From Lacunisphaera limnophila (GTDB lineage: Bacteria > Verrucomicrobiota > Verrucomicrobiia > Opitutales > Opitutaceae), in NCBI RefSeq assembly GCF_001746835.1, contig NZ_CP016094.1, positions 2,170,001-2,234,000 of the forward strand: a stretch of 64,000 nucleotides of DNA, read 5' to 3'. Under the pieces are notes generated by a model. That model had not been told where the DNA came from. It saw only the letters and a program-made list of their open reading frames with translations, and ran no database searches. Made by a program: the position numbers and the translations under genes. This document shows, one piece after another, positions 1 to 64,000 of this stretch. The first letter of the stretch is position 1; each line of letters starts with the position of its first letter.

Positions 1-247
1 GCTGTCCGCCGGTGGCCTGGCCGGCGATGACGACCACGGCCATGGCCTTGAGGGGCTGCACGGGCATGGGGAGGCCGTAGAGCAGGCCGGAGGCAATCTG
101 GGCGAGGCCAAAGGCGAGGAACACGCCGGAGGGTTCCAGTCCGGTGGCGAGCAGGATGCCGGCGATCAGCGGCAGGTCGGTGCCGATGTCGCCGAAGGCG
201 CCGGCCAGTTCCTGCCGGTCGAAGCGCGGCTTGGTCAGGGCCGGCAT
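1..247 (-). CDS. MOT1-type molybdate transporter, N-terminal part (runs off the window)
   Basis: Only the first 82 residues lie inside the window. Predicted inner-membrane permease that would import molybdate, or possibly sulfate. Visible signatures are AFGDIGTDLPL (residues 17-27) and PMPVQPLKAMA (60-70), which match the short conserved motifs of the MOT1/MfsT molybdate transporter family. Hydrophobic stretches fill about residues 25-58. The ATG ending at 245 is chosen because these motifs then sit near the N-terminus as in the family. The start overlaps the 3' end of mog by 13 bp, so the two are probably co-translated. Molybdate rather than sulfate is inferred from its place behind three cofactor genes and a molybdoenzyme. 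Confidence 0.7.
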   Translation of the reverse strand, partial: MPALTKPRFDRQELAGAFGDIGTDLPLIAGILLATGLEPSGVFLAFGLAQIASGLLYGLPMPVQPLKAMAVVVIAGQATGGQ

Positions 248-753
248 GGCGCCTTGAAAACCTCGTGCACCAGGCCCGGGCGGAAGCCGGCGATGTGGTC
301 GAGGGCCTCGGCGATGGCCGGCACGATGAGCGGCAGGCACTCGCCGATGGCGCGCGGGCGGCCGGGGAGATTGATGATGAGTGAACGGCCGCGCACCCCG
401 GCGGTGGCGCGGGAGAGGATGGCGGTCTTCACCTTCTCGTAGCTGTGCAGCCGCATGACCTCGCCAAAACCGGGCAGCTCCTTCTCGAGGACGGCGCGCG
501 TGGCCTCGGGGGTGATGTCGCGGGCGGAAGGACCGGTGCCGCCGGTGGTGATGATGAGCGGGCAGTGCTCGACGTCGGCAAGGCGGATGAAGGCGGCCTC
601 GAGCTGGGCGCGATCGTCGGGCAGCAGCACGCGGATCCACTCGAGCGGCTCGGTGAAGTGGCTGGCGGTGACGCGCTCGATCTCCGGGCCGCTTTCGTCC
701 GCGTAGGTACCGTTTGCGGCGCGGTCGCTGAGGGTGATGCGGGCGACTTTCAT
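235..753 (-). CDS. mog: Molybdopterin adenylyltransferase (Mog/MoaB family)
   Basis: Activates molybdopterin by adenylylation with ATP before molybdate is inserted by MoeA; cytoplasmic. The 172-residue protein has the MoCF-binding fold signature TTGGTG (69-74) followed by DITPEAT (79-85), the PGFGE motif (94-98) and GVRGRSLIINLPGRP (119-133), which is closer to E. coli MogA than to the shorter MoaB. It sits after moaC in the same direction but separated by 133 bp that are flanked by AT-rich repeats. The repeat ends five bases from the ATG, so no normal Shine-Dalgarno sequence is visible. Annotation is secure at family level. Confidence 0.92.
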   Translation of the reverse strand: MKVARITLSDRAANGTYADESGPEIERVTASHFTEPLEWIRVLLPDDRAQLEAAFIRLADVEHCPLIITTGGTGPSARDITPEATRAVLEKELPGFGEVMRLHSYEKVKTAILSRATAGVRGRSLIINLPGRPRAIGECLPLIVPAIAEALDHIAGFRPGLVHEVFKAPCRP

Positions 754-898
754 CGAAGTAAGAAGTAAGAATTAAGAATTAAGAAGTAAGAAGTAAGAAT
801 TAGGAAAGGCAGCCGGGGCAAAAGGGTGGAGCTGGAATCGAGCCACTGCTAGCTGAGGTCAGGTTCTGGTTCTTCCTTCTTAATTCTTACTTCTTAAT
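754..898. repeat. Inverted AAGAAGTAAGAATTAAG-type repeats flanking the moaC-mog spacer
   Basis: At 757-802 the plus strand carries a run built from GAAGTAA and GAATTAA units. At 873-898 the reverse complement of the same unit appears (CCTTCTTAATTCTTACTTCT). The two arms enclose about 70 bp of ordinary GC-rich sequence. The right arm supplies the last codons and TAA stop of moaC; the left arm touches the mog start. A similar arrangement occurs between nuoI and nuoD near 53.4-53.5 kb. Function unknown. Confidence 0.75.
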
Positions 899-1333
899 TT
901 TCTCCACGACGCGGATGCCGCCGATGGACATGGATTTGTCGACGGCCTTGCACATGTCGTAGAGGGTCAGGGCGGCGACGGAGACGGCGGTAAGGGCTTC
1001 CATCTCCACACCGGTTTTGCCGGTGAGGCGGGTGGTGGCGCGGATGCCGATGCCGTCGTCCGCGACCGTGAATTCGACGTCCACGTGGCTGAGGGTGAGC
1101 GGGTGGCAGAGAGGGATCAGCTGGGCCGTGTTTTTCGCGGCCTGGATGCCGGCGATCTTGGCGACGGTGAGGACGTCGCCCTTGGGCAGGGCCTGGGCGC
1201 GGAGCAGCGCGATGGTCTGGGGAGCGCAGGTCAGTCGGCCCTCGGCGACAGCGACGCGCTGCTGGTCGGGCTTGGCGCCGACATCCACCATGCGGGCGCC
1301 GCCGGCGGGATCGAGATGGGAGAAGTCGGTCAT
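887..1333 (-). CDS. moaC: Cyclic pyranopterin monophosphate synthase MoaC
   Basis: Converts the MoaA product into cyclic pyranopterin monophosphate, the first committed precursor of molybdenum cofactor. The 148-residue protein is typical in length and shows LCHP (75-78), GVEMEALTA (108-116) and DMCKAVDK (126-133), which carry the active-site residues of the family. Its ATG overlaps the moeA stop in an ATGA arrangement, so translation is coupled to moeA. The last codons (KIKK and stop) lie inside an AT-rich repeat arm, suggesting the natural C-terminus was altered slightly when the repeat arrived. No moaA is seen in the window. Confidence 0.95.
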   Translation of the reverse strand: MTDFSHLDPAGGARMVDVGAKPDQQRVAVAEGRLTCAPQTIALLRAQALPKGDVLTVAKIAGIQAAKNTAQLIPLCHPLTLSHVDVEFTVADDGIGIRATTRLTGKTGVEMEALTAVSVAALTLYDMCKAVDKSMSIGGIRVVEKIKK

Positions 1334-2538
1334 CAGCAGGGAATGAACTCCACAGGCCGGGTGGCGTCCAGACCGTTTGCCGGGAGCGGGACGAGGGCGT
1401 TGGCGCCGACGAGGCCGCTGCTGTCGCCGGAGCTGGCGAGCGTCAGCAGGGTGAGGACAGGCTCGCCGTCCACCCAGTCGGCGCGCGCGGGCCAGATGGT
1501 CTGGCGCGCGTCGGGTGGCGGCAAGGGACCGGCGGGCGCGAGGCGGCCCATCCGGCGCGGGGGGGCGGCGTCGAGACCAGTGGTGAGTTTTTGCAGCAAC
1601 GGGGCGACGAAGAGCTGGAAGGTCACCCAGTGGGAAACCGGGTTGCCCGGGAGGGCGAAGGCGAGGCGCTCGCCGCGGCTGGCGAAGACGAGCGGTTTGC
1701 CGGGGCGAAGGTTGATCTGCTGGAAGTGCAGGGCGTAGCCGAGGGCGGTCAGGACCGGGCGGGCGAAATCGTGGTCGCCTACGCTGGCGCCGCCGGAGAT
1801 GAGCAGGACATCGTGGTCGGGCAGGGCGGCGAGCAGGGTTTGGGCGGCGGCGAGGTCGTCGGGCAAGTGGGCGTGGTGCACGAGGTCAGTACCCTGCTGG
1901 GCCAGCAACGCGGCGATGAGCGAGGAGTTGCTGTCCCGGATTTGGGCGCCAGCCGGGGTTTGGTGGGGCGGGACAAGTTCGTTACCGGTGACGATGTGGA
2001 CGGCCCGGGGTCGGCGGGTCACGAGCGGCTGGGTGACGCCGGCGGACGCCAGTGCGGCGAGTTCGGGCGGACCGAGGCGGGCGCCGGCCGCGACCACGAC
2101 GTCGCCAGCGCGGCGGTTTTCGCCGCGGCGCCGGATGAATCTGCCCGCCGGGCCCAGGTTCGTCATCCGAACATGGGCTCCCTCGCGGGTGGTGTCCTCC
2201 TGCTTCACGACGCGATCGGCGCCGGCGGGGACGGGGGCGCCGGTGAAGATGCGGACGCATTCGCCGGGGGCGAGGGTGCCGGTGAAGGCGGCGCCGGCGG
2301 CGGATTCACCGAGGAGGCGGAACGTGACCACGGCGGGGTCGCCCTGGCTCCACGAGGAAGCGTTGACTGCGTAGCCGTCCATGGCGGAGGCGTCGAAGGG
2401 CGGCGAGTCGAGGTCGGCGCGGGCCGGCTCGCGCAGCACGCGGCTGAGGGCGGCGGCCAGCGGGACGCGCTCGGTCCCAAGCCGCGGAGCACGGGCGAGG
2501 ACTTCGTGCAGGGCGGCGGGGACCGGAATCAGCTCCAT
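1333..2538 (-). CDS. moeA: Molybdopterin molybdotransferase MoeA
   Basis: Inserts molybdate into adenylylated molybdopterin and releases AMP. The 401-residue protein carries PPFDASAMDGYAV (46-58), FTGAPVPAGAD (98-108), the MoCF motif SGGASVGDHDF (248-258) and LPGNPVS (296-302), all standard for MoeA; domain order and length fit the family. The start lies 10 bp inside the 3' end of the molybdoenzyme large-subunit gene, and the stop overlaps moaC by ATGA, so this is one tight operon. Its coupling to a Mo hydroxylase suggests that the cofactor genes are expressed with the enzyme they serve. Confidence 0.95.
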   Translation of the reverse strand: MELIPVPAALHEVLARAPRLGTERVPLAAALSRVLREPARADLDSPPFDASAMDGYAVNASSWSQGDPAVVTFRLLGESAAGAAFTGTLAPGECVRIFTGAPVPAGADRVVKQEDTTREGAHVRMTNLGPAGRFIRRRGENRRAGDVVVAAGARLGPPELAALASAGVTQPLVTRRPRAVHIVTGNELVPPHQTPAGAQIRDSNSSLIAALLAQQGTDLVHHAHLPDDLAAAQTLLAALPDHDVLLISGGASVGDHDFARPVLTALGYALHFQQINLRPGKPLVFASRGERLAFALPGNPVSHWVTFQLFVAPLLQKLTTGLDAAPPRRMGRLAPAGPLPPPDARQTIWPARADWVDGEPVLTLLTLASSGDSSGLVGANALVPLPANGLDATRPVEFIPC

Positions 2539-4811
2539 GCCAGGTCGGTGCGGAGGATCGGCAGGCGACGGATGCGTTTGCCGGTGGCGGCGAAGAGCGC
2601 GTTGCAGACCGCCGGGGGCAGCGGGGGCAGGGCGGGCTCGCCGAGGCCGGTGGGCGGATTGTCACTCTGGTGGAAGTGGATCTCGATCTTGGGCGTGGCG
2701 TTGATGCGGAGCATCGGGTAGTCGTGGAAGTTGCTCTGCACGACGGCGCCGCTGTCGAGGGTGAGTTCCTGCAGCCACGCGCCGCTGAGGCCGTCGATGA
2801 TCGAGCCCTGGACCTGGTTCTCGGCCCCGCTCGGGTTGATGATCGGACCGACGTCGACGGCGACGACCACGCGGTCGACGGTGAGCGCACCATCGGGGGT
2901 GACGGTGACTTCGGCGACCTCGGCGACGTAGCCGGCGTGGCTGAAGTGGAAGGCGATGCCCTGGCCGGAGCCCTTGGGCAGGGTCTTGCCCCAGCGGGCC
3001 TTCTCGGCGACGAGCCGGAGGACGCCCTTCATGCGGGCGATGTCGTAGGGGGGTTCCCACATACCGTTGCCGGGGAGCACCTGGTCCGCGCCGAGCAGGT
3101 CGAGGCGGAAGGCCAGGGGATCCCGGCCGGCGGCATGGGCGAGCTCGTCGATGAAACTCTGGAACACGAAGGCCAGGCCGTTGCTGCCAGGCGCGCGGAG
3201 CCAGCTCGTGGGGACGTTGGTGTTGATGATGGAGCGGGCGAGCCGGTAGTTCGTCAGGAAGCGAGCGGGCAGTTCGTTGTTGCTCAGCTCGGCGGCGCGG
3301 GATGGCTCGGTGTCGCTGTTGAGGCCGACAGTGACGAAGTGGTTTTGCCAGGCGCTGATGTGGCCCGCGTCGTCGACCGCGCCCTTGAGGAAGTGCCAGC
3401 CGGGCGGGCGGTACTGGCCGTGCCGGGTGTCGTCCTCGCGGGTCCAGGTGAGTTTCACGGGCTTGCCGACGCGCATGGCGATGACGGCGACCTCGGCGAC
3501 GAAGTCGTTGGTCAGGCGCCGGCCGAAGCCGCCGCCGATGCGGGTGAAGCGAAGTTTGACCTTCTCCTTGGCCAGGCCGGCGGCCTTGGCGGCGACGCCC
3601 TGGGCGTCGTCCGGCGTCTGCGTGGGCGCGAGGACCTCGAGACCGCCGTCGGCGGTCGGGATGGCCAGGGCGTTCATCGGCTCCAGCGTGGCGTGGTGGA
3701 GGTAGGGATAATGATAGACGGCCTCGACAGTTTTGCCGGCGGCGGCGAAAACCGCGGCGGGGTCGCCGTCCTTGCGCATTTCCTGCCCGGCGGTGGCGCC
3801 GAGGCGGGCGGCGGTCTCCTCGTAGGCGGCGGAGCTCTGGGTGGCGCCGGGACCCTCGTCCCATTCAACATCGAGCAGCTGGCGCGCCTTGAACGTGGTC
3901 CAGGTCGAGTTGCCGACGATGGCGACGCCGGGCAGGAGGCCGTAATAATCGTTGGTGCCCTCGACGATGAAGGCGTCGAGCACGCCGGGGAGGCGCTTCA
4001 GGCGGTCGAGGTTGGCGGAGACGGGTTTGCCGCCGAAGACGGGGCATTTCACGTAGACGGCGTAGACCATGCCCGGGACCTGCTGGTCGATGCCGAAGAG
4101 CGGCTGGCCGGTGACGATGGCGGGGTTATCGACGCCGCCGACGCGGTTGCCGATCAGCTTGTTTTCCTTCGGGCGCTTGAGGATGACGGATTTCTCGTCG
4201 GGCAGGGGCATCGACGCGGCCTTGGTGGCGAGGTCGCCGAAGCCGAGGACACGGCCGGTGGGGCGGTGGACGATGGTGCTGTTTTCGGCCTCGCACTCGG
4301 CGGCGGGCACGCCCCAGGTGTCGGCGGCGGCCTGGACGAGCACGGTGCGCGCGACGGCACCGGCGCGGCGGAGGGTCTGGTAATTCATCGGCACCGACAT
4401 GCTGCCGCCGGCGAACTGCGCGCCGAGCTGCGGGTCGAGGCCGCCGTACTCGATGGTCACCTTCTTGAAGTCGGCGCCGAGTTCCTCCGCGAGGATCATG
4501 GGCAGGGCGGTCTTCACGCCCTGGCCGGCGTCGGGGTTTTTGGCGACGAGGATCACGATGCCGTCGGGCGTGATCTTGATGAAAGGGTTGGGCGTGAAGG
4601 CGCGCGCCGTGTTGTCGAGCCCGGGGGCCTGGGCGAGGAGGGTGCCGGGCAGGGCCCAGCTGAGGGCGAAGCCGCCGCCGGCGAGGGCGGAGAGGCGGAA
4701 AAAGTCGCGCCGGTTGAGATCCTGCGGAATCGTTTGGGGCGCGAGGTCGGGGTGCGCGGCCGCGTTCTGGCGGTCATAGGCCGCGGTGAGCGGGTGGATT
4801 TGCGGCTTCAT
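2529..4811 (-). CDS. Mo hydroxylase large subunit (isoquinoline 1-oxidoreductase/aldehyde oxidase type), Tat-exported
   Basis: Catalytic molybdopterin subunit (760 residues) of a xanthine-oxidase-family enzyme of the IorB/aldehyde dehydrogenase branch. A twin-arginine signal NRRDFFRL (33-40) followed by a hydrophobic run ending near LLAQA (58-62) predicts folded export to the periplasm. GIAFHFSH and, near the C-terminus, [12 protein letters not shown] carry family motifs; the Glu of GEP is the expected catalytic base. The open frame extends about 600 bp upstream but that part overlaps the 2Fe-2S gene out of frame. The ATG at 4811, which overlaps the small-subunit stop as ATGA and gives a correctly placed Tat signal, is therefore used. 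Substrate (aldehyde or N-heterocycle) cannot be told from sequence. Confidence 0.88.
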
Positions 4812-5284
4812 GACACACCTCCTTTGGCCGCCATGAGGGCGGCGTCCTTGATGGCGGCGCGGATGCGGACGTAGGTACCGCAGCGGCAGAGGTTGCCGGC
4901 CATGGCGGCGTCGATTTCGGGGTCGGTGGGCGCGGGCGTCTGCTTGAGGAGAGCGGCGGCGCTCATGATCTGGCCGGACTGGCAATAGCCGCACTGGGGG
5001 ACGTCGTGGTCGCACCAGGCTTTTTGCAAGGGGTGCGCCCCGGCGGGGTCGAGCCCCTCGATCGTGGTGACGGGGGTGTTGCCGATGGCGGAGACGGGGA
5101 GCTGGCAGGAGCGGACCGGCGCGCCGTTGAGGTGGACGGTGCACGCGCCGCACAGGCCCATGCCGCAGCCGTACTTGGTGCCGAGGAGGTTGAGCGTGTC
5201 GCGCAGGACCCACAGCAGGGGGGTGTCGGCCGCTACATCGACCGAACGGGACTGGCCGTTGATTTTGAGATGGTAGAGTGGCAT
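4808..5284 (-). CDS. Mo hydroxylase [2Fe-2S] subunit (IorA/CoxS type)
   Basis: Electron-transfer subunit of the periplasmic Mo hydroxylase encoded next to it. The 158-residue protein has the plant-type ferredoxin cysteines C40, C45, C48 and C60 (in [12 protein letters not shown]), and the second cluster cysteines C98, C101, C133 and C135 (CGYCQSGQ and CRCGTY). It has no signal peptide, as usual for subunits that are co-exported with a Tat-bearing partner. First gene of the operon; its TGA overlaps the next ATG. A c-type cytochrome partner, common in this family, is not present here. Confidence 0.93.
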
Positions 5285-5301
5285 GGCGTGGAAGAAACCT
5301 G

Positions 5302-5907
5302 TTAACGGGGTTGGAGGGAGCAGCGGGCAAACCAGTATTCCTGACCGATGGCGGTGCCCAGATTGGTGAAGCTGATGCGGGCGTCAGTATCATCCCAGGC
5401 GCCGGTGAAGGGAAACTCAAATTGGCGCCACTCCGGGGTGAGCTCGAATTTGGCCTGAGTGGCGTGGTCCCACGGGGCGTGGTTTTGCATGCAAGTCACG
5501 TTGATCGCGCCGGCATTTTTAGCCCGGGCCCAGAAGGTCAGCACGTAGGGACGGCCCTGCGTGATCGAGATACGTTTTTGCGACCACTGCAGGCGCCAGG
5601 ACTGGTCGCTGACGGACAAGACCTCGAATCTCAGGGCCGGGTGGCCAGCCGGCCCGTCCGGGACGACATCGATCCGGGCGGTGGCGCCGTTGGCCTGTTC
5701 GGATTCCCAGTGCGTCAGGCCGGCGGAGAAGTCACCGTTGTGCAGCATCTCGGCAACCGCCGTGACAGGGTCAGCGGCCCGGGCCGGGCAGAAGAATCCA
5801 CCGAGCAAGGCGGTGGCCATCAACAGGGTGATCACGCCCCGTGAGCGAAAGGGCTGGTTTGGGCGTTGTTGCGAGTTCGCGGCGAGGGAGGGAGACAGGG
5901 AGCGCAT
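5302..5907 (-). CDS. Secreted protein with a carbohydrate-binding-like (CBM4/9-type) domain
   Basis: A 201-residue protein with a hydrophobic signal segment (about residues 26-44, ending in ARA) followed by one beta-sandwich domain. The pattern [16 protein letters not shown] at its start, then [10 protein letters not shown] and WRQFEFPF, is typical of the CBM_4_9 / galactose-binding-like fold that binds carbohydrate or stabilises an attached enzyme. No catalytic domain is attached, so it could be a stand-alone binding protein. It ends 17 bp before the Mo hydroxylase operon but has a 134-bp leader of its own containing a palindrome, so it may form a separate unit. Ligand unknown. Confidence 0.7.
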
Positions 5908-5968
5908 GGAGGATCGGCCTTATTGCCTGGGCAGGTTGATGGGTGGGGCAGGGACGCGATTCTCAGGT

Positions 5969-5984
5969 CCCGATAACGATCGGG
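5969..5984. promoter_or_regulatory. Palindrome upstream of the secreted binding protein, possible operator
   Basis: CCCGAT-AACG-ATCGGG is a perfect 6-bp inverted repeat with a 4-base spacer, about 60 bp before the start of the minus-strand gene and inside the only non-coding gap nearby. Position and symmetry fit a repressor site or a small hairpin; no regulator can be assigned. Confidence 0.3.
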
Positions 5985-6041
5985 ATGATAATCGCAAATT
6001 CTGGATTGTGACAGTTGTGCCAGCACATTTTCGGGGGCGGA

Positions 6042-6773
6042 TTACCGGCGCCCGGCCTTGGTCAGGGCCGCTTCGATCGTCAGGCCGGCGTAGTCCTGGG
6101 CACAGAAGAAGCGACCGCTGATCCCATCATCGAGCAAGGCGGGGACCAGCGCACCGGGCAGGCAGGTGGCCGGGTCGTTCGGCGCGCGCGGGCCACCCAG
6201 GTCGGTGCGGAGCCAGCCCGGGTCGAGCAGGTTCATCTGGACGCCGGTGCCGGCCAGCTTGGGGACGAAGTCGCGGACGAACTTGTCGACGGCGGCCTTG
6301 GAGATCGAGTAGGCGCAGAGTTCCGGCTGCTCCTTGATGCCCGAGGTCAGGTTGACCACGCGTCCCCAACGGCGGGAGAGCATCGGCGGCATAAGGCGGT
6401 AGCAGATCCGGGCGAGGCTGATGACGTTCACCTCGAAGCTGGTGCGGAAGTCCTCGGCCGTGACTTCCCAGGTGTTTTCCCGGTAGGGCGTCATGATGGC
6501 GGCGTTGTTGTAGACGATGTCGATGGCGCCGGCCTGTTCCAACGCGGCGTCGAGCAGGTCGTCCACCGCGCGCTGGTCGGAGAGTTCGCCGGCGACGGTC
6601 ACCACCTTGACACCGGTCTGCGCGAGGCGGGCGGCGAGATCGCGGGTGTGGTCGAGCCGGCGGCTATGCAGGACGACGTTGGAGCCGAGCTGGGCGAGGG
6701 CGGTGCTGAGGTGGGCGCCCACGCCCCGGCTGGCGCCGGTGACGAGGGACCATTTTCCGTGGAGGGAGGGCAT
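6042..6773 (-). CDS. Short-chain dehydrogenase/reductase
   Basis: NAD(P)-dependent oxidoreductase of 243 residues. The dinucleotide motif TGASRGVG (12-19), the NNAA motif (89-92) and the catalytic Ser144, Tyr155 and Lys159 (YSISK) are all intact, so it should be active. Substrate is not predictable. It lies fourth in a minus-strand cluster behind a hydroxyacid dehydrogenase, an MFS transporter and a DUF1349 protein with gaps of about 13-30 bp, which suggests a role in catabolism of the compound taken up by that transporter. Confidence 0.88.
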   Translation of the reverse strand: MPSLHGKWSLVTGASRGVGAHLSTALAQLGSNVVLHSRRLDHTRDLAARLAQTGVKVVTVAGELSDQRAVDDLLDAALEQAGAIDIVYNNAAIMTPYRENTWEVTAEDFRTSFEVNVISLARICYRLMPPMLSRRWGRVVNLTSGIKEQPELCAYSISKAAVDKFVRDFVPKLAGTGVQMNLLDPGWLRTDLGGPRAPNDPATCLPGALVPALLDDGISGRFFCAQDYAGLTIEAALTKAGRR

Positions 6774-6803
6774 GGCTGGGATGGGTTGGGATTGGGTGGC
6801 CGG

Positions 6804-7415
6804 TCAAGTTGGGTCGGCGAGAGTCAAGGGGTCGAAGGTGGCGCGGACAGTCTGCTCCGGGTGGTGCGAGGTGACCGCGAGACCAAGGTAGGCCTGCGTC
6901 GGCAGCTCCTGCTGGTGAACGCAAAAGGTCCGCCAGGCCCGGCCGTCGGAGCTGGCCAGGGCGGTGAAGGTCGCGCCCGCGCGGACCAGCTTGAGCCACA
7001 CGTGGGGGAAGTGCACCGGGAAATCGGGCTGCGGGGGCAGGGGCTGCGGGGGGTAGATCCCGGCGCAGGGGCCGTCGGTCTCGGCGCGGGACTGGAACTC
7101 GAGGCCACCATTATTGCGGTTGCGCGGCTGGTTGTCGCCGAAGCTGAGCAGCATCACGTGAGCGGAGCCCTCCGCGAGCGAGGCGCGCAGCATGAGGCCG
7201 GCCTTCGTGTAGACGTCGGCCATGGAGAGGGCGTGGATCCGGACGCTGGCCTCGAAGTTGCCGTCGACCGGGGTGAACGCGAAGTGGCACTCGTCGCGGT
7301 GACCCCAGATATCCGCGCCGCCGGCCTCGAGCTCGAGGCCCGTGGCGGTGCGGGTGGTGCGGCCGCCGCGAAGCGGGGAGCCCAGGTCGATGCCGTGCAG
7401 GAGGGGTTGGCGCAT
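6804..7415 (-). CDS. DUF1349 (concanavalin-like) protein
   Basis: A 203-residue protein without a signal peptide that matches the DUF1349 pattern: an N-terminal DIWGHRDECHFAF, then DGNFEASVRIHAL, AGLMLRAS, HVMLLSF and WLKLVRAGATFTALASSDG. This fold is a concanavalin-A-like beta sandwich found in many carbohydrate-related clusters. Biochemical role is not established. It is cytoplasmic by prediction and located between the MFS transporter and the SDR gene, with 26 and 30 bp spacing, so it is probably co-transcribed with them. Confidence 0.78.
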   Translation of the reverse strand: MRQPLLHGIDLGSPLRGGRTTRTATGLELEAGGADIWGHRDECHFAFTPVDGNFEASVRIHALSMADVYTKAGLMLRASLAEGSAHVMLLSFGDNQPRNRNNGGLEFQSRAETDGPCAGIYPPQPLPPQPDFPVHFPHVWLKLVRAGATFTALASSDGRAWRTFCVHQQELPTQAYLGLAVTSHHPEQTVRATFDPLTLADPT

Positions 7416-7441
7416 AGAGGGGGAGTGGGTCTTGGAGAAGA

Positions 7442-8836
7442 TCAGGCGGGCGCCTCATAGCCGGCCTGGCCGCCGAGCCGGTGCCAGCGGTAGAGGACGG
7501 CGCCGCCGATGCCGAGGGCCGCCAGGGCGATACCGCTGCCCACGAGGAAGACATAACGGTAGTCGTTGCCCAGGCCGTCGAGGAGCCCGCCGAGAGCCGG
7601 CCCGAGCGTCATGTTGCACAATGCGGCGACCAGCCCGCCGGCACCCGCGTACTGGGCGAACTTGAGCTTCGGGTAGAGCATCTGCGCGACGGCGGCCGCG
7701 CCGGTGAAGAAGCACCCGGACAGGACGCCGTGGGCGAGGAACATGTGGCCGAAGGAGTCGGCGTCGTGAATGTAGAAGAATGCCACCAGCATGAACACGG
7801 CGTAGAGGAGCAGCGCCGCGAGCCCGACCCGCAGCGCGTGGAAGCGGTCCGCCAGCCAGCCCAAGGGAAAGGCGAGGGTGAAGGAGCAGATGTAGGTCAC
7901 CACGAGGTAGCGCCCGTAGGTTTCCATCGAGAGCTGGTAGCCCTTGGCGGCGTAGAGCCCGAAGGTGTTCACCGGCATGAACGCGAGGTTGGCCAGGGCA
8001 AGGAAGACGAAGACGAGCAGGTAGTACGGCTTGGTGAAGCAATCGCGGAAGTACTCGCGGACGGCATTGAGCGCGGGCGACGAGGAGTGCGCCGGGACCG
8101 GGGCCGGCGGCGGGTAGGAGCCTTCCTTCACACCGAGGCACATCACGACAAAGCCGATGCCGTAGAGCACGCCGATGGAGGCCAGGATGAGCGTGTAGTT
8201 TTCCTCGGCGTGGCCGATGATCTTGTAGTTGAACAGCACGCCGGCGATGAGGCCCGCGGCGCGGAACATCGCGAAGAAGCGGCCCAGCAACTCGCGCGGC
8301 ACCACGTCGTTCATCAGGGCATTGAACACCGCGTTCATCACGATCACGCCGATCTCGAAGATCGTCCAGCAGAGGCCCATCACCACCAGCACCGCCCAGC
8401 GGCTGCCGGCGGGGTCCCCGCCAAACCAGCCGTGCAGGGTCGCGCCGATCGTGGGACTGAAGGCCAGGCCGATCATCGCCAGCGCGACGAACGGCGCCGG
8501 CACGACCAGGAACGGGATGCGGCGGCCCCAGCGCGAGCGGTGGTTGTCGCTCCAGTAGCTGACCACGGGACCCACCACCAGGAGCACCGCCCCCGGGATG
8601 GTGAGCAGGAACAGCCCGGTGATCATGTCCGATGCCCCGAATTTTTTCAGCATCAGCTGCGTGACGGGGGCGGCGGAGCGTTCGCGCATCCAGTAGGCGA
8701 AGTCGCCGAGCAGGAGGTAAAGCGCCAGCACCACCAGCGCGGATGAGGTGTAGGTCAATGTCCCGGCGGTCCAGACCCGTCCGGCAGGGCGGGCGGGGGC
8801 CGGGATCGGTTTGGCCGGGAGCGGTTGATCGGGCAT
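7442..8836 (-). CDS. MFS transporter, probably for a sugar or sugar acid
   Basis: Integral membrane protein of 464 residues with about 12 hydrophobic segments, a central polar loop near residues 215-235 (rich in Pro/Ser), and the loop motif SDNHRSRWGRRIPFL, characteristic of the glycoside-pentoside-hexuronide type branch of MFS carriers. The open frame runs further upstream, but the ATG at 8836 puts the first helix at the normal distance, leaves a 13-bp gap to the preceding gene and avoids a low-complexity Pro/Arg extension. The partner genes (2-hydroxyacid dehydrogenase, SDR) suggest an organic acid or uronate-derived substrate; this is inference. Confidence 0.85.
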   Translation of the reverse strand: MPDQPLPAKPIPAPARPAGRVWTAGTLTYTSSALVVLALYLLLGDFAYWMRERSAAPVTQLMLKKFGASDMITGLFLLTIPGAVLLVVGPVVSYWSDNHRSRWGRRIPFLVVPAPFVALAMIGLAFSPTIGATLHGWFGGDPAGSRWAVLVVMGLCWTIFEIGVIVMNAVFNALMNDVVPRELLGRFFAMFRAAGLIAGVLFNYKIIGHAEENYTLILASIGVLYGIGFVVMCLGVKEGSYPPPAPVPAHSSSPALNAVREYFRDCFTKPYYLLVFVFLALANLAFMPVNTFGLYAAKGYQLSMETYGRYLVVTYICSFTLAFPLGWLADRFHALRVGLAALLLYAVFMLVAFFYIHDADSFGHMFLAHGVLSGCFFTGAAAVAQMLYPKLKFAQYAGAGGLVAALCNMTLGPALGGLLDGLGNDYRYVFLVGSGIALAALGIGGAVLYRWHRLGGQAGYEAPA

Positions 8837-8849
8837 GGGAGGTGGTGGG

Positions 8850-9875
8850 TCAGGCCATGCGGGCCGCGGCGGCTTGGTCGACGGCCCAGGCCAGCGGCTG
8901 GCCGGCCAGGTAGCGCGACAATTCCTCAAGCACCACCCGGCCCAGCAGGGCGAGCTCACGGTGGCGGGCACCGGCGAGATGAGGCGTGAGCACCACATTG
9001 GGCAGCCGCCGCAACGGCGAGTCCGCGGGCGTGGGTTCGGTTTCGGTGACATCCAGCACCGCGGTCAGGTCGGGACGGGCTTGCAGGATGGCGATCATCT
9101 CGGCCTCGTTTACGAGGGCGCCGCGGGCCGTGTTGACGAAGGTCGCATGCGGTTTCATGACCCGCAGGTGTTTGCCGCCGATCATGCCCGTCGTCTGGGG
9201 CAGCAGGGGCGCATGCAGGGAAACGACATCGCTGGTGGCAAACAGCGTCCGCAGATCGCACAGCGTCACCCCGACGTGGTCCGCCTCCTGGGCGGTGACG
9301 GTCGGATCATACAGCAGGATATTCAGCTCATGCCGCTGCAGGGCCTTGATCACATGCCGGCCGACCCGGCTGAGGCCAATGATGCCCACGGTCGAGGCAT
9401 GCACCCCGGAGGACGCCGTGTCGGCCAGCTGGGGCCAGACCGTGATTTTTTCCCGGAGGTAGAACCAGGTGTGCTTGAGGGCGAGGAGGATCATCGCCTC
9501 GGCAAAAATCGCGGTGGGCCCGGCATTGGCCGTAGCCGCCGTGGAAAGCTGGATCCCGCGCCGCCAGAACTCGTCGGTGACAAAGCCGCGCACTGTGCCG
9601 GCCGCGTAGAGCACGACACGCAGATTGGGCATGGCGTCGAGCCACCCGCGGTCCAACACCGGGATTCCCCAGCTGCCCACCAGCACCTCAACCTGCTGCA
9701 AGGCCTCCACCGGCGGCGGGGAGGCGCCGGCAGGCGAGATCGGTCCGAACAGGGCCACCATGTGCTCCAGCTGCGCCTGGGCTGACGGCGGGAAAAGCCA
9801 TGGCTGCAGTTCCGGCCGGAGGGCCAGGACCGCGCTGGGCCGAGGCCGGAGGGGCGGGGTGAGGGGGTGAGGCAT
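8850..9875 (-). CDS. D-2-hydroxyacid dehydrogenase family protein
   Basis: NAD-dependent oxidoreductase of 341 residues that would interconvert a 2-hydroxyacid and a 2-keto acid. The catalytic triad of the family is present: Arg251 (NTARGA), Glu280 (TETEP) and His299 (TPHLAGA). The nucleotide loop reads GLSRVG (167-172), with Ser in place of the usual middle Gly of GxGxxG, which may affect cofactor binding. First gene of the minus-strand cluster; a second family member of the same length lies beside another transporter at 35.5-36.5 kb. Upstream lies a 146-bp divergent promoter region shared with a sensor kinase gene. Confidence 0.88.
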   Translation of the reverse strand: MPHPLTPPLRPRPSAVLALRPELQPWLFPPSAQAQLEHMVALFGPISPAGASPPPVEALQQVEVLVGSWGIPVLDRGWLDAMPNLRVVLYAAGTVRGFVTDEFWRRGIQLSTAATANAGPTAIFAEAMILLALKHTWFYLREKITVWPQLADTASSGVHASTVGIIGLSRVGRHVIKALQRHELNILLYDPTVTAQEADHVGVTLCDLRTLFATSDVVSLHAPLLPQTTGMIGGKHLRVMKPHATFVNTARGALVNEAEMIAILQARPDLTAVLDVTETEPTPADSPLRRLPNVVLTPHLAGARHRELALLGRVVLEELSRYLAGQPLAWAVDQAAAARMA

Positions 9876-9950
9876 GGGGCGGCTGGTCCGGTGGGCGGGT
9901 GCCCGACCATCTTCCTGGACCAGCTGCTGCCAACTGATCTTGTGAGGCCC

Positions 9951-9990
9951 CTCTTTCGAGGGGTGGCCGGCTGTGCAGTTTACTTTGGCG
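9951..9990 (+). promoter_or_regulatory. Two-part promoter-like module before the sensor kinase gene
   Basis: CTCTTTCGAGGGG (9951-9963) and GTTTACTTTGGCG (9978-9990) are separated by 14 bp and end 31 bp before the ATG of the kinase gene. The same two blocks, with only one mismatch in 26 positions and a 15-bp spacer, precede the alginate-lyase-family gene at 14353-14393. The first block forms a hairpin, CCCCTC-TTTC-GAGGGG. TACTTT inside the second block could act as a -10 element. Either a shared promoter or an operator is possible. Confidence 0.5.
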
Positions 9991-10021
9991 GGGTTCGCGC
10001 CAGCCTGCGGGGGAACTCTGC

Positions 10022-12076
10022 ATGTTGTTCCCGTCCCAAACCCTGTGCTGGGGGCCCCGATTGCTCGCCCTGACCCTGTTGGCCGGCTGGCCGTCGGTGG
10101 GGATCACGACGGAGGTCGAGCCGATCACCCAGATCGGGGTCATTCGCGCAATGGCGAAGGAGGCGGCCGCCGCGGCGGTTCCGGTCCGGGTTCGCGGCGC
10201 GGTGATCGCCGCGGAGGTCAACTCGTTGGTCATCCATGATGGCACCGCCGGGTTGTTTGTGCATGGCGTGCCGGGGCCCGTGCCCGCCTTCGGGCGGGAG
10301 GTGATCGTGGAGGGCGTCACCGACCCTGGGGAGTTTGCGCCGGTGATCCGGGCGGAACGCATCACGGATATCGGGGCGCGCGAGGTGGAGCCGCTGGTGA
10401 TTGCGCGGCTGGAAGACCTGGAAACCGGGCGGCTGGATTGCCAATGGGTCGAGGTCGAGGGTTGGGTGCGCAGCGCCCAGGCGGTACCGCCCACCGAGCA
10501 TTGCTACACCGCCTACGCCGTGCTCTCAGCCGGCGACACGCGGCTGAACCTGATGTTCACCCAAACCAGCATCGCCGAGGTCCAAGCCTGGGTCGGATCC
10601 CGGGTGCGGCTGCGGGCCCGCTGCGGACATTTTTTCAATTCGCATGGGCAGCACTATGGCACGCGCCTGGTCGTGCCGCACAGCGGCACGGTCGTTGTGT
10701 TGGAACCGGCCTTGCCCCGGGAATCCGTCCCGCTCACGCGGATCGACTCCTTGATGCGGTATGCACCCGAGGAGCCAACCCATGGGAGGGTGCACATCCG
10801 GGGGATCGTGACCTATCTCCGGGGCGAGGCGGAACTCTATGTGCAGCAGGAGCAGCGGGGCGTCTTCGTGCAGCGCGTCGACCGTACGCCGCTGGCGATT
10901 GGCGACTCCGTTGATGTCGTGGGTTTTGTGCGCCGGGGACTCTACTCGCCGGAAGTGGAGGATGCGACGACCGGGCGGCTTGGTGCCGGGGAGGGCATGC
11001 GCCCCCGGGCGGTCTCCGTCGAGGAGGCCCGGGCGGCCGATGGCGAACTCCTGCAGTTGGAGGGCATGGTCCTCGACAATTTTCGCAGCCCCGAGGCTGT
11101 TGTGCTGACGCTCAAGGGGCCGGGCGCGCCCTTCACCGCAACGCTCGCACGCGATGAATTACTGGCACCCTTGCCGGCCACCGGCAGCCGCGTGCAACTC
11201 ACCGGGGTGGTCCGGGTCATCTCCACGCCTGCGATCGGTGCGGCGTATCCTTGGCGGCCGAATTCCTTTGAGCTCCGACTGCGGACGGCGGCCGACCTGG
11301 TTGTGCTCGAGGTGCCGCCGATCGGCTTGGCGGTATGGGTTTTTGGCGCGGCGACGGCGCTGACCACCGCCGCCCTGCTGGTCTCGGGGGTTTTGTGGTG
11401 GAAGTCCAAGGCCAGGTTGCGCGAGCAAAACCGGCAGCGGATCGCCCGCGAGGCCGAGTTTGCGGCCATGATGAAAGAACGCATGCGGCTGGCGCGGGAG
11501 ATCCACGACAGTCTGGCGCAGGGCTACACCGCCATCTCGATCCAGTTGGAGATGGCCAAGCACAAGCTGCCGCCCGGGGCGGCCGGAGCCCAGGATCACC
11601 TCGAGACGGCGCGCGGCCTCGTCCGCGAGAGTCTGGTCGAGGCGCGCCGGTCGATCGCCGGATGGCGGCAGGGCCTGCTCTCAAACGCGGATTTCCACGC
11701 GGAGCTGCGGCGAGTGAGCGAATCGCTCCTGCGCGACACCGGGATAGAATTCCACTGCGTGCTCGACGGCAATGTTGCTCGGCTCGGGGCCGACGCGGAG
11801 GTTGAGCTGCTGCGCATCGCCACGGAGGCGATGACCAACGCCGTGAAGCACGCCCGCGCGCGCCACGTGCATGTGACCTACCGCGAGCAGGCGGACTTCG
11901 GCGAAATGCAGGTGAGGGACGACGGCGTGGGCCTGCCGGCCGGTGCCCCGGCCGCCGCCGGCTTCGGCCTCCGGGGCATGCACGAGCGCGCGCAACGGCT
12001 CAACGGGCACCTCGTGGTGACCGGCGAACCCGGCCTGGGCACGCGGGTCGTCATCCGCCTGCCTCTCCTTGCCTAG
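10022..12076 (+). CDS. Sensor histidine kinase (NarL family) with tandem OB-like sensor region
   Basis: Membrane histidine kinase of 684 residues. An N-terminal signal/anchor (1-25) is followed by about 400 residues containing at least three, probably four, OB-fold-like beta units; similar starts are VPVRVRGAVI, WVEVEGWV, HGRVHIRGIV and LLQLEGMVLD. A membrane span covers about 434-460. Then comes the HisKA_3 dimerisation domain, LAREIHDSLAQG with phosphoacceptor His495, and an HATPase_c domain with N box EAMTNAVKHA and G boxes RDDGVGLP and GFGLRGMHERA. The response-regulator gene starts two bases after the stop. The ligand of the OB-like part is unknown; nucleic acid, sugar or peptide are all possible for such folds. 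Confidence 0.88.
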   Translation: MLFPSQTLCWGPRLLALTLLAGWPSVGITTEVEPITQIGVIRAMAKEAAAAAVPVRVRGAVIAAEVNSLVIHDGTAGLFVHGVPGPVPAFGREVIVEGVTDPGEFAPVIRAERITDIGAREVEPLVIARLEDLETGRLDCQWVEVEGWVRSAQAVPPTEHCYTAYAVLSAGDTRLNLMFTQTSIAEVQAWVGSRVRLRARCGHFFNSHGQHYGTRLVVPHSGTVVVLEPALPRESVPLTRIDSLMRYAPEEPTHGRVHIRGIVTYLRGEAELYVQQEQRGVFVQRVDRTPLAIGDSVDVVGFVRRGLYSPEVEDATTGRLGAGEGMRPRAVSVEEARAADGELLQLEGMVLDNFRSPEAVVLTLKGPGAPFTATLARDELLAPLPATGSRVQLTGVVRVISTPAIGAAYPWRPNSFELRLRTAADLVVLEVPPIGLAVWVFGAATALTTAALLVSGVLWWKSKARLREQNRQRIAREAEFAAMMKERMRLAREIHDSLAQGYTAISIQLEMAKHKLPPGAAGAQDHLETARGLVRESLVEARRSIAGWRQGLLSNADFHAELRRVSESLLRDTGIEFHCVLDGNVARLGADAEVELLRIATEAMTNAVKHARARHVHVTYREQADFGEMQVRDDGVGLPAGAPAAAGFGLRGMHERAQRLNGHLVVTGEPGLGTRVVIRLPLLA

Positions 12077-12078
12077 CC

Positions 12079-12723
12079 ATGCCAAGCCCCCTCCAACTCC
12101 TCGTGGTCGACGATCACCCCGCGTTTCGCGCCGGCCTGCGGGCCCTGTTGAACGACGACCCGCGGTTCAGCGTGGTCGGCGAAGCCGGCACCGTCGCCGA
12201 GGCGGTGGCGCGGCACGCGGAACTGCACCCGGATGTCACCCTGATGGATCTCAACCTCCAGCAGGAGAGCGGTCTGGCCGCCATCCGGCAGCTGGTAGCG
12301 CAGCGGGCGGACGTGCGGGTCGTCGTGCTCTCCACCTTTGACATGAGCGAGGACATCCACCTCGCCTTCGAGGCGGGGGCCCGCGCCTACCTGCTGAAGG
12401 ATTCCAGCCGCGAGGAGATCATCGCGGCCATCCTGGCCGTGTCCGCCGGCGAGCGCGTGGTGCCGCCGAAAATCCAGCAGCGGCTGGGCGAGCGGCGGTC
12501 CCGGCCGGCCCTGTCCGCCAAGGAGCTGGAAATCCTCCAGCTCATCGTGCAGGGCCGGAGCAACAAGGAGATCGGGGCGCAGCTGAACATCACGGAATTC
12601 ACCGTCAAGGGGCACCTGAAAAACATCTTCCTCAAGCTCCAGGTCGCCGACCGCACCGAGGCCGCGATCAAGGCGGTTTGGGAGGGCATCGTGCACCTCC
12701 GCCCGGAGACGTTTCAGTCTTAA
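12079..12723 (+). CDS. Response regulator, NarL/LuxR family
   Basis: Cytoplasmic partner of the upstream kinase. The 214-residue protein has a receiver domain with acidic residues Asp11/Asp12, phosphoacceptor Asp57 (TLMDLN), Thr/Ser switch (LSTFD) and Lys107 (YLLKD). A LuxR-type helix-turn-helix follows at about 145-205 (LSAKELEILQLIVQG..TVKGHLKNI). It starts two bases after the kinase stop codon, so the pair is co-translated. Targets are unknown; one candidate is the module shared between the kinase promoter and the alginate-lyase promoter. Confidence 0.94.
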   Translation: MPSPLQLLVVDDHPAFRAGLRALLNDDPRFSVVGEAGTVAEAVARHAELHPDVTLMDLNLQQESGLAAIRQLVAQRADVRVVVLSTFDMSEDIHLAFEAGARAYLLKDSSREEIIAAILAVSAGERVVPPKIQQRLGERRSRPALSAKELEILQLIVQGRSNKEIGAQLNITEFTVKGHLKNIFLKLQVADRTEAAIKAVWEGIVHLRPETFQS

Positions 12724-12966
12724 CAAACCGGCTTGCGCCGATCGTCGCCGACCAGCGGGTGATGCAGGTTCCGGACCATGTCTACTGACCGGCTGGGTCG
12801 ACTCGCGTATCACCGCGCACGAGGTCAACCGCCTCGTGCGGGAGCCGATGGCGCTCCTTGACCGCTTCCCGGCGAACCCCGCTCCCTCGCGTTCTGTCGC
12901 TGCCGGCCGCACGCCGCGGAACCGGCGAACGGCCCGCACCTCGGGTCCACGGGGCTCGCCTCGGGC
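12724..12966. other. 243-bp spacer between convergent genes
   Basis: Spacer between the response-regulator stop and the stop of the minus-strand secreted protein. I see no gene, RNA or clear terminator hairpin with a T-run. One frame (about 12790-12880) reads like protein (a run beginning TGWVDSRITAHEV) but has no start or stop context. It may be a coding remnant. Confidence 0.4.
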
Positions 12967-14208
12967 TTACGGCAGCTTGACCGTGATGCGTTTCAGCAAG
13001 ATCGGCTCGGTCACGACTGAGCCGTGCGGAACCAGCTGAAGGGCCACGAACTCGATCTTGTTGCGCTTTTTGCCGTGCCCGCCGTGCCCGGGGAGAAAAT
13101 CGTCCTGCGTCAGCGTCAGCACGACGTCCTGTCCGGCCTTGTCGGCAAAGGTAGACAGCTTGCGCGGTGCTCCGCTCCAGACGCCGTGGCCGGCCTCACC
13201 CGCTTGGATGCACAGGTAGACGTCGAGCTTGCCCTCGTCGAAATAGGCGCGAGGAATGTTCACCAGATACTGGACCTCGAAGCGGGCGAAATTGTGCGGG
13301 GCGCCCAAGGACTGCTTCAGGTAGGCCACGCCTGATTGACCCTGCCGCAGCTGATCCGGGCTCCACTGCGGGAGCAAAACCATGCCCTGCGCGTCGGTCC
13401 CCAGCTGGCGCTTGATTTCGCGGGCCTCGGCGGAATTTTCCACTTGGATCCGGTCGATGGCCGCCTGGTTGGTATAGGCGAACTCATAGAACGAGGCCGG
13501 GTTCACGATTTCTGCCTCCGGCGGAAGCGGAATGATTTTCGCGCGGTTCAAGGTGACGGAAACCTGCCGGATCCTGATCGGGGCCGAAACCATCGAGCCG
13601 TGGCGATGCAGGGTGAATCCCACCCGCTCGATGCCGCGTCGCTTGACCTCGGGTTCGCTGAAGTCGGATGACTTCAGGGTCACGCTCTTGTAGCCGCCCT
13701 TGGCCTCGGCAAAATCCTTCATCAGGAAAGTCCGGCCATTGAACAGGTAGTCGTCAGCCTCGCCTCCTTGCAGGGTGAATTGGATGTCAAGGCGCCCCTC
13801 ATCGACATAGGCGGATGGCACGCTGATCTCGAAGTAACTCACGGACTGGGTGCAGTCGCTGCGCGGCACGAGCTGATAGAGATGCAGGTTGCTGTCCTGG
13901 ATGTTGCGGGAGTTTAGATCCGCGGAGGTGGCGTCGTGCGCGGACCAGGTCGGAGTCAGCACGGCGACCTTCTCTGCGGCATCATAGGTGATCGCCACTT
14001 GGTCCGTACCCAAATGACTCGTGTCGATCACCCACCGGGCCGGATTCACCAGGGGCAGGGTGATGACATCCGCGGGGAGGTTCGAGTCGCCTTCGGCGTG
14101 GCAATATCCCGCCAAGCAGATCAGGAGAGCCAGGAAGATAGCCGAAGCACGGCTGGGATGCTCACAGCATAGGAACCGGGGCAGCAAGGCAGGGGTAGGG
14201 GTGGTCAT
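12967..14208 (-). CDS. Secreted protein of two tandem beta-sandwich repeats, possible carbohydrate-binding protein
   Basis: A 413-residue secreted protein. After a signal peptide (hydrophobic core IFLALLICLAGYCHA) come two homologous units. Unit 1 has SYFEISVPSAYVDEGRLDIQ .. LQGGEADD .. HRHGSMVSAPIRIRQVSVTLN. Unit 2 has RFEVQYLVNIPRAYFDEGKLDV .. IQAGEAGH .. VPHGSVVTEPILLKRITVKLP. This is a clear internal duplication of a domain that resembles galactose-binding/CBM-type sandwiches of mannanases and lyases. No catalytic motif is visible. The ATG at 14208 is preferred to an upstream start because it places the signal peptide near the N-terminus. The gene is divergent from an alginate-lyase-family gene, so it may bind the same polysaccharide. 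Confidence 0.72.
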   Translation of the reverse strand: MTTPTPALLPRFLCCEHPSRASAIFLALLICLAGYCHAEGDSNLPADVITLPLVNPARWVIDTSHLGTDQVAITYDAAEKVAVLTPTWSAHDATSADLNSRNIQDSNLHLYQLVPRSDCTQSVSYFEISVPSAYVDEGRLDIQFTLQGGEADDYLFNGRTFLMKDFAEAKGGYKSVTLKSSDFSEPEVKRRGIERVGFTLHRHGSMVSAPIRIRQVSVTLNRAKIIPLPPEAEIVNPASFYEFAYTNQAAIDRIQVENSAEAREIKRQLGTDAQGMVLLPQWSPDQLRQGQSGVAYLKQSLGAPHNFARFEVQYLVNIPRAYFDEGKLDVYLCIQAGEAGHGVWSGAPRKLSTFADKAGQDVVLTLTQDDFLPGHGGHGKKRNKIEFVALQLVPHGSVVTEPILLKRITVKLP

Positions 14209-14352
14209 GGGGGGCGTCCAGTCGGGGTAGTTCGAAAACTTGCGCCTATCGGGCAACGCCCCGACCGGCGGAGTGCTGGTTCCAATGGATGACGTTCCGA
14301 GCTGTGTCCTGATCTGGATACTGGCAAATCGGGAGTCAATTGCCCTCACCCA

Positions 14353-14393
14353 CTCTTTCGAGGGGGCGGGGTGCTCCGCGGTTTACTTTGCCG
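14353..14393 (+). promoter_or_regulatory. Second copy of the two-part promoter-like module, before the lyase gene
   Basis: CTCTTTCGAGGGG (14353-14365) and GTTTACTTTGCCG (14381-14393) with a 15-bp spacer, ending 22 bp before the ATG used for the lyase gene. It is nearly identical to the module at 9951-9990 although the surrounding sequence is not alike. Confidence 0.5.
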
Positions 14394-14415
14394 ACGTGCC
14401 GGTACGAAATCGGGC

Positions 14416-15573
14416 ATGCCCCTCCGTGCCCTCAGCCGGTTCATGAAATCCGTTTTGCTGGCTGTTCTGTTCCTTGGCTCGTTGGGTCTGGCCGGTGCGG
14501 CGATGACTTTCGTTCATCCCGGGGCGCTTAATTCCCGGGAGGAATTGAACTTTGTGAAGGCGCAGATCCAAGCCGGCGCTGAGCCGTGGAAAGGCGAGTT
14601 CGAACGGATCAAGGCAGGGCGCTATGCCCACATGGGTCCGCATGCGTTGACCCACATCGACTCCAAGAGCGAGGACGCCAACGTTTCCCGCTACGACGCG
14701 GCCGCTGCGTACAGCCAGGCCCTCCTCTGGTACTTCACGGGGGACGAGGCCTATGCCCGGAGCGCGGTGGCCATTCTCAATGCCTGGAGCAACCTCCAGG
14801 GGTTTACCGCCGGCACGCAGCAGGATCGCTTGCAGGCCGGCTGGATCGGCGCGGTCTTCGCGCCGGCGGCGGAGATCATGCGGCTTTACTCCGGCTGGAG
14901 CGTCGGCGAGATCGCAGCCTTTCAGGCCATGTTCCGCCGCGCCTTTTATCCGCAGCTGACGACCGCCAGCACCTGGAACGGCAACATCGACCTGACGCAG
15001 ATCGACGCGATGCTCGCGATCGCGGTGTTCAACGAGGATGAGGTGTTGTTTCGGCAGGGCCTTGAGCGGTTGCGCGTGCGCAGCGCGGCTTACTTTTATC
15101 TCACCAGTGACGGGCCCCGGCCCCGGCCGATCGCCGGCGATCACGGGGACCCGGAAAAATTCTGGAGCCACCCCCGCCGCTGGGTCGACGGGTTGACGCA
15201 AGAGACCTGTCGCGACAACGGCCACCACACGCAGTTTGCCCTGGGCTCGGCGTTGCACGCCGCCGAGACCGCATGGCATCAGGGAGTCGACGTCTACACC
15301 GAGCACCAGCAGCGTTATGTCGCCGCGATGGAGTTGCTCGCGGGGCAGTTTCTCAGCGGCTCCCTCGACGGGCTGGCCGCCAACGACGTTGCCAGCCGCG
15401 AGCGTTTCAACACGTGGGAGGTGGGCTACCATCACTACCATGGCCGGATGGGCCTCGATCTGCCCAACACCCGCCGGCTGATCGTGGAGCAGATCCGGAC
15501 CGACTCGATCCGCGCCATCTGGAACCTGAACTATGAGACGCTGACCCACGCGGAACTGCCGGGCGATCTTTGA
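14416..15573 (+). CDS. Alginate lyase family enzyme, secreted
   Basis: Polysaccharide lyase of 385 residues with an N-terminal signal peptide (KSVLLAVLFLGSLGLAGAA, 11-29). The remainder is an (alpha/alpha) barrel of the alginate lyase (PF05426) type: VSRYDAAAAYSQALLWYFTGD (residues 90-110), STWNGNIDLTQIDAMLAIAVF (about 185-205) and ETCRDNGHHTQFALGS (about 258-273) match the conserved substrate-binding Asn/His/Arg regions. Expected to cleave uronate-containing polymers by beta-elimination in the periplasm or outside. The ATG at 14416 gives a complete signal peptide; one at 14443 is also possible. No other uronate-degrading gene is adjacent, so the polymer is not certain. Confidence 0.82.
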   Translation: MPLRALSRFMKSVLLAVLFLGSLGLAGAAMTFVHPGALNSREELNFVKAQIQAGAEPWKGEFERIKAGRYAHMGPHALTHIDSKSEDANVSRYDAAAAYSQALLWYFTGDEAYARSAVAILNAWSNLQGFTAGTQQDRLQAGWIGAVFAPAAEIMRLYSGWSVGEIAAFQAMFRRAFYPQLTTASTWNGNIDLTQIDAMLAIAVFNEDEVLFRQGLERLRVRSAAYFYLTSDGPRPRPIAGDHGDPEKFWSHPRRWVDGLTQETCRDNGHHTQFALGSALHAAETAWHQGVDVYTEHQQRYVAAMELLAGQFLSGSLDGLAANDVASRERFNTWEVGYHHYHGRMGLDLPNTRRLIVEQIRTDSIRAIWNLNYETLTHAELPGDL

Positions 15574-15632
15574 GCGGGTCGGGTAGGACTCGACGCGAGG
15601 CGGCGTTCAGGGCGCGGGCGGGCGTCGAACGT

Positions 15633-15649
15633 CGGGGCATAAAGCCCCG
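15633..15649. terminator. GC hairpin between convergent genes, REP-like or terminator
   Basis: CGGGGC-ATAAA-GCCCCG forms a 6-bp stem with a 5-base loop in the 109-bp gap between the lyase gene and hflX, which are convergent. There is no T-run, so it is either a two-way transcription barrier or a lone REP-like palindrome. Confidence 0.35.
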
Positions 15650-15682
15650 CCTGCTCTCCGAGCCAGGCCGCGGGCGGACCGG

Positions 15683-17005
<1,323 letters not shown>

Positions 17006-17325
17006 GAGGGTTTATGGCTACCCGCTGGGGGCGGGGAGTCAACCGGGGTGTGGGGGAGGTGGAACCCGCGCTTCGCGCGGGCTGGCTCGAAAACCTGCGC
17101 GGAGCGCAGGTTCCACCGGATGAGCCGTGACGCAGAATTCCGTTGCGCCGGCCGCCGGGGTGGCAACCTTGGGGGTGTCTGGCGCGAACTCGTGCGCGAC
17201 CGGACCGCCCAGTTCAACCACCGTCCCCGGACAACCTCAGGCCTGATCGCCATGCGACAAGCACTCCAGTCCCACTCCCTCTGCCGCCCGCAGGTTATCC
17301 GCATACGGACAACTGCCGGAGCGGA
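17006..17325. other. 320-bp divergent spacer between hflX and panB
   Basis: Contains the paired REP-like element at 17058-17117 and the leader of panB, including GGAG ten bases before its ATG. I recognise no other gene or RNA. The plus-strand open frame that runs into panB from here is not supported by any protein family. Confidence 0.5.
17058..17117. repeat. REP-like inverted pair (GTGG head)
   Basis: Outer inverted repeat GGTGGAACC (17058-17066) and GGTTCCACC (17109-17117) encloses two hairpins: CCCGCGC-TTC-GCGCGGG (17065-17081) and AACCTGCGC-GGA-GCGCAGGTT (17092-17112). Each half is therefore a GTGG tetranucleotide followed by a palindrome, facing inward, as in paired REP (BIME) elements of other bacteria. 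The same architecture occurs at 30547-30604 and 59151-59204. Confidence 0.7.
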
Positions 17326-18117
17326 ATGAAGAGCATCCTCGACTTTAACCGGGCGCGCCAGGCAGGGCGGCCCATTGTCATGGTCACGGCCTATGATGCC
17401 GCGATGGCGCGGCTCGTGGCCGTGTCGGAAGCCGACGTGATCCTCGTCGGCGACAGCGCGGCCATGGTCGTGCACGGGCTGCCGTCGACGGTGCATGCCA
17501 CGCTGGACATGATGGTGATGCACACGGCCGCCGTGCGCCGGGGCGCGCCGGAGCACGTGATCGTGGCGGATCTGCCGTTCCTGAGTTTTCGCCAGGGGCG
17601 GGAGGTGGCCGTGCGGGCCGCCGGCGCCTTGTTGCAGGCGGGGGCCACGGCCGTGAAACTGGAAGGGGTGACTGGTCATGAGGACGTGATCGCCCACCTG
17701 GTCGGCAGCGGCATCCCGGTCATGGGCCACCTCGGGCTCACCCCGCAGTCGGTCAACCAACTCGGCGGCTACCGGCTGCAGGGGCGCTCGGAAGCCGAGG
17801 CCGCGCGGCTGCGGGCCGAGGCAGGGCGGCTGGAGGAGCTCGGGGCTTTCTCGCTGGTGCTGGAATGTGTGCCGGCGGCGCTCGCGGCGGAGATCACGGC
17901 CAGTCTGGCCATTACCACGATCGGGATCGGGGCCGGGAATGGCACCTCGGGGCAAGTGCTGGTCTTAAATGATCTGCTCGGGCTGGATGCCGGGTTCCGC
18001 CCGCGGTTTGCCCGCCGTTACCTGGATGGACACGCGGCCATATTGACGGCCCTCAACGACTACGCCCGCGACGTGCGCGGGGCGCGCTTCCCGGCCCGGG
18101 AGGAGGTGCTGGCATGA
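17326..18117 (+). CDS. panB: 3-methyl-2-oxobutanoate hydroxymethyltransferase PanB
   Basis: First step of pantothenate synthesis: transfers a hydroxymethyl group from methylenetetrahydrofolate to 2-ketoisovalerate, giving ketopantoate. The 263-residue protein shows MVTAYDAAMARL (19-30), VGDSAAMVVHG, ADLPFLSF, KLEG, GHLGLTPQS and ITTIGIGAG, the usual metal- and substrate-binding segments of a TIM-barrel PanB. The ATG is preceded by GGAG and gives the normal N-terminus; the open frame extends upstream but without homology. First gene of a five-gene operon, overlapping panC by ATGA. Confidence 0.96.
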   Translation: MKSILDFNRARQAGRPIVMVTAYDAAMARLVAVSEADVILVGDSAAMVVHGLPSTVHATLDMMVMHTAAVRRGAPEHVIVADLPFLSFRQGREVAVRAAGALLQAGATAVKLEGVTGHEDVIAHLVGSGIPVMGHLGLTPQSVNQLGGYRLQGRSEAEAARLRAEAGRLEELGAFSLVLECVPAALAAEITASLAITTIGIGAGNGTSGQVLVLNDLLGLDAGFRPRFARRYLDGHAAILTALNDYARDVRGARFPAREEVLA

Positions 18118-18872
18118 GGGTGCATCACCAACTTCCGGAGTGGCAGGCCGTGCGTGCGGGCGCGGCGTATGCGGGGAAATCGGTTGGTTTCGTGCCGACG
18201 ATGGGCGCGCTGCATGCCGGGCACCGGGCGCTGCTGGCGCGCGCGCGGGCGGACAGCGACCGGGTGGTGCTGAGTATTTTCGTCAATCCGACGCAGTTCA
18301 ACGACCCCGCCGACCTGGAGAAGTATCCGCGCACGCTGGAGGCGGATCTCCGTCTGGCCGAGGGGTTGGTGGACGACGTGATCGTGCCGCCAGCGGCTGC
18401 GCTCTACCCGGACAGCTACGCCTACCGGGTGACCGAGGACAAATTCAGCCGTGAGTTGGAGGGCGCGCACCGGCCCGGGCATTTTGATGGCGTGCTGACC
18501 GTCGTGCTCAAGCTGCTCAACGTGGTCCGGCCGCGCCGCGCGTACTTCGGGGAGAAGGACTGGCAGCAATTGCAGCTGGTCGACGGCATGGTGCGGGCGC
18601 TGCTGCTGCCGGTGGAGATCGTGCCCTGTCCGACGGAGCGGGACCCCGACGGGCTGGCCCTCAGCTCGCGCAACCGCCGGCTTTCTCCCCGGGCCCGGGC
18701 GCACGCCGCCCAATTTCCGGCTATCCTCCGCTCCGCCCGGAGCGCGGCCGACTCATCCGCTGCTTTGGAGGCGGCCGGTTTTGGCGTGGATTATGTGGCC
18801 GACCGCGACGGTCGCCGCCTCGGCGCCGTCCGGCTGGAAAACGTCCGGCTCATCGACAATGTCCCCCTCTAA
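18114..18872 (+). CDS. panC: Pantothenate synthetase PanC
   Basis: Joins pantoate and beta-alanine using ATP. The 252-residue protein has the nucleotidyltransferase motif MGALHAGH (30-37), VNPTQFNDPADLEKYPR, the FGEKDWQQLQ segment and ALSSRN. It is about 30 residues shorter than the E. coli enzyme, mainly in the C-terminal lid, but all active-site motifs are present. Start overlaps the panB stop (ATGA). Its 3' end overlaps coaBC by 14 bp. Beta-alanine would come from PanD, encoded at the end of the same operon. Confidence 0.95.
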   Translation: MRVHHQLPEWQAVRAGAAYAGKSVGFVPTMGALHAGHRALLARARADSDRVVLSIFVNPTQFNDPADLEKYPRTLEADLRLAEGLVDDVIVPPAAALYPDSYAYRVTEDKFSRELEGAHRPGHFDGVLTVVLKLLNVVRPRRAYFGEKDWQQLQLVDGMVRALLLPVEIVPCPTERDPDGLALSSRNRRLSPRARAHAAQFPAILRSARSAADSSAALEAAGFGVDYVADRDGRRLGAVRLENVRLIDNVPL

Positions 18873-20100
18873 CCTCCTCGTCATTTTCACCGGCTCCATC
18901 GCGGCCTACAAGGGTTGCGAGGTGGTGTCGCGCCTCGTGCAATGCGGCCACCGGGTGCGTTGCGTGGCGACGGCGTCGGCCTTGAAATTCATCGGGCCGG
19001 CCACGCTGGAGGGCCTGACGGGCGCGCCGGTGTTGAGCGATGCCTTCGCCCCGGGGGTGGCGCTGGAGCACATCGCGCTGACGCGGTGGGCTGATGCGGT
19101 GCTGGTGTGTCCGGCCACCGCGAACACCCTGAACCGGTTCGCCGCCGGACTGGCGGACGATCTGGCGGGCGCGTTGTTTTTGGCGCACGACCGGGCCAAG
19201 CCCTGGCTGGTGGCGCCGGCGATGAATCCGGCGATGTGGGCGCACCCGGCGACCGTCGCGGGCGTCGCCCGGCTGCGCGGCTGGGGCGTGCGTTTCATCG
19301 ACCCGGAGGCCGGGCGCACGGCGTGCGGGGAAAACGGCGAGGGGCGGCTGGCCGAGCCGGAGACAATCGTCGCGGCCGTGGAGGGCGCGCTCGCGAAGCC
19401 CGCGCGAAAGCTGCGGGTACTGGTCACGGCGGGGGGCACCGTGGAACCGGTGGATGGCGTCCGCGTGTTGACCAACACGAGCACCGGGGCGACGGGGGCG
19501 ATGATCGCCACGCAGCTCGCGCGGGCCGGGCATGAGGTGGTGCTGCTGCGGGCGCAGGGCGCGGTGGCCGCCGACGGGCCGTGCCGCGAGGAGACCTTTG
19601 TCACCTTCACGCAGCTGCAGACCTGGCTCCACCGGTTGCTCGCGGCCGAGGCCTTTGACGCGGTGATTCATGCCGCGGCGGTCAGCGACTATGGGGTGGA
19701 CATGGTCGTAATGGCCGAGGGGAGTGCGCCGGTCGCCGCCGCCGCGGGCGGCAAACTCGCCTCGGGCGGTGCGCCGGTGCTCAAGCTACGGTCCAATCCG
19801 CGGCTGGTGGACGGGTTGCGCGGCCTGAGCCGGGCCCCGTTCACGCTGGTGGCCTTCAAGCTCACGCACGGGGCGGAATGCAGCCAGGTGAGCGAGGCGG
19901 TCCGCCGTCTCTTCGCCCACTCCGGCGCCGACTATGTGGTGCACAACGACCTGGCGGCCCGCGGGGCCGACGGCCGGTTTCCCGCCGACATCCTGCGGCC
20001 GGACGGCACGGTCGCGGTCCATTGTCCCGATCGCGGCGCGCTGGCCGCGGAACTCGTCCGCCTCCTCGAAGACGGCCCGATCCCGCCTCCCCTTTCCTAA
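18859..20100 (+). CDS. coaBC: Bifunctional phosphopantothenoylcysteine decarboxylase / phosphopantothenate-cysteine ligase
   Basis: Catalyses two consecutive steps of CoA synthesis. The 413-residue protein has an N-terminal flavoprotein CoaC domain (1-about 180) with GSIAAYK, PATANTLNRFAAGLADD, the APAMNPAMW motif and the active-site Cys in RTACGENGEGRLAEPE. The CoaB domain follows, with VTAGGTVEPVDGVRVLTN and HAAAVSDY; the late KLRSNPRLVDGL and NDLAARGAD segments complete it. The ATG at 18859 overlaps panC by 14 bp and gives a standard N-terminus (NLLVIFTGSIAAYK). Confidence 0.95.
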   Translation: MSPSNLLVIFTGSIAAYKGCEVVSRLVQCGHRVRCVATASALKFIGPATLEGLTGAPVLSDAFAPGVALEHIALTRWADAVLVCPATANTLNRFAAGLADDLAGALFLAHDRAKPWLVAPAMNPAMWAHPATVAGVARLRGWGVRFIDPEAGRTACGENGEGRLAEPETIVAAVEGALAKPARKLRVLVTAGGTVEPVDGVRVLTNTSTGATGAMIATQLARAGHEVVLLRAQGAVAADGPCREETFVTFTQLQTWLHRLLAAEAFDAVIHAAAVSDYGVDMVVMAEGSAPVAAAAGGKLASGGAPVLKLRSNPRLVDGLRGLSRAPFTLVAFKLTHGAECSQVSEAVRRLFAHSGADYVVHNDLAARGADGRFPADILRPDGTVAVHCPDRGALAAELVRLLEDGPIPPPLS

Positions 20101-20118
20101 ACCACCACCAGCCCACCC

Positions 20119-20901
20119 ATGCTCCTCACCCTTGATGTTGGCAATTCCCAGATCCACGGCGGCGTGTTCGCCGGCGACACGCTGCGGGCCCAGTTCCGCA
20201 AGACCACGCACCCCATCGGCTCGTCCGACGAACTCGGGGTGTTCCTGCGCGCCGTGTTGCGGGAAAATCAGATCGACCCCGCGGCCGTCGCGCGCGTGGC
20301 GATCTGTTCCGTCGTGCCGCCGGTGGCGTACCCGCTGCGCGCCGCCTGCGTGAAGTATTTCCGCTGCGAGCCCTTCCTGCTGCAGGCCGGGGTGAAGACC
20401 GGGTTGAAGATCAAGTACCGCAACCCGGCCGAGGTGGGGGCGGACCGGGTGGCCAACGCGATCGCCGCCACGCAGCGGTGTCCGGGGCGGAACTGCATCG
20501 TGGTGGATTGTGGCACGGCGACGACCTTCGACGTCGTGACCGCGGGTGGCGACTACCTCGGTGGCGCGATCCTGCCGGGGCTCGGGATTTCCGCCGAGAT
20601 GCTGTCGAGCCGCACGGCCCGGCTGCCGGCGGTGGAGATTTTCAAGCCCGAGTCGGCCCTCGGCCGCAGCACGGTCGAGAGCATCCAGGCGGGCCTGTAT
20701 CACGGGCATGTCGGCGCCATCCGGCAACTCGTCGCCCAGCTGACCCAGGAGGCCTTTGCCGCGGAAAAACCGGCACTGATCGGCACGGGGGGCTTCTCCC
20801 GGATGTTCGAGGCCGAGCAACTCTTCGACGAGCTCGTGCCCGAGCTGGTGCTGTTTGGGTTGAAGCGGGCCGAGGAACTCAACCGCGAGCCCGCCCGCTG
20901 A
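20119..20901 (+). CDS. coaX: Type III pantothenate kinase CoaX
   Basis: Phosphorylates pantothenate to 4'-phosphopantothenate, the entry step to CoA; type III enzymes are not feedback-inhibited by CoA. The 260-residue protein is of ASKHA fold with DVGNSQIHGG (6-15), GADRVANAIAA, DCGTATTFDVV and the GGAILPGLGIS segment. Starts 18 bp after coaBC. No type I kinase (CoaA) is seen in the window, so this is probably the main pantothenate kinase. Confidence 0.95.
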   Translation: MLLTLDVGNSQIHGGVFAGDTLRAQFRKTTHPIGSSDELGVFLRAVLRENQIDPAAVARVAICSVVPPVAYPLRAACVKYFRCEPFLLQAGVKTGLKIKYRNPAEVGADRVANAIAATQRCPGRNCIVVDCGTATTFDVVTAGGDYLGGAILPGLGISAEMLSSRTARLPAVEIFKPESALGRSTVESIQAGLYHGHVGAIRQLVAQLTQEAFAAEKPALIGTGGFSRMFEAEQLFDELVPELVLFGLKRAEELNREPAR

Positions 20902-20907
20902 CCCGCC

Positions 20908-21258
20908 ATGCGCCTGACGTTGCTCAAGTCCAAGCTCCACCGGGCGACCGTGACGGCCGCCGACCTCAACTACGAGGGCTCGATCGCCATCGCGCCCGAG
21001 CTCCGGCGCGCCGCCGGCCTGCTCCTGCATGAGCGGGTTGAGATCTACAACGTGAACAACGGCGAGCGCTTCGCCACCTACGTCATCGGCGGCCGGCGGC
21101 GGGGGGAGATCATGGTCAACGGGGCGGCCGCCCGCCTGGTGCAGCCCGGGGACGAGGTGATCATTGCCGCGTACGCCGAGTTCGAGCCGGCGGAAGCCGA
21201 GGCGCATCAGCCGGTGGTGGTGCTGCTGGACAAGCGGAACCGGCCGAAGCGGAAGTGA
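20908..21258 (+). CDS. panD: Aspartate 1-decarboxylase PanD
   Basis: Makes beta-alanine from aspartate for PanC. The 116-residue proenzyme has the self-cleavage site YEGSI with Gly24-Ser25, where the pyruvoyl cofactor forms, and KLHRATVTAADLNY and EIYNVNNGERF with active-site residues. Starts six bases after coaX. Last gene of the operon; downstream is a 188-bp leader before clpB. Confidence 0.96.
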   Translation: MRLTLLKSKLHRATVTAADLNYEGSIAIAPELRRAAGLLLHERVEIYNVNNGERFATYVIGGRRRGEIMVNGAAARLVQPGDEVIIAAYAEFEPAEAEAHQPVVVLLDKRNRPKRK

Positions 21259-21434
21259 CCTGAAATCCGTCGATGCAGGTTCGTCGCCTGCGCCGACCCT
21301 GCAGGAATCAACCGGGCAGACTGGCACAAGGGCTGGCACACCAGCCTGACGCGTTGTCGCAGCGGTGGTGGGGTGCGGGCGGATCCCCGAGGGAAGCAGG
21401 TCTTCACCCGCTGGCGCGGCTCCTGCAAAGCGTC

Positions 21435-21440
21435 TATAAT
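21435..21440 (+). promoter_or_regulatory. clpB: Perfect TATAAT directly before clpB
   Basis: TATAAT lies six bases before the clpB ATG. A weak -35 (TGGCGC, 3 of 6 matches to TTGACA) sits 17 bp upstream. If this box is used, transcription would begin at or very near the start codon and the mRNA would be leaderless. No Shine-Dalgarno sequence is visible in the gap. The six bases alone could also be chance. Confidence 0.35.
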
Positions 21441-21446
21441 CCCTTT

Positions 21447-24032
21447 ATGAATCCCGAGAAAATGACCGTCATGTCGCGCCAAGCCGTCCAGGAGGCGCAG
21501 AACGAGGCCCGCCGCCGCTCGCACAATGAAGTGGAGACGTGGCACCTGCTCGTCGCGCTGCTGGCCCAGGAGGGTGGCATCGTCCCGTCACTCGTCGAGA
21601 AGCTCGGCGTGACGGTCAGCGCCCTGCAGCTGGCCGCGGAGCGCGAGCTGGGCCGGCTGCCCAAGGTCTCGGGCAGCGTGGACGTCTCCAAGGTTTACGT
21701 GACGCAGTCGCTGAACGAGGTCCTGACCAAGGCCGAGGTGGAGGCCGAGGCGCTCAAGGACGATTTCATGAGCGTCGAGCACCTCTTTCTCGCGCTGCTC
21801 GCCGTGGGCAAGCCGGAGGCGCTCAGGAAGTATTTCGGCAGCTTTGGCCTCGACCGGGGCAAGGTGCTGCAGGAACTGCAGAAGATGCGCGGCAACCAGC
21901 GCGTCACCTCCGACAATCCCGAGACCACTTACAACGCGCTGGAGAAGTACGGCGTGGACCTCGTGGCCCAGGCGCGGAAAGGGAAGATCGACCCGGTCAT
22001 TGGGCGCGATGCCGAGATCCGGCGGGCGATCCGCATTCTCTCGCGCAAGACCAAGAACAACCCCGTGCTCATCGGCGAGCCCGGGGTGGGCAAGACTGCG
22101 ATCGTCGAGGGCCTGGCCCAGCGCATCCTGCGGGGCGACGTGCCCGAGGGGCTGAAGGACAAGACCGTCTTCGCCCTTGATCTCGGTGCGCTGGTCGCTG
22201 GCGCCAAATACCGCGGCGAGTTCGAGGAGCGCCTCAAGGCCGTGCTGAACGAGGTCAAGCAGGCCGACGGGCGCATCATCCTCTTTATCGATGAGCTGCA
22301 TAATATCGTCGGTGCCGGCAAGACCGAGGGCGCGATGGATGCGGGCAACCTGCTCAAGCCCATGCTGGCGCGCGGCGAGCTGCACTGCATCGGCGCCACC
22401 ACGTTGGACGAGTACCGCAAGTACATCGAGAAGGACCCGGCGCTGGAGCGCCGCTTCCAGACCGTGCTGGTCGAGGAGCCGACGGTGGAGGATGCCATCT
22501 CGATCCTGCGCGGCCTGCGGGAGCGCTACGAGCTGCACCATGGGGTCCGCATCCAGGACAACGCGCTGGTCTCGGCCGCCGTGCTCTCGCACCGCTACAT
22601 CGCGGACCGGTTCCTGCCGGACAAGGCCATCGACTTGGTGGACGAAGCCTGTGCCATGATCCGGACGGAGATCGACTCGCTGCCCACGGAGCTCGACGAG
22701 TTGCAGCGGCGCGTCATGCAGCTCGAGATCGAGGAGACCGCCCTGCAGAAGGAAAAGGACGACGCCTCGAAGCGCCGCCTGACGGATCTGCGCAAGGAAC
22801 TGGCCAACGCCAAGGAGCAGGCCACCGCGTTGCGGGCCGTCTGGACGAAGGAAAAGGAAGCCCTGGGCCGCGTGCAGAAGGTGCGCGAGGCGCTGGAAGC
22901 GGCCCGCCTCGAGATGGCGCAGGCCGAGCGCGCGTACGACCTGAACAAGATCGCCGAGCTCCGGCACGGGCGGATCCCGCAGCTGGAGAGCGAGCTGGCC
23001 AAGGCCGAGAAGGCCGGCACCGCGAAGACCACGCTGGTGAAGGAGGAGGTGTCCGCCGAGGAAATCGCCGAGATCATCTCGAAGTGGACGCACATCCCGC
23101 TGTCCAAGCTGCTGCAGGGCGACAAGGAGAAGCTGCTCGGGCTCGAGCGCGAGCTGCACCAGCGCGTGATCGGGCAGGACGAGGGCGTCCGTCTCGTGAG
23201 CGAGGCGATCCTGCGGGCGCGGGCCGGCATCAAGGATCCGCGCCGGCCGATCGGGAGTTTTCTGTTCCTCGGGCCCACGGGCGTGGGCAAGACCGAGCTG
23301 GCGAAGACGCTGGCCGCGCAGCTCTTCGACTCCGAGGCCAACCTCATCCGGCTCGACATGTCCGAGTACATGGAGAAGCACAGCGTGGCGCGCATGATTG
23401 GCGCGCCCCCGGGCTATGTCGGCTATGACGAGGGCGGCCAGCTGACGGAGGCCGTGCGGCGCAAGCCGTATGCGGTCGTGCTTTTCGACGAGATCGAGAA
23501 GGCGCACCCCGATGTGTTCAACGTGTTGCTGCAGGTGCTCGACGACGGCCGCATCACGGACGCCCAGGGGCGCACGGTGGACTTCAAGAACACCGTGATC
23601 ATCATGACCTCGAACCTCGGCAGCCGGCACCTGTTGGAAGGGGTGAAGGGCGACGAGATCCCGGAGAGTGTGCGGGAGGCGGTGATGGCCGACCTGCGCG
23701 CGGCGTTCCGGCCGGAGTTCCTGAACCGGGTGGACGAGACGGTGCTGTTCAAGCCGCTGACGCTGGAGGAGATCGAGCAGATCGTGGACCTGCTGATCGC
23801 CGATGTGAACCGCCGGTTGGCGGACCGTCGGATCAAGGTGGTGCTGGCGGCCCCGGCGAAAGTCTGGGTGGCGGAGAAGGGTTACGACCCGGTCTTCGGC
23901 GCCCGGCCGCTGAAGCGTTTCCTGCAGCGGCACCTTGAGACCCGGCTGGCCCGGGCGTTGATTGCCGGTGAAGTGGGGGAGGACTCGACCGTGACCTTCA
24001 CGGTCTTGGATGGCGCCTTGGTGATGGGCTAG
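21447..24032 (+). CDS. clpB: ATP-dependent disaggregase ClpB
   Basis: Hexameric AAA+ chaperone that, with DnaK, extracts proteins from aggregates. The 861-residue protein has the double Clp_N domain (1-about 145), AAA1 with Walker A GEPGVGKT (near 210-217) and [11 protein letters not shown], a coiled-coil middle domain (about 415-530, rich in Lys/Glu), AAA2 with GPTGVGKT (near 609-616) and [13 protein letters not shown], and the D2 small domain. The ATG at 21447 yields the canonical N-terminus MNPEKMT; upstream frame has no homology. Strength of the start region is discussed with the TATAAT box. Confidence 0.97.
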
Positions 24033-24066
24033 GCGGACGTCGCGAGCGTGAGCTTGCGCTGTCGGG

Positions 24067-26508
24067 GTGGACGTGGAAAATCGGGTCGTGCCTTCCTTCC
24101 GGCAGTCGACGCGTGCGGTATCCCGAATCATCTTGGCCGCCCTGTTTTTGACCGGCGCGCGGGCGGGTGTGGCGGCCGAAACGGACACGAGGACGGTGGG
24201 CGTGCTGACCGACAATTATCCCTTTTCCTACACGGATGAGAAGGGCCAGATCACAGGGTTCGCGTTCGACCTGGTGAACGAAATCGAGGGGGTGATGGGG
24301 CTCAAGTGGGAGCGGGTCATCGGAGACACCAAAGACGTCAATGCGGCTTTCCGCGAAGGGCGGCTGGGCATCCTGCAGAGTTACGCGCGCTTTCCCGAGC
24401 GCGAAGGCGAGGCGGATTTCTCGGTGCCCTACCTGACCCTGAATGGTGCCATTATTGTCCGGAAGGGAGATGATCGCATCAAAACCCTCGCCGACCTCCG
24501 CGGCCGGCGGGTGCTGGTCCACCGGGCCAGCATGGGGGAGACGATCCTACGCAAGGCCGGGTTGGGCGAGTCGGTCGTTTACGCCGAGTCGGTGGAGGAT
24601 GCCTTGCGGAAGATCGACCGGGGGGAGGCGGATGCCACGCTGGCCACCCGCCTGACCGCGCTCACCCGGGTGCATTATTTCGGCCTGAAGAACATCCGGG
24701 CGCTGGACGTGCCGGTCGAGGGCTACGACGTGCGCTATTGCATCGCCGTCCAAGAGGGCGATGGGGAAATGCTGGCCCGGATCAACGAGGGTCTGGCCGT
24801 GCTGGTGCGCACGGGGCGCTACGATGCCCTTTATCGGAAATGGTTTTCGCATGTTGAGCCCGTGGGCTACTCGCTGGAACAGGTACTGCTGGCGGTGGCC
24901 GTGGGCTTGTCGCTGGCACTGCTGGTCGCCCTGTGGGCGGCCGGGCGGCAGCGTCGCTTGCGGCGGCAAATCGCCCGCCAGGCGGTGGAGTTGCAGGCGA
25001 GCGAGGAGCGCTACCGCGGGGTGTTTGAAGGCGCGCCCGACGGTCTGCTGGTGCTGGAAGCACAGGACCGGCCCGGTGACCCCGTGATCCTGCAGGTCAA
25101 TCCCGCCGCCCGGCGCCTGCTGCAGACGGGCAGCGGCCCGGCGCCCCGGTCGCGCCTGCGCAGCGTGCTGGCCGGCGATCCGGTGCTTCTGGAGCGTTTG
25201 ACGGCCGCCACCGCCGCGGAACAGGCCGAGGAATTTGAGCACGAGAAGCCGGGAGCCACCGCGTGGTGGCGCGTGTCGTCCAGTCCGCTGGGCGGGCGGT
25301 TGCTGGTTTCGTTGCGCGACATCACGGAGCAGACCCAGGCCCGGCAACGCCTGCAGCAGCAGGACGAACACATGCGCCAGACGCAGAAGATCGAGGCCAT
25401 CGGCACGCTGGCCGGGGGCATCGCGCACGATTTCAACAACCTGCTGACGGCCATCATGGGCAACACCCAACTCACGCTGATGAACCTGCCGCCCGGGCAC
25501 CCGGAGACCGGTTCACTGGAGCAGGTCCTGAAGGCCGCCCGGCGGGCGCAGCAGCTGGCGAAGCAGATCCTGACCTTCTCGCGGCGGACGACCCCCAGCC
25601 GACAGCCGGTGAAGGTGACGCCGCTCGTGGATGAGGTCTTGGACTTTCTGCGCGCGGTCGCGCGCGGCACGGTCGAATTTGACCACCAAGCCCTGCCGGA
25701 GGGCGCGGAAATCATGGCCGATCCGGGGCAGGTTCACCAGGTGTTGATGAATATCGGGACCAACGCGCTGCAGGCGATGCGCGGCGCGCCTGGACGGCTC
25801 GTCTTCGTGGAAGAGTGGGTGACGATTGAGCCCGGGGAGCCGCCGCCGGGAATCCAACCCGGGCGTTGCCTGCGCATCGCGGTGCGGGATTCCGGCCCGG
25901 GCATGAGCCGGGAGATCATGAATCGCATTTTTGAGCCCTTCTTCACGACCAAGCCGATGGGCGAGGGCACGGGGCTCGGTCTGGCCGTGGTGCACGGCAT
26001 CATGCGCCAGCACGATGGCGCCGTGACGGTCACCAGCGAACCGGGGCGCGGGACCTGCTTTCACCTTTATTTCCCGATGCAGGCCGCGACCAGGGCCTCG
26101 CCGGTGGAGGAAGCCACCGCGGCGGTGCCGACCGGCCGCGGCCAGATGATCCTGCTGGTGGACGATGACCCTGCGATCGTGGAAACCGTGCGCAAGCTCC
26201 TGCAACGTTTGGGTTATGCCGTGAGTGCGCACCTCCGGGCCGACGAGGCCCTCGCCGAGTTCGAGGCATCGCCCGACCGCTTTGCGCTCGTGCTCAGCGA
26301 CCTGACGATGCCGGGCCTCAACGGCCTGCAGTTTGCCACCCGCGTGCGAGCGGTGCGCCCCGGTCTGCCGTTGGTGCTGGCGAGCGGATACTGGGGCGAG
26401 GCCGACCTGGCCGAGGCCCGGCGACTGGGATTATCGGCCCTGCTGCACAAGCCGCTCGCCTACGAGATGCTGGGGCGGGCGGTCGCCGCGCAGCTGCCGG
26501 CGGTCTGA
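24067..26508 (+). CDS. Hybrid sensor histidine kinase with periplasmic solute-binding domain
   Basis: An 813-residue membrane kinase. A signal segment (about 12-38) is followed by a bacterial solute-binding family 3 domain (about 40-265, VGVLTDNYPFSYTDEKGQIT .. GFAFDLVNEI) that would sense an amino acid or similar ligand in the periplasm. A membrane span (about 275-297), a PAS domain (about 312-430), HisKA with GGIAHDFNN (His454), HATPase_c (RDSGPGMS, FEPFFTTKPMGEGTGLGLAVV) and a C-terminal receiver (Asp745 in VLSDLTMPG, Lys in HKPL) follow. The start used is a GTG; a second in-frame GTG lies seven codons downstream. It begins 34 bp after clpB. No separate output protein is adjacent. Confidence 0.88.
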   Translation: MDVENRVVPSFRQSTRAVSRIILAALFLTGARAGVAAETDTRTVGVLTDNYPFSYTDEKGQITGFAFDLVNEIEGVMGLKWERVIGDTKDVNAAFREGRLGILQSYARFPEREGEADFSVPYLTLNGAIIVRKGDDRIKTLADLRGRRVLVHRASMGETILRKAGLGESVVYAESVEDALRKIDRGEADATLATRLTALTRVHYFGLKNIRALDVPVEGYDVRYCIAVQEGDGEMLARINEGLAVLVRTGRYDALYRKWFSHVEPVGYSLEQVLLAVAVGLSLALLVALWAAGRQRRLRRQIARQAVELQASEERYRGVFEGAPDGLLVLEAQDRPGDPVILQVNPAARRLLQTGSGPAPRSRLRSVLAGDPVLLERLTAATAAEQAEEFEHEKPGATAWWRVSSSPLGGRLLVSLRDITEQTQARQRLQQQDEHMRQTQKIEAIGTLAGGIAHDFNNLLTAIMGNTQLTLMNLPPGHPETGSLEQVLKAARRAQQLAKQILTFSRRTTPSRQPVKVTPLVDEVLDFLRAVARGTVEFDHQALPEGAEIMADPGQVHQVLMNIGTNALQAMRGAPGRLVFVEEWVTIEPGEPPPGIQPGRCLRIAVRDSGPGMSREIMNRIFEPFFTTKPMGEGTGLGLAVVHGIMRQHDGAVTVTSEPGRGTCFHLYFPMQAATRASPVEEATAAVPTGRGQMILLVDDDPAIVETVRKLLQRLGYAVSAHLRADEALAEFEASPDRFALVLSDLTMPGLNGLQFATRVRAVRPGLPLVLASGYWGEADLAEARRLGLSALLHKPLAYEMLGRAVAAQLPAV

Positions 26509-26587
26509 GGCGGCGTCTCAGACGGAGGCAACCGCAGGCGACGGAATAGTGTGGCGGGCTCCGCCGGCTGCCCCAATAAAGTCCGCA

Positions 26588-27487
26588 ATGCCGCCCGAGC
26601 CCATCCGCTATTTTCATCGCGCCAAGCGCACCGTCGAGACCGAGCAGGTTTACGGCGAGGAGTGGTTGCGCTGGACCTACGGGACGACACTCGGCCGGTT
26701 TGCGCTCAATGCGCTGGTGAAGCGGGCGGTCGCCTCACGCTACTACGGCTGGCGGATGAGCCTGCGCGACAGCGCCAATCGGATCCTGCCGTTCATCGTG
26801 GATTACGACCTGAACGTGGATGAGTTCGCGAAAAAGCCGCTCACCTTCAAAACCTTCAACGAGTTTTTCTACCGTGCACTCAAACCCGGGGCCCGGCCCG
26901 TGGCCGAAGGGGAACGCGTCGCCGTCTTGCCGGCGGATGGGCGCCACCTGGCGTTCCAGAACGTGGATGCGGCGGCGGGCTTTTACGCCAAGGGGCAGCA
27001 ATTCGACCTGAAGGCGTTCCTGGGTGATGAGGCGCTGGCGGCAAAGTTTTCCGGCGGGGCGATGCTGATCTCGCGGTTGTGTCCGGTGGACTACCACCGG
27101 TTTCATTTCCCGGTGGCGGGCATGCCCAGCGAGCCGCGGTTGATCAACGGCTGGCTGTATTCGGTGTCGCCGATCGCGCTGCGGCAGAACCTCGCCTACC
27201 TCTGGCAGAACAAGCGGATGGTCACGCTGGTTGAGTCGCCGGAGTTTGGCACCGTGGCCGTGTGTGAGATCGGGGCGACCATGGTCGGAAGTATCTTCCA
27301 GTCCTTCGTGCTCGGCCGGGCCGTGACCAAGGGCGAGGAGAAGGGGTTGTTTAAATTCGGTGGCTCCTGCGTCGTGACGCTCTTCCCGCCGGGCAAGATC
27401 AGGCTCGATGCCGACCTGGTGCAACAAAGCGCGGCCGGCCTCGAGGTCTACGCCCGCATGGGCGAGCGGCTGGGCGAGGCGGTCTGA
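26588..27487 (+). CDS. psd: Phosphatidylserine decarboxylase
   Basis: Makes phosphatidylethanolamine at the inner membrane. The 299-residue proenzyme has the self-processing site FGGSC with Ser260 as the expected pyruvoyl precursor, plus CPVDYHRFHFPV and VCEIGATMVGSI segments. It belongs to the longer type (NEFFYRALKPGARP near the start) seen in Chlamydiae/Verrucomicrobia and some others. The ATG at 26588 is chosen since the frame upstream overlaps the kinase gene. No pssA is adjacent. Confidence 0.93.
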   Translation: MPPEPIRYFHRAKRTVETEQVYGEEWLRWTYGTTLGRFALNALVKRAVASRYYGWRMSLRDSANRILPFIVDYDLNVDEFAKKPLTFKTFNEFFYRALKPGARPVAEGERVAVLPADGRHLAFQNVDAAAGFYAKGQQFDLKAFLGDEALAAKFSGGAMLISRLCPVDYHRFHFPVAGMPSEPRLINGWLYSVSPIALRQNLAYLWQNKRMVTLVESPEFGTVAVCEIGATMVGSIFQSFVLGRAVTKGEEKGLFKFGGSCVVTLFPPGKIRLDADLVQQSAAGLEVYARMGERLGEAV

Positions 27488-27543
27488 AATCCCGTAGCTT
27501 CCCGCGGATATCGCGGATAAGATTGGGCCAATCCGGTGGTTTT

Positions 27544-27570
27544 ATCCGTGATCATCCGTGTGATCCGTGG
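27544..27570 (+). repeat. Triple ATCCGTG repeat in the amidase leader
   Basis: ATCCGTG occurs at 27544, 27554 and 27563 with spacers of 3 and 2 bases, followed by G. The same arrangement, ATCCGTG-N3-ATCGGTG-N2-ATCCGTGG, is found on the minus strand at 58065-58091. It lies 14 bp before the amidase ATG. Function unknown. Confidence 0.6.
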
Positions 27571-27583
27571 TTAAACCGATCGC

Positions 27584-29143
27584 ATGAAATCACGTCTGTG
27601 GCTGGTGTTCTGTTGCGTCGTCTCGTTCGTTTGGGCGGATTTTCCCCATGCGGAGGCGACGATCGGCGGTCTGCAGGCGCAGATGGCGTCGGGGCAGCTG
27701 ACTTCGGTGTCTCTGACGACCGCCTATCTCGAGCGCATTGCGGCGGTGGACCGGGCCGGGCCGACTTTGCATGCCATCATCGAGCTCAATCCCGAGGCGC
27801 TGGCCATCGCGCAGCAGCTCGATGCGGAGCGGCAGGCGGGCAAAGTGCGCGGGCCACTCCATGGGATCCCGGTGCTGATCAAGGACAACATCGCCACGGC
27901 GGACCAGATGCAGACGACCGCCGGCTCGCTGGCGCTGGTCGGGGCGAAACCGCCGCACGACGCGGCCATCGTCGCCCAGCTGCGCGCGGCGGGCGCGGTG
28001 ATCCTCGGGAAGACGAACCTGAGCGAGTGGGCCAATTTTCGCGGGGAAAAATCCATCAGCGGCTGGAGCGGCCGCGGCGGCCAGACCCGCAATCCGTACG
28101 CGCTCGACCGCAACACCTCGGGCTCGAGCTCCGGTTCCGCGGCCGCGGCGGCGGCCAACCTGTGCGTGGTGGCCGTCGGCACGGAGACCGACGGCTCGAT
28201 CGTGTCCCCGGCCTCGGTGTGCGGACTGGTCGGCGTGAAGCCGACGGTCGGTCTGGTGAGCCGCACCGGCATCATCCCGATCTCGGCCTCGCAGGACACG
28301 GCCGGGCCGATGACGCGGACGGTGCGAGATGCCGCGCTGCTGCTGGAGGCCATGGCGGCGGTGGATCCCAAGGACGCGGTGACCGCGACGAGGCCGGCCG
28401 GGTTGGCGCTGGATTTTGCCACGCAGCTCAAGCCGGGGGCGCTGAAAGGGGCCCGCCTGGGCGTGGTACGCGGGCCATTCGGACTCGATGCGCGGTTGCA
28501 ACCGCTGCTGGAGGCTGCGATCGAACGCTTGAAGGCGGCGGGGGCGGAGGTCGTCGACCTCGGCGACCAGCCGGATTTCAACCGCGCGGGGGAGCCGGAG
28601 ATGGAGGTGCTGCTCTATGAGTACAAGGACGGGCTGAACGCCTATTTTGCCACACTCGGGCCGGATTCGCCCATCAAGACGCTGGCGGATGTGATTGCCT
28701 TCAACGAGGCGCAGGCCGCGCAGGAGCTGGCGCATTTCGGGCAGGAACTGATGGTGCGCGCGCAGGCCAAGGGGCCGCTGACCGAGGCGGCGTACCTCGA
28801 GGCCCGGGCCGCATGTTTGAAATTCACGCGGACGGAGGGCATCGATGCCCTAGTGGCGAAACACCAGCTCGACGCACTGGTCAGCATCACTAACGGCCCG
28901 GCTTGGCTGATCGACCCGGCGAATGGGGATGCCTACACGGGCGGCAGCTCGTCCCCGGCGGCGGTGGCGGGTTACCCGAGTGTGACGGTGCCGACGGGCG
29001 ACTGGCGCGGTCTGCCGGTGGGAATTTCCTTTTACGGGGCAGCCTGGACCGAGGGTAAGCTCCTGAGCCTGGCAGCGGATTACGAGGCGGCGACCCAGGC
29101 GCGGCGGGAGCCGGGGTTGGCCGCCACGGCCGGCCTGAAGTAG
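27584..29143 (+). CDS. Amidase signature family enzyme, secreted
   Basis: Hydrolase of 519 residues with a signal peptide (MKSRLWLVFCCVVSFVWA) and the amidase signature domain. The Ser-cisSer-Lys triad is visible: Lys100 (VLIKDN), the cis-Ser in TSGSSSGSAAA (178-188) and Ser205 in ETDGSIVSPAS (201-211). Likely cleaves an amide in the periplasm; substrate is not predictable, and secreted family members have been linked to cell-wall or small amides. The leader holds the ATCCGTG repeat. No co-transcribed partner. Confidence 0.9.
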   Translation: MKSRLWLVFCCVVSFVWADFPHAEATIGGLQAQMASGQLTSVSLTTAYLERIAAVDRAGPTLHAIIELNPEALAIAQQLDAERQAGKVRGPLHGIPVLIKDNIATADQMQTTAGSLALVGAKPPHDAAIVAQLRAAGAVILGKTNLSEWANFRGEKSISGWSGRGGQTRNPYALDRNTSGSSSGSAAAAAANLCVVAVGTETDGSIVSPASVCGLVGVKPTVGLVSRTGIIPISASQDTAGPMTRTVRDAALLLEAMAAVDPKDAVTATRPAGLALDFATQLKPGALKGARLGVVRGPFGLDARLQPLLEAAIERLKAAGAEVVDLGDQPDFNRAGEPEMEVLLYEYKDGLNAYFATLGPDSPIKTLADVIAFNEAQAAQELAHFGQELMVRAQAKGPLTEAAYLEARAACLKFTRTEGIDALVAKHQLDALVSITNGPAWLIDPANGDAYTGGSSSPAAVAGYPSVTVPTGDWRGLPVGISFYGAAWTEGKLLSLAADYEAATQARREPGLAATAGLK

Positions 29144-29192
29144 CGCTTGCGGGCCCGGTTAAAATCGGGAATCTGCAGGCGAAGTCCTCCTC

Positions 29193-29273
29193 GCTCGGGT
29201 GATGGAATGGCAGACATGAGGGTCTTAGAAGCCCTTGCCGTAAGGCGTGCAGGTTCGAGTCCTGTCCCGAGCA
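29193..29273 (+). tRNA. tRNA-Leu (anticodon UAG)
   Basis: Acceptor stem GCTCGGG (29193-29199) pairs with CCCGAGC (29266-29272), followed by discriminator A. Anticodon stem-loop AGGGT-CTTAGAA-GCCCT has anticodon TAG at 29226-29228, read as Leu (CUA). The extra arm TGCC-GTAA-GGCG is the long variable arm of class II tRNAs, and the T-arm GCAGG-TTCGAGT-CCTGT is normal. CCA is not encoded. Confidence 0.95.
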
Positions 29274-29504
29274 TTCTTCCGGGTTCATACCGGTCGTTCC
29301 TTCGTTTACTCACCGGGGAAGCCCCCAACCGGCAGAGGGCTATTGCCAAGAATTGCATAGCCGCGGCCGGTGGGGTGTGGGATGATGGGGGCAGACCGGT
29401 TCAGCTGATTTTTTCACCCCCGCGCCCATGCCTTCCACGCCCCCGGCTTCCCGCCCCCCTGCGAGCCCGGCCCCCGGGCGTGCCAACCCCCGGAGCCCCG
29501 CCCC

Positions 29505-30500
29505 ATGAACCTCGCGACGAACTACCTTGGCCTGAAACTCAAGAATCCGCTCATCGTCGGCGCGTCGCCGTTTTGCGACGAGGTGGACGGCGCCAGCCGG
29601 CTCGAGGATGCCGGGGCGGCGGCCATCGTGATGCGCTCGCTGTTCGAGGAGCAGATCGACCACCAGCAGCGCTCGATGTCGTACCTGCTGGACACCAACC
29701 CGGGCGAGGCCTTTTCCGGCGCGCGGGAGTTTTTTCCGGCCTACACGGATTATCCGCTCACGCCGAACACCTACCTGGAGCAGATCGGGCACCTGAAGAG
29801 CACGCTGAAGATCCCGGTCATCGCCTCGTTGAACGGCCACCGGCCGGGGGCTTGGACGGATTACGCACACAAGCTGGAATCGGCCGGCGCGGATGCCATC
29901 GAGCTGAACCTGTATCACCTGATCACCGACCCGCTGATGAGCGGCAAGCAGGTGGAGGACGACATGATCGAGACCGTGCACAACATCAGCAGCGTGGTGA
30001 AGATCCCGGTGGCGGCGAAGATTTCGCCCTACCACGCCGCGCCGGCGCAGTTCGCTTTGGCGCTGGAGAAGGCCGGCGCGAAGGGCGTCGTGTTGTTCAA
30101 TCGCTTTTATCAGCCGGATTTCGACCTGCAGGAACTGGACGTGCATCCGCACCTGACGCTCTCGGACTCGTCGGAACTGCTCCTGCGGCTGCGCTGGCTG
30201 GCGGTGCTGTCACCGCACCTGAAAGGCTCGTTGTCGTGCAGCGGCGGCGTGCACCGGGCCGAAGACATCATCAAGGCGCTGTTGGCCGGTGCGCACACGG
30301 TGCAGCTAGTTTCGCAGCTGATCAAGGAAGGGCCGCGGGTTCTGACCCAGCTGCTCCTCGGCATGCGCCGCTGGATGGAGGAACGCGATTTTGAGGATAT
30401 CGACGTCCTGCGCGGCCGCCTGAACCTGAAGCGGTGCCCGAACCCCGCCGCGCACGAGCGCGCGAATTACATCAAGGTGCTGCAGAGCCGGTCGCGGTAA
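29505..30500 (+). CDS. Dihydroorotate dehydrogenase-like protein
   Basis: A 331-residue FMN-binding TIM-barrel protein similar to PyrD: NYLGLKLKNPLIVGASPFCD at the start, IPVIASLNG, AIELNLYH, VKIPVAAKISPY, SCSGGVHRAEDIIKALLAGAH and VQLVSQLI. Proteins of this length are generally annotated as dihydroorotate dehydrogenase-like and are distinct from the main PyrD; some are electron-transfer or pyrimidine reductase relatives. Stand-alone gene after tRNA-Leu with a 230-bp leader rich in C. Whether it acts in pyrimidine synthesis is open. Confidence 0.82.
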   Translation: MNLATNYLGLKLKNPLIVGASPFCDEVDGASRLEDAGAAAIVMRSLFEEQIDHQQRSMSYLLDTNPGEAFSGAREFFPAYTDYPLTPNTYLEQIGHLKSTLKIPVIASLNGHRPGAWTDYAHKLESAGADAIELNLYHLITDPLMSGKQVEDDMIETVHNISSVVKIPVAAKISPYHAAPAQFALALEKAGAKGVVLFNRFYQPDFDLQELDVHPHLTLSDSSELLLRLRWLAVLSPHLKGSLSCSGGVHRAEDIIKALLAGAHTVQLVSQLIKEGPRVLTQLLLGMRRWMEERDFEDIDVLRGRLNLKRCPNPAAHERANYIKVLQSRSR

Positions 30501-30546
30501 GGCGAGGGCGGCGACGTCCAACGGGTCACGGCATTCTGGATCTCTT

Positions 30547-30604
30547 GTAGGGTCGCTGCTTGCGGCGACCTCGCGGGTTAGGTCGGCGTAGGCGCCGACC
30601 CTAC
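30547..30604. repeat. REP-like inverted pair (GTAG head)
   Basis: GTAGGGTCG (30547-30555) and CGACCCTAC (30596-30604) are the outer arms. Inside are GGTCGC..GCGACC (30551-30570) and GGTCGGCG-TAGG-CGCCGACC (30581-30600). Two inward-facing GTAG-plus-palindrome units form a BIME-like element between the convergent DHOD-like gene and the GH5 operon, where it may also act in transcript end formation. Confidence 0.75.
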
Positions 30605-30695
30605 AGCTGAAGCTGGAAGGCTTGGGATTTGTCTCCCACCCTGCAGTTAAAACAGCCCGAGCCGCAGCGATGCCGCATTGCTCGTTGGATCTGCC

Positions 30696-31829
30696 TCAAG
30701 ACCTTTGCAGCAGCTCCAGCATCGTTCGGTCAAGCTTGTGGCCGTACCAGTCCTCATACGCGACGTCGTTGCGCTCGGAATCGAGGATGCCGAATTTGCT
30801 CTGGCCGAGGAAATCCCAGAGCGCCCAGCCGATGCCGAGGTCGCGGCACACGCCGAGCACGTCGCCCAGCCAAGCCCGGGAGATTGACGCGGGCACGCGG
30901 TGGGAGCCGCCGGTTTCGCCCATATGGACACCCACGCCCTGCGCGAGCAGGTCCTGCCACGACGAATAATACAGCTCCAGGCGTTCGCGGTCCCAGCGGT
31001 AGTCACCATCGCCCAACGCGCCTGGCCACTGCGGCACGGGCCAGTCGGTGCGGTCTTTCATCCAGTCGACCTGATAGTGGCTGAGTGAACCCGGAATGTA
31101 GCAATGCACGCTCTGGTGCACACCCAGCGGGATGAGTTCCGGCACGGGTAGGTTGCCGGCGCCGGCACCGTCGGCGATGATCATGCGGTCGGGGCGGTGT
31201 TTCCGGATGGCGGCCACAGCGGGAGTGACGGCGTGGCGGTAGATCGCGCCGTTGAAGTTGTCGTTGGGCCACGGAGCTTCGTTGAACAGGTTGAAGCTAA
31301 GCCGGTCGGCCGGGATGTCGCGGTAGCGCCGCGCGAACAGGTTCCAATGAAACGTGAAGGCTTCGACCGCCGCGGGATCGCGCCAGAGCACGAAGGGTTC
31401 GCTCACATTCTTGCCGACGCGGTAGCCGGGCGCATGGTGGAAGCACAGGCACACGTGCACACCGTGCCGGCCGCCGAGCTCAACCGCCTGGTCCACCAGG
31501 GCGAGGGTGCTCTCATCCAGGTCGTAGACATCCTCGGGTTTGATCAGCTCGTTGGCCGGCGCCTTGTTTTTCAGCCAGGTGCGGTAGTTAAGCGGCAGGC
31601 GCACGAAGTCGAAGCCCCAGCCGGCGATCCAGCGAAAATGGTCCTCGTCGGGCTTCAGCATGGCGGGGCCGGGCCGGTAGAGATATTGGAGATTGAAGCC
31701 GCGCCAGCGCGGGAGCGGATTTGTGGTGGAGCGCGGCGGGGTGGCGGTGGCGGTGACGCCACCGGGCAAGGCAGCGGCCAGTCCGGCACCCCCGGCGAGT
31801 TTGAGGAAATCGCGACGGGAGGAGTTCAT
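30696..31829 (-). CDS. Glycoside hydrolase family 5-like enzyme, Tat-exported
   Basis: Endo-acting beta-glycanase candidate, 377 residues. N-terminal twin-arginine signal SRRDFLKLAGGAGLAAALPG (4-23). The barrel shows GFNLQYLYR, FDFVRLPLNYRTW (74-86), CLCFHHAPGY, acid/base Glu184 in SFNLFNEAPWP (178-188), HCYIP, and nucleophile Glu305 in VHMGETGGSH (301-310), the standard GH5 cellulase layout. Activity could be on cellulose, mannan, xylan or other beta-glucan; not decided by sequence. Last gene of the glycan operon, overlapping the gene before it as ATGA. Confidence 0.88.
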   Translation of the reverse strand: MNSSRRDFLKLAGGAGLAAALPGGVTATATPPRSTTNPLPRWRGFNLQYLYRPGPAMLKPDEDHFRWIAGWGFDFVRLPLNYRTWLKNKAPANELIKPEDVYDLDESTLALVDQAVELGGRHGVHVCLCFHHAPGYRVGKNVSEPFVLWRDPAAVEAFTFHWNLFARRYRDIPADRLSFNLFNEAPWPNDNFNGAIYRHAVTPAVAAIRKHRPDRMIIADGAGAGNLPVPELIPLGVHQSVHCYIPGSLSHYQVDWMKDRTDWPVPQWPGALGDGDYRWDRERLELYYSSWQDLLAQGVGVHMGETGGSHRVPASISRAWLGDVLGVCRDLGIGWALWDFLGQSKFGILDSERNDVAYEDWYGHKLDRTMLELLQRS

Positions 31830-33721
31830 GGGGTGGGGATCCAGGAAAGTTCAACGCGGCCGAGGGCCAGCATGGGCGCAGCGCCGGCGGGAAGTTCGAT
31901 CTCGAGGAGCGCGGCGTGGTTGGCAGGAAGGTCGGTCGAGTAACGCGCGCGCTTGCCCTGCTGGTAAGCGGTCACCTGTGGTGTCACCTCGGTTCGCGCG
32001 CCCTGGGGGTCGGTCAGGAAAAAGCGCGGGGGAGTCTCGCTGTCGAAGGCGGTCAGGGTGAAGCTGCGCACCGGCCCGGGCAGGCGGTAGACCAGGCGGC
32101 CGGATTGCGCGGGATCGCGCCGATGGATGATCGCGATGTCTTCCAAGTAGGCGTCGTGGGCGTAGGCCTTCGTGATCTGCAGATTGGTTGAGGATGCATC
32201 CCAGGCGGTTTCATCGAACAGATCGTCCACCAGCCAGTGGCGGTCCGGCTGCAGGGGGCCGATGAGGTTGGAGGGCGCGGAGACGCCGCCGTTGTTGCGT
32301 GCGAGCACGCGATAGTAGTAGGTGCCACCGGGCGCGGCGGTGGTATCACAGAAGAGAGGCGTGTAGGGGGCGAGGTGGTCACCGAAGTCGCGGGTGAGGC
32401 TGGTCCACGGTCCGCCGACGGCGGGGGCACGTTGGATCTCGTAGGCGCTGGCGCCGGCTGAGCCCTGCCAGGAGAGATGACCGGGGTCGGAGGCGGGGAG
32501 GAGGACCGGGGCCTCGGGCGCAGCCGGGGCCGGGGCGGTCGTGCCGGTGATGCGGGCGGCGTAGTCGCGCAGGATGCCGAGCAGCTCGCGTTCGCGGGAG
32601 ACCTCGGGCAGGCCGCCGGGCGGCTCGGCAAAGCCGGGCCAGTTGAGGTCCTCGTATTTCGAACCGCGGTCACTGTGCTTGTAGAAACCGCCGTCGCGGT
32701 TGTGGAAACGGATGCCCCACCACTGCACCCCGACGGTGCCGCCGGCGATGATCTCTTCGAGCAATTCTCGAAGGGCCTTGGGCGGGGTATACATGGCAAC
32801 CTCGGTCACGATCACAGGCATCCGGCCGCGCAGCTGGTTGCGGATGAGGCGCAGCGTGCCGGCGGGCGAGTCGGCCTGGGGGAGGTTCACGTAGGTATGG
32901 TAGGAAACAGCGTCGATGTGCGGGCTGTCGGCGAACTCATCGTAGAGATCGTAGACGTCGTTGGGTTTGTTGCGTCCGTCGATGTGCAGGTGGTTGGGCG
33001 CGAGTTTTTTGATATAGGCGGCGATATCGTGCAGCCAGCGGCGACGGACGGGGTCGGTGCCGATCACGAGCTCGTTGCCGGTCTGCCAGCCGAAGATGGT
33101 CGGGTCGTCGCGGTAGGGGATGCCGGTGAGCGGGTTGGTGCGTCCGAGAACCTGCGCGATCATGTTCTTGAACTTCAGGTTGGCCTCGCTGCCGGTGACC
33201 CAAAAGTCAGGACCGTAGGTATCGGGGTCGCCGCGGAGGGCGCTGCGGTAGGCGATGAGCGGGATGAGCAGGCGTACCCCCTCCTCGCGGCTGATCTGCA
33301 GCAGTCGGTCGAGGGCGAGGAGAGCGGACTCGTTGGCGACGACGGGGTTTTGCGCGACATCGAACATCACGGCCGGGTGCGGGCCCTGGCGGGCCGTGAT
33401 CATGAAGGTGCGGAGCGTGCGCCCGCCCATCTGGCGGACGGTGCGGATGGCATCGCGCTGCTCGAATTCGTCGGGCACGCGCAGGCGCAGCTCGGGGGTC
33501 TCGCCGTCGAAGCGGTAGTTCGTGATGATCTGCAGCACGTCAGGCATGTTGACCGACACGAAGCGGTATTCGCGGTCGCCGTCATAGAGCCGGTCGCCCT
33601 TGCGGGTGATGAAATGATCGAGCGGTTCCGGCGGCGGCAGTGCGGGGGCTGCGGTCAGGGCGGTGAGGCAAAGAGTGAGCGCCAGCAGTACGAGCCGACT
33701 GGTGGTGGTGGGGGGGCTCAT
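31826..33721 (-). CDS. GH5-like (mannanase-type) glycosidase with fibronectin-type and C-terminal sandwich domains
   Basis: Secreted 631-residue protein. Signal peptide (8-25). A TIM barrel (about 35-440) begins KGDRLYDGDREYRFVSVNMP; NELV at 216-219 provides the acid/base Glu217 and VIVTEVAMY the nucleophile Glu307; both fit the GH5_7/mannanase-like layout. About 450-555 is fibronectin type III-like (PVLLPASDPGHLSWQGSAGASAYEIQR .. YYYRVLARN). The C-terminal 80 residues look like another beta sandwich. The ATG at 33721 overlaps the symporter stop (ATGA); the longer upstream frame would cover the symporter gene. Likely acts on the glycan whose products the operon imports. Confidence 0.75.
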   Translation of the reverse strand: MSPPTTTSRLVLLALTLCLTALTAAPALPPPEPLDHFITRKGDRLYDGDREYRFVSVNMPDVLQIITNYRFDGETPELRLRVPDEFEQRDAIRTVRQMGGRTLRTFMITARQGPHPAVMFDVAQNPVVANESALLALDRLLQISREEGVRLLIPLIAYRSALRGDPDTYGPDFWVTGSEANLKFKNMIAQVLGRTNPLTGIPYRDDPTIFGWQTGNELVIGTDPVRRRWLHDIAAYIKKLAPNHLHIDGRNKPNDVYDLYDEFADSPHIDAVSYHTYVNLPQADSPAGTLRLIRNQLRGRMPVIVTEVAMYTPPKALRELLEEIIAGGTVGVQWWGIRFHNRDGGFYKHSDRGSKYEDLNWPGFAEPPGGLPEVSRERELLGILRDYAARITGTTAPAPAAPEAPVLLPASDPGHLSWQGSAGASAYEIQRAPAVGGPWTSLTRDFGDHLAPYTPLFCDTTAAPGGTYYYRVLARNNGGVSAPSNLIGPLQPDRHWLVDDLFDETAWDASSTNLQITKAYAHDAYLEDIAIIHRRDPAQSGRLVYRLPGPVRSFTLTAFDSETPPRFFLTDPQGARTEVTPQVTAYQQGKRARYSTDLPANHAALLEIELPAGAAPMLALGRVELSWIPTP

Positions 33722-35466
33722 GGGGTGGGAGGATTGGCCCGCCGGGTGGTGCGACGGATGGCGAGGCCGACGCCGATCATGAAGAGGGCGCAGAAGAAGA
33801 GCCACAGGCGGCCCGACCAGCTCGGGGAGATCACGGCCAGCAGGGCGATGAAGGCACCGTAGACGAGGCACATGAGCGCGATGCCGAGGTGACGCTTGTC
33901 ATCGGGTTGCTCAAGCTCGGCCGGGGAGATGTCGGTGTCGACATTGCGGAAGAACTGCGCGACCTGCGTCGTGCGCTCGGGGGTGAGCCGACGCTGGCCG
34001 GCCAGGACGGAGGCACCCAAAAACCAGAGGGAGCCCAAGACGACGTTGGCGAGGGTGATCGCGACGTAGCTTTGGGTTTTCGCCCACGCAAGCGCGGTGG
34101 CCACGGGGCCGGGAGCGAGGGCCGCCGCCCAGTCGGATTGGGGTACGAGGCTGACGGCGCCGCCGACGGCACAGCAGACCAGAATGGTGGACCAAGCGGC
34201 CCAGTCGGGGGAGCGTCGCACCAAGAGGCACCAGAAGAGCGGCACGGCGTAGGGCGTGGCGACCAGGGCGCTGAAGTTCATCATCAGCTGGAAGACGCCG
34301 ATGTCACGCCAGGTGCTGTAGAAGAGGGCCATGACGATGGCCAGGAAGCCGAAGGCCCAGGTGGTGAGGCGGCCGGCGAGCACGAGTTCCTTTTCGCCGG
34401 CGGCGGGGCGGAGCACGGGGAGGTAGAAACTGCGCACGAAGATGCCGGCATTGCGGTTGAGGCCGGAGTCCATCGAGGAGAGGGTGGAGGAGATGATGCC
34501 GGTGACCAACAAGCCGAGCAGGCCGACAGGGAGACATTGCGCGGCGATCATGATGTAGGACATCTCGGCGGGGTTGGCGACGCCCGCGTGCGTGCCCAGC
34601 GCGAGGCCGCCGGCGCGGGCGGCCAGCGGCGGGATGAACCAGAACACGGAGCCCACGAGGAAGAGGAGGGCGGCGAACAGGGCGGCCTTGCGCGCGGTCG
34701 CGCCGTCGCTGACGCAGAGGTAGCGGGAGGCGTAGTTGAGGCCGTTGATGTTGGTGACCTTCTCCAGGAGGACCGCGATGATCCACCACGGGCCGAAGTC
34801 GGCGGCGGCGGCGGTCAGGTCCCAGTGGGTGGCGGGCAGGGCCTCCAGAAAGCGGGAGGGGCCGCCGATATATTGCACGGCGGTGAACGCCGCGACGAGG
34901 GTGATCGGCACCAGCACGAGCGCCTGGATGAAATCGCCGGCCACGACGGCCCAGGAGCCGCCGGCCGCGGCGACGAAGACCACGACTACGCCGCAGACTA
35001 CGATCGTGACGCGCAGGTCGAGGCCGAAGACCGGGGTGCAGAAGATGGCGAGACCATAGAGCCAGATGCCGGCCTGCAGGACCTGGAACGGCACCTGGAG
35101 CCAGGTGAACACCTGTTCGTTCACCGGGCCCAGGCGGGCGCGCACGGCCTCGAGTGCCGTGATGGCGCGACTATTGCGGCTCATCCGGGCAAAGTAGGAC
35201 CAGTTGAAGAAGAAGCCGAGGGCGTTGGCCCAGTACAGGATGATCACGACGAAACCATGGTCATAAGCCAGGCCTGCGGCGCCGGTGAAGGTCCAGGCGC
35301 TGAACGCTCCCATGAAGCCGGAGGCGCCGACCATCCACCAAGCCATCTTGCCGCCGCCGCGAAAATACTCGCTCGTGTCCTTGCCGGTGTGGCGGAAGAA
35401 CCAGCCGATACTGGTGAGGAACAGCAGATAGAACAGGACCACGACGTAGTCGAACGGGGAAAGCAT
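33718..35466 (-). CDS. Sodium:solute symporter family transporter
   Basis: Inner-membrane symporter of the SSS family, 582 residues with about 13-14 hydrophobic segments. Family features: DYVVVLFYLLFLTSIGWFF at the start, SEYFRGGGKMAWWMVGASGFMGAFSAWTFTG (residues 33-63) and GIISSTLSSMDSGLNR. The C-terminal tail has two extra helices. Probably imports the sugar or sugar acid released by the linked GH5 enzymes. It sits between the hydroxyacid dehydrogenase (42 bp upstream) and the GH5 genes. Confidence 0.9.
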   Translation of the reverse strand: MLSPFDYVVVLFYLLFLTSIGWFFRHTGKDTSEYFRGGGKMAWWMVGASGFMGAFSAWTFTGAAGLAYDHGFVVIILYWANALGFFFNWSYFARMSRNSRAITALEAVRARLGPVNEQVFTWLQVPFQVLQAGIWLYGLAIFCTPVFGLDLRVTIVVCGVVVVFVAAAGGSWAVVAGDFIQALVLVPITLVAAFTAVQYIGGPSRFLEALPATHWDLTAAAADFGPWWIIAVLLEKVTNINGLNYASRYLCVSDGATARKAALFAALLFLVGSVFWFIPPLAARAGGLALGTHAGVANPAEMSYIMIAAQCLPVGLLGLLVTGIISSTLSSMDSGLNRNAGIFVRSFYLPVLRPAAGEKELVLAGRLTTWAFGFLAIVMALFYSTWRDIGVFQLMMNFSALVATPYAVPLFWCLLVRRSPDWAAWSTILVCCAVGGAVSLVPQSDWAAALAPGPVATALAWAKTQSYVAITLANVVLGSLWFLGASVLAGQRRLTPERTTQVAQFFRNVDTDISPAELEQPDDKRHLGIALMCLVYGAFIALLAVISPSWSGRLWLFFCALFMIGVGLAIRRTTRRANPPTP

Positions 35467-35508
35467 GGCGGGGGTGGAAGGGGTGGGTGCGACCGGACGG
35501 AAACCATC

Positions 35509-36534
35509 TCAGGTCGCGCGGTCGTAGCTGGCGAGCGTGATCAGACCCTCCGGCGGGGTGCCGGCGAGCACCCGGGCGATGTTGGCGAGGGCATGGCCGC
35601 CGCAATCGGCGTAGCGGTCGGCGGTCGGACCTCCGATGTGGGGCGAGAGCACTAGGCCCGGTACGCTAAAAAACGGCGAGGTCGGAGTCACCGGCTCGGC
35701 GGTGACCACGTCGAGAGCCAGGCGGATGCGCCCGGCCCGGCCCTCACGCACGAGGGCTTCGTCGTCAACGACGGCGCCGCGGCCGATGTTGACGAAGACA
35801 GCGTCGTCCCGGAGGGCGGCGAGCACGCTGGCCGTGACGGTGCCTTCGGTCAGGGGGGTCAGGGATTCACACTCGAAGAGCACGTCCGAATCCGTGAAGA
35901 GCGCGGAAAGCGAAGCCGCGGGGCGCACCCCGTGGGCCGCGAAGATCGCCTCCGGCACGCCGGCGGAGTAGGCGGCCAAGGTAACGCCAAAGGGGCGGAG
36001 CAGCGGGAGGAGGGCGCGGGCCACGCTGCCAAAACCGTGGAGGCCCACGCGCAGGCCGAAGAGGGTGCGGGTGCGCAATTCGGTAAGCCGGCGGGTGGTG
36101 GCGGGCCGGGCGAGAAAGGCCGTCCAGGCGCCCTGATTGCGCAGGGCGGCCAAGGCGAGGAGCAGGCCATGCTCGGCCACCTGCGCGCTGATGCGCTCGC
36201 CCCAGTTGGTGACCAGGCCACCGCGTTCGATGAAGGAACGCGGCACCAGGTTGCGCACGGAGCCGGTGACGTGGCACACGTAGCGCAAGGGGCAGTCGGG
36301 TTGAGCCAGCCAGGCCGCGGGCAACGGTGGCGTGGTCCAGCCGGTGATAAGGATGGCCGGCCGCCGGCTCTCCAACAGCCGGGCCCAACGTCCGGGGGTC
36401 AGATCGGATTCGTCGGTGAACTCGAGGGAGGCGGCCGGCGGCTGACTCGGCAGGACCGGTTCCAGAAACAGGGCGCGTTCGCGCCCAGTCAGGGCGGCGA
36501 GGATGCGGACGGGTGACGGATCGGAAGGCGGCAT
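35509..36534 (-). CDS. D-2-hydroxyacid dehydrogenase family protein (second copy)
   Basis: NAD-dependent oxidoreductase of 341 residues. Catalytic Arg252 (NIGRGAVV), Glu280 (VTAEP) and His299 (SPHIGGP) occupy practically the same positions as in the 8.85-9.88 kb protein. The nucleotide loop is GLHGFGSVA. The frame is open for another 194 codons upstream, but that overlaps the DUF2264 gene; the ATG at 36534, 31 bp after the DUF2264 stop, gives the matching 341-residue length. Co-transcribed with a symporter and two GH5-like genes, so it probably handles a sugar-derived acid. Confidence 0.87.
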   Translation of the reverse strand: MPPSDPSPVRILAALTGRERALFLEPVLPSQPPAASLEFTDESDLTPGRWARLLESRRPAILITGWTTPPLPAAWLAQPDCPLRYVCHVTGSVRNLVPRSFIERGGLVTNWGERISAQVAEHGLLLALAALRNQGAWTAFLARPATTRRLTELRTRTLFGLRVGLHGFGSVARALLPLLRPFGVTLAAYSAGVPEAIFAAHGVRPAASLSALFTDSDVLFECESLTPLTEGTVTASVLAALRDDAVFVNIGRGAVVDDEALVREGRAGRIRLALDVVTAEPVTPTSPFFSVPGLVLSPHIGGPTADRYADCGGHALANIARVLAGTPPEGLITLASYDRAT

Positions 36535-36565
36535 GAAAGGGAAGCGCAGGGAACGAACGCGGGCT

Positions 36566-38587
36566 TTAGCTCCGGGGTGAGACAGGCCCCAAGGCGGGCA
36601 AGAAGGAGTGTTTGATGGCCCAGCGGCCCAGGGTGGGATGCGTGAGCTGCCAGTTGCCGGCCGCGGTGTGCCCGACGACCCACGGCTGGGCGGCCGCCTG
36701 GTCCCCGCCGGTCCAGACGAGTGCGGCGATCCAGCCGTTGCCGGTGAGCGGGGGGCTGACCGCCACGGGGGTGGCATGGTAGGGGGCGGAGAGGTGGGCG
36801 CGCGGCGTGCGGTCATCCAGCCGTTCATCCCATTCCCGCGCGGTGCATCCGGTGAGCGGCTGCACCACGCTGCCGCCGGTGGCGGGATGCCAGGTGCCAA
36901 ACGATGGCCCGGTGTTGACGCGCGTGATGGCATTGTCGGGCCCCGGCAGGGCATAGCCGCCGAGGCGGAAAACGGCGGGCTGGTGCGCCTCGTAGCGATG
37001 GAGCTGGAGCAACCAGCCGGCGTTCCACCACAAGCCGGTCTCGAGGCCGACATTGATTTGCTCCGGCGGGCCATCGGTGCGCCACGCGAAGCCGAGGGCC
37101 CAGCGGTAGAGCACATGGGCCGCGCTCATTTCCAGCGCCACGGTGGCATGCCGGCCGAAGGTGCGACCGTCGGCCAGCCGAAGGGTGAGCGCGGAGTCGG
37201 AGGACCAATGGGTCGGCGCCGGAAAAGCGCAGGTAAAGGCGCGGCCGGTGCGGTAGGCGGTTTTGCTCCATTTCCAGGCGCCGTAACGCAGGTTGGTGTG
37301 GGACACCTGGGACCCGGCGTTGATGATCTCCACCTCGCCGCCGGTGTGGCGCACGACCAGCCCGGCGGGCCGGATCACGCACGCGCCGTCGGCGGATTCG
37401 CTGGGCAGCGGTTCCTCGGGGACCTGCCAGAACGCGTGGTCCGGCGGCAGCAACAGCGGGGCGAAGCCCTTGGCCGCCCAGTAAGGTGAGCCGGCGCCAG
37501 TGTAGAGTTCGGCCGAGGGTTCGAAGCGGTCGGTCCAGCCGATGGCGAGGCAGCCCTGTTCCTGATAGATGGGTTGCGCGAGAAAGAAATCCAGGTTGCG
37601 GGTGCAGAGCCGGCGGAGGCGGCCGAGCGGCAGGTCGGTGCAGGCCCCGAGCACGGTGAGGCCGAATGGGGCGGTGCTGTTGAAGCGGTAGGTGATGGAC
37701 CGCCCGAAGGCCGGATGTTCGCCGCTGGCGGCGAAGAAGTGCTGGTAGTCCTGCGTGAAGCGCCGGGCCCAGTCGCGCCAGCGTTGGGCACGCTCCGGGT
37801 TTTCCGCGCCGTGCAGCTGGGCCCACCACAGGCCGTAGAAGTTGAAGGCGTAGGCGTTGTAGTAATCGAAGGCCTGGTTGATGCCGTCCTGAAACCAGCC
37901 ATCGCCGCGATGCATCGCTTCCAGGCGAGAGAAATATTCGTCCACCACCGCACGATCCCCGGCCCGGCCGTAGCCCTGACGGCGCAGGAATTCCAGCACG
38001 TGGATGCCCATGAAATAATGGTTGTTGTCCACGTAGCCGGTGGAGCGTGCGGTCGCGAGCCACGCGGCCACCTGGTCCTTTTCCGCCGGGCTGAGCGGAT
38101 GCCAGAGCTGGTCGGGGGCGAGCTGCAGGGTGATGGCGAACAGGCCCATCTCGACGTGCAGCTGGTGGTAATTGGCGTCGGGGCCCCAGGCCTGCGGGCC
38201 CCCGAGGGTGGTGCCGGCGACGATCCCCTCGCGGAACCAGCGTGCGACCGCCGCCCGGAAGTCCGCGGAGCCGGCTTCCGGCACCGACTGCAGGTAGTGG
38301 GCGGCGAGGAGCATCGGACGCGCAAAGGACTCGAGGCGATCGGCGGGTACGCCGTTGGCGGAGGCGGGGCCCGCGATGGCCAGGGAGGCCTGGCCGGGCA
38401 CAAAGAGGCGCTGCAGGGGTTCCAGCAGCCGGCGGGCCTGGGTCTGCCAGTGCCGGTAGGCCGCGGCGCCGCGCAGGCCGGCTGAAGGGGCGGGCGCGGC
38501 CAGGGCGGCCAGTCCGCGCGGCAGGGCCAGCCCGACGCCGGTCAGGGCGGCGAGCTGAAGGAATTCACGGCGGGGTAGGGACGGCAT
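36566..38587 (-). CDS. DUF2264 protein, Tat-exported
   Basis: A 673-residue protein with a twin-arginine signal RREFLQLAALTGVGLALP (6-23). It fits DUF2264: YRHWQTQARRLLEPL, GPDANYHQLHVEMGLFA, NNHYFMGIHVLEFL, DGWFQDGINQAFDYYNAYAF and GRSITYRFNSTAPFG are all in the order typical of the family, an (alpha/alpha) barrel with a C-terminal beta region. These proteins resemble polysaccharide lyase or unsaturated glycosidase folds and occur in glycan loci; the activity here is unproven. First gene of the five-gene operon; its 115-bp leader has a candidate operator. Confidence 0.84.
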   Translation of the reverse strand: MPSLPRREFLQLAALTGVGLALPRGLAALAAPAPSAGLRGAAAYRHWQTQARRLLEPLQRLFVPGQASLAIAGPASANGVPADRLESFARPMLLAAHYLQSVPEAGSADFRAAVARWFREGIVAGTTLGGPQAWGPDANYHQLHVEMGLFAITLQLAPDQLWHPLSPAEKDQVAAWLATARSTGYVDNNHYFMGIHVLEFLRRQGYGRAGDRAVVDEYFSRLEAMHRGDGWFQDGINQAFDYYNAYAFNFYGLWWAQLHGAENPERAQRWRDWARRFTQDYQHFFAASGEHPAFGRSITYRFNSTAPFGLTVLGACTDLPLGRLRRLCTRNLDFFLAQPIYQEQGCLAIGWTDRFEPSAELYTGAGSPYWAAKGFAPLLLPPDHAFWQVPEEPLPSESADGACVIRPAGLVVRHTGGEVEIINAGSQVSHTNLRYGAWKWSKTAYRTGRAFTCAFPAPTHWSSDSALTLRLADGRTFGRHATVALEMSAAHVLYRWALGFAWRTDGPPEQINVGLETGLWWNAGWLLQLHRYEAHQPAVFRLGGYALPGPDNAITRVNTGPSFGTWHPATGGSVVQPLTGCTAREWDERLDDRTPRAHLSAPYHATPVAVSPPLTGNGWIAALVWTGGDQAAAQPWVVGHTAAGNWQLTHPTLGRWAIKHSFLPALGPVSPRS

Positions 38588-38675
38588 GCGGAGGGCTCAC
38601 CTGAGTCGCGGGGATCGACTCCGAAGGGGATCTGCACGGTGGGGGTTGGTGTGGGGGGCGCCAATCCCACGGCCC

Positions 38676-38691
38676 GTCACACAGGTGACAG
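38676..38691. promoter_or_regulatory. Candidate operator before the glycan operon
   Basis: GTCAC-ACAG-GTGAC (38676-38689) is a perfect 5-bp inverted repeat. The 12-mer CACAGGTGACAG (38680-38691) recurs as its reverse complement at 39817-39828, before the TonB receptor gene. Relative to each downstream gene the orientation is the same. Lies about 90 bp before the DUF2264 start, just after the LacI-family gene. Confidence 0.5.
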
Positions 38692-38702
38692 GGGACAACC
38701 GC

Positions 38703-39749
38703 TCAGTGCAGCTGGGGGCGCAGCGTTTTCCCGGGCAGCCAGCGGCCTTCGACATGCACGCGCTGGGGATTGACGGGCACGCCGCGTTCCTGCCGGTGGA
38801 TCATGCCGATGAGGAAATCCACGGCGACGCTGCCGATCTCGACGGAGTTCTCGATCACGCCGGCCAGTTCGGTGTCGGGCGAAGGCAGGAGCGGGCACGC
38901 GACCCCGATCTGCTCGGGGACCTTCCGGCCGAGGGCGCGCAGCACATCGAGGAAGTGGTAGTTGCCCGTCACGATCGCATCCGGCCGGTGGGCCTTCAGC
39001 CAGCGGGCGATGGCCCCCTGGTCGGGGTAGGGGGTGGCGAGTTTCGGCACGGCGGGGTTGCCGCCGGTGCCGGCGAGGTGTTCTTCCACGAGATATCCGG
39101 CGAGGTAGTTGTGATCGGTGCGGAGATCATGATCGCCATCCAACGCCAGGCCGATGCGGCGGTAGCCGAGGCGCCGGAGCTCGTGCACCGTGAGGCGCAT
39201 GGCGCGGTATTGGGTGGCGCTGACGGTGTGCAGGCGCGGCGAAGCCAGGCTGTAGCCGAAGGTGACCGCGGAGAAATTCTGCCAGGGGAACTCCAGGTTG
39301 GTTTCCGGCCGCGGCTGGGGGCAGAGCAGGATGCCGAGGACGCCCCGGGCGGCGAGGATCGCGGCCAGGCGGGTGGGGGTCATGCCGGGCGCGTTGAAGT
39401 CGAAGATCTCGACCTGGAACCCGTAGCGCTTGGCCTGGGCGGTGGCGCCCTCGTGGTAGTCGCTGAAGTGCGGCCGCAGGGTGCGGTCGCGCCAGTCGAA
39501 ACCGTAGGCGGAGTTGATCAACCAGGCCAGCGTGCCGTGGTAGATGGCCGGCCGCCGCCGGTTGCGGTAGGCGGCGAGGGCGGAAAGCATGGGATCGGGC
39601 GTGTAGCCCAGGCTGGCGGCAATGCCGAGGATGCGGTCACGCGTTGCCGGCGGGATGTTGGGGTGACCCTGCAAGGCCATCGAAACCGTGGCGCGGTGCA
39701 CGCCGGCTTTCCGCGCGATATCCTGCTGCGTGACACGCTTCGCATCCAT
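38703..39749 (-). CDS. LacI-family transcriptional regulator
   Basis: DNA-binding regulator of 348 residues. Helix-turn-helix VTQQDIARKAGVHRATVSMA (6-25) followed by the hinge helix region, then a type 1 periplasmic-binding-like ligand domain (about 65-340) with the VTFGYSLASPRLHTVS and YRRIGLALDGDHD segments. It probably senses a sugar from the glycan system encoded on both sides. Its gene sits between the divergent TonB receptor and the downstream operon; candidate sites lie at both ends. Confidence 0.93.
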   Translation of the reverse strand: MDAKRVTQQDIARKAGVHRATVSMALQGHPNIPPATRDRILGIAASLGYTPDPMLSALAAYRNRRRPAIYHGTLAWLINSAYGFDWRDRTLRPHFSDYHEGATAQAKRYGFQVEIFDFNAPGMTPTRLAAILAARGVLGILLCPQPRPETNLEFPWQNFSAVTFGYSLASPRLHTVSATQYRAMRLTVHELRRLGYRRIGLALDGDHDLRTDHNYLAGYLVEEHLAGTGGNPAVPKLATPYPDQGAIARWLKAHRPDAIVTGNYHFLDVLRALGRKVPEQIGVACPLLPSPDTELAGVIENSVEIGSVAVDFLIGMIHRQERGVPVNPQRVHVEGRWLPGKTLRPQLH

Positions 39750-39794
39750 GGGGCTTCCATACCTGCGGGGCCCCGCCCGACGCGAGTTCTTTTG

Positions 39795-39808
39795 TTTTCC
39801 CGGGAAAA
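39795..39808. promoter_or_regulatory. TTTTCCCGGGAAAA palindrome before the LacI-family gene
   Basis: A perfect 14-bp palindrome with a central CG, 45 bp before the regulator start codon. A CG-centred palindrome at this place is the usual form of a LacI-family operator, so autoregulation is plausible. No second exact copy was seen in the window. Confidence 0.4.
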
Positions 39809-39816
39809 ACCACTTT

Positions 39817-39828
39817 CTGTCACCTGTG
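39817..39828. promoter_or_regulatory. Matching operator-like 12-mer before the TonB receptor gene
   Basis: CTGTCACCTGTG, about 200 bp before the receptor start, is the reverse complement of 38680-38691. Further along, at 39969-39983, GTCAGTGACAGTGAC contains a GTCA-G-TGAC palindrome and a tandem AGTGAC, which may be related weaker sites. Confidence 0.45.
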
Positions 39829-40024
39829 CTACAAGCGGCGGGGTTGTCGGGTCGGCCCGGGCGCGGTCAGATGCGCGGGTCAACCCCCTGAGGCGGCGCA
39901 CACCTGCTTTCACCCCGTGCCCCGCTGATGCGGATTGACCCGAGCGGCCCACCCCGAAATTGCTCCCAGTCAGTGACAGTGACGGGAATGAATCCGGGGC
40001 CCGGCCCAACACCCCACGAACCCC

Positions 40025-43000
40025 ATGAAGAACCACCCCTCGTTCCCCCTTGCCGAGACGCTGCCGCGTTTCGTTGTGCCCGTTGTCCTCTTGTGGGCGG
40101 CGGCGATCCCCGCCCGCGCGCAAACGACTGCCCCGTTGACGCCCGTCGCCGAGGAGGAAATCCTCCAGCTCTCCCCCTTTGAGGTGACGACCAGCACGAA
40201 CGAGGGCTACCTGGCGACCTCGTCGCTGGCGGGCAGCCGCCTCAAGACCGACCTCAAGGATATCGCCTCGCCGATCTCGGTGATCACGCCGCAGTTCATG
40301 CAGGACACCGGCGCCCGAAACCTGAACGACCTGCTGGTCTACACGACCAACACGGAGGTCAACGGCATGGATGGCAACTACACGGGCGTGGACCTGGGCA
40401 AGGATGGCGCCGGCAGCCAGAATGGCAACCTGCGCAATCCGCAATCCGGCAACCGGGTGCGCGGCCTGGGCAGCGCCGACATCACGCGCAACTATTTCGC
40501 CACCGACATCCCGCTCGACGCCTACAACACGGAGAACATCGAGATCCAGCGCGGGCCCAATGCGATCCTCTTCGGCCTGGGCAGCCCGGCCGGCATCATC
40601 AACGGTTCGCTCAAGGCGCCCGTGCTAAGCAAGCGGAAGTTTGTGACCGAGTTTCGCGTAAACAGCTACGCCGGCACCCGGCAGTCGCTCGACGCGAACG
40701 TGCCGCTGGTCGCCGACCGCCTCGGGTTGCGGGTGAACCTGCTGAACGAAAACGAAAAATTCCGGCAGAAGAACACCTATGCGGACACGGCCCGCGCCAC
40801 CGGCTCGCTCCGGTGGGAGCCGCGGATGGGTCCGTCCGTGTTCACCCAAGTCACGGTCAACGCCGAGGTGGGCAAGACCGATTCGAGCCGGCCGCGGTTC
40901 GCGCTGCCGAATGACATGTTCAGCAGCTGGTTTGACCCGAACCGCCTCAACAAGCTGACGACCGCGGTGCCGGTCAACCGGGCCACCGTCGCGCCGGGCG
41001 GGGCGTGGTATCAATACGGTCCCTACCTCAACCGCGACATCGGCGGCGTGGGCGAGTGGTTCGATCAGGAGGGCATGGTCTGGTTCAATCCTGGAAGCAG
41101 CGAGACGGGTGATCCGGCCAACGCGGCGTTTCCCGACACCTACCACCAGCGAGGCGGCGCGCACCTGAGCACCTCGCGCATCGGCAACTGGGGCATGATC
41201 GCCCCGGTGAATTACTACGACAATTTCCACATGGTGCTGAACCCCGGGGTGCATCCGCTGACGCAGAAGGCCACCTTCGCGGGTGACCCCGACCTGCTGG
41301 CGCGCATCAACCAGATGGAAGCGATCTCCGGGCAGTCGTTCACCGCCAAGCCGTGGAACACCTGGCAGGCCGGGCAGATCACGGATCCCACGGTGTTTGA
41401 TTTCTGGAACCGCGATCTCGTCGGCTCGAACAACTCGCAGTACGCCAAATACCGCTCGCTCAACCTTAATGCCGTGCAGACCTACTTTGACGGCAAGCTC
41501 GGCATCGAGATCGCGTACGACGAACAAAATCACCGCAACGGGCACATCAACTGGATCAACAACCCGAACAACATCAATATCGACATCAACCAGAACATCC
41601 GGCGCGCCACCGAGTATGCCAACCCGGCGCTCTACGGGCCGGAGGTGCCGAATCCCGGCTTCCAGCGGCTGGTGATCGCCAGCGGTACCGACGGCCTGCG
41701 CAACGAGTCGGACCGCTCGGCGAGCCGCCTCACCGCCTTCTACAAGCTTGATGCGGCCAGCCATTTCAAGCGGCCGCTGGTAAAGGCTCTCCTGGGCAAC
41801 CATGTCTTCACGGGCAACCTCTCCCGGCAGTCCTACAAGAGCCAGTCGCGCAGCTTCAGCCTGCAGACCCTCGGGACCGGGACGGAGCTGTCGCGCTACA
41901 TCGCCCCCAATGAGGACTTCATCGGCCTGCACTACCTGGACACGCTGGCGAATGTCGCGACCAATCCCGGCATCGCCGGGCTCGGGATCCAGCCGATCAC
42001 CGCCATCCAGGCCGCGCAACCGGGCGAGGGCACCGTCAACTCGCTTTATCTCGACACGCAGTCCGTCCCGCGGGTGCCGGGCTATTCGCGGCAGCAGGCG
42101 ACTGGGATCAACGACTACCGCACTGACGAGGCCAACATGTACCGCAACGGCCCCTCCTCGCAGGCCACGCGGGTCAGCAACCGCACCTTCATTGCCCAGA
42201 GCAAGTTCTTCAACGACAAGCTGGTCGGCCTGTGGTCCGTGCGGCGCGACAGTTTCTTCCAGCAGAGCAAGGGGGCCACGAGCCGCTTCACCACGCTCAC
42301 GAATCCCAACGGCACACCCACCGGGGCCACGCCGTACAACCTGGGGACGCAGGTGCAGGGGCCGAACGGCAGCTATCACTCGCTGCCCGATTCACCCAAC
42401 TGGCAGTTTGACCCGGCGAATGACAAGCGGGCCATCCAGACCACCCGCGCGTGGGGCCTGGTGGTACACTCCCCAGACTTCATCAACCGCCGGCTGCCCT
42501 GGGGCACCAACTTCAGCTACAGCCTCAACAGCTCGAGCAATTTTCGGCCGGAGAGCCTGAGCTTCGACATGTATCACCAGCCCAACGGCACGCCCTCCGG
42601 TGTCTCCCGGGATCACTCGTTCCGCATCAACACGCTGGACGGCCGGCTGGACATGCGCGTGACCTGGTTCAAGACCGTGCAGAAGAACGCCTCCTACGGT
42701 GGCGGACCCTCGGGCCAGCAGATCAAGCAGCAGTTGGCCCGCACGATGAACGGCCTGATGATCGACGCGACCTCCAGCACGGGCATTCAGAACACGACGC
42801 CCGAGTGGCTCGTGAACAAGTGGTTCTTCGGCGACAGCTACGACAAGGCCATCGCCGCGCAGCCGATCCCGGACAACTGGACCAAGGAGAACGGCGCCGC
42901 GCTCCTGAGCCAGCCCCTGCGCATCCGCAGCCGGGCCGTCCCGGGCCAGCCTGGCTACATCGCGCAGGGGACGCCCCGGCCGACCGGTGGCGGCGTCTAT

Positions 43001-43951
43001 TCCGAACCCCCCATTACCGAGGCCGAACTGCGTTATCGCCGCGAATGGTTCGCCGCCCGCACCGATACGGAGTGGTTCCGGCCCTGGAACGTCTACGCCG
43101 ACGAAGGTCTCAACCTGAATGACGGTTTCCAGCTGGTGCGCACCCCGGTCGGCAGCGCGACGGCGGCGCCCGCCTTCCTGTGGAATGCTGATGGCGGCCC
43201 GTCCGGCTACGGCAACACCTCCGACAAGACCTCGAAGGGCGTCGAGATCGAGCTTGCGGCCAACATCACCCCGAACTGGCGCGTGATGCTCAACGCCTCG
43301 CGCACCGTGGCGAGTGACACCAACATCCTGAACGTATCCGGGGGCGGCAACATCCTGAAGTATTACACCGCGGTCAAAGCAGTGGCGCAGGATGGCTATA
43401 CCCCGGCCGATGCGACCGCGACGTACAATTATTGGCAGAAGCAGGGCTTCGCCCATATCGCGCCCTTCGGGGACAACAGTCGCGAGTACCTCGGCTACAT
43501 CTGGACGGACGGTTTTGAGCGCGCCTATCTCCAAGCGCTCGCGGCCGAGGGCAAGAACGTGGGCGAACTGCGCAAATACCACGTGAACCTGGTCACTTCT
43601 TACGATTTCCGCGAAGGCAACTTCAAGGGTTTCGGCGTCGGCGGCGCCGCCCGCTGGCAGGACAAGCCGCTGCTCGGCTTCAAGAAGACGTTCCTCGATG
43701 CGCCCGTGCTGAACTGGGTCGATGACCTGTCCTCACCCATCTACGGCGACTACGACGTGAAGTTTGACACCTGGGTCTCCTACCGCCGGCCGCTGACTCC
43801 GAAGGTCCGGCTGGTGGTGCAGCTGAACGTCCGGAATCTGCTCGGCGACAAGGAGCTTGTCGCCGTGACCGCCAACCCGGATGGCAGCTTCGGTTCCTAC
43901 CGCATGGCGGATGGCACCACCTGGCAGCTGACGACCCGGTTCGAGTTCTGA
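40025..43951 (+). CDS. TonB-dependent outer-membrane receptor
   Basis: Large outer-membrane transporter, 1308 residues. Signal peptide (about 1-32, ending ARAQ), then the short EEEILQLSPFEVTTSTNEGY segment typical of Opitutaceae-type receptors, a plug domain (about 60-215, TDLKDIASPISVITPQF, IEIQRGPNAILFGLGSPAGI) and a long beta barrel ending in a terminal Phe (QLTTRFEF), as needed for BAM recognition. No separate SusD-like gene is present. Divergent from the LacI-family gene, and linked by the shared operator-like element to the GH5 operon, so it probably takes up oligosaccharides from the same glycan. Confidence 0.93.
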   Translation: MKNHPSFPLAETLPRFVVPVVLLWAAAIPARAQTTAPLTPVAEEEILQLSPFEVTTSTNEGYLATSSLAGSRLKTDLKDIASPISVITPQFMQDTGARNLNDLLVYTTNTEVNGMDGNYTGVDLGKDGAGSQNGNLRNPQSGNRVRGLGSADITRNYFATDIPLDAYNTENIEIQRGPNAILFGLGSPAGIINGSLKAPVLSKRKFVTEFRVNSYAGTRQSLDANVPLVADRLGLRVNLLNENEKFRQKNTYADTARATGSLRWEPRMGPSVFTQVTVNAEVGKTDSSRPRFALPNDMFSSWFDPNRLNKLTTAVPVNRATVAPGGAWYQYGPYLNRDIGGVGEWFDQEGMVWFNPGSSETGDPANAAFPDTYHQRGGAHLSTSRIGNWGMIAPVNYYDNFHMVLNPGVHPLTQKATFAGDPDLLARINQMEAISGQSFTAKPWNTWQAGQITDPTVFDFWNRDLVGSNNSQYAKYRSLNLNAVQTYFDGKLGIEIAYDEQNHRNGHINWINNPNNINIDINQNIRRATEYANPALYGPEVPNPGFQRLVIASGTDGLRNESDRSASRLTAFYKLDAASHFKRPLVKALLGNHVFTGNLSRQSYKSQSRSFSLQTLGTGTELSRYIAPNEDFIGLHYLDTLANVATNPGIAGLGIQPITAIQAAQPGEGTVNSLYLDTQSVPRVPGYSRQQATGINDYRTDEANMYRNGPSSQATRVSNRTFIAQSKFFNDKLVGLWSVRRDSFFQQSKGATSRFTTLTNPNGTPTGATPYNLGTQVQGPNGSYHSLPDSPNWQFDPANDKRAIQTTRAWGLVVHSPDFINRRLPWGTNFSYSLNSSSNFRPESLSFDMYHQPNGTPSGVSRDHSFRINTLDGRLDMRVTWFKTVQKNASYGGGPSGQQIKQQLARTMNGLMIDATSSTGIQNTTPEWLVNKWFFGDSYDKAIAAQPIPDNWTKENGAALLSQPLRIRSRAVPGQPGYIAQGTPRPTGGGVYSEPPITEAELRYRREWFAARTDTEWFRPWNVYADEGLNLNDGFQLVRTPVGSATAAPAFLWNADGGPSGYGNTSDKTSKGVEIELAANITPNWRVMLNASRTVASDTNILNVSGGGNILKYYTAVKAVAQDGYTPADATATYNYWQKQGFAHIAPFGDNSREYLGYIWTDGFERAYLQALAAEGKNVGELRKYHVNLVTSYDFREGNFKGFGVGGAARWQDKPLLGFKKTFLDAPVLNWVDDLSSPIYGDYDVKFDTWVSYRRPLTPKVRLVVQLNVRNLLGDKELVAVTANPDGSFGSYRMADGTTWQLTTRFEF

Positions 43952-43993
43952 GTATTCAACGAAGGTAAGAGGCGCAGGGTAGGCGCTTCAGCG

Positions 43994-44026
43994 AAAGGGA
44001 GCCGTGCGCTGCGCGGCTCCCTTTTT
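43994..44026 (+). terminator. Rho-independent terminator after the TonB receptor
   Basis: GGGAGCCG (43997-44004) pairs with CGGCTCCC (44014-44021), loop of about nine bases, followed by TTTTT. It lies 43 bp after the receptor stop and is the clearest terminator in the window. Confidence 0.88.
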
Positions 44027-44132
44027 CGTCCAGGCAGGAGCCAGTTTACCGCCGACTCGAAAGTGGATCCGCAGCCAAGCTCCTCATTGCCGCTAGACCG
44101 GGTCCTCCAGGCCGGAATAAATCCGGGAGCAA

Positions 44133-45596
44133 TCAGAACAACCCCAGCAGCAGCGAGGGCATCAGGCCGAGCAGCACGATCAGGCTGGCGGCGACCAGCA
44201 GGGCGAGGCGCGCGGGGAGCGGAGCGCGCACCGGGGCGACCTCGGGGGCGCCGGTGGCGACGAGGGCCTGTTTCAGGATCAGCACGTAATAATAGAGGGC
44301 CACGGCGCTCAGGGCGATGGCGAGGATCGTCAGCCAGCCGGCGGGCCCCTGCAGGCCGCCGAGCTGGAGCACGGAGGCGAAGACCGCGAACTTGCCGAAG
44401 AAGCCGGCGAGCGGCGGGATGCCGGCGAGCGAGAGGATGAAGATTGCGAGGCAGCCGGCGAGGAAGGGGGAGCGGCGGTACAGGCCGGCGAGGTCGCTGA
44501 GCTGCTGGACGCGGCCGCCGGATTCCAGGGCGGCGATGACGCCGAACGCGCCGACCGTGGCCAGACCGTAGGTGGCGGCGTAATAGAAGAGCGGCCCGAG
44601 GCCGGTGCGGCCGGCGGCGATCACGCCGAGGAGCATGACGCCCGCGTGGGCGATGGCGGAGTAGGCGAGCAGGCGGCGGACATTGGACTGGGCCAGGGCG
44701 CCGATGTTGCCGAGGAGGAGGGAGGCGCCGGCCAGGAGGGCGACGACGGGAGCCCAGCCCACGGTGAGGGGCAGGTGGGCGATCGTGCCCGCGGTGCCAC
44801 CGAGGCCGGGCCAGAGCAGGCGGGTGAAGAGCACGAGCCCGGCGAGCTTCGAGGCCGAGGCGATGAGCGCGGCGGCGGGGGCCGGGGCGCCCTGGTAGAC
44901 ATCGGGGGCCCAAAGGTGGAACGGCGCGGCGGCGGCCTTGAAGCCAAAGGCGACGAGGACCATGACGAGCGCGACGATCAGGAGCGGGGGCTGGCCGCGC
45001 ACCGCGAGGTGGGTGGCGATCAGGTCGAGGTTGATCGAGCCGGTGAGGCCGTAGAGCAGGCTGAAGCCGAAGAGGAGAAACGCGGCGGACATGGCGCCGA
45101 AGAGGTAATACTTCAGGGCGGCCTCGGCGGAGGCCGGGTCGGTCTTGTTGAAGCCGGCGAGGATGTAGAGCGACAGGCTGGCGAGCTCGAGGGCGAGGAA
45201 GGCGAGCAGGAGGTTGTTGGCCACCGCCATCAGCGTGAAGCCGGTCGTGGCGAAGAGCAGGATCGCGGTGAACTCCGCCGGGTGGCGCAGGCGCACGGCA
45301 TCGGGCAGCAGGGCGAGCGAGAGGAGGGCCAGGCCGATGACGCCGGTGCGGGTCACGATCGCGAGCTGGTCGACCATGAAGGCACCGCCGTAGACCGGGC
45401 CGGTTGCGCCCATGGTGGCGGCCTCATAGCCGGCCATCAGCAGGGAGATCGTGCCCAAGGCGAGGGCCACGTGATGCCGGTTGGCCGGGCGGTGCTTGGC
45501 CCAGACCATATCGAAAAAGAGCACGAGCACGGCGCCGACCACCAGCTGGGTTTCAGGGCGGAGGACGTGGAGCAGGCCGGCGTAGTCAGCGGTCAT
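44133..45596 (-). CDS. nuoN: NADH-quinone oxidoreductase subunit N
   Basis: Antiporter-like membrane subunit of complex I, 487 residues, 13-14 hydrophobic segments. ALELASLSLYILAGFNKTD and PFHLWAPDVYQGAPAPAAALIASASK are the usual conserved proton-channel segments. Last gene of the operon, overlapping the second nuoM by ATGA. C-terminal end is short and hydrophobic. Confidence 0.95.
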   Translation of the reverse strand: MTADYAGLLHVLRPETQLVVGAVLVLFFDMVWAKHRPANRHHVALALGTISLLMAGYEAATMGATGPVYGGAFMVDQLAIVTRTGVIGLALLSLALLPDAVRLRHPAEFTAILLFATTGFTLMAVANNLLLAFLALELASLSLYILAGFNKTDPASAEAALKYYLFGAMSAAFLLFGFSLLYGLTGSINLDLIATHLAVRGQPPLLIVALVMVLVAFGFKAAAAPFHLWAPDVYQGAPAPAAALIASASKLAGLVLFTRLLWPGLGGTAGTIAHLPLTVGWAPVVALLAGASLLLGNIGALAQSNVRRLLAYSAIAHAGVMLLGVIAAGRTGLGPLFYYAATYGLATVGAFGVIAALESGGRVQQLSDLAGLYRRSPFLAGCLAIFILSLAGIPPLAGFFGKFAVFASVLQLGGLQGPAGWLTILAIALSAVALYYYVLILKQALVATGAPEVAPVRAPLPARLALLVAASLIVLLGLMPSLLLGLF

Positions 45597-47092
45597 GAGG
45601 CACCTCCGGTCAGGATGGCGTGGAAGGCGGGGGATTGGAGGGCCGGCCGGATCCAGTCCAGCAGGGTGTCGGGGCTAAGCCCGAGATAGATCGTGGCGCC
45701 GAGGAGGAGCAGGGCCCCAGCCTTCTCCGGCCAAGTGATCGGAGGCAGGGGATCCACGGGGGTGACGCAGAGGTCCGGCCCGGTGCGGCCGAAGAACGAG
45801 ACCTGGATGGCGCGGAGGGTGAACGCGGCGGCGATCAGCACCCCGCTGGCGGCGGCGACAGCCCAGATGGGGTTGGTCTGCCAGGTGCCGATGAGGATGG
45901 TGAGCTCCGCCGGGAAACCGCTGAAGCCCGGCAGGCCCATGGAGGCGAGGCCGGCGAGGACGAAGACCACGGCGGCAAAGGGCATGAGGCGGTGGAGCGG
46001 CAGGGCGCGCAGGGCGGCGAGCTGGCGGGTGTGGGTGCGCTCATAGACCATGCGGCCGACAACGGCGAAGAGCAGGCCGGCAATGACGCCATGGGAGAAC
46101 ATCTGGAAGACCGCGCCGCTGAGGGCGGCGGGGTTGGCGGCCGCGAGCCCGAGCATCACGAAGCCCATGTGGCTGACGCTGGAGTAACCGATGACGAACT
46201 TGAAATCGTCCTGCACGAGGGCCACGAGGCCGGCGTAGAGGATGCCGATAATGGCGAGCCAGGCGATGGCGGGCTGGAGCAGCAGGAAGGCATCGGGGGA
46301 GAGGGGGAGCGCGACGCGGAGGCAACCGTAGGCGCCGAGCTTCATCACGACACCGGCGAGCAGCATGGAGGCCCCGGTGGGCGCGGCGACGTGGCCGGTG
46401 GGCGCCCAGGTGTGGAGCGGGAACATACCGGCGAGGGTGGCGAAGCCGAGGAAGACGAGGGCGAAGATGCCCGTCTGCGAGGCCAGGTCGAGGTGGCCCG
46501 TGGCGGCGATGAGCTCCGGGAAGCCGAAGCCGGTGGCGCGGCCGGCGGCGTAGGCCCAGAGCATACCGGCGAGGACGAGCGCGCTGCCGGCGAAGGAGTA
46601 GAGCACGAGCTTCATCGCGCCGTATTCGCGGTTGGTGGAGCCCCAGTTCGCGATGAGGAAATACTTCGGGACGATGGCGATCTCGTAGAAGACGAAGAGG
46701 ACAAAGGCGTCGGCGCTCAGGAACACGCCGTAGACGCCGCCGATGAGGGCGAGGTAGAGGGCGAAGAACTCACCCGTGCGGTGGTTGATGTTCCAGGAGA
46801 AGAGCACGCCGGCGGTGGTGGCGAGGCCGGTGAGGACGAGGAGGGTCAGGCTGATGCCGTCGGCCGCGAGGTGGTAGTTGATGCCGAACTCGGGGATCCA
46901 GGGGACGTTCACCAGGGTCTGCAGCGCGGTGACCGGCACGAAGCGGGCGGCGGCGACCAGGGTGATGCCCCAGGCGGTGAGGGCAGTGAGCAGGGCCACG
47001 ATCCGGGCCGCCCCCGCCGAGCGCGTCCCGGCCACGAGCGCGAGGGCCGCGCCGGCGAAGGAGACGTAGATGGTGCAGGGCAGGGCGTTCAT
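45593..47092 (-). CDS. nuoM: NADH-quinone oxidoreductase subunit M (second copy)
   Basis: Antiporter-like subunit, 499 residues. VFYEIAIVPKYFLIANWG and MFPLHTWAPTGHVAAPTGAS are the conserved segments; the channel Glu (YEIA) and Lys (VVMKLGAYG) are intact, so it should pump. It is a different protein from the neighbouring nuoM (e.g. PLHTWAPTGHV vs PFHAWLPPTYA), so the pair is an old duplication. The ATG at 47092 (MNALPCTIYV) overlaps the upstream nuoM by ATGA; the longer frame upstream lies within that gene. See the finding on two NuoM subunits. Confidence 0.92.
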   Translation of the reverse strand: MNALPCTIYVSFAGAALALVAGTRSAGAARIVALLTALTAWGITLVAAARFVPVTALQTLVNVPWIPEFGINYHLAADGISLTLLVLTGLATTAGVLFSWNINHRTGEFFALYLALIGGVYGVFLSADAFVLFVFYEIAIVPKYFLIANWGSTNREYGAMKLVLYSFAGSALVLAGMLWAYAAGRATGFGFPELIAATGHLDLASQTGIFALVFLGFATLAGMFPLHTWAPTGHVAAPTGASMLLAGVVMKLGAYGCLRVALPLSPDAFLLLQPAIAWLAIIGILYAGLVALVQDDFKFVIGYSSVSHMGFVMLGLAAANPAALSGAVFQMFSHGVIAGLLFAVVGRMVYERTHTRQLAALRALPLHRLMPFAAVVFVLAGLASMGLPGFSGFPAELTILIGTWQTNPIWAVAAASGVLIAAAFTLRAIQVSFFGRTGPDLCVTPVDPLPPITWPEKAGALLLLGATIYLGLSPDTLLDWIRPALQSPAFHAILTGGAS

Positions 47093-48615
47093 GGCAGGGT
47101 GGCCGCCCAGGAGGTGACGAGCGGGTTGATCAGGCCGGTAAGGAGCTGCGGGAAGAGACCGAGGGCGAACATGAGGACGAGGAGCGGCAGGAGGGTGACG
47201 ATCTCGCCGGCGTCGAGGTCGCGGAAGCCGATGCCGGCCCCGGCGGCGGGGCCGTGGAAGACGCGCTGCCAGAAAGTCAGCAGGAAAAGGGCGGTGGCGA
47301 GGAGGCCGAGGGTGGCGATCGCCGCGGCCCACGGGGCGAGGCCGAAGACGCCGCGGAAGATGAGGAACTCGCCGACGAACCCATTGAGGCCGGGCAGGCC
47401 CAGGGAGGAGAACAACGCGACGCCACAGAAGCCCGCGAACACCGGTGCGGCGGAGCGGACACCGCCGAAGTCATGCAGGCCCCGCGAACCGCTGGAGCGC
47501 GACTCGAGCACGCCGACGCAGAAGAAGAGCGCGGCGGCGGAGAGGCCGTGGTTGAAAACCTGCAGGATGGTGCCGCTGAGCGCGGCGGTCGCGGCCGCGG
47601 GATTGGCCGGGCCGGCGGCGGCGACGGCGAAGAGGGCGAGCAGGCAGTAGCTGAGGTGGTTGATGGAGGAGTAGGCGACCAGGCGCTTCAGGTCGGTCTG
47701 CTTCATCGCGGCGAAGGCCGAGAGCACCACGCCGGCGAGGGCGAGCCAGAGGAGCGGGGTGGCCGCGGCGTGCAGGGGCGCGGGGAAGAGCGGCCAGAGG
47801 ATGCGCAGGAAACCGTAGACGCCCATCTTCGACATGACGCCCGTGAGGAACATGGAGGTGCCGGTCGGCGCCTCGGCGTACGTCGGGGGCAGCCATGCAT
47901 GGAACGGGAAGAGCGGGACCTTGACGGCGAGGCCGAGGAGGACGCCGAGGAACACGGCCTGCGGCCAGATGCCGCCGACCAGGGCCAGTTTCTCCGCTAT
48001 CAGCCCGGCGCGGGCGAGGGCGGCCAGTTCGATGAAGTCGAAGGTGCCGGTGGCCGCGTAGAGGGCGGCGAAGCCCAGCAGCATGAAGGCGCTGCCGCCG
48101 ATGGTGTAGACCACGAACTGGTAGGCCGCGCGCGAGGCGCCGGGGCCGCCCCAGAGCTTGATGAGGAAGAAGGCCGGCACGAGGCTCAGTTCCCAGAAGA
48201 CGAACCACGGAAAGAAATCGAGGGCGAGGAAGACGCCGAGCGCGCTGCCCTGGAGCAGGAGGAAGAGGGCGCCGTGGATGGCGGGGCAGCGCAGGGAGCG
48301 CGTGGTGCCGAAGAGGGCGAGCGGCGAGAGGATGCCGGTGAGCAGGACCAGCACGAGGCTGAGGCCGTCGAGCCCGACGTGGTAGTGGACGTTGAGCGCG
48401 CGGATCCAGTCGCATTTCTCGACGAACTGCAGGCCGGTGACCGTAGGGTCAAAACGGGCGAGCGCGATCCCGCCGAGGATGAGCGTCGAAAGGCTGAATA
48501 GGGCCGGGAGGAGCCGGGCGAGCTGCGGCGACAGGGCGCGGCGAAACACGAAGACGAGGAAGGCCCCGATCCACGGGGTGAAGATGATCCAGGACAGGAG
48601 GGCAGGCTGGTTCAC
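47089..48615 (-). CDS. nuoM: NADH-quinone oxidoreductase subunit M (first copy)
   Basis: Antiporter-like subunit, 508 residues. WFVFWELSLVPAFFLIKLWGG and FPFHAWLPPTYAEAPTGTSMFL are the standard NuoM segments, with the channel Glu (WELS) and Lys (MSKMGVYG) kept. Closest to the common NuoM. Overlaps nuoL by ATGA upstream and the second nuoM downstream, so the order L-M-M-N is fixed in one transcript. Confidence 0.94.
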   Translation of the reverse strand: MNQPALLSWIIFTPWIGAFLVFVFRRALSPQLARLLPALFSLSTLILGGIALARFDPTVTGLQFVEKCDWIRALNVHYHVGLDGLSLVLVLLTGILSPLALFGTTRSLRCPAIHGALFLLLQGSALGVFLALDFFPWFVFWELSLVPAFFLIKLWGGPGASRAAYQFVVYTIGGSAFMLLGFAALYAATGTFDFIELAALARAGLIAEKLALVGGIWPQAVFLGVLLGLAVKVPLFPFHAWLPPTYAEAPTGTSMFLTGVMSKMGVYGFLRILWPLFPAPLHAAATPLLWLALAGVVLSAFAAMKQTDLKRLVAYSSINHLSYCLLALFAVAAAGPANPAAATAALSGTILQVFNHGLSAAALFFCVGVLESRSSGSRGLHDFGGVRSAAPVFAGFCGVALFSSLGLPGLNGFVGEFLIFRGVFGLAPWAAAIATLGLLATALFLLTFWQRVFHGPAAGAGIGFRDLDAGEIVTLLPLLVLMFALGLFPQLLTGLINPLVTSWAATLP

Positions 48616-50636
48616 CGGGCACCTCCCAGGATCACGAGGATGAGGAGGAACACGAAGCCGAGGGCGAGGGTGCGGAGGTAGCCGTGGGCTTCGCCGGTCT
48701 GGGCCTTCGAGTAGGCGACGCCGGTGCCGCGGAGCTTGGCGCTGGTGGCGTCGAAGCCGGCATTCAGGCCGGCCTCGTCATTTTCGCGGCTGACCACGCC
48801 CGTGTAGACCCCGAGCTGGGCGAGGAAGCGGACGGCGCCGTCCCACGCGTAGGTTTCCAGGAAAGTGCAGAAGCTGGCGAAACCGGAACTGAGGCGGCCG
48901 AACGTGGCGGCGTAGAGTTCGTCGAAGCCGAGGCGGTTGGCCAGGGCGGCGATCACGCCGGGGGCGCGGGTGGCGAGCGGATCGGGTGATTCGGCGCGAG
49001 CACGCGGGCGGCGGCCGTAGAGGGCCCAGCCGGCGCCGATGCCGATCGCGACCAGCAGCACCGAGAGGCCCATGAGGCCGGCGCCTTCCAGCAGGGAGTG
49101 GCCGTGGACCTCAGTTTGGCCGAGGAGGGTGGCGTCGAGCCACGGCCAGGCGGGGGTGTTGATGAAGGCGAGGAGGATGGTGCAGACCGCGAGCACGACG
49201 AGCGGCAGGGTCATGGCCGGTTTGTTCTCGTGGGCGTGCTCCGAGGCGTGGGACCGGGGTTTCCCGAAGAAGGTCTCGGCCATCAGGCGGGTGTTGTAGA
49301 AGGCGGTGAGGACCACGCCGACGACGGCGGCGTAGAAGGGGATATGGGAGACCTGCCAGCCGTGGGCGGCGTGGAGGATGGCTTCCTTGGACCAGAAACC
49401 GGAGAAGAACAGCGGCGCGCCGACGAGAGCCAGGGTGCCGATCGTGAACGTGAGGAAGGTGATCTTCATCTTGTCGGACAGGCCGCCGAGCGAGCGGATG
49501 TCCTGCTCGTGGTGGGCGGCGTGGATGACAGAGCCGGCGCCGAGGAAGAGGAGGGCCTTGAAGAAGGCGTGGGTCAGCAGGTGGAAGATGGCCGCAACCC
49601 AGGAACCGACGCCGAGGGCGAGCATCATGTAGCCGAGTTGGGAGACGGTGGAGAAGGCGAGGATGCGTTTGATGTCGTTCTGCGCGACGGCGATCAGCGC
49701 GCCGAGCAGGGCGGTGATGGCGCCGATGAAGGCGACGACGGTGAGGGCGTGGATCGGCACCTCGGTGAGGCCCTGGTCGGCGGCCATGAGGGGGAAGACG
49801 CGGGCGATGAGGAAGACACCCGCCGCGACCATGGTGGCGGCGTGGATGAGGGCGGAGACGGGGGTCGGGCCCTCCATGGCGTCGGGCAGCCAGACGTGGA
49901 GCGGGAACTGGCCGGATTTGCCGACGGCACCGCAGAAGAGCAGGAGACCGATGGCGGTGGAGGCGGCGAGACCGCAGGGCAGGAGCTGGGCCAGCTGGGC
50001 GAGGGAGGCGGACTCGAGGAAACCCGCGCCACCGTCATAGAAGAGGAGCGTGCCCTGGGAGTCCTGCAGCCAGAGCAGGCCAAGGAGAAAGCCGAGGTCG
50101 CCGATGCGCGTCGTGATGAAAGCCTTCTTGGCGGCGGCCGCGGCGGAAGGTTTGTGGAACCAGAAACCGATCAGCAGGTAGGAGGCGAGGCCGACGAGTT
50201 CCCAGCAGACGAAGAGGAGGAGGAGGCTGTTGGCGACGAGCAGGCCGAGCATCGCGGCGGCGAAGAGGCTGAGGAAGCAGAAGAACTGCTTGAAGTTCGC
50301 GTCTTCCTGCATGTAGCCGGTGCTGAAGACGAAGATCAGGAAGCTGACGAAGGTGACCATCACGCACATGAAGGCGGTGAGCGGGTCGAGCAGGAAGCCG
50401 AGGCGGAGGGTGGTCGCGCCGAGGTCGAACCAGGAGAAATTGAAGACCTGGTGGGCGGCGGGATCGGCGAGCGCGCCGGCGAGGGCGAGGCAGGAGAGGA
50501 GGAAGGCGCCCGCCATGGCCGCGAGGGCGGCGCCGGCAGCGATCGTCCGACCGGAGCGGGGCACCAGTGCTCCGACGGCCGCCGCGGCGAGAGGCAGAGC
50601 GGGAATGAGCCAGAGGTGTTGGGCGGCCAAAGTCAT
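48612..50636 (-). CDS. nuoL: NADH-quinone oxidoreductase subunit L
   Basis: Distal antiporter-like subunit with the long lateral helix, 674 residues (E. coli NuoL 613). CWELVGLASYLLIGFW, FPLHVWLPDAMEGPTPVSAL and HAATMVAAGVFLIARVFP are conserved. The extra length lies in the C-terminal part, where the lateral helix would have to span one additional subunit if both NuoM copies are in the same complex. A last hydrophobic segment (LRTLALGFVFLLILVILG) anchors the helix end. Confidence 0.95.
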   Translation of the reverse strand: MTLAAQHLWLIPALPLAAAAVGALVPRSGRTIAAGAALAAMAGAFLLSCLALAGALADPAAHQVFNFSWFDLGATTLRLGFLLDPLTAFMCVMVTFVSFLIFVFSTGYMQEDANFKQFFCFLSLFAAAMLGLLVANSLLLLFVCWELVGLASYLLIGFWFHKPSAAAAAKKAFITTRIGDLGFLLGLLWLQDSQGTLLFYDGGAGFLESASLAQLAQLLPCGLAASTAIGLLLFCGAVGKSGQFPLHVWLPDAMEGPTPVSALIHAATMVAAGVFLIARVFPLMAADQGLTEVPIHALTVVAFIGAITALLGALIAVAQNDIKRILAFSTVSQLGYMMLALGVGSWVAAIFHLLTHAFFKALLFLGAGSVIHAAHHEQDIRSLGGLSDKMKITFLTFTIGTLALVGAPLFFSGFWSKEAILHAAHGWQVSHIPFYAAVVGVVLTAFYNTRLMAETFFGKPRSHASEHAHENKPAMTLPLVVLAVCTILLAFINTPAWPWLDATLLGQTEVHGHSLLEGAGLMGLSVLLVAIGIGAGWALYGRRPRARAESPDPLATRAPGVIAALANRLGFDELYAATFGRLSSGFASFCTFLETYAWDGAVRFLAQLGVYTGVVSRENDEAGLNAGFDATSAKLRGTGVAYSKAQTGEAHGYLRTLALGFVFLLILVILGGAR

Positions 50637-50656
50637 GAAGGATTCTCCGCGGAGGT

Positions 50657-50968
50657 TCAGCCTTTCAGGCTGTTGGCTTCCTGTAGCCGGATGGTTTTAC
50701 GGTGGCGGTGGATCGCGATGACGAGGGCGAGGCCCACGGCGGCCTCGGCGGCGGCGACGGCGATGGCGAAGAGAACGAACATCAGGCCGGTCCCGGCGTC
50801 GGGGTGCGGGCCGTAGCGCCAGAAGGCGATGAAGTTGAGGTTGGCTGCGTTGAGCATCAGCTCGATGCCGAGCAGCACGAGGATGGTGTTGCTCCGGGCC
50901 AGGGCGCCGATCAGGCCGACGCAGAAGAGCAGGCTGGAGAGGAGGAGGCAGAGCTGCAGGGGGCTCAT
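50657..50968 (-). CDS. nuoK: NADH-quinone oxidoreductase subunit K
   Basis: Small membrane subunit, 103 residues, three hydrophobic segments, with the conserved Glu in [15 protein letters not shown] and a second in [11 protein letters not shown] that carry the proton path. Overlaps nuoJ by ATGA; 20 bp before nuoL. Confidence 0.95.
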
Positions 50969-51474
50969 GGGGTGTCCTCCGGTTGGTCGACGGCCGCGAG
51001 GACGACGGCGCCGAGCAGGGCGACGGTGAGCAGGACGCCCACGATTAGGAGGGCGGGGGCATAGGGGCCCATGAGGAGGGCGCCGATCTGCTGGACGGAA
51101 AGCGTGGGGGTGGCCGCGGGGAGATGAACATCGAGCGGGCTGCCGAGAATCGCGCCCACCAGCAGGCCGCCGACGCCGCCGGCGACGATGAAGGCGAGGA
51201 CGGCGCGCTTGAGGGAGTCATAGCCGACCGGGGCGCTGGTTTCGCCCTGCCGGGTCAGGAGGACGGCGAAGAGCACGACCATCGAGACGGCGCCGACGTA
51301 GACCAGAATCTGGGCGAAGGCCACGAACTCGGCCCCGGCCCAGAGATAAAAAGCCGCGATGCCGGCCCAGGCGCCGACAAGCAGGAGGGCGCTGTGGATG
51401 AGGTTGCGCGACAGCATCGCCGCCGCGGCGGCGCCGAGGATGACGAGGGCGATGATAAGGAGCGCGAGCATCAT
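50965..51474 (-). CDS. nuoJ: NADH-quinone oxidoreductase subunit J
   Basis: Membrane subunit, 169 residues, about five segments; [42 protein letters not shown] is the family core with the conserved Tyr/Gly of the pi-bulge helix. Overlaps nuoH and nuoK by ATGA, so it is co-translated with both. Confidence 0.94.
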
Positions 51475-52694
51475 GACGCGTAGCGGTAGGTGCGCGGGGC
51501 GCGGTCACCGCTGAGGCGGCGGCCGAGGATGAGGAAGGGAACGACCACGATCGCCGCGGAAACGGCCCAGCGCACGAAGACCAGGGGACCGGACCAGCCG
51601 GCGGTCAGCGCCCAGAAGGCGGCGTTGGCGAGGTTGAGCAGCGCGAGCGGCACGAGGAACTGCCAGGAAAGACGGGTGAGCTGGTCGATGCGGAGGCGGA
51701 GGAGGGTGCCGCGGATCCAGATAAAGAAGACGATCATGCCCGCGAGCTTCATCATAAACCAGAGGTAGGACGGGATGAACTCGAGGAAGGCAAAGGGCGC
51801 CTGCCAGCCCCCGAGGAAGATCGTCACGCCGAGCCCGCTGAGGGCGGTGAGGCCGAAGTACTCGGCCATGAAGAAGAGGGCGTATTTGAAACCGGAGTAT
51901 TCCGTGAGGTGGCCGGCGATGAGCTCGCTCTCGGCCTCCGGGAGATCGAAGGGCGAGCGGTTGCTCTCGGCCAGGGCGGCCACGAGGAAGATCAGAAAAC
52001 CGGCGAAGCCCCACGGGGTGAACACGTGCCAGTGGGGCAGGACGCCGAAGGTCCAGCCGGACTGGGCGACGGCGATGTCCGGGAGAGACAGGGTGCCGAC
52101 GACGAGGACGACGGGAACGACGGAGAGGATCAGCGGCAGCTCGTAGCTGATGAGCTGGGCGAGGGCGCGCATGGCGGCGAGCAGCGAGTATTTATTCCGG
52201 CTGCCCCAGCCGGCCATGAAGATGGCGAGCTCGGTGGCCGTGCCGGCGGCGAAGAAGTAGAGGAGCCCGGCGTCGAGCTCGACGGGGATGAGGTGGCGGC
52301 CGAAGGGCAGGACGGCGAAGCCGAGGAGGGAGAAGGCGACGATGACGACAGGGGCGAGGAAGTGCAGGACCTTGTCAGCGGCGTCAGGGACGACGTCCTC
52401 CTTGGTCAGGGCCTTGACGGCGTCGGCGAAAGGCTGGCTGAGGCCCCAGAGCTTGTGCTTCAGGTGGAAGGGCAGGATCGAGAGTTTCGGCAGGCCGGCG
52501 CGGTTGGGGCCGAGGCGGTTTTGCAGGCGGCCGAGGAGCTTGCGCTCGGCGATGGTGGTGAAGGCGAAGAAGAGGCCGAACACGGTCAGGATTACCGCGA
52601 TGGAGAGCAGGTGATGGACGAGCCACTGGAGGACGTCGGGGAAGAGGGCGACGATCCAGTCGCGCACGATGAGCGGGAGGGTTTCGAGGCTCAT
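51471..52694 (-). CDS. nuoH: NADH-quinone oxidoreductase subunit H
   Basis: Quinone-site membrane subunit, 407 residues, eight segments. ERKLLGRLQNRLGPNRAG, LAESNRSPFDLPEAESELIAGHLTEYSG and WIRGTLLRLRIDQL are the conserved loops lining the quinone cavity. It sits directly after nuoI; in most operons nuoEFG would lie upstream of nuoH, and these are missing here. Confidence 0.95.
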   Translation of the reverse strand: MSLETLPLIVRDWIVALFPDVLQWLVHHLLSIAVILTVFGLFFAFTTIAERKLLGRLQNRLGPNRAGLPKLSILPFHLKHKLWGLSQPFADAVKALTKEDVVPDAADKVLHFLAPVVIVAFSLLGFAVLPFGRHLIPVELDAGLLYFFAAGTATELAIFMAGWGSRNKYSLLAAMRALAQLISYELPLILSVVPVVLVVGTLSLPDIAVAQSGWTFGVLPHWHVFTPWGFAGFLIFLVAALAESNRSPFDLPEAESELIAGHLTEYSGFKYALFFMAEYFGLTALSGLGVTIFLGGWQAPFAFLEFIPSYLWFMMKLAGMIVFFIWIRGTLLRLRIDQLTRLSWQFLVPLALLNLANAAFWALTAGWSGPLVFVRWAVSAAIVVVPFLILGRRLSGDRAPRTYRYAS

Positions 52695-53422
52695 GGGGTG
52701 GGCCCGCCTTCGCCCTGCGGGCTACGGCGCGGTTCGTCCAGTGGCTTCGCCACAGGCGAAGCGGGTTGGGATGCAGCCGGCTTCGGTGCGGCCGATCCGG
52801 GGTCAGCGACCCCGGCTACAGGGGTGGGGGCTGCCGGTTTGGGTGCAGCCGCGGCGGCGGCTTTCGCTGCGGCTGCCGCTTTCGCTTTTTCCTCGGCGGC
52901 CACGCGCTCGGCGGTGAGGCGGGCGTCGACCTCGGCGGCTTCGTCGGGGCGGATCGAGTGGAAGTAGGTGTTGGGCTTGGCGAGCTGCTCGCGGTTGAGC
53001 AGGAGGCCCTCGAAGCGGTTGGTGGCGGCGACCTCGAAGACGTGGTCCATCTTGATGGCGTCGAACGGGCAGACCTCGACGCAGAGCTGGCAGCTCATGC
53101 AGACGGCGGTATCGATGGCGAAGACGGCAGGGTAGATCTGGGGCTTGCCGGTGGCGTCGGGCTTCTTGTCCTTGCTCTTCTCGATGTAGATGCACTGCGG
53201 CGGGCATTCCTTCTCGCAGATCTGGCAGGCGACGCAGCGGAGCGTGCCCATCGGGTCGGTGGCGTTCTCGGTGACGAGGAAGGGGAAATTGCGGTAGGCC
53301 GCCGGCAGTTGGGCCGGGACGTCGGGGTATTCCTGGGTGACCAGCCGGGCCGGGTCATGGTAGCTCCCCACGAAATTTTTCGCGGTGATGGCCAAACCTT
53401 TGAGGATACCGGTGCCGAGCAT
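52691..53422 (-). CDS. nuoI: NADH-quinone oxidoreductase subunit I with an Ala/Pro tail
   Basis: Electron-transfer subunit, 243 residues. Two [4Fe-4S] clusters: C63-C66-C69-C73 (CVACQICEKECP) and C108-C111-C114-C118 (CMSCQLCVEVCP). The conserved part ends near residue 160. The rest is a charged helix (ARLTAERVAAEEKAKAAA) and an Ala/Pro tail; residues about 201-210 and 222-240 are encoded by REP-like palindromes. The tail lies at the end of the protein, so the clusters are unaffected. Preceded by a 101-bp spacer that interrupts the tight operon spacing, flanked by AT-rich repeats. Confidence 0.93.
   Translation of the reverse strand: MLGTGILKGLAITAKNFVGSYHDPARLVTQEYPDVPAQLPAAYRNFPFLVTENATDPMGTLRCVACQICEKECPPQCIYIEKSKDKKPDATGKPQIYPAVFAIDTAVCMSCQLCVEVCPFDAIKMDHVFEVAATNRFEGLLLNREQLAKPNTYFHSIRPDEAAEVDARLTAERVAAEEKAKAAAAAKAAAAAAPKPAAPTPVAGVADPGSAAPKPAASQPASPVAKPLDEPRRSPQGEGGPTP
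52705..52764. repeat. REP-like element inside the 3' end of nuoI
   Basis: Outer arms CTTCGCC (52708-52714) and GGCGAAG (52755-52761), inner hairpin GTGGC-TTC-GCCAC (52741-52753), and CTAC (52722-52725, GTAG on the minus strand). It is almost identical to the element in nuoC at 54736-54795. Translated in the nuoI frame it gives SPVAKPLDEPRRSPQGEGG. Confidence 0.75.
52797..52819. repeat. Single REP-like palindrome in nuoI
   Basis: CCGGGGTC-AGC-GACCCCGG (52797-52815) followed by CTAC, which reads on the minus strand as GTAG then the palindrome. Encodes PVAGVADPGS of the nuoI tail. Confidence 0.6.
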
Positions 53423-53427
53423 GGGAG

Positions 53428-53519
53428 GAAAAAGGAAGAAGGAAGAAGTAAGAGGGAAGAAAGCGGAGGGAAGGAAGGGGTGGGGTGTTTCTTAATTCAT
53501 CCTTCTTAATTCTTAATTG
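53428..53519. repeat. AT-rich inverted repeat arms in the nuoD-nuoI spacer
   Basis: A purine run containing GGAAGAAGTAAGAG starts next to the nuoI start codon, and CCTTCTTAATTCTTAATTGG lies next to the nuoD stop. Same arrangement as at 754-898: one arm touching a start, the opposite arm touching a stop. The interior is not alike. Confidence 0.55.
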
Positions 53520-53523
53520 GTTT

Positions 53524-54690
53524 TCAGCGGTCGACCTCGCCGAGGACGATGTCGATGGAGCCGAGGATGACGACGGCGTCGGCGATGGTGTGGCCGAGAG
53601 ACATTTCCTCGAGGAGGGTGAGGTTGATGAGGGACGGCGGGCGGACGCGGTAGCGGTAGGGATTCGGGCTGCCGTCGCTGATGAGGTGGAAGCCGAGTTC
53701 GCCCTTGGGGCCCTCGAGACGGCCGTAGGCCTCGCCGATTTTCGGGCGGAAGCCGCGGAGCTTGGCCTTGGGATCCATGATCGGGCCGGCGGGGAGGTCG
53801 CGGAAGGCCTGCTGGAGGATCTTCACGGACTCGCGCATCTCGAGCACGCGCATCATGTACCGGTCGTAGGTGTCGCCGTGGGCGCCGAGAGGCACGCGGA
53901 AGTCGAAGCGCGGGTAAAAGCCGTAGCCGTCGACCTTGCGGATATCGTAGTCCACGCCGCTGGCGCGGAGGCCGGGGCCGGTGATGCCGGCGTTGATGGC
54001 CTGCTGGGCGTTGAGGCGGCCGATGCCCTGGGTGCGGGCGAGCATGATCTCGTTGCCGGTGAGCATCGTCTCGTACTCGTCGAGGAAGCGGGGGAAGTTG
54101 TTGACCAGGGCCGAGGCGGCGGCGAGCCACTCGGGGGTGGGATCGACGCGGCAGCCGCCGAAGCGCTGGTAGTTGCACATCATGCGGGAGCCGCTGAGGG
54201 ACTCGAAAAGGTCGAGGATCTTCTCGCGCTCGCGGAACGCGTAGAGGAGCGGGGTGAACGAGGTGCCGAGGTCGTTGAAGAGGAAACCGACGAGGCACAT
54301 GTGGTTCACCAGGCGGGTGAGCTCGGCCATGATGACGCGGAGGTACTGCGCGCGGTCGGGGACGGGCTGGCCGGCGAGCTTCTCGACCGCGAGGGCATAG
54401 GCCCAGTTGTTCGACATCGAGCAGAGGTAGTCGAGGCGGTCGGTGTAGGGCATCGACCCGAGATAGCTGGTGCCCTCGGCGATCTTCTCGTGGTTGCGGT
54501 GGAGGTAGCCGAAGACGGGCTTGAGCTTGACGATGCGCTCGCCGTCGAGGGTGACGACCATGCGGAACACGCCGTGGGTGGACGGGTGCTGGGGTCCCAT
54601 GGAGACCTCGAGGAGGTCGCCGTGGAACTCGTCGTGCACGGCGCGGACGAGGGGGCCGGCGGCGGCGCCCATGGCGGGGAAGAGGCTCAT
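53524..54690 (-). CDS. nuoD: NADH-quinone oxidoreductase subunit D
   Basis: 49-kDa-type subunit that forms the quinone site with NuoB, 388 residues. GPQHPSTHGVFR (32-43) holds the two quinone-site His (His35, His39), and FELFESLSG-like (LDLFESLSGSRMM), GRLNAQQAIN, LRASGVDYDIRK and the C-terminal LGEVDR fit the family. Encoded separately from nuoC (not fused). Overlaps nuoC by ATGA. Confidence 0.95.
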   Translation of the reverse strand: MSLFPAMGAAAGPLVRAVHDEFHGDLLEVSMGPQHPSTHGVFRMVVTLDGERIVKLKPVFGYLHRNHEKIAEGTSYLGSMPYTDRLDYLCSMSNNWAYALAVEKLAGQPVPDRAQYLRVIMAELTRLVNHMCLVGFLFNDLGTSFTPLLYAFREREKILDLFESLSGSRMMCNYQRFGGCRVDPTPEWLAAASALVNNFPRFLDEYETMLTGNEIMLARTQGIGRLNAQQAINAGITGPGLRASGVDYDIRKVDGYGFYPRFDFRVPLGAHGDTYDRYMMRVLEMRESVKILQQAFRDLPAGPIMDPKAKLRGFRPKIGEAYGRLEGPKGELGFHLISDGSPNPYRYRVRPPSLINLTLLEEMSLGHTIADAVVILGSIDIVLGEVDR

Positions 54691-55370
54691 GGCTTCGGGG
54701 CCTCCTTGGTGGGCGCGGCGGGCTGCGGCGGGGCCCCGCCTTCGCTCTGCGAGCTACGGCGCGGTTCGTCCAGTGGCTGCGCCACAGGCGAAGGGTAATG
54801 TCCCTTGGCGCGGTCGAGGACGGCGCCGTGGGGGGTGGGCTCCCATTCGTAGTCGTCGGGAGAGACGTAGTCCCGGCGCATGGGGTGATCCTTGAAGCCG
54901 TCCCACATCAGGATGCGGCGGAGATCGGGGTGGCCGGCGAAGACGATGCCGAAGAGGTCGTAGATCTCGCGTTCCTGGAAATCGGCGGCACGCCAGACCG
55001 GGGTGAGGGACGGCAGGGTGACCTGGTCGGAGCGGTTGGCCGTGCGGAGGCGGAGAATGACGGGCGTGGCACTCTTGAGCGCCATGGAGTAGAGGTGGTA
55101 GACGGCCTCGAGGCAGCCGGGCTGGAGGGTCTTGGCCTTGGTGGCGGGGTCGACGACCTCCTTGTCGGGCCAGTCCACGCCGGTGACGTTCGAGCAATAA
55201 TCGAGCTTGAGGAAGGGGTCGTCGCGGAGGAAGAGGGCGATCTCGCGGGCGGTGGCGGCGTCGAGCAGCAGGGCGTGCTCGGCGGCGGGACCGGGGTTGA
55301 GCACGAGCTCGATCTTCGCCGCGGGGAAGCGGGTCAGGAGGCGTTCGTGGATCTGGGCGAGGGTTTCCAA
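54687..55370 (-). CDS. nuoC: NADH-quinone oxidoreductase subunit C with a REP-derived tail
   Basis: 30-kDa-type subunit, 227 residues. The signature AADFQEREIYDLFGIVFAGHPDLRRILM is followed by DGFKDHPMRRDYVSPDDYEW, after which the normal protein would end. Residues about 194-212 (SPVAQPLDEPRRSSQSEGG) are encoded by a REP-like element and are followed by a short Pro/Ala tail. The tail resembles that of NuoI. 41 bp separate it from nuoB. Confidence 0.93.
   Translation of the reverse strand: METLAQIHERLLTRFPAAKIELVLNPGPAAEHALLLDAATAREIALFLRDDPFLKLDYCSNVTGVDWPDKEVVDPATKAKTLQPGCLEAVYHLYSMALKSATPVILRLRTANRSDQVTLPSLTPVWRAADFQEREIYDLFGIVFAGHPDLRRILMWDGFKDHPMRRDYVSPDDYEWEPTPHGAVLDRAKGHYPSPVAQPLDEPRRSSQSEGGAPPQPAAPTKEAPKP
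54736..54795. repeat. REP-like element inside the 3' end of nuoC
   Basis: Outer arms CCTTCGC (54739-54745) and GCGAAGG (54788-54794), GTGGC-TGC-GCCAC hairpin and CTAC (54754-54757). It aligns over about 55 bp with the nuoI element at 52705-52764 with only a few differences, so both come from one repeat family. Confidence 0.75.
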
Positions 55371-55411
55371 AGAAGGGAAGGTGAGAGAGTGAGGGGGAAG
55401 GTGATCCGAGC

Positions 55412-56083
55412 TCAGGCCTTGCGGGGGAGGGAGGGGGGTGAGAAGCGCGCGGGGTTGTGCGGGGGCTCGAGGTCGTGCGCGCCGTAGTCGGGGATGGGGA
55501 GTTCGCCGGGGTTGGCGGGTCGCAGGTGTTGCGCCTGATCGGGGCCGGCGAGGTGTTCGCCGCGGATCTTGGCCTGCAGCTGGGTAAGCCCGTGGAGGAG
55601 GGCCTCAGGGCGGGGCGGGCAGCCGGGAATGTAGATGTCGACCGGGATATAGCGGTCGATGCCCTTGAGGACGTTGTAGCCCTGCTTGAAGGGACCGCCG
55701 GAGATGGCGCAGGCGCCCATGGCGATGCAGTATTTGGGCTCGGGCATCTGGTTCCAGAGGCGGACGACGAGCGGGGCCATCTTCTTGGTCACGGTGCCGG
55801 AGACGATCATGAGATCGGCCTGACGGGGGGAGGGGCGGAAGATCTCGGCGCCGAAGCGGGCGATGTCGAAGCGGGCGGTGGCGGCGGCGATCATCTCGAT
55901 GGCGCAGCAGGCCAGGCCGAATTGGAGCGGCCAGATGGAGTTGGAGCGGCCCCAGTTGTAGAGTTCCTCGAGGCTGGTGAGCAAAATGCCGTGGCGGCGG
56001 AGCTCCTCGCGCTCGGCGTCGGTCATGGTGCCGGCGGCGGGAAACGGTTCACCCGGCGCGGGCATGTGGGCTGGGTCGCTCAT
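55412..56083 (-). CDS. nuoB: NADH-quinone oxidoreductase subunit B
   Basis: N2 cluster subunit, 223 residues. Ligands are Cys59-Cys60 (GLACCAIEM), Cys125 (GACAISGG) and Cys155 (IPGCPPRPE), as expected. A longer C-terminal tail (about 40 residues, Pro-rich) is present. The start lies close to the nuoA stop (1 bp). Confidence 0.96.
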
Positions 56084-56084
56084 T

Positions 56085-56456
56085 TTATTTCCACTCCAAG
56101 TGACCGCGGGCCCAGGCCCAGACGAGGCCCTCGGCCAGTAGGAGGATGAATACCAGCATGGTGATGAGCGCGCCTGATGACAGGCCGGTGAAGGCGACGG
56201 CGAAGGGCAGGAGAAAGAGAATTTCGACGTCGAAGATCAGAAAGAGAATCGCGTAGAGGTAATAGTGGGCCTTGAACTGGATCCAGGAGTCGCCGGTGGG
56301 AGCCAGGCCGCATTCGTAGGTGGCGTTCTTGATCGGACCGGGACGGGCAGACTGGAAGAACCTTACCCAGAGCCACGTGACCGACAGCAGTAGCAGGGGA
56401 AAAGCGAGGGCGACGCCAAGGAAGAGCGCGAGGAACGCGTGGGGATGATCGCTCAC
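56085..56456 (-). CDS. nuoA: NADH-quinone oxidoreductase subunit A
   Basis: Membrane subunit, 123 residues, three segments. [39 protein letters not shown] is the family core with the conserved Cys loop (YECG) and the Asp/Glu of FDVE. GTG start. First gene of the operon; divergent from a ferredoxin gene. Confidence 0.95.
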
Positions 56457-56470
56457 AGGAGAGGGAGCAT

Positions 56471-56500
56471 TGTAAATTGTTTCACGGATTCAATGGCTAA
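56471..56500 (-). promoter_or_regulatory. Possible promoter of the nuo operon
   Basis: On the minus strand TTTACAAT (-10 like TACAAT at 56471-56476) lies 14 bases before the nuoA GTG, so the 5' leader would be only a few bases long. TTGAAT occurs 13 bp upstream, too short a spacing for a standard -35. Weak. Confidence 0.25.
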
Positions 56501-56687
56501 GCACTTTCGTTCGTTGCCAGAAACTGGTCATCCCTTGTGGTGAGGGGGCGGCGTCAGGTCGGTGGGGCGCCCGTGGGACCACCCGGACGAGGTCAATATA
56601 TGCGCGGCTCTGGTCAAACCCTGAGGGGAAAGCGGGCGGATTCCGTGGCACACTGGGCGAAATCCCAACCTCAAAACCCTGACACCC

Positions 56688-56924
56688 ATGGCCACCCTCA
56701 CCGATCGTCTTTCCCTCAACGTTGCCGGACGTTTCTACGTCGATTCCTCCTGCATTGACTGCGACCAATGCCGCACCGAAGCCCCCGAGTTCTTCGGCCG
56801 CGACGGCGACACCGGGACTTCTTTTGTGATCCGTCAGCCGGTGACGACGGAGGAGATCGAGTTGGTGCAGCAGACGGCGAACAATTGCGCCACGAGCTCG
56901 ATCGGCGACGAAGTCGCGGGTTGA
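56688..56924 (+). CDS. Single-cluster [4Fe-4S] ferredoxin
   Basis: Small electron carrier, 78 residues. Cysteines at 22, 25 and 28 (CIDCDQC) and at 67 (NNCATSSIG) would bind one [4Fe-4S] cluster, as in ferredoxins of the Thermotoga/Desulfovibrio small type. No signal peptide. Divergent from nuoA with 231 bp between, so it might be expressed with the complex. Confidence 0.86.
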   Translation: MATLTDRLSLNVAGRFYVDSSCIDCDQCRTEAPEFFGRDGDTGTSFVIRQPVTTEEIELVQQTANNCATSSIGDEVAG

Positions 56925-57021
56925 GGCAGGGCGGTCCGGCTCTGACCGGCTCAAGTCGGGGTGTATCATGGGGGCTGGTCGATGACCGGCCCTGCTCCGT
57001 TTTGAGGGTCGACGCGATCGA

Positions 57022-58023
57022 TCAGCCCATCCGGAGGCCGGGCTCAACCTCGGGATTCAGCCAGGGGAGCTGGTCGAGGTCGGCATTGCCGCCGGTGACG
57101 AGCAGGCCGATGCGCCGGCCGGCGACGGGGATTTTCTGCTCCATCAGCGCGGCGTAGGGCACGGCGGCGGAGGGCTCGATGACCATGTGCAGGGCCTCCC
57201 AGACGGCGCGCATGGCGGCGACGATTCCGGCCTCAGTCACGGTGACGATGTCATCCACATACTGCTGGATGAGGGGGAAATTCTTTTCGCCGGTGCAATT
57301 GGTGCGGAGGCCGTCGGCGATGGTGGCCGGCGTGGGGATGGCGATGCGGCGGCCGGCGCGGAAGGACTGCTGGACGTCGTTGGCGAGTTCCGGCTCGACC
57401 CCGATGATCTGGATTTTCGGGTAGAGGGCCTTGGCCGCCACGGCGGTGCCGCAGAGCAGGCCGCCCCCGCCGACCGGACAGAGGATGACGTCGAGGTCGG
57501 CCGCGTCCTCCAGCAGTTCGAGGGCGGCCGTGCCTTGGCCAGCGGCGACGCGGAGGTCGTCGAAGGGATGGACGATAGTGGCGCCAGTCTGGCGCGAGAC
57601 GCGGGCGCAGGCTTCCTCGCGGGCGGTGAGGTTGGGTTCGCAGAACGTGATCCAGCCGCCGTAGTGGCCCACGTTGCGAACCTTGGACCGGGCGGCGCCG
57701 ACCGGCATGACGATGTGGGCGGTGATGCCGCGGAGCTGGGCGGCGCGGGCGAGGGCGGCGGCGTGGTTGCCGGAAGAGTGGGTGACCACGCCGGTGGCGG
57801 CCTCGGCGTCGGTGAGGGAGAAGACGGCGTTGCAGGCGCCGCGGGACTTGAAGGCGCCGGCTTCCTGGAAGTTTTCGCACTTGAGGAACAGGGCGGCGCC
57901 GGTGGCGGTGTCGAGTCGCTCGCCGGTGAGCACGGGGGTGCGCTTGATGAACGGGCGGATGCGTTCATGGGCGGCGCGGATGGCGGCGAGGTCGAGGGAG
58001 GACAAGCGGCGGAGTCTGGCCAC
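57022..58023 (-). CDS. Threonine dehydratase/serine racemase-like PLP enzyme
   Basis: Fold type II PLP enzyme of 333 residues. Lys59 (GAFKSRGACNAV) should carry PLP; SSGNHAAALA is the phosphate/substrate loop, and PVGGGGLLCGTAVA the glycine-rich phosphate-binding loop. Likely converts L-threonine or L-serine to the keto acid, or racemises serine; no ACT regulatory domain is present, so it resembles the catabolic/racemase type. The frame extends to an ATG at 58077, but residues added there come from a TTTGTG-type repeat, so the GTG at 58023 is preferred; a TTG at 58005 is a third option. Confidence 0.85.
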   Translation of the reverse strand: MARLRRLSSLDLAAIRAAHERIRPFIKRTPVLTGERLDTATGAALFLKCENFQEAGAFKSRGACNAVFSLTDAEAATGVVTHSSGNHAAALARAAQLRGITAHIVMPVGAARSKVRNVGHYGGWITFCEPNLTAREEACARVSRQTGATIVHPFDDLRVAAGQGTAALELLEDAADLDVILCPVGGGGLLCGTAVAAKALYPKIQIIGVEPELANDVQQSFRAGRRIAIPTPATIADGLRTNCTGEKNFPLIQQYVDDIVTVTEAGIVAAMRAVWEALHMVIEPSAAVPYAALMEQKIPVAGRRIGLLVTGGNADLDQLPWLNPEVEPGLRMG

Positions 58024-58091
58024 AAAGAGGCACAAAAAGACACAAAAAAGAGGCGGGATTTTGGCCACGGATTGCACCGATGGGCACGGAT
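58024..58091. repeat. CACAAAGA-type and triple ATCCGTG-type repeats before the PLP enzyme gene
   Basis: 58021-58052 carries CACAAAGAGG, CACAAAAAGA and CACAAAAAAG in tandem. 58065-58091 carries, on the minus strand, ATCCGTG-CCC-ATCGGTG-CA-ATCCGTGG, the same layout as 27544-27570. Both are upstream of a gene on the strand that reads ATCCGTG. Confidence 0.6.
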
Positions 58092-58278
58092 GCAGACCAC
58101 GCGGCCCAGCGGGCGTGCACCCGCGGGGGACACGGTTAGAGGGGGGAGGTGGTTGGGCCAGGAGGAGGTAATCCCCCAGCCAGGATTATTGATCCCTGGT
58201 CATCCGGGGCAAAAACGGCCCGGGGTTGATCCGCGGGAATTCGCGTGATTCGCGGGGGAAGGTGGCTAGGGTGGGGGC

Positions 58279-58665
58279 ATGACCGTCACCAAGCTGCTCC
58301 ACACCCGCATGCGGGTAAACGATATCGAACGTTCCGTTAAGTTCTACACCGAGGCGCTCGGCCTGACGGCCTCCCGCCGGCATACCTCGCCGCGCGGCGC
58401 GCAGCTGGTTTTTCTCAGCACGCCGAACAGCGAGGAAGAGATCGAGCTGTGTCAGATGCCGCCGGGCGCGGCCCCGGTGCAGGTGCAGTCCGACCTGATG
58501 CACCTGGCGTTCGCGGTGGACGACCTGGAGGCCTTTGCGGCGGCCGCGGCGGCCAAGGGTTATGCCCTGAGCGACGGCCCGACCAAGACGGGCAGCGGCT
58601 CGGTGATCGCCTTCATCGACGCGCCCGAGGGGTACGAGGTCGAGCTGATCCAAAAGGCGAAGTGA
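58279..58665 (+). CDS. gloA: Glyoxalase I (lactoylglutathione lyase) type VOC protein
   Basis: Detoxifies methylglyoxal as the glutathione hemithioacetal. The 128-residue protein has metal ligands His8 (LLHTRMRV), Glu56 (EEIELCQ), His75 (LMHLAFAV) and Glu122 (GYEVELIQ), matching E. coli GloA positions. The His/Glu/His/Glu set suggests Ni or Co use. It is convergent with the DNA glycosylase gene and separated by a REP-like element. Confidence 0.87.
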   Translation: MTVTKLLHTRMRVNDIERSVKFYTEALGLTASRRHTSPRGAQLVFLSTPNSEEEIELCQMPPGAAPVQVQSDLMHLAFAVDDLEAFAAAAAAKGYALSDGPTKTGSGSVIAFIDAPEGYEVELIQKAK

Positions 58666-58667
58666 TC

Positions 58668-58730
58668 CGCCTTCGTCCCGCGGACGCGGGACTACGGCGC
58701 GACAAGCCTCGCGGGAGGCTCGTCGGCGCC
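58668..58730. repeat. REP-like element between gloA and the DNA glycosylase gene
   Basis: GTCCCGC-GGAC-GCGGGAC (58675-58692), CTAC (58692-58695) and AGCCTC-GCGG-GAGGCT (58705-58720). It starts right after the gloA stop and ends just before the stop of the minus-strand gene, so it may end both transcripts. The first part shares CGCCTTCG..CTACGGCGCG with the nuoI and nuoC elements. Confidence 0.7.
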
Positions 58731-58734
58731 GGGG

Positions 58735-59673
58735 TCAGCGGCCGCCGAATTTTCGTTCCCAGCTGAAGAGGTATTGCTGGGCGAGGCCGGCGATGGGACC
58801 GAAGTGGGTGCGACCAAAATGGGCGACCTGGGCGGGTTTCCAGCCGTCGAGGCCGTAGCGGCGGGCGAGCGATTTTAGCATCCACGTGTCGACGGGGAAG
58901 GCCTCGAGTTTGCCCGCGCCGAAGAGAAGAACGCAGTCGGCGACCTTTTCGCCGACCCCGGGCAACTGGATCAGGCGGGTCTTGGCGGCGGCGTAGGGCA
59001 GGCGTTCGGTCTCGTCGAGCCAGCCGGGGTGGGCGGCGAGGAATTGCGCCGTCTCCGCAATGTAGCGGGCGCGGAAGCCGAGCTGGCAGGCGCGAAGATC
59101 CTTTTCGGGTATGCTGGCGAGGTGGGACCAGGTGGGGAGCTGGTGACACTGTAGGGCGGCATCGCCGAAGGCCGCCTTGGCGGGGTTCGGCGACCCCGCC
59201 CTACAAACGAGCGGACCGTGGCGTTCAGCGAGGAGGGCGAGCATCTGCTTGATCTGGACGATCTGCTTGGTGGCGCTGCAGAGAAAGCCGAGGAGGGTTT
59301 CGCCGAAGGGCTGGCGGAGGAGGCGGAGGCCGGGGAAGGCGGCGAGGCAGCGGGCGAGGTGCGGATCGCTGCGCCAGGGCAGGGCGTCGGTGTGGGCGGA
59401 CCAGTCAGTGTCGAGGCCGAGGTAACGATGGAGGGCGGGGGCGGCAGCGGGAAGGGGGCTGCGCCAGGCAAGGCCATCGGGCTGCGGGCGAACTTGGACG
59501 AGATGGGTGGACCAGGTGCCGGTCCAGATTTCTCGCGCCGGGTTTGCCGTGGTGCCTGCGTCAGGGGTCCAGCGGAAGCTCTGGCCGCCGTCGAGGGTTT
59601 CGCGGAGGACATCGGAGGAGGGATTCCAGCCGGGGAGCGGCTGCCAGTCGGACCAGTGGTTTTTTTGCGCCAC
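58735..59673 (-). CDS. OGG1-type 8-oxoguanine DNA glycosylase
   Basis: Base-excision repair enzyme of 312 residues, of the eukaryote/archaea-like OGG1 type. N-terminal OGG_N part (LRETLDGGQSFRW, 23-35), helix-hairpin-helix IQLPGVGEKVADCVLLFG (235-252) with catalytic Lys243 and Asp262 (FPVDTW). Residues 157-175 are encoded by a REP-like element within the coding region. GTG start. Bifunctional glycosylase/AP lyase by family rule. Confidence 0.86.
   Translation of the reverse strand: MAQKNHWSDWQPLPGWNPSSDVLRETLDGGQSFRWTPDAGTTANPAREIWTGTWSTHLVQVRPQPDGLAWRSPLPAAAPALHRYLGLDTDWSAHTDALPWRSDPHLARCLAAFPGLRLLRQPFGETLLGFLCSATKQIVQIKQMLALLAERHGPLVCRAGSPNPAKAAFGDAALQCHQLPTWSHLASIPEKDLRACQLGFRARYIAETAQFLAAHPGWLDETERLPYAAAKTRLIQLPGVGEKVADCVLLFGAGKLEAFPVDTWMLKSLARRYGLDGWKPAQVAHFGRTHFGPIAGLAQQYLFSWERKFGGR
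59150..59205. repeat. REP-like inverted pair inside the DNA glycosylase gene
   Basis: Outer arms GTAGGGCGG (59151-59159) and CCGCCCTAC (59196-59204); inner hairpins GGCGGC..GCCGCC (59155-59176) and GGCGGGGT..ACCCCGCC (59179-59200). Reads in frame, giving residues about 157-175 of the protein, between two helices of the glycosylase core. Confidence 0.75.
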
Positions 59674-59679
59674 GAAGAA

Positions 59680-59705
59680 TCGCCTGCAAGCAGGTTCCTG
59701 CCGTT
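59680..59705. repeat. Single REP-like hairpin at the glycosylase start
   Basis: CCTGC-AA-GCAGG (59683-59694). On the minus strand it follows GGCAGGAA. It fills the 30-bp gap between the hypothetical secreted protein gene and the glycosylase gene. Confidence 0.4.
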
Positions 59706-60219
59706 AAGGCGTCGCCGGTTTTTCCCAGAGGTAGCTCTGCTCGGTGGCGAGGACGCGGCCGGTGTCGTCGGTGAGGTCGAGCTTCCACGCGACGGGACCG
59801 GCCTTGGCGTCGGGCCAGTCCGGGCCGGTGAGTCCCAGGTGGAAGACGGTGTCGCCGGCCTTCAGCGGGGTGGTGAAGGTGTGGGTCACAGGTTGCGCCG
59901 TCGCGGCGGAGATGAGTCCGAGCCGGGCGGTGACGGTGCGGGCGGCGGCGGGGTTCGTGACGCGGACGAGGAAGTAGAAACCGGCGCGCTGGTCGGCGTG
60001 GGTGCGGAGGACGGCCTCGCCGCCGGTGTTTTCCCGGCCGGTAAAGTATTCGGAGATGCGCTTGAAGGAGGCGGCGTCGCGCCAGCCGGTGTAGACGCGG
60101 ACGAAGGTCAGCTCGGCCGCGGTGGCGGCGGAGAGGCCAAGCAGCAGGAAGAGGAGACCGCCACGGATGAAACGGGTGAGCACGGGGGAGTTTTTCACGG
60201 GGCGGAGGGGGGCAGGCAA
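59704..60219 (-). CDS. Secreted protein of unknown function
   Basis: I do not recognise the family. 171 residues with a signal peptide (FIRGGLLFLLLGLSAATAA, 17-35), then a beta-rich region: LTFVRVYTGWRDAASFKRISEYFTG (38-62), FYFLVRVTNPA, VARLGLISA-like strands and DTVFHLGLTGPDW. Likely an immunoglobulin-like or C2-like sandwich. Lies between the peptide-binding lipoprotein gene (42 bp upstream) and the glycosylase gene (30 bp downstream) on the same strand. Confidence 0.6.
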   Translation of the reverse strand: MPAPLRPVKNSPVLTRFIRGGLLFLLLGLSAATAAELTFVRVYTGWRDAASFKRISEYFTGRENTGGEAVLRTHADQRAGFYFLVRVTNPAAARTVTARLGLISAATAQPVTHTFTTPLKAGDTVFHLGLTGPDWPDAKAGPVAWKLDLTDDTGRVLATEQSYLWEKPATP

Positions 60220-60261
60220 GGGTGGAGTGGGTGGCGGCGCAGGGCCGGGAGGAGACAGGAC

Positions 60262-61878
60262 CTACTGGAGAAACACTTTCTTATATTGGTGCAGGCCGAG
60301 AAGGGAAGGTTCCCAGCCGCGGACGGCGGGGGCGATGAGGTAGGCGCGGGTGCCGAAAAAGACCGGGGCGATGGGGGCTTGGTCCAGCAGCCGTGCCTCG
60401 GCCTGCTGGAAGAGTTCGTGACGGGCGGCCGGGTCGGGCGTGGCGGCCGCCTGGCGAATGAGGGCGTCGTAGGCGGGGTCGGCCCAGCCAGTCCAGTTGT
60501 TGCCGCCGGTGGAGACGAAGAGGTCGAGGAAGGTGACGGGATCAACGAAGTCACCGATCCAGCCGGCGCCGGAGAGCGTGTAGGCGAGGGTCTGCTGGTT
60601 TTGCACCCAGGTCTTCTGCTCGAGCGGCGTGAGGGTGAGGGTCACGCCCAGTTCCTTCTGCCACTGGGCTTGGAGGACCTCGGCGACGCGGGGTTGGTGC
60701 TCGTCGTTGCGGACCTGGAGGTCGAGGGTGGGCAGGCCCTGTCCGCCGGGAAAACCGGCGGCGGCGAGCAGGGCGCGGGCGGCGGCGAAATCGGTCGGCA
60801 CGGTGGCGCGGGCGGTGTAGCCGGCGCTGGCGGGCGGCGTGAAGTGGCGGGCGGGCGTGCCGGCGCCGCGCAACACGGTGGCCGCGATGGCGTCGCGGTC
60901 GATCGCGAGGGAGAGGGCGCGGCGAACGCGCGGATCGGTGAAGGGCGGCCGGGTGGTGTTGAAACGGAGGAAGATGGCCTGGAGGAACGGGTCGAGTCGG
61001 AGGGCAGCGGGTTGGTCGCGACGGTAGGTCTCGAGCTTGGCGGTGGGCAGGCCGTAGGTGACATGGACCTGGCCGGCGCGGAAGTTGCGTTCTTCGACCT
61101 CGGGGCTGTCGGTGGGGAAGAAGATAATGCGCTCGAGGCGCACGCTCGCGGCGTCCCAGTAGGACGGGTTTTTCGTGACGACGAGGCGGGACTGGGGGGA
61201 CCACTCGGCGAGGGTGAACGGGCCGTTACCGACGAGGTTGCCGGGGCGGGTCCAGGCGGGGAGTCGCTGGCGCAGGTCGCCGAATTGGGCCAGCACGCGG
61301 GGATTGATGGGGAACCAGGCGGGTTGGGCCGTGAGCGCCGGGAGGTAGGGAATGGGCTGTTCGAGGGTGACGCGGAGGGTGTGGTCATCGAGGGCATCGG
61401 CGCCGAGGGCGGTGAAATCGGTGAGCTGGCCGGCGTTGAGGGCGGCGGCGTTTTTAAGCGGGTGGAGGAGGTAGGCGTACTCGGCGGCGAGGGACGGCGA
61501 GAGGATCCGGCGCCAGGCGGCGACGAAATCGTGGGCGGTCAGGGGATCGCCGTTGGACCACCGGGCGGCCGGGCGCAGGTGGAAGGTGTAGGTGAGGCCG
61601 TCCGGGCTGACGGTCCATTTTTCGGCCGCGGCGGGGACGGGTTGCGAGGTGCGTTCATCCAGGGCGCAGAGACCCTCGAATAGGGCGACCGCGATGTTCT
61701 GGTCGGTGTAGGCCGAGATGAGCTGGGGATCGAGTTCCTGGGGTTCGGCCAAGTTGCCAAGGAGGAGGGTGCCGCTGCGGGTGCCGGCGTCGGCGGGGGA
61801 CTCGCGCCGGGTGCAGCCGGCAAGGAGAGCGAGCAGGCCGGACAGCAGGAGAAAGACAACCGGGAGCGGGCGGGACAT
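60262..61878 (-). CDS. Oligopeptide-binding lipoprotein (ABC transporter, OppA family)
   Basis: Solute-binding protein of a peptide ABC importer, 538 residues. Lipoprotein signal with LLAGC, Cys22 being lipidated. Family 5 extracellular solute-binding fold: TLLLGNLAEPQELDPQLISAYTDQNI (38-63), YTFHLRPAARWSNGDPLTAHDFVAAWRRI, GNGPFTLAEW and RRALSLAIDRDAI. The ATG at 61878 puts the lipobox at the right place; the longer frame upstream is unrelated. No permease or ATPase gene is nearby. Confidence 0.92.
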   Translation of the reverse strand: MSRPLPVVFLLLSGLLALLAGCTRRESPADAGTRSGTLLLGNLAEPQELDPQLISAYTDQNIAVALFEGLCALDERTSQPVPAAAEKWTVSPDGLTYTFHLRPAARWSNGDPLTAHDFVAAWRRILSPSLAAEYAYLLHPLKNAAALNAGQLTDFTALGADALDDHTLRVTLEQPIPYLPALTAQPAWFPINPRVLAQFGDLRQRLPAWTRPGNLVGNGPFTLAEWSPQSRLVVTKNPSYWDAASVRLERIIFFPTDSPEVEERNFRAGQVHVTYGLPTAKLETYRRDQPAALRLDPFLQAIFLRFNTTRPPFTDPRVRRALSLAIDRDAIAATVLRGAGTPARHFTPPASAGYTARATVPTDFAAARALLAAAGFPGGQGLPTLDLQVRNDEHQPRVAEVLQAQWQKELGVTLTLTPLEQKTWVQNQQTLAYTLSGAGWIGDFVDPVTFLDLFVSTGGNNWTGWADPAYDALIRQAAATPDPAARHELFQQAEARLLDQAPIAPVFFGTRAYLIAPAVRGWEPSLLGLHQYKKVFLQ

Positions 61879-61975
61879 GGCAGGGTGAAAGTGCGGCTTT
61901 CGGGGACCGGCGCAAGTGACGAGATGAGGGCGGGGTGGGCAAGTTTCCGGGGTTTGTGTCGATAAGGGGGGAACA

Positions 61976-64000
61976 GTGAGTTCCCCATCCCCTTCCGCCG
62001 CCGACCGGGTTGCGGTCGCTCCGGCATTGCTGGAACGGCATGGGGCGGCGCTGCGCACATACCTGGCCCAGTTGCCGGGGGCGGATCGGACCGCCGTGGA
62101 AGCGGTGACACAGGCCGTGCTGAGGGAGATCCAGGAACAGAAGGATCTGGAGGAGGATCCGCTGGTGTGGCTTTTCGCCCGGGGCCGGCAGCAGCTGACC
62201 GGGACGGGTCATCGCGGTGACGGCATGCTGGCGCAGACAGACGAGGCGGCGGAAGCGGATGATCCGGCGGAGGACGGGCGGGTGGCGGTGCACCGGGTGT
62301 TTGCGCGGCTGACGAGCAAGCAGCAGGAGGCGTTGCGGTTGAAATTCCAATTTGGGTTCAACGCCGAGGAGACGGCCCGCATCACGGGACTGTCTCCGGC
62401 CGGGGCGAGTGGTTTGTTGCATCATGCGATCGAGCGGGTGGTGGCGGCGACGGCGGCGGGGCGGTCCAAGGCGTCGTCGGTGATCCGCGATCCCCGGATC
62501 ACCGCTTATGCGTTGGAGGAGATGGGGCCCGACGAGAAGCAGGCCTTTGTGGCGAGCGTGGCCGACGGCAAGGCGCTGCTGACCGGCACCGAGGCGATCC
62601 GGCAGGCCGGGCGGCAGCTGAGGCAGATTTTGGAATCCGGCGAGCCGCTGCCGAAGCGGCGCCGCCGGCGCAAAGGCGGAGCGGGCTTTCGCTTGGGCCT
62701 CACCGCGCTCGTTGTCGTGGGGTTGGCCGCGCTCGGGTGGTATTTTATCGCGCGCTCGCGGGCTCCCGGACGGGGAGAAGCGACCGAGGGTACCGGGCCG
62801 GGGTCGGCCGGGCTCCAAGCGTCGGCAGGGAAGGAGCGGGCAGCCGGTGGCGGGCCGGTCGGAGCCGGCGGTCAAGGAGTGGTGGCGCGGACCGCGCCGG
62901 GTCGAAACCTGCGACCGGGGGAGGCGGAGTGGGAAAGGAAAGCCTTTGGTCACGGCAACGGGCAGGCGGCGGGTGCAACGGGCGGAGCCAGTGCGGCGTT
63001 GCCCGGAGGCGGCATGGGCGGGGCGGAGGCGGGCGGGGGGGGAGGTCTCCGGAGTCCCGGTGCCCCGACGGGGGCACTCGGCACCGACGAGGCCGCCTTG
63101 GCGCAGGGAGAATATAGCGATGATGAAACGGCACCGACGAACGGCCGCGCGGAGGCCACGTTAAAGGCGGACCCGGCGGCACTGGCCGCAGAAGCAATGG
63201 ACGAGCCGGCGGATGCCGGGCCGGTCCAGGCGGCGAAGGTAGCGCGGTCCGCGCCGCCTCGAACCGCTGCGCGGCAACCGGGGGAGACGCCGGCGGCACC
63301 GGCCGAACCGGGAGAGGGGAAGGAGGAGGCGATGCGATCCCAGGCGAAGGCCGCGCCTGGGCCCGGGATCGGGGGTATGCGAAAGCGGCTCGCGGACAAA
63401 GAATGGCCGAAGACGGAAGAGATCCACCTCGCCGAGATGGTGCGGCAGGGACCGCCGGAGCCGCCGCGGCCGGAGGTGGCCGCGGCGGAGGAACCGTTGA
63501 CGGCCCAGGTGGAAGTGGCGCCCTCGCCTTGGACGCCCGGGCGATCGATCGTGCGGGTCTCAGTCCGGGCGAAGCCGGTCACGCCGCCGGCGCGCACGCC
63601 GGTAAACCTGGTGCTGGCGATCGATGTGTCGGAATCGATGCGCGGGCCGAACCGGCTGCCGCTGCTGCAGGAAGGCATGCGGCTGCTGGCGGAGCGGCTG
63701 CGTCCGGATGATCGCGTCGCGGTCGTGACTTATGCGGGGCAAGCGATCGAGGTGTTGCCGAGCCAGCCGTTGGGCGCGCAGGCGCGCGAACTGCGCGGCA
63801 GCTTGAACGGGCTGACGGCGGCGGGGCGCACGAACGGTTATGCCGGGCTCGAACTCGCCTACGACGTGGCCCGGCGGGCGCAAGCGGTGGGGGGGAAGAG
63901 TGTCGTGCTGCTTTGCACGGACGGAAATTTCAACCTGGGGGAAACGGACGAGCGCGTGCTGGCGGCGCGGGCGGCGCGGGAGGCCGCGGGTGGGGTCACG
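61976..64000 (+). CDS. Sigma-70-like / DPRxTAYAL / transmembrane / von Willebrand A fusion protein (3' end outside the window)
   Basis: One open frame of 675 codons, with no stop, running off the right edge. GTG start preceded by AAGGGGGG. Residues about 15-75 resemble ECF sigma region 2 (AVEAVTQAVLREI, DPLVWLFARGRQQL). 106-155 is a clear sigma region 4 helix-turn-helix (LTSKQQEALRLKFQFGFNAEE, LSPAGASGLLHHAI). 170-225 starts RDPRITAYALEEMGPDEK, the N-terminal domain usual in YfbK-like vWA proteins. A transmembrane span covers about 237-258. A 270-residue Gly/Ala/Pro linker follows, then a vWA domain with a complete MIDAS: Asp550, Ser552, Ser554 (DVSES), Thr619 (GRTNG) and Asp649 (CTDGN). Elsewhere the sigma factor and the vWA protein are separate genes; the fusion is inferred from the uninterrupted frame. 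Confidence 0.8.
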   Translation, partial: MSSPSPSAADRVAVAPALLERHGAALRTYLAQLPGADRTAVEAVTQAVLREIQEQKDLEEDPLVWLFARGRQQLTGTGHRGDGMLAQTDEAAEADDPAEDGRVAVHRVFARLTSKQQEALRLKFQFGFNAEETARITGLSPAGASGLLHHAIERVVAATAAGRSKASSVIRDPRITAYALEEMGPDEKQAFVASVADGKALLTGTEAIRQAGRQLRQILESGEPLPKRRRRRKGGAGFRLGLTALVVVGLAALGWYFIARSRAPGRGEATEGTGPGSAGLQASAGKERAAGGGPVGAGGQGVVARTAPGRNLRPGEAEWERKAFGHGNGQAAGATGGASAALPGGGMGGAEAGGGGGLRSPGAPTGALGTDEAALAQGEYSDDETAPTNGRAEATLKADPAALAAEAMDEPADAGPVQAAKVARSAPPRTAARQPGETPAAPAEPGEGKEEAMRSQAKAAPGPGIGGMRKRLADKEWPKTEEIHLAEMVRQGPPEPPRPEVAAAEEPLTAQVEVAPSPWTPGRSIVRVSVRAKPVTPPARTPVNLVLAIDVSESMRGPNRLPLLQEGMRLLAERLRPDDRVAVVTYAGQAIEVLPSQPLGAQARELRGSLNGLTAAGRTNGYAGLELAYDVARRAQAVGGKSVVLLCTDGNFNLGETDERVLAARAAREAAGGVT

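Follow-up and report, generated by a model that had tools for sequence, protein, structure and literature searches.

A sigma factor-like unit fused to a YfbK-type vWA protein in Opitutaceae: a candidate membrane-anchored sigma mimic

The window analysed here, a stretch of 64,000 nucleotides of Lacunisphaera limnophila (contig NZ_CP016094.1, positions 2,170,001 to 2,234,000), ends within a gene that joins a sigma factor-like unit and a YfbK-type vWA protein in a single frame. Genome comparison established that the fusion is conserved within the Opitutaceae, that its sigma-like part has lost the signature of a sigma factor, that the sigma4-like part and the vWA domain are under constraint, and that a genuine free sigma/YfbK pair is usually present in the same genome. 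As a tentative interpretation, somewhat short of an even chance, we suggest that the protein is a membrane-anchored pseudo-sigma which uses mimicry to switch a genuine pair of sigma and anti-sigma factors. The wider proposal of a family of transmembrane sigma mimics, in which the metal site of the vWA domain would read an outside signal and the genuine pair would be switched by mimicry, is put forward with a little more reserve.

The fusion gene (61976..64000, forward strand, as for all features of the gene given below) starts with GTG at position 61976 and runs uninterrupted past the window end until it meets a stop codon at 64615 in window numbering, which corresponds to locus coordinates L004:3977-6616. 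Its product has 879 aa, the first 675 of which are covered by the window. The original prediction, that both parts lie in one frame, was borne out, as there is no frameshift and no stop at residues 155–170. The layout was confirmed to comprise a sigma2-like part, a sigma4-like part, an anti-sigma-like domain (the N-terminal domain of YfbK), a membrane helix, a linker, a vWA domain with an intact MIDAS, and YfbK_C. The predicted order of a sigma-like unit before and a MIDAS-bearing vWA domain behind the membrane helix is likewise supported by Pfam matches, the AF2 helix, and the motif. The sigma2-like part (aa 8–77; 61997..62206), which lacks the signature residues, is delimited by AF2 helices at aa 8–31, 38–54, and 62–77. 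Pfam Sigma70_r2 did not match the fusion protein, in agreement with the earlier impression of a degenerate region 2. The sigma4-like part (aa 101–160; 62276..62455), in contrast, shows AF2 helices and a Sigma70_r4_2 match above cut-off (aa 103–153, 2.1e-8), so that the sigma factor match expected for residues 1–160 is significant for region 4 but not for region 2.

The anti-sigma-like domain (DPRITAYALEE..., aa 171–222; 62486..62641) shares 43% identity with the N-terminus of the adjoining free YfbK (9e-7). It is followed by the predicted membrane helix (aa 234–260; 62675..62755), recognized as an AF2 helix and by eye in the sequence, with the stretch KRRRRRK just before it, and by a low-complexity linker (aa 261–467; 62756..63376), which shows little constraint in the two pairs of relatives compared. 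A vWF_A-like segment (aa 468–527; 63377..63556) is indicated by its alignment to the free YfbK and by a weak match to vWF_A (PF12450) below the cut-off (0.047; 14.1 bits vs. a cut-off of 25). The vWA domain proper (about aa 544–706; 63608..64000 within the window, ending at 64093 outside), with the MIDAS elements DVSES, T, and D, is supported by Pfam (VWA_2, aa 545–650, 7.4e-14), motif, alignment, and AF2, and YfbK_C follows at aa 782–873, outside the window (3.6e-7; 31 bits vs. a cut-off of 25). The protein thus combines the MIDAS-bearing vWA domain and the YfbK_C domain of the YfbK family. In pairwise alignments, its N-terminal part shares 30% identity with the adjoining free sigma (7e-13), and the rest shares 33% identity with the adjoining free YfbK (4e-59). 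Since both parts resemble these neighbors, the fusion looks like a second, one-frame copy of the pair. AF2 models of aa 1–275 (mean pLDDT 87.2, pTM 0.77; 109-row alignment) and of aa 466–879 (pLDDT 91.4, pTM 0.82) were obtained; in the former, the sigma2-sigma4-like unit and the anti-sigma-like domain are predicted to pack compactly. The predicted helix and the positive charges preceding it would place the sigma-like part inside and the vWA domain outside.

The original prediction did not mention that the DPRxTAYAL region is probably an anti-sigma domain, nor that the fusion is closely followed by an intact sigma/YfbK pair. The former assignment is based on the neighboring free YfbK, aa 13–143 of which match the NCBIfam anti-sigma model NF052375 (7.3e-8), albeit with 32.7 bits vs. 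a cut-off of 100; the anti-sigma models of Pfam and NCBIfam did not match the fusion protein itself directly. In class I pairs, helix 1 of the anti-sigma factor binds sigma4 (PMC7406223). The corresponding helix is largely kept in the fusions (D172 in 20/21, R174 and A179 in 18/21 each, L180 in 21/21), whereas other residues of the domain are often lost (P173 kept in 13/21, Y178 in 10/21, E187 in 11/21, E222 in 4/21). YfbK of the two-gene pair may, judging from its sequence, be an anti-sigma factor. A contig scan of species genomes with the whole fusion, of which the best 80 of 426 related loci were kept, revealed a sigma ORF and a vWA ORF sharing a locus in 46 of the 80 (L060–L139, across phyla), mostly on the same strand but divergent in several Bacteroidota loci. 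This suggests that YfbK-type vWA proteins, often encoded beside sigma genes, form a wide class of anti-sigma factors, to which the fusion would also point; in the open-licence literature, no paper on YfbK as an anti-sigma factor was found. None of the same best 80 of 426 loci held both parts in one ORF, consistent with the expectation that the parts are two genes elsewhere, and a scan of the species genomes' contigs with the N-terminus of the fusion did not reveal a relative.

All 21 fusion vWA frames show D-x-S-x-S and the MIDAS threonine in the outer part, and 19 of them also the aspartate motif; the exceptions are G129, the frame of which stops before the motif, and G161, where the pattern fell on another stretch. 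The MIDAS columns D85, S87, S89, T154, and D184 are invariant in an alignment of 85 rows (20 fusions, G161 included), so that the vWA domain of the fusion may bind a metal ion. Foldseek matches of the outer part were scattered over many vWA proteins.

The vWA domain of YfbK appears, from such comparisons, to be a losable inserted module, as if a sensor had been cleanly excised. Free YfbK proteins without a BLAST-detectable vWA core, but with the flanking segments kept, occur in seven carriers of the fusion, all of genus g40 (G096, G133, G149, G157, G159, G160, G161), and in 14 genomes without a detected fusion, namely G071 and 13 of 20 further regions, which were picked mainly for short frames, so that no rate follows. 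Such proteins with intact vWF_A and YfbK_C are encoded, for instance, at L035 6449-7864, L036 6389-7765, L043 5204-6466, and L047 5277-6980; further loci are L170–L172, L174, L224–L229, L231–L234, L236, L237, and L242, altogether in 21 Opitutaceae genomes of several genera. The idea that the fusion supplies the vWA domain lost by its neighbor was dropped, because non-carriers also lack it and other carriers (G000, G129, G158, G197, G203, G207, G040, G074, G109, G116) have a free YfbK that retains it. Two other types of frame were observed: two ORFs that match the sigma profile and adjoin the pair (L115 8379-9554, 392 aa, and L049 8927-10000, 358 aa), possibly coding for extended sigma proteins, and a second class of long Opitutaceae frames in which only the first ~60 positions of YfbK_C match (e.g., G134:C58:8494, G097:C57:16313, and G001:C13:54563).

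Of the 252 Opitutaceae genomes compared, at least 21 encode the fusion (loci L004, L035–L043, L170–L181). Homologs thus are not always two separate genes, the outcome that would have spoken against the original prediction. In 20 of the 21 carriers, the source genome included, the sigma-like part and the vWA domain lie in one frame on one contig; the G129 frame is cut by a contig end, and the G149 fusion is split over two contig ends. Among the genomes listed, 12 of 13 of genus g40 and five of 21 of the source genus g1 (G000, G197, G203, G207, G209) carry the fusion, the remaining carriers being G109 (g19), G129 and G186 (g27), and G181 (g7). In a sample of 387 genomes of the phylum searched at E up to 1e-25, single-frame matches to both parts were confined to the Opitutaceae among the matches listed.

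As far as the trees show, the family arose once in the Opitutaceae, from a copied free-sigma/YfbK gene pair. In the vWA/YfbK_C tree, all fusions form one clade (120 rows, 20 of them fused; SH-aLRT 100 with a quick method), and in the sigma-part tree a single branch separates all of them from the rest (73 rows, 21 of them fused; ultrafast bootstrap/SH-aLRT 96/96); the fused branches are long, and long-branch effects are possible. G129, with its truncated vWA domain, was left out of the vWA tree, and the N-terminal and C-terminal parts of the G149 fusion were used for the sigma counts and for the vWA tree, respectively. Moreover, all 21 fusions have T113 and K115, positions occupied by P in 44/44 and by N in 43/44 free sigmas, respectively. 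Repeated independent fusion is disfavored because both halves form one clade and these two residues are common to all. In most g1 and g40 carriers the fusion lies 5' of the pair; its position 3' of the pair in G129 requires a rearrangement or a second event.

Directly 3' of the fusion gene, outside the window, the forward strand encodes a 185-aa free ECF sigma (64767-65324) and, 3' of it, a free YfbK-type protein of 744 aa (65376-67610). The divergent upstream neighbor (60262..61878, reverse strand), which we take to be an OppA-like lipoprotein gene and beyond which lies a presumably DNA-glycosylase-like gene, serves as a landmark of the locus: by tblastn, it was detected near the fusion in all carriers but G109 and G181 (19 of 21), and also at 11 of the 13 loci searched in non-carriers. 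Further downstream, outside the window, the reverse strand encodes two large, repeat-rich proteins of a secreted type side by side (L004 9725-13039 and 13175-16537), the C-terminal tails of both of which we presume to be PEP-CTERM-like.

In 17 of the 21 carriers, the search revealed a free sigma/YfbK pair, and it adjoins the fusion in 11 of them. It follows directly 3' in ten (G000, G096, G133, G149, G157, G158, G159, G161, G203, G207), with frame-to-frame gaps of -4 to 139 nt, and directly precedes the fusion in G129. In five carriers (G160, G197, G040, G074, G116) the pair is located about 2–10 kb away, and in G109 it sits on another contig. As to the other four carriers, a full pair was not found in the broken contigs of G209, where only a YfbK was detected, on a contig other than that of the fusion, and no free pair was found in the broken assembly of G162, with its short contig. 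G181 has no detected free pair, and in the G186 genome no free YfbK_C was found and only a truncated sigma remnant exists, which is located directly 5' of the fusion (L180 3976-4401). The last two genomes, which seem to lack an intact pair, offer the clearest evidence against the fusion being strictly linked to a neighboring pair.

The fused and the free sigma sequences differ in region 2, as revealed by residue counts (fusion numbering) in 21 fusions and 44 free Opitutaceae sigmas, the sigma fragments L049_19 and L180_4 being left out. D43 and D47 are present in 44/44 free but 0/21 fused sequences, Q46 in 44/44 vs. 3/21, F49 in 43/44 vs. 1/21, H61 and V69 in 44/44 vs. 0/21, D76 in 44/44 vs. 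1/21, and K80 in 43/44 vs. 0/21. We take D43–F49 to belong to region 2.2 and the other lost residues to regions 2.3–2.4. Regions 2.1–2.2 of sigma factors contact the beta' clamp helices of RNA polymerase (PMC7406223). Pfam detected region 2 in one of nine fused members (0.0067) vs. nine of nine free sigmas, and region 4 (Sigma70_r4_2) in seven of nine vs. nine of nine. The core of sigma4 is kept, with Q116, E118, and L122 in 21/21, L112, F128, and I136 in 20/21, and H149 in 19/21 fusions, but the surroundings of the recognition helix are altered (V141 in 2/21, N143 in 8/21, and R156 in 2/21, vs. 42/44 free sigmas each). Of the features of an ECF sigma, the fusion hence has region 4 but not a region 2 with the core-binding and -10 signature. 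Because these signature residues are lost across the 21 fusions, the fused part is most likely not a working sigma held at the membrane.

In two pairs of relatives, G133/G159 and G040/G074, dN/dS values, calculated with approximate domain borders, were 0.05 and 0.11 for sigma4, 0.53 and 0.16 for sigma2, 0.22 and 0.14 for the anti-sigma-like domain, 0.56 and 0.46 for the linker, which is weakly constrained, and 0.05 and 0.07 for the vWA domain. The low values of sigma4 suggest that this part is maintained rather than drifting, even though two pairs are few.

PhyR, described as an alphaproteobacterial response regulator with a receiver domain and a sigma mimic, acts as an anti-anti-sigma factor by partner switching with NepR. 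For comparison with PhyR, we used nine of the 21 fused and nine of the 44 free Opitutaceae sigma sequences. With E limited to 0.01, the profile of the fused parts (46% mean column identity) matched 12 PDB sequences, three of which are PhyR (9cb6, ranking second with 2.2e-8, 2lfw, and 9by5), whereas PhyR was absent from the 25 PDB sequences matched by the profile of the free sigmas. As the latter profile (79% mean column identity) is narrower than the fused one, a profile of nine hand-picked divergent free sigmas (53%) was added as a control; none of its 41 PDB matches was PhyR. Among single sequences, PF22233 (PhyR_sigma-like) matched two of nine fused members weakly (best 0.0073, 16.5 bits vs. 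a cut-off of 27), and PF22029 (PhyR_sigma2) matched six of nine free sigmas weakly (best 0.0016). In the fold search with the inner part, the top rows (Z 9.0–10.4) included sigmas bound to anti-sigmas (5uxx, 4cxf, 5wuq), PhyR (9cb6, 4qic, 9by5), 9n9q, and SigG1 (7qh5), an ordinary sigma; Z values of 9–10 are modest, since among helical proteins values below about 13 may not be unusual. Several sigmas of initiation complexes aligned with the inner part over both domains only at an rmsd of ~26 Å. The likeness in profile and fold to PhyR and to anti-sigma-bound sigmas fits a closed pseudo-sigma, and, as in PhyR, the sigma-like unit lacks the sigma's own signature, as judged from the residue counts and from the profiles with the two controls. 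Pfam (E up to 1) did not detect a receiver domain in the fusion protein, which is therefore not a PhyR but at most PhyR-like in action.

From these PhyR-like features and the gene position, partner switching with the genuine pair can be envisaged as follows. A copy of the gene pair of a free sigma and a YfbK-type anti-sigma would have been turned into one frame in the Opitutaceae, and the product would be anchored in the membrane with the sigma2-sigma4-like unit and the anti-sigma-like domain inside and the metal-site vWA domain outside. Binding of a ligand or partner to the vWA domain may shift the inner unit, the sigma4-like part of which would then compete for the anti-sigma domain of the genuine pair, usually one encoded next door. 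The true sigma would thereby be released, as in the action of PhyR on NepR, but from the membrane. The carriers G181 and G186 without a detected free pair, G162 and G209, in the broken contigs of which no full pair was found, the five carriers with a distant pair, and G109 with its pair on another contig argue against the mimicry reading, as do the weak PhyR_sigma2 matches of the free sigmas, the frequent loss of anti-sigma residues, and the modest Z values.

Among other explanations, it is rather unlikely that the sigma-like part merely folds, dimerizes, or shields the anti-sigma domain, the protein acting via its vWA domain or by holding the free sigma with its own anti-sigma domain. A decaying sigma2, the retained anti-sigma helix 1, and the conserved vWA domain would suit such a relic or scaffold, but the core residues of sigma4 present in 21/21 fusions and its dN/dS of 0.05–0.11 point to a specific contact, although a contact in cis with the fused anti-sigma domain could also account for them. 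The original prediction had offered as its alternative that the sigma part may have lost promoter binding, and this comes closer to the evidence than its first choice. A membrane-anchored DNA-binding regulator, which would place its sigma4-like helix-turn-helix on DNA without core RNA polymerase, either tethered or after proteolytic release, seems slightly less likely again. Of the inner parts, sigma4 shows the strongest constraint in both pairs for which dN/dS was calculated, and its fold matches sigma4 domains including that of sigmaE region 4 on -35 DNA (2h27, Z 7.9), yet the surroundings of the recognition helix have mostly changed.

We consider it improbable that the protein is a working one-protein device in which its own anti-sigma domain holds the sigma until intramembrane proteolysis, following a signal at the vWA domain, frees it. 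The order of the parts is as in IutY, the sigma of which is freed by cleavage with Prc and RseP (PMC5411451), the inner unit is compact in the predicted model, R71 is kept in 21/21 and W65 in 13/21 fusions, and sigma4 is conserved; however, the region 2 signature residues persist in only 0–3 of the 21 fusions, the Pfam region 2 model hardly recognizes the fused members, and sigma2 is less constrained than sigma4. What is supported of the original prediction is the fused architecture rather than its first choice, a ligand-controlled sigma released by proteolysis, since each region 2 signature residue is missing from all, or almost all, of the 21 fusions. A sequencing or assembly artefact joining two genes that are separate elsewhere can be dismissed, since 20 further, independent genomes share the join (19 of them on one contig), the source genome is a single contig that also holds the normal pair, and both halves form one clade.

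In a search of open-licence papers other than the ECF reclassification, the matches listed contained no description of an ECF sigma/vWA-YfbK fusion. The likely source of the fusion is the two-gene pair of an ECF sigma and a YfbK-type vWA protein, which has the same parts in the same order but consists of two proteins, the free sigma of which keeps the signature residues lost from the fused part. Fused anti-sigma extensions are known from ECF48, ECF52, ECF53, and some ECF36 members (PMC8999054); a word search of that article gave no mention of a vWA domain, while the outer part of the present fusion is a vWA/YfbK domain. IutY of Pseudomonas putida (ECF243) is a hybrid of a cytosolic sigma, one membrane segment, and a periplasmic anti-sigma domain (PMC5411451). 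Like such hybrids, in which a cytosolic sigma-like part, a membrane segment, an outer domain, and a C-terminal anti-sigma part form one chain, the Opitutaceae fusion unites a sigma-like part, an anti-sigma-like part, and a single predicted membrane segment. However, its anti-sigma-like domain would lie inside, before the membrane helix, whereas that of IutY is periplasmic, and sigmas of the IutY type are held to be active after cleavage, whereas the fusions lack the region 2 signature residues. With PhyR, the fusion shares a two-domain sigma-like unit and similarity in profile and fold, but it differs from PhyR in that no receiver domain was detected and in that it carries a vWA domain, a predicted membrane helix, and an anti-sigma-like domain. 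If the proposed mimicry is correct, outside signals would reach transcription via a membrane-tethered sigma mimic rather than via sigma release, and one chain would do what IutY-type hybrids and PhyR do separately. With the real pair beside a worn fused copy, and with carriers and non-carriers in one family, the Opitutaceae would make the evolution of sigma mimicry testable.
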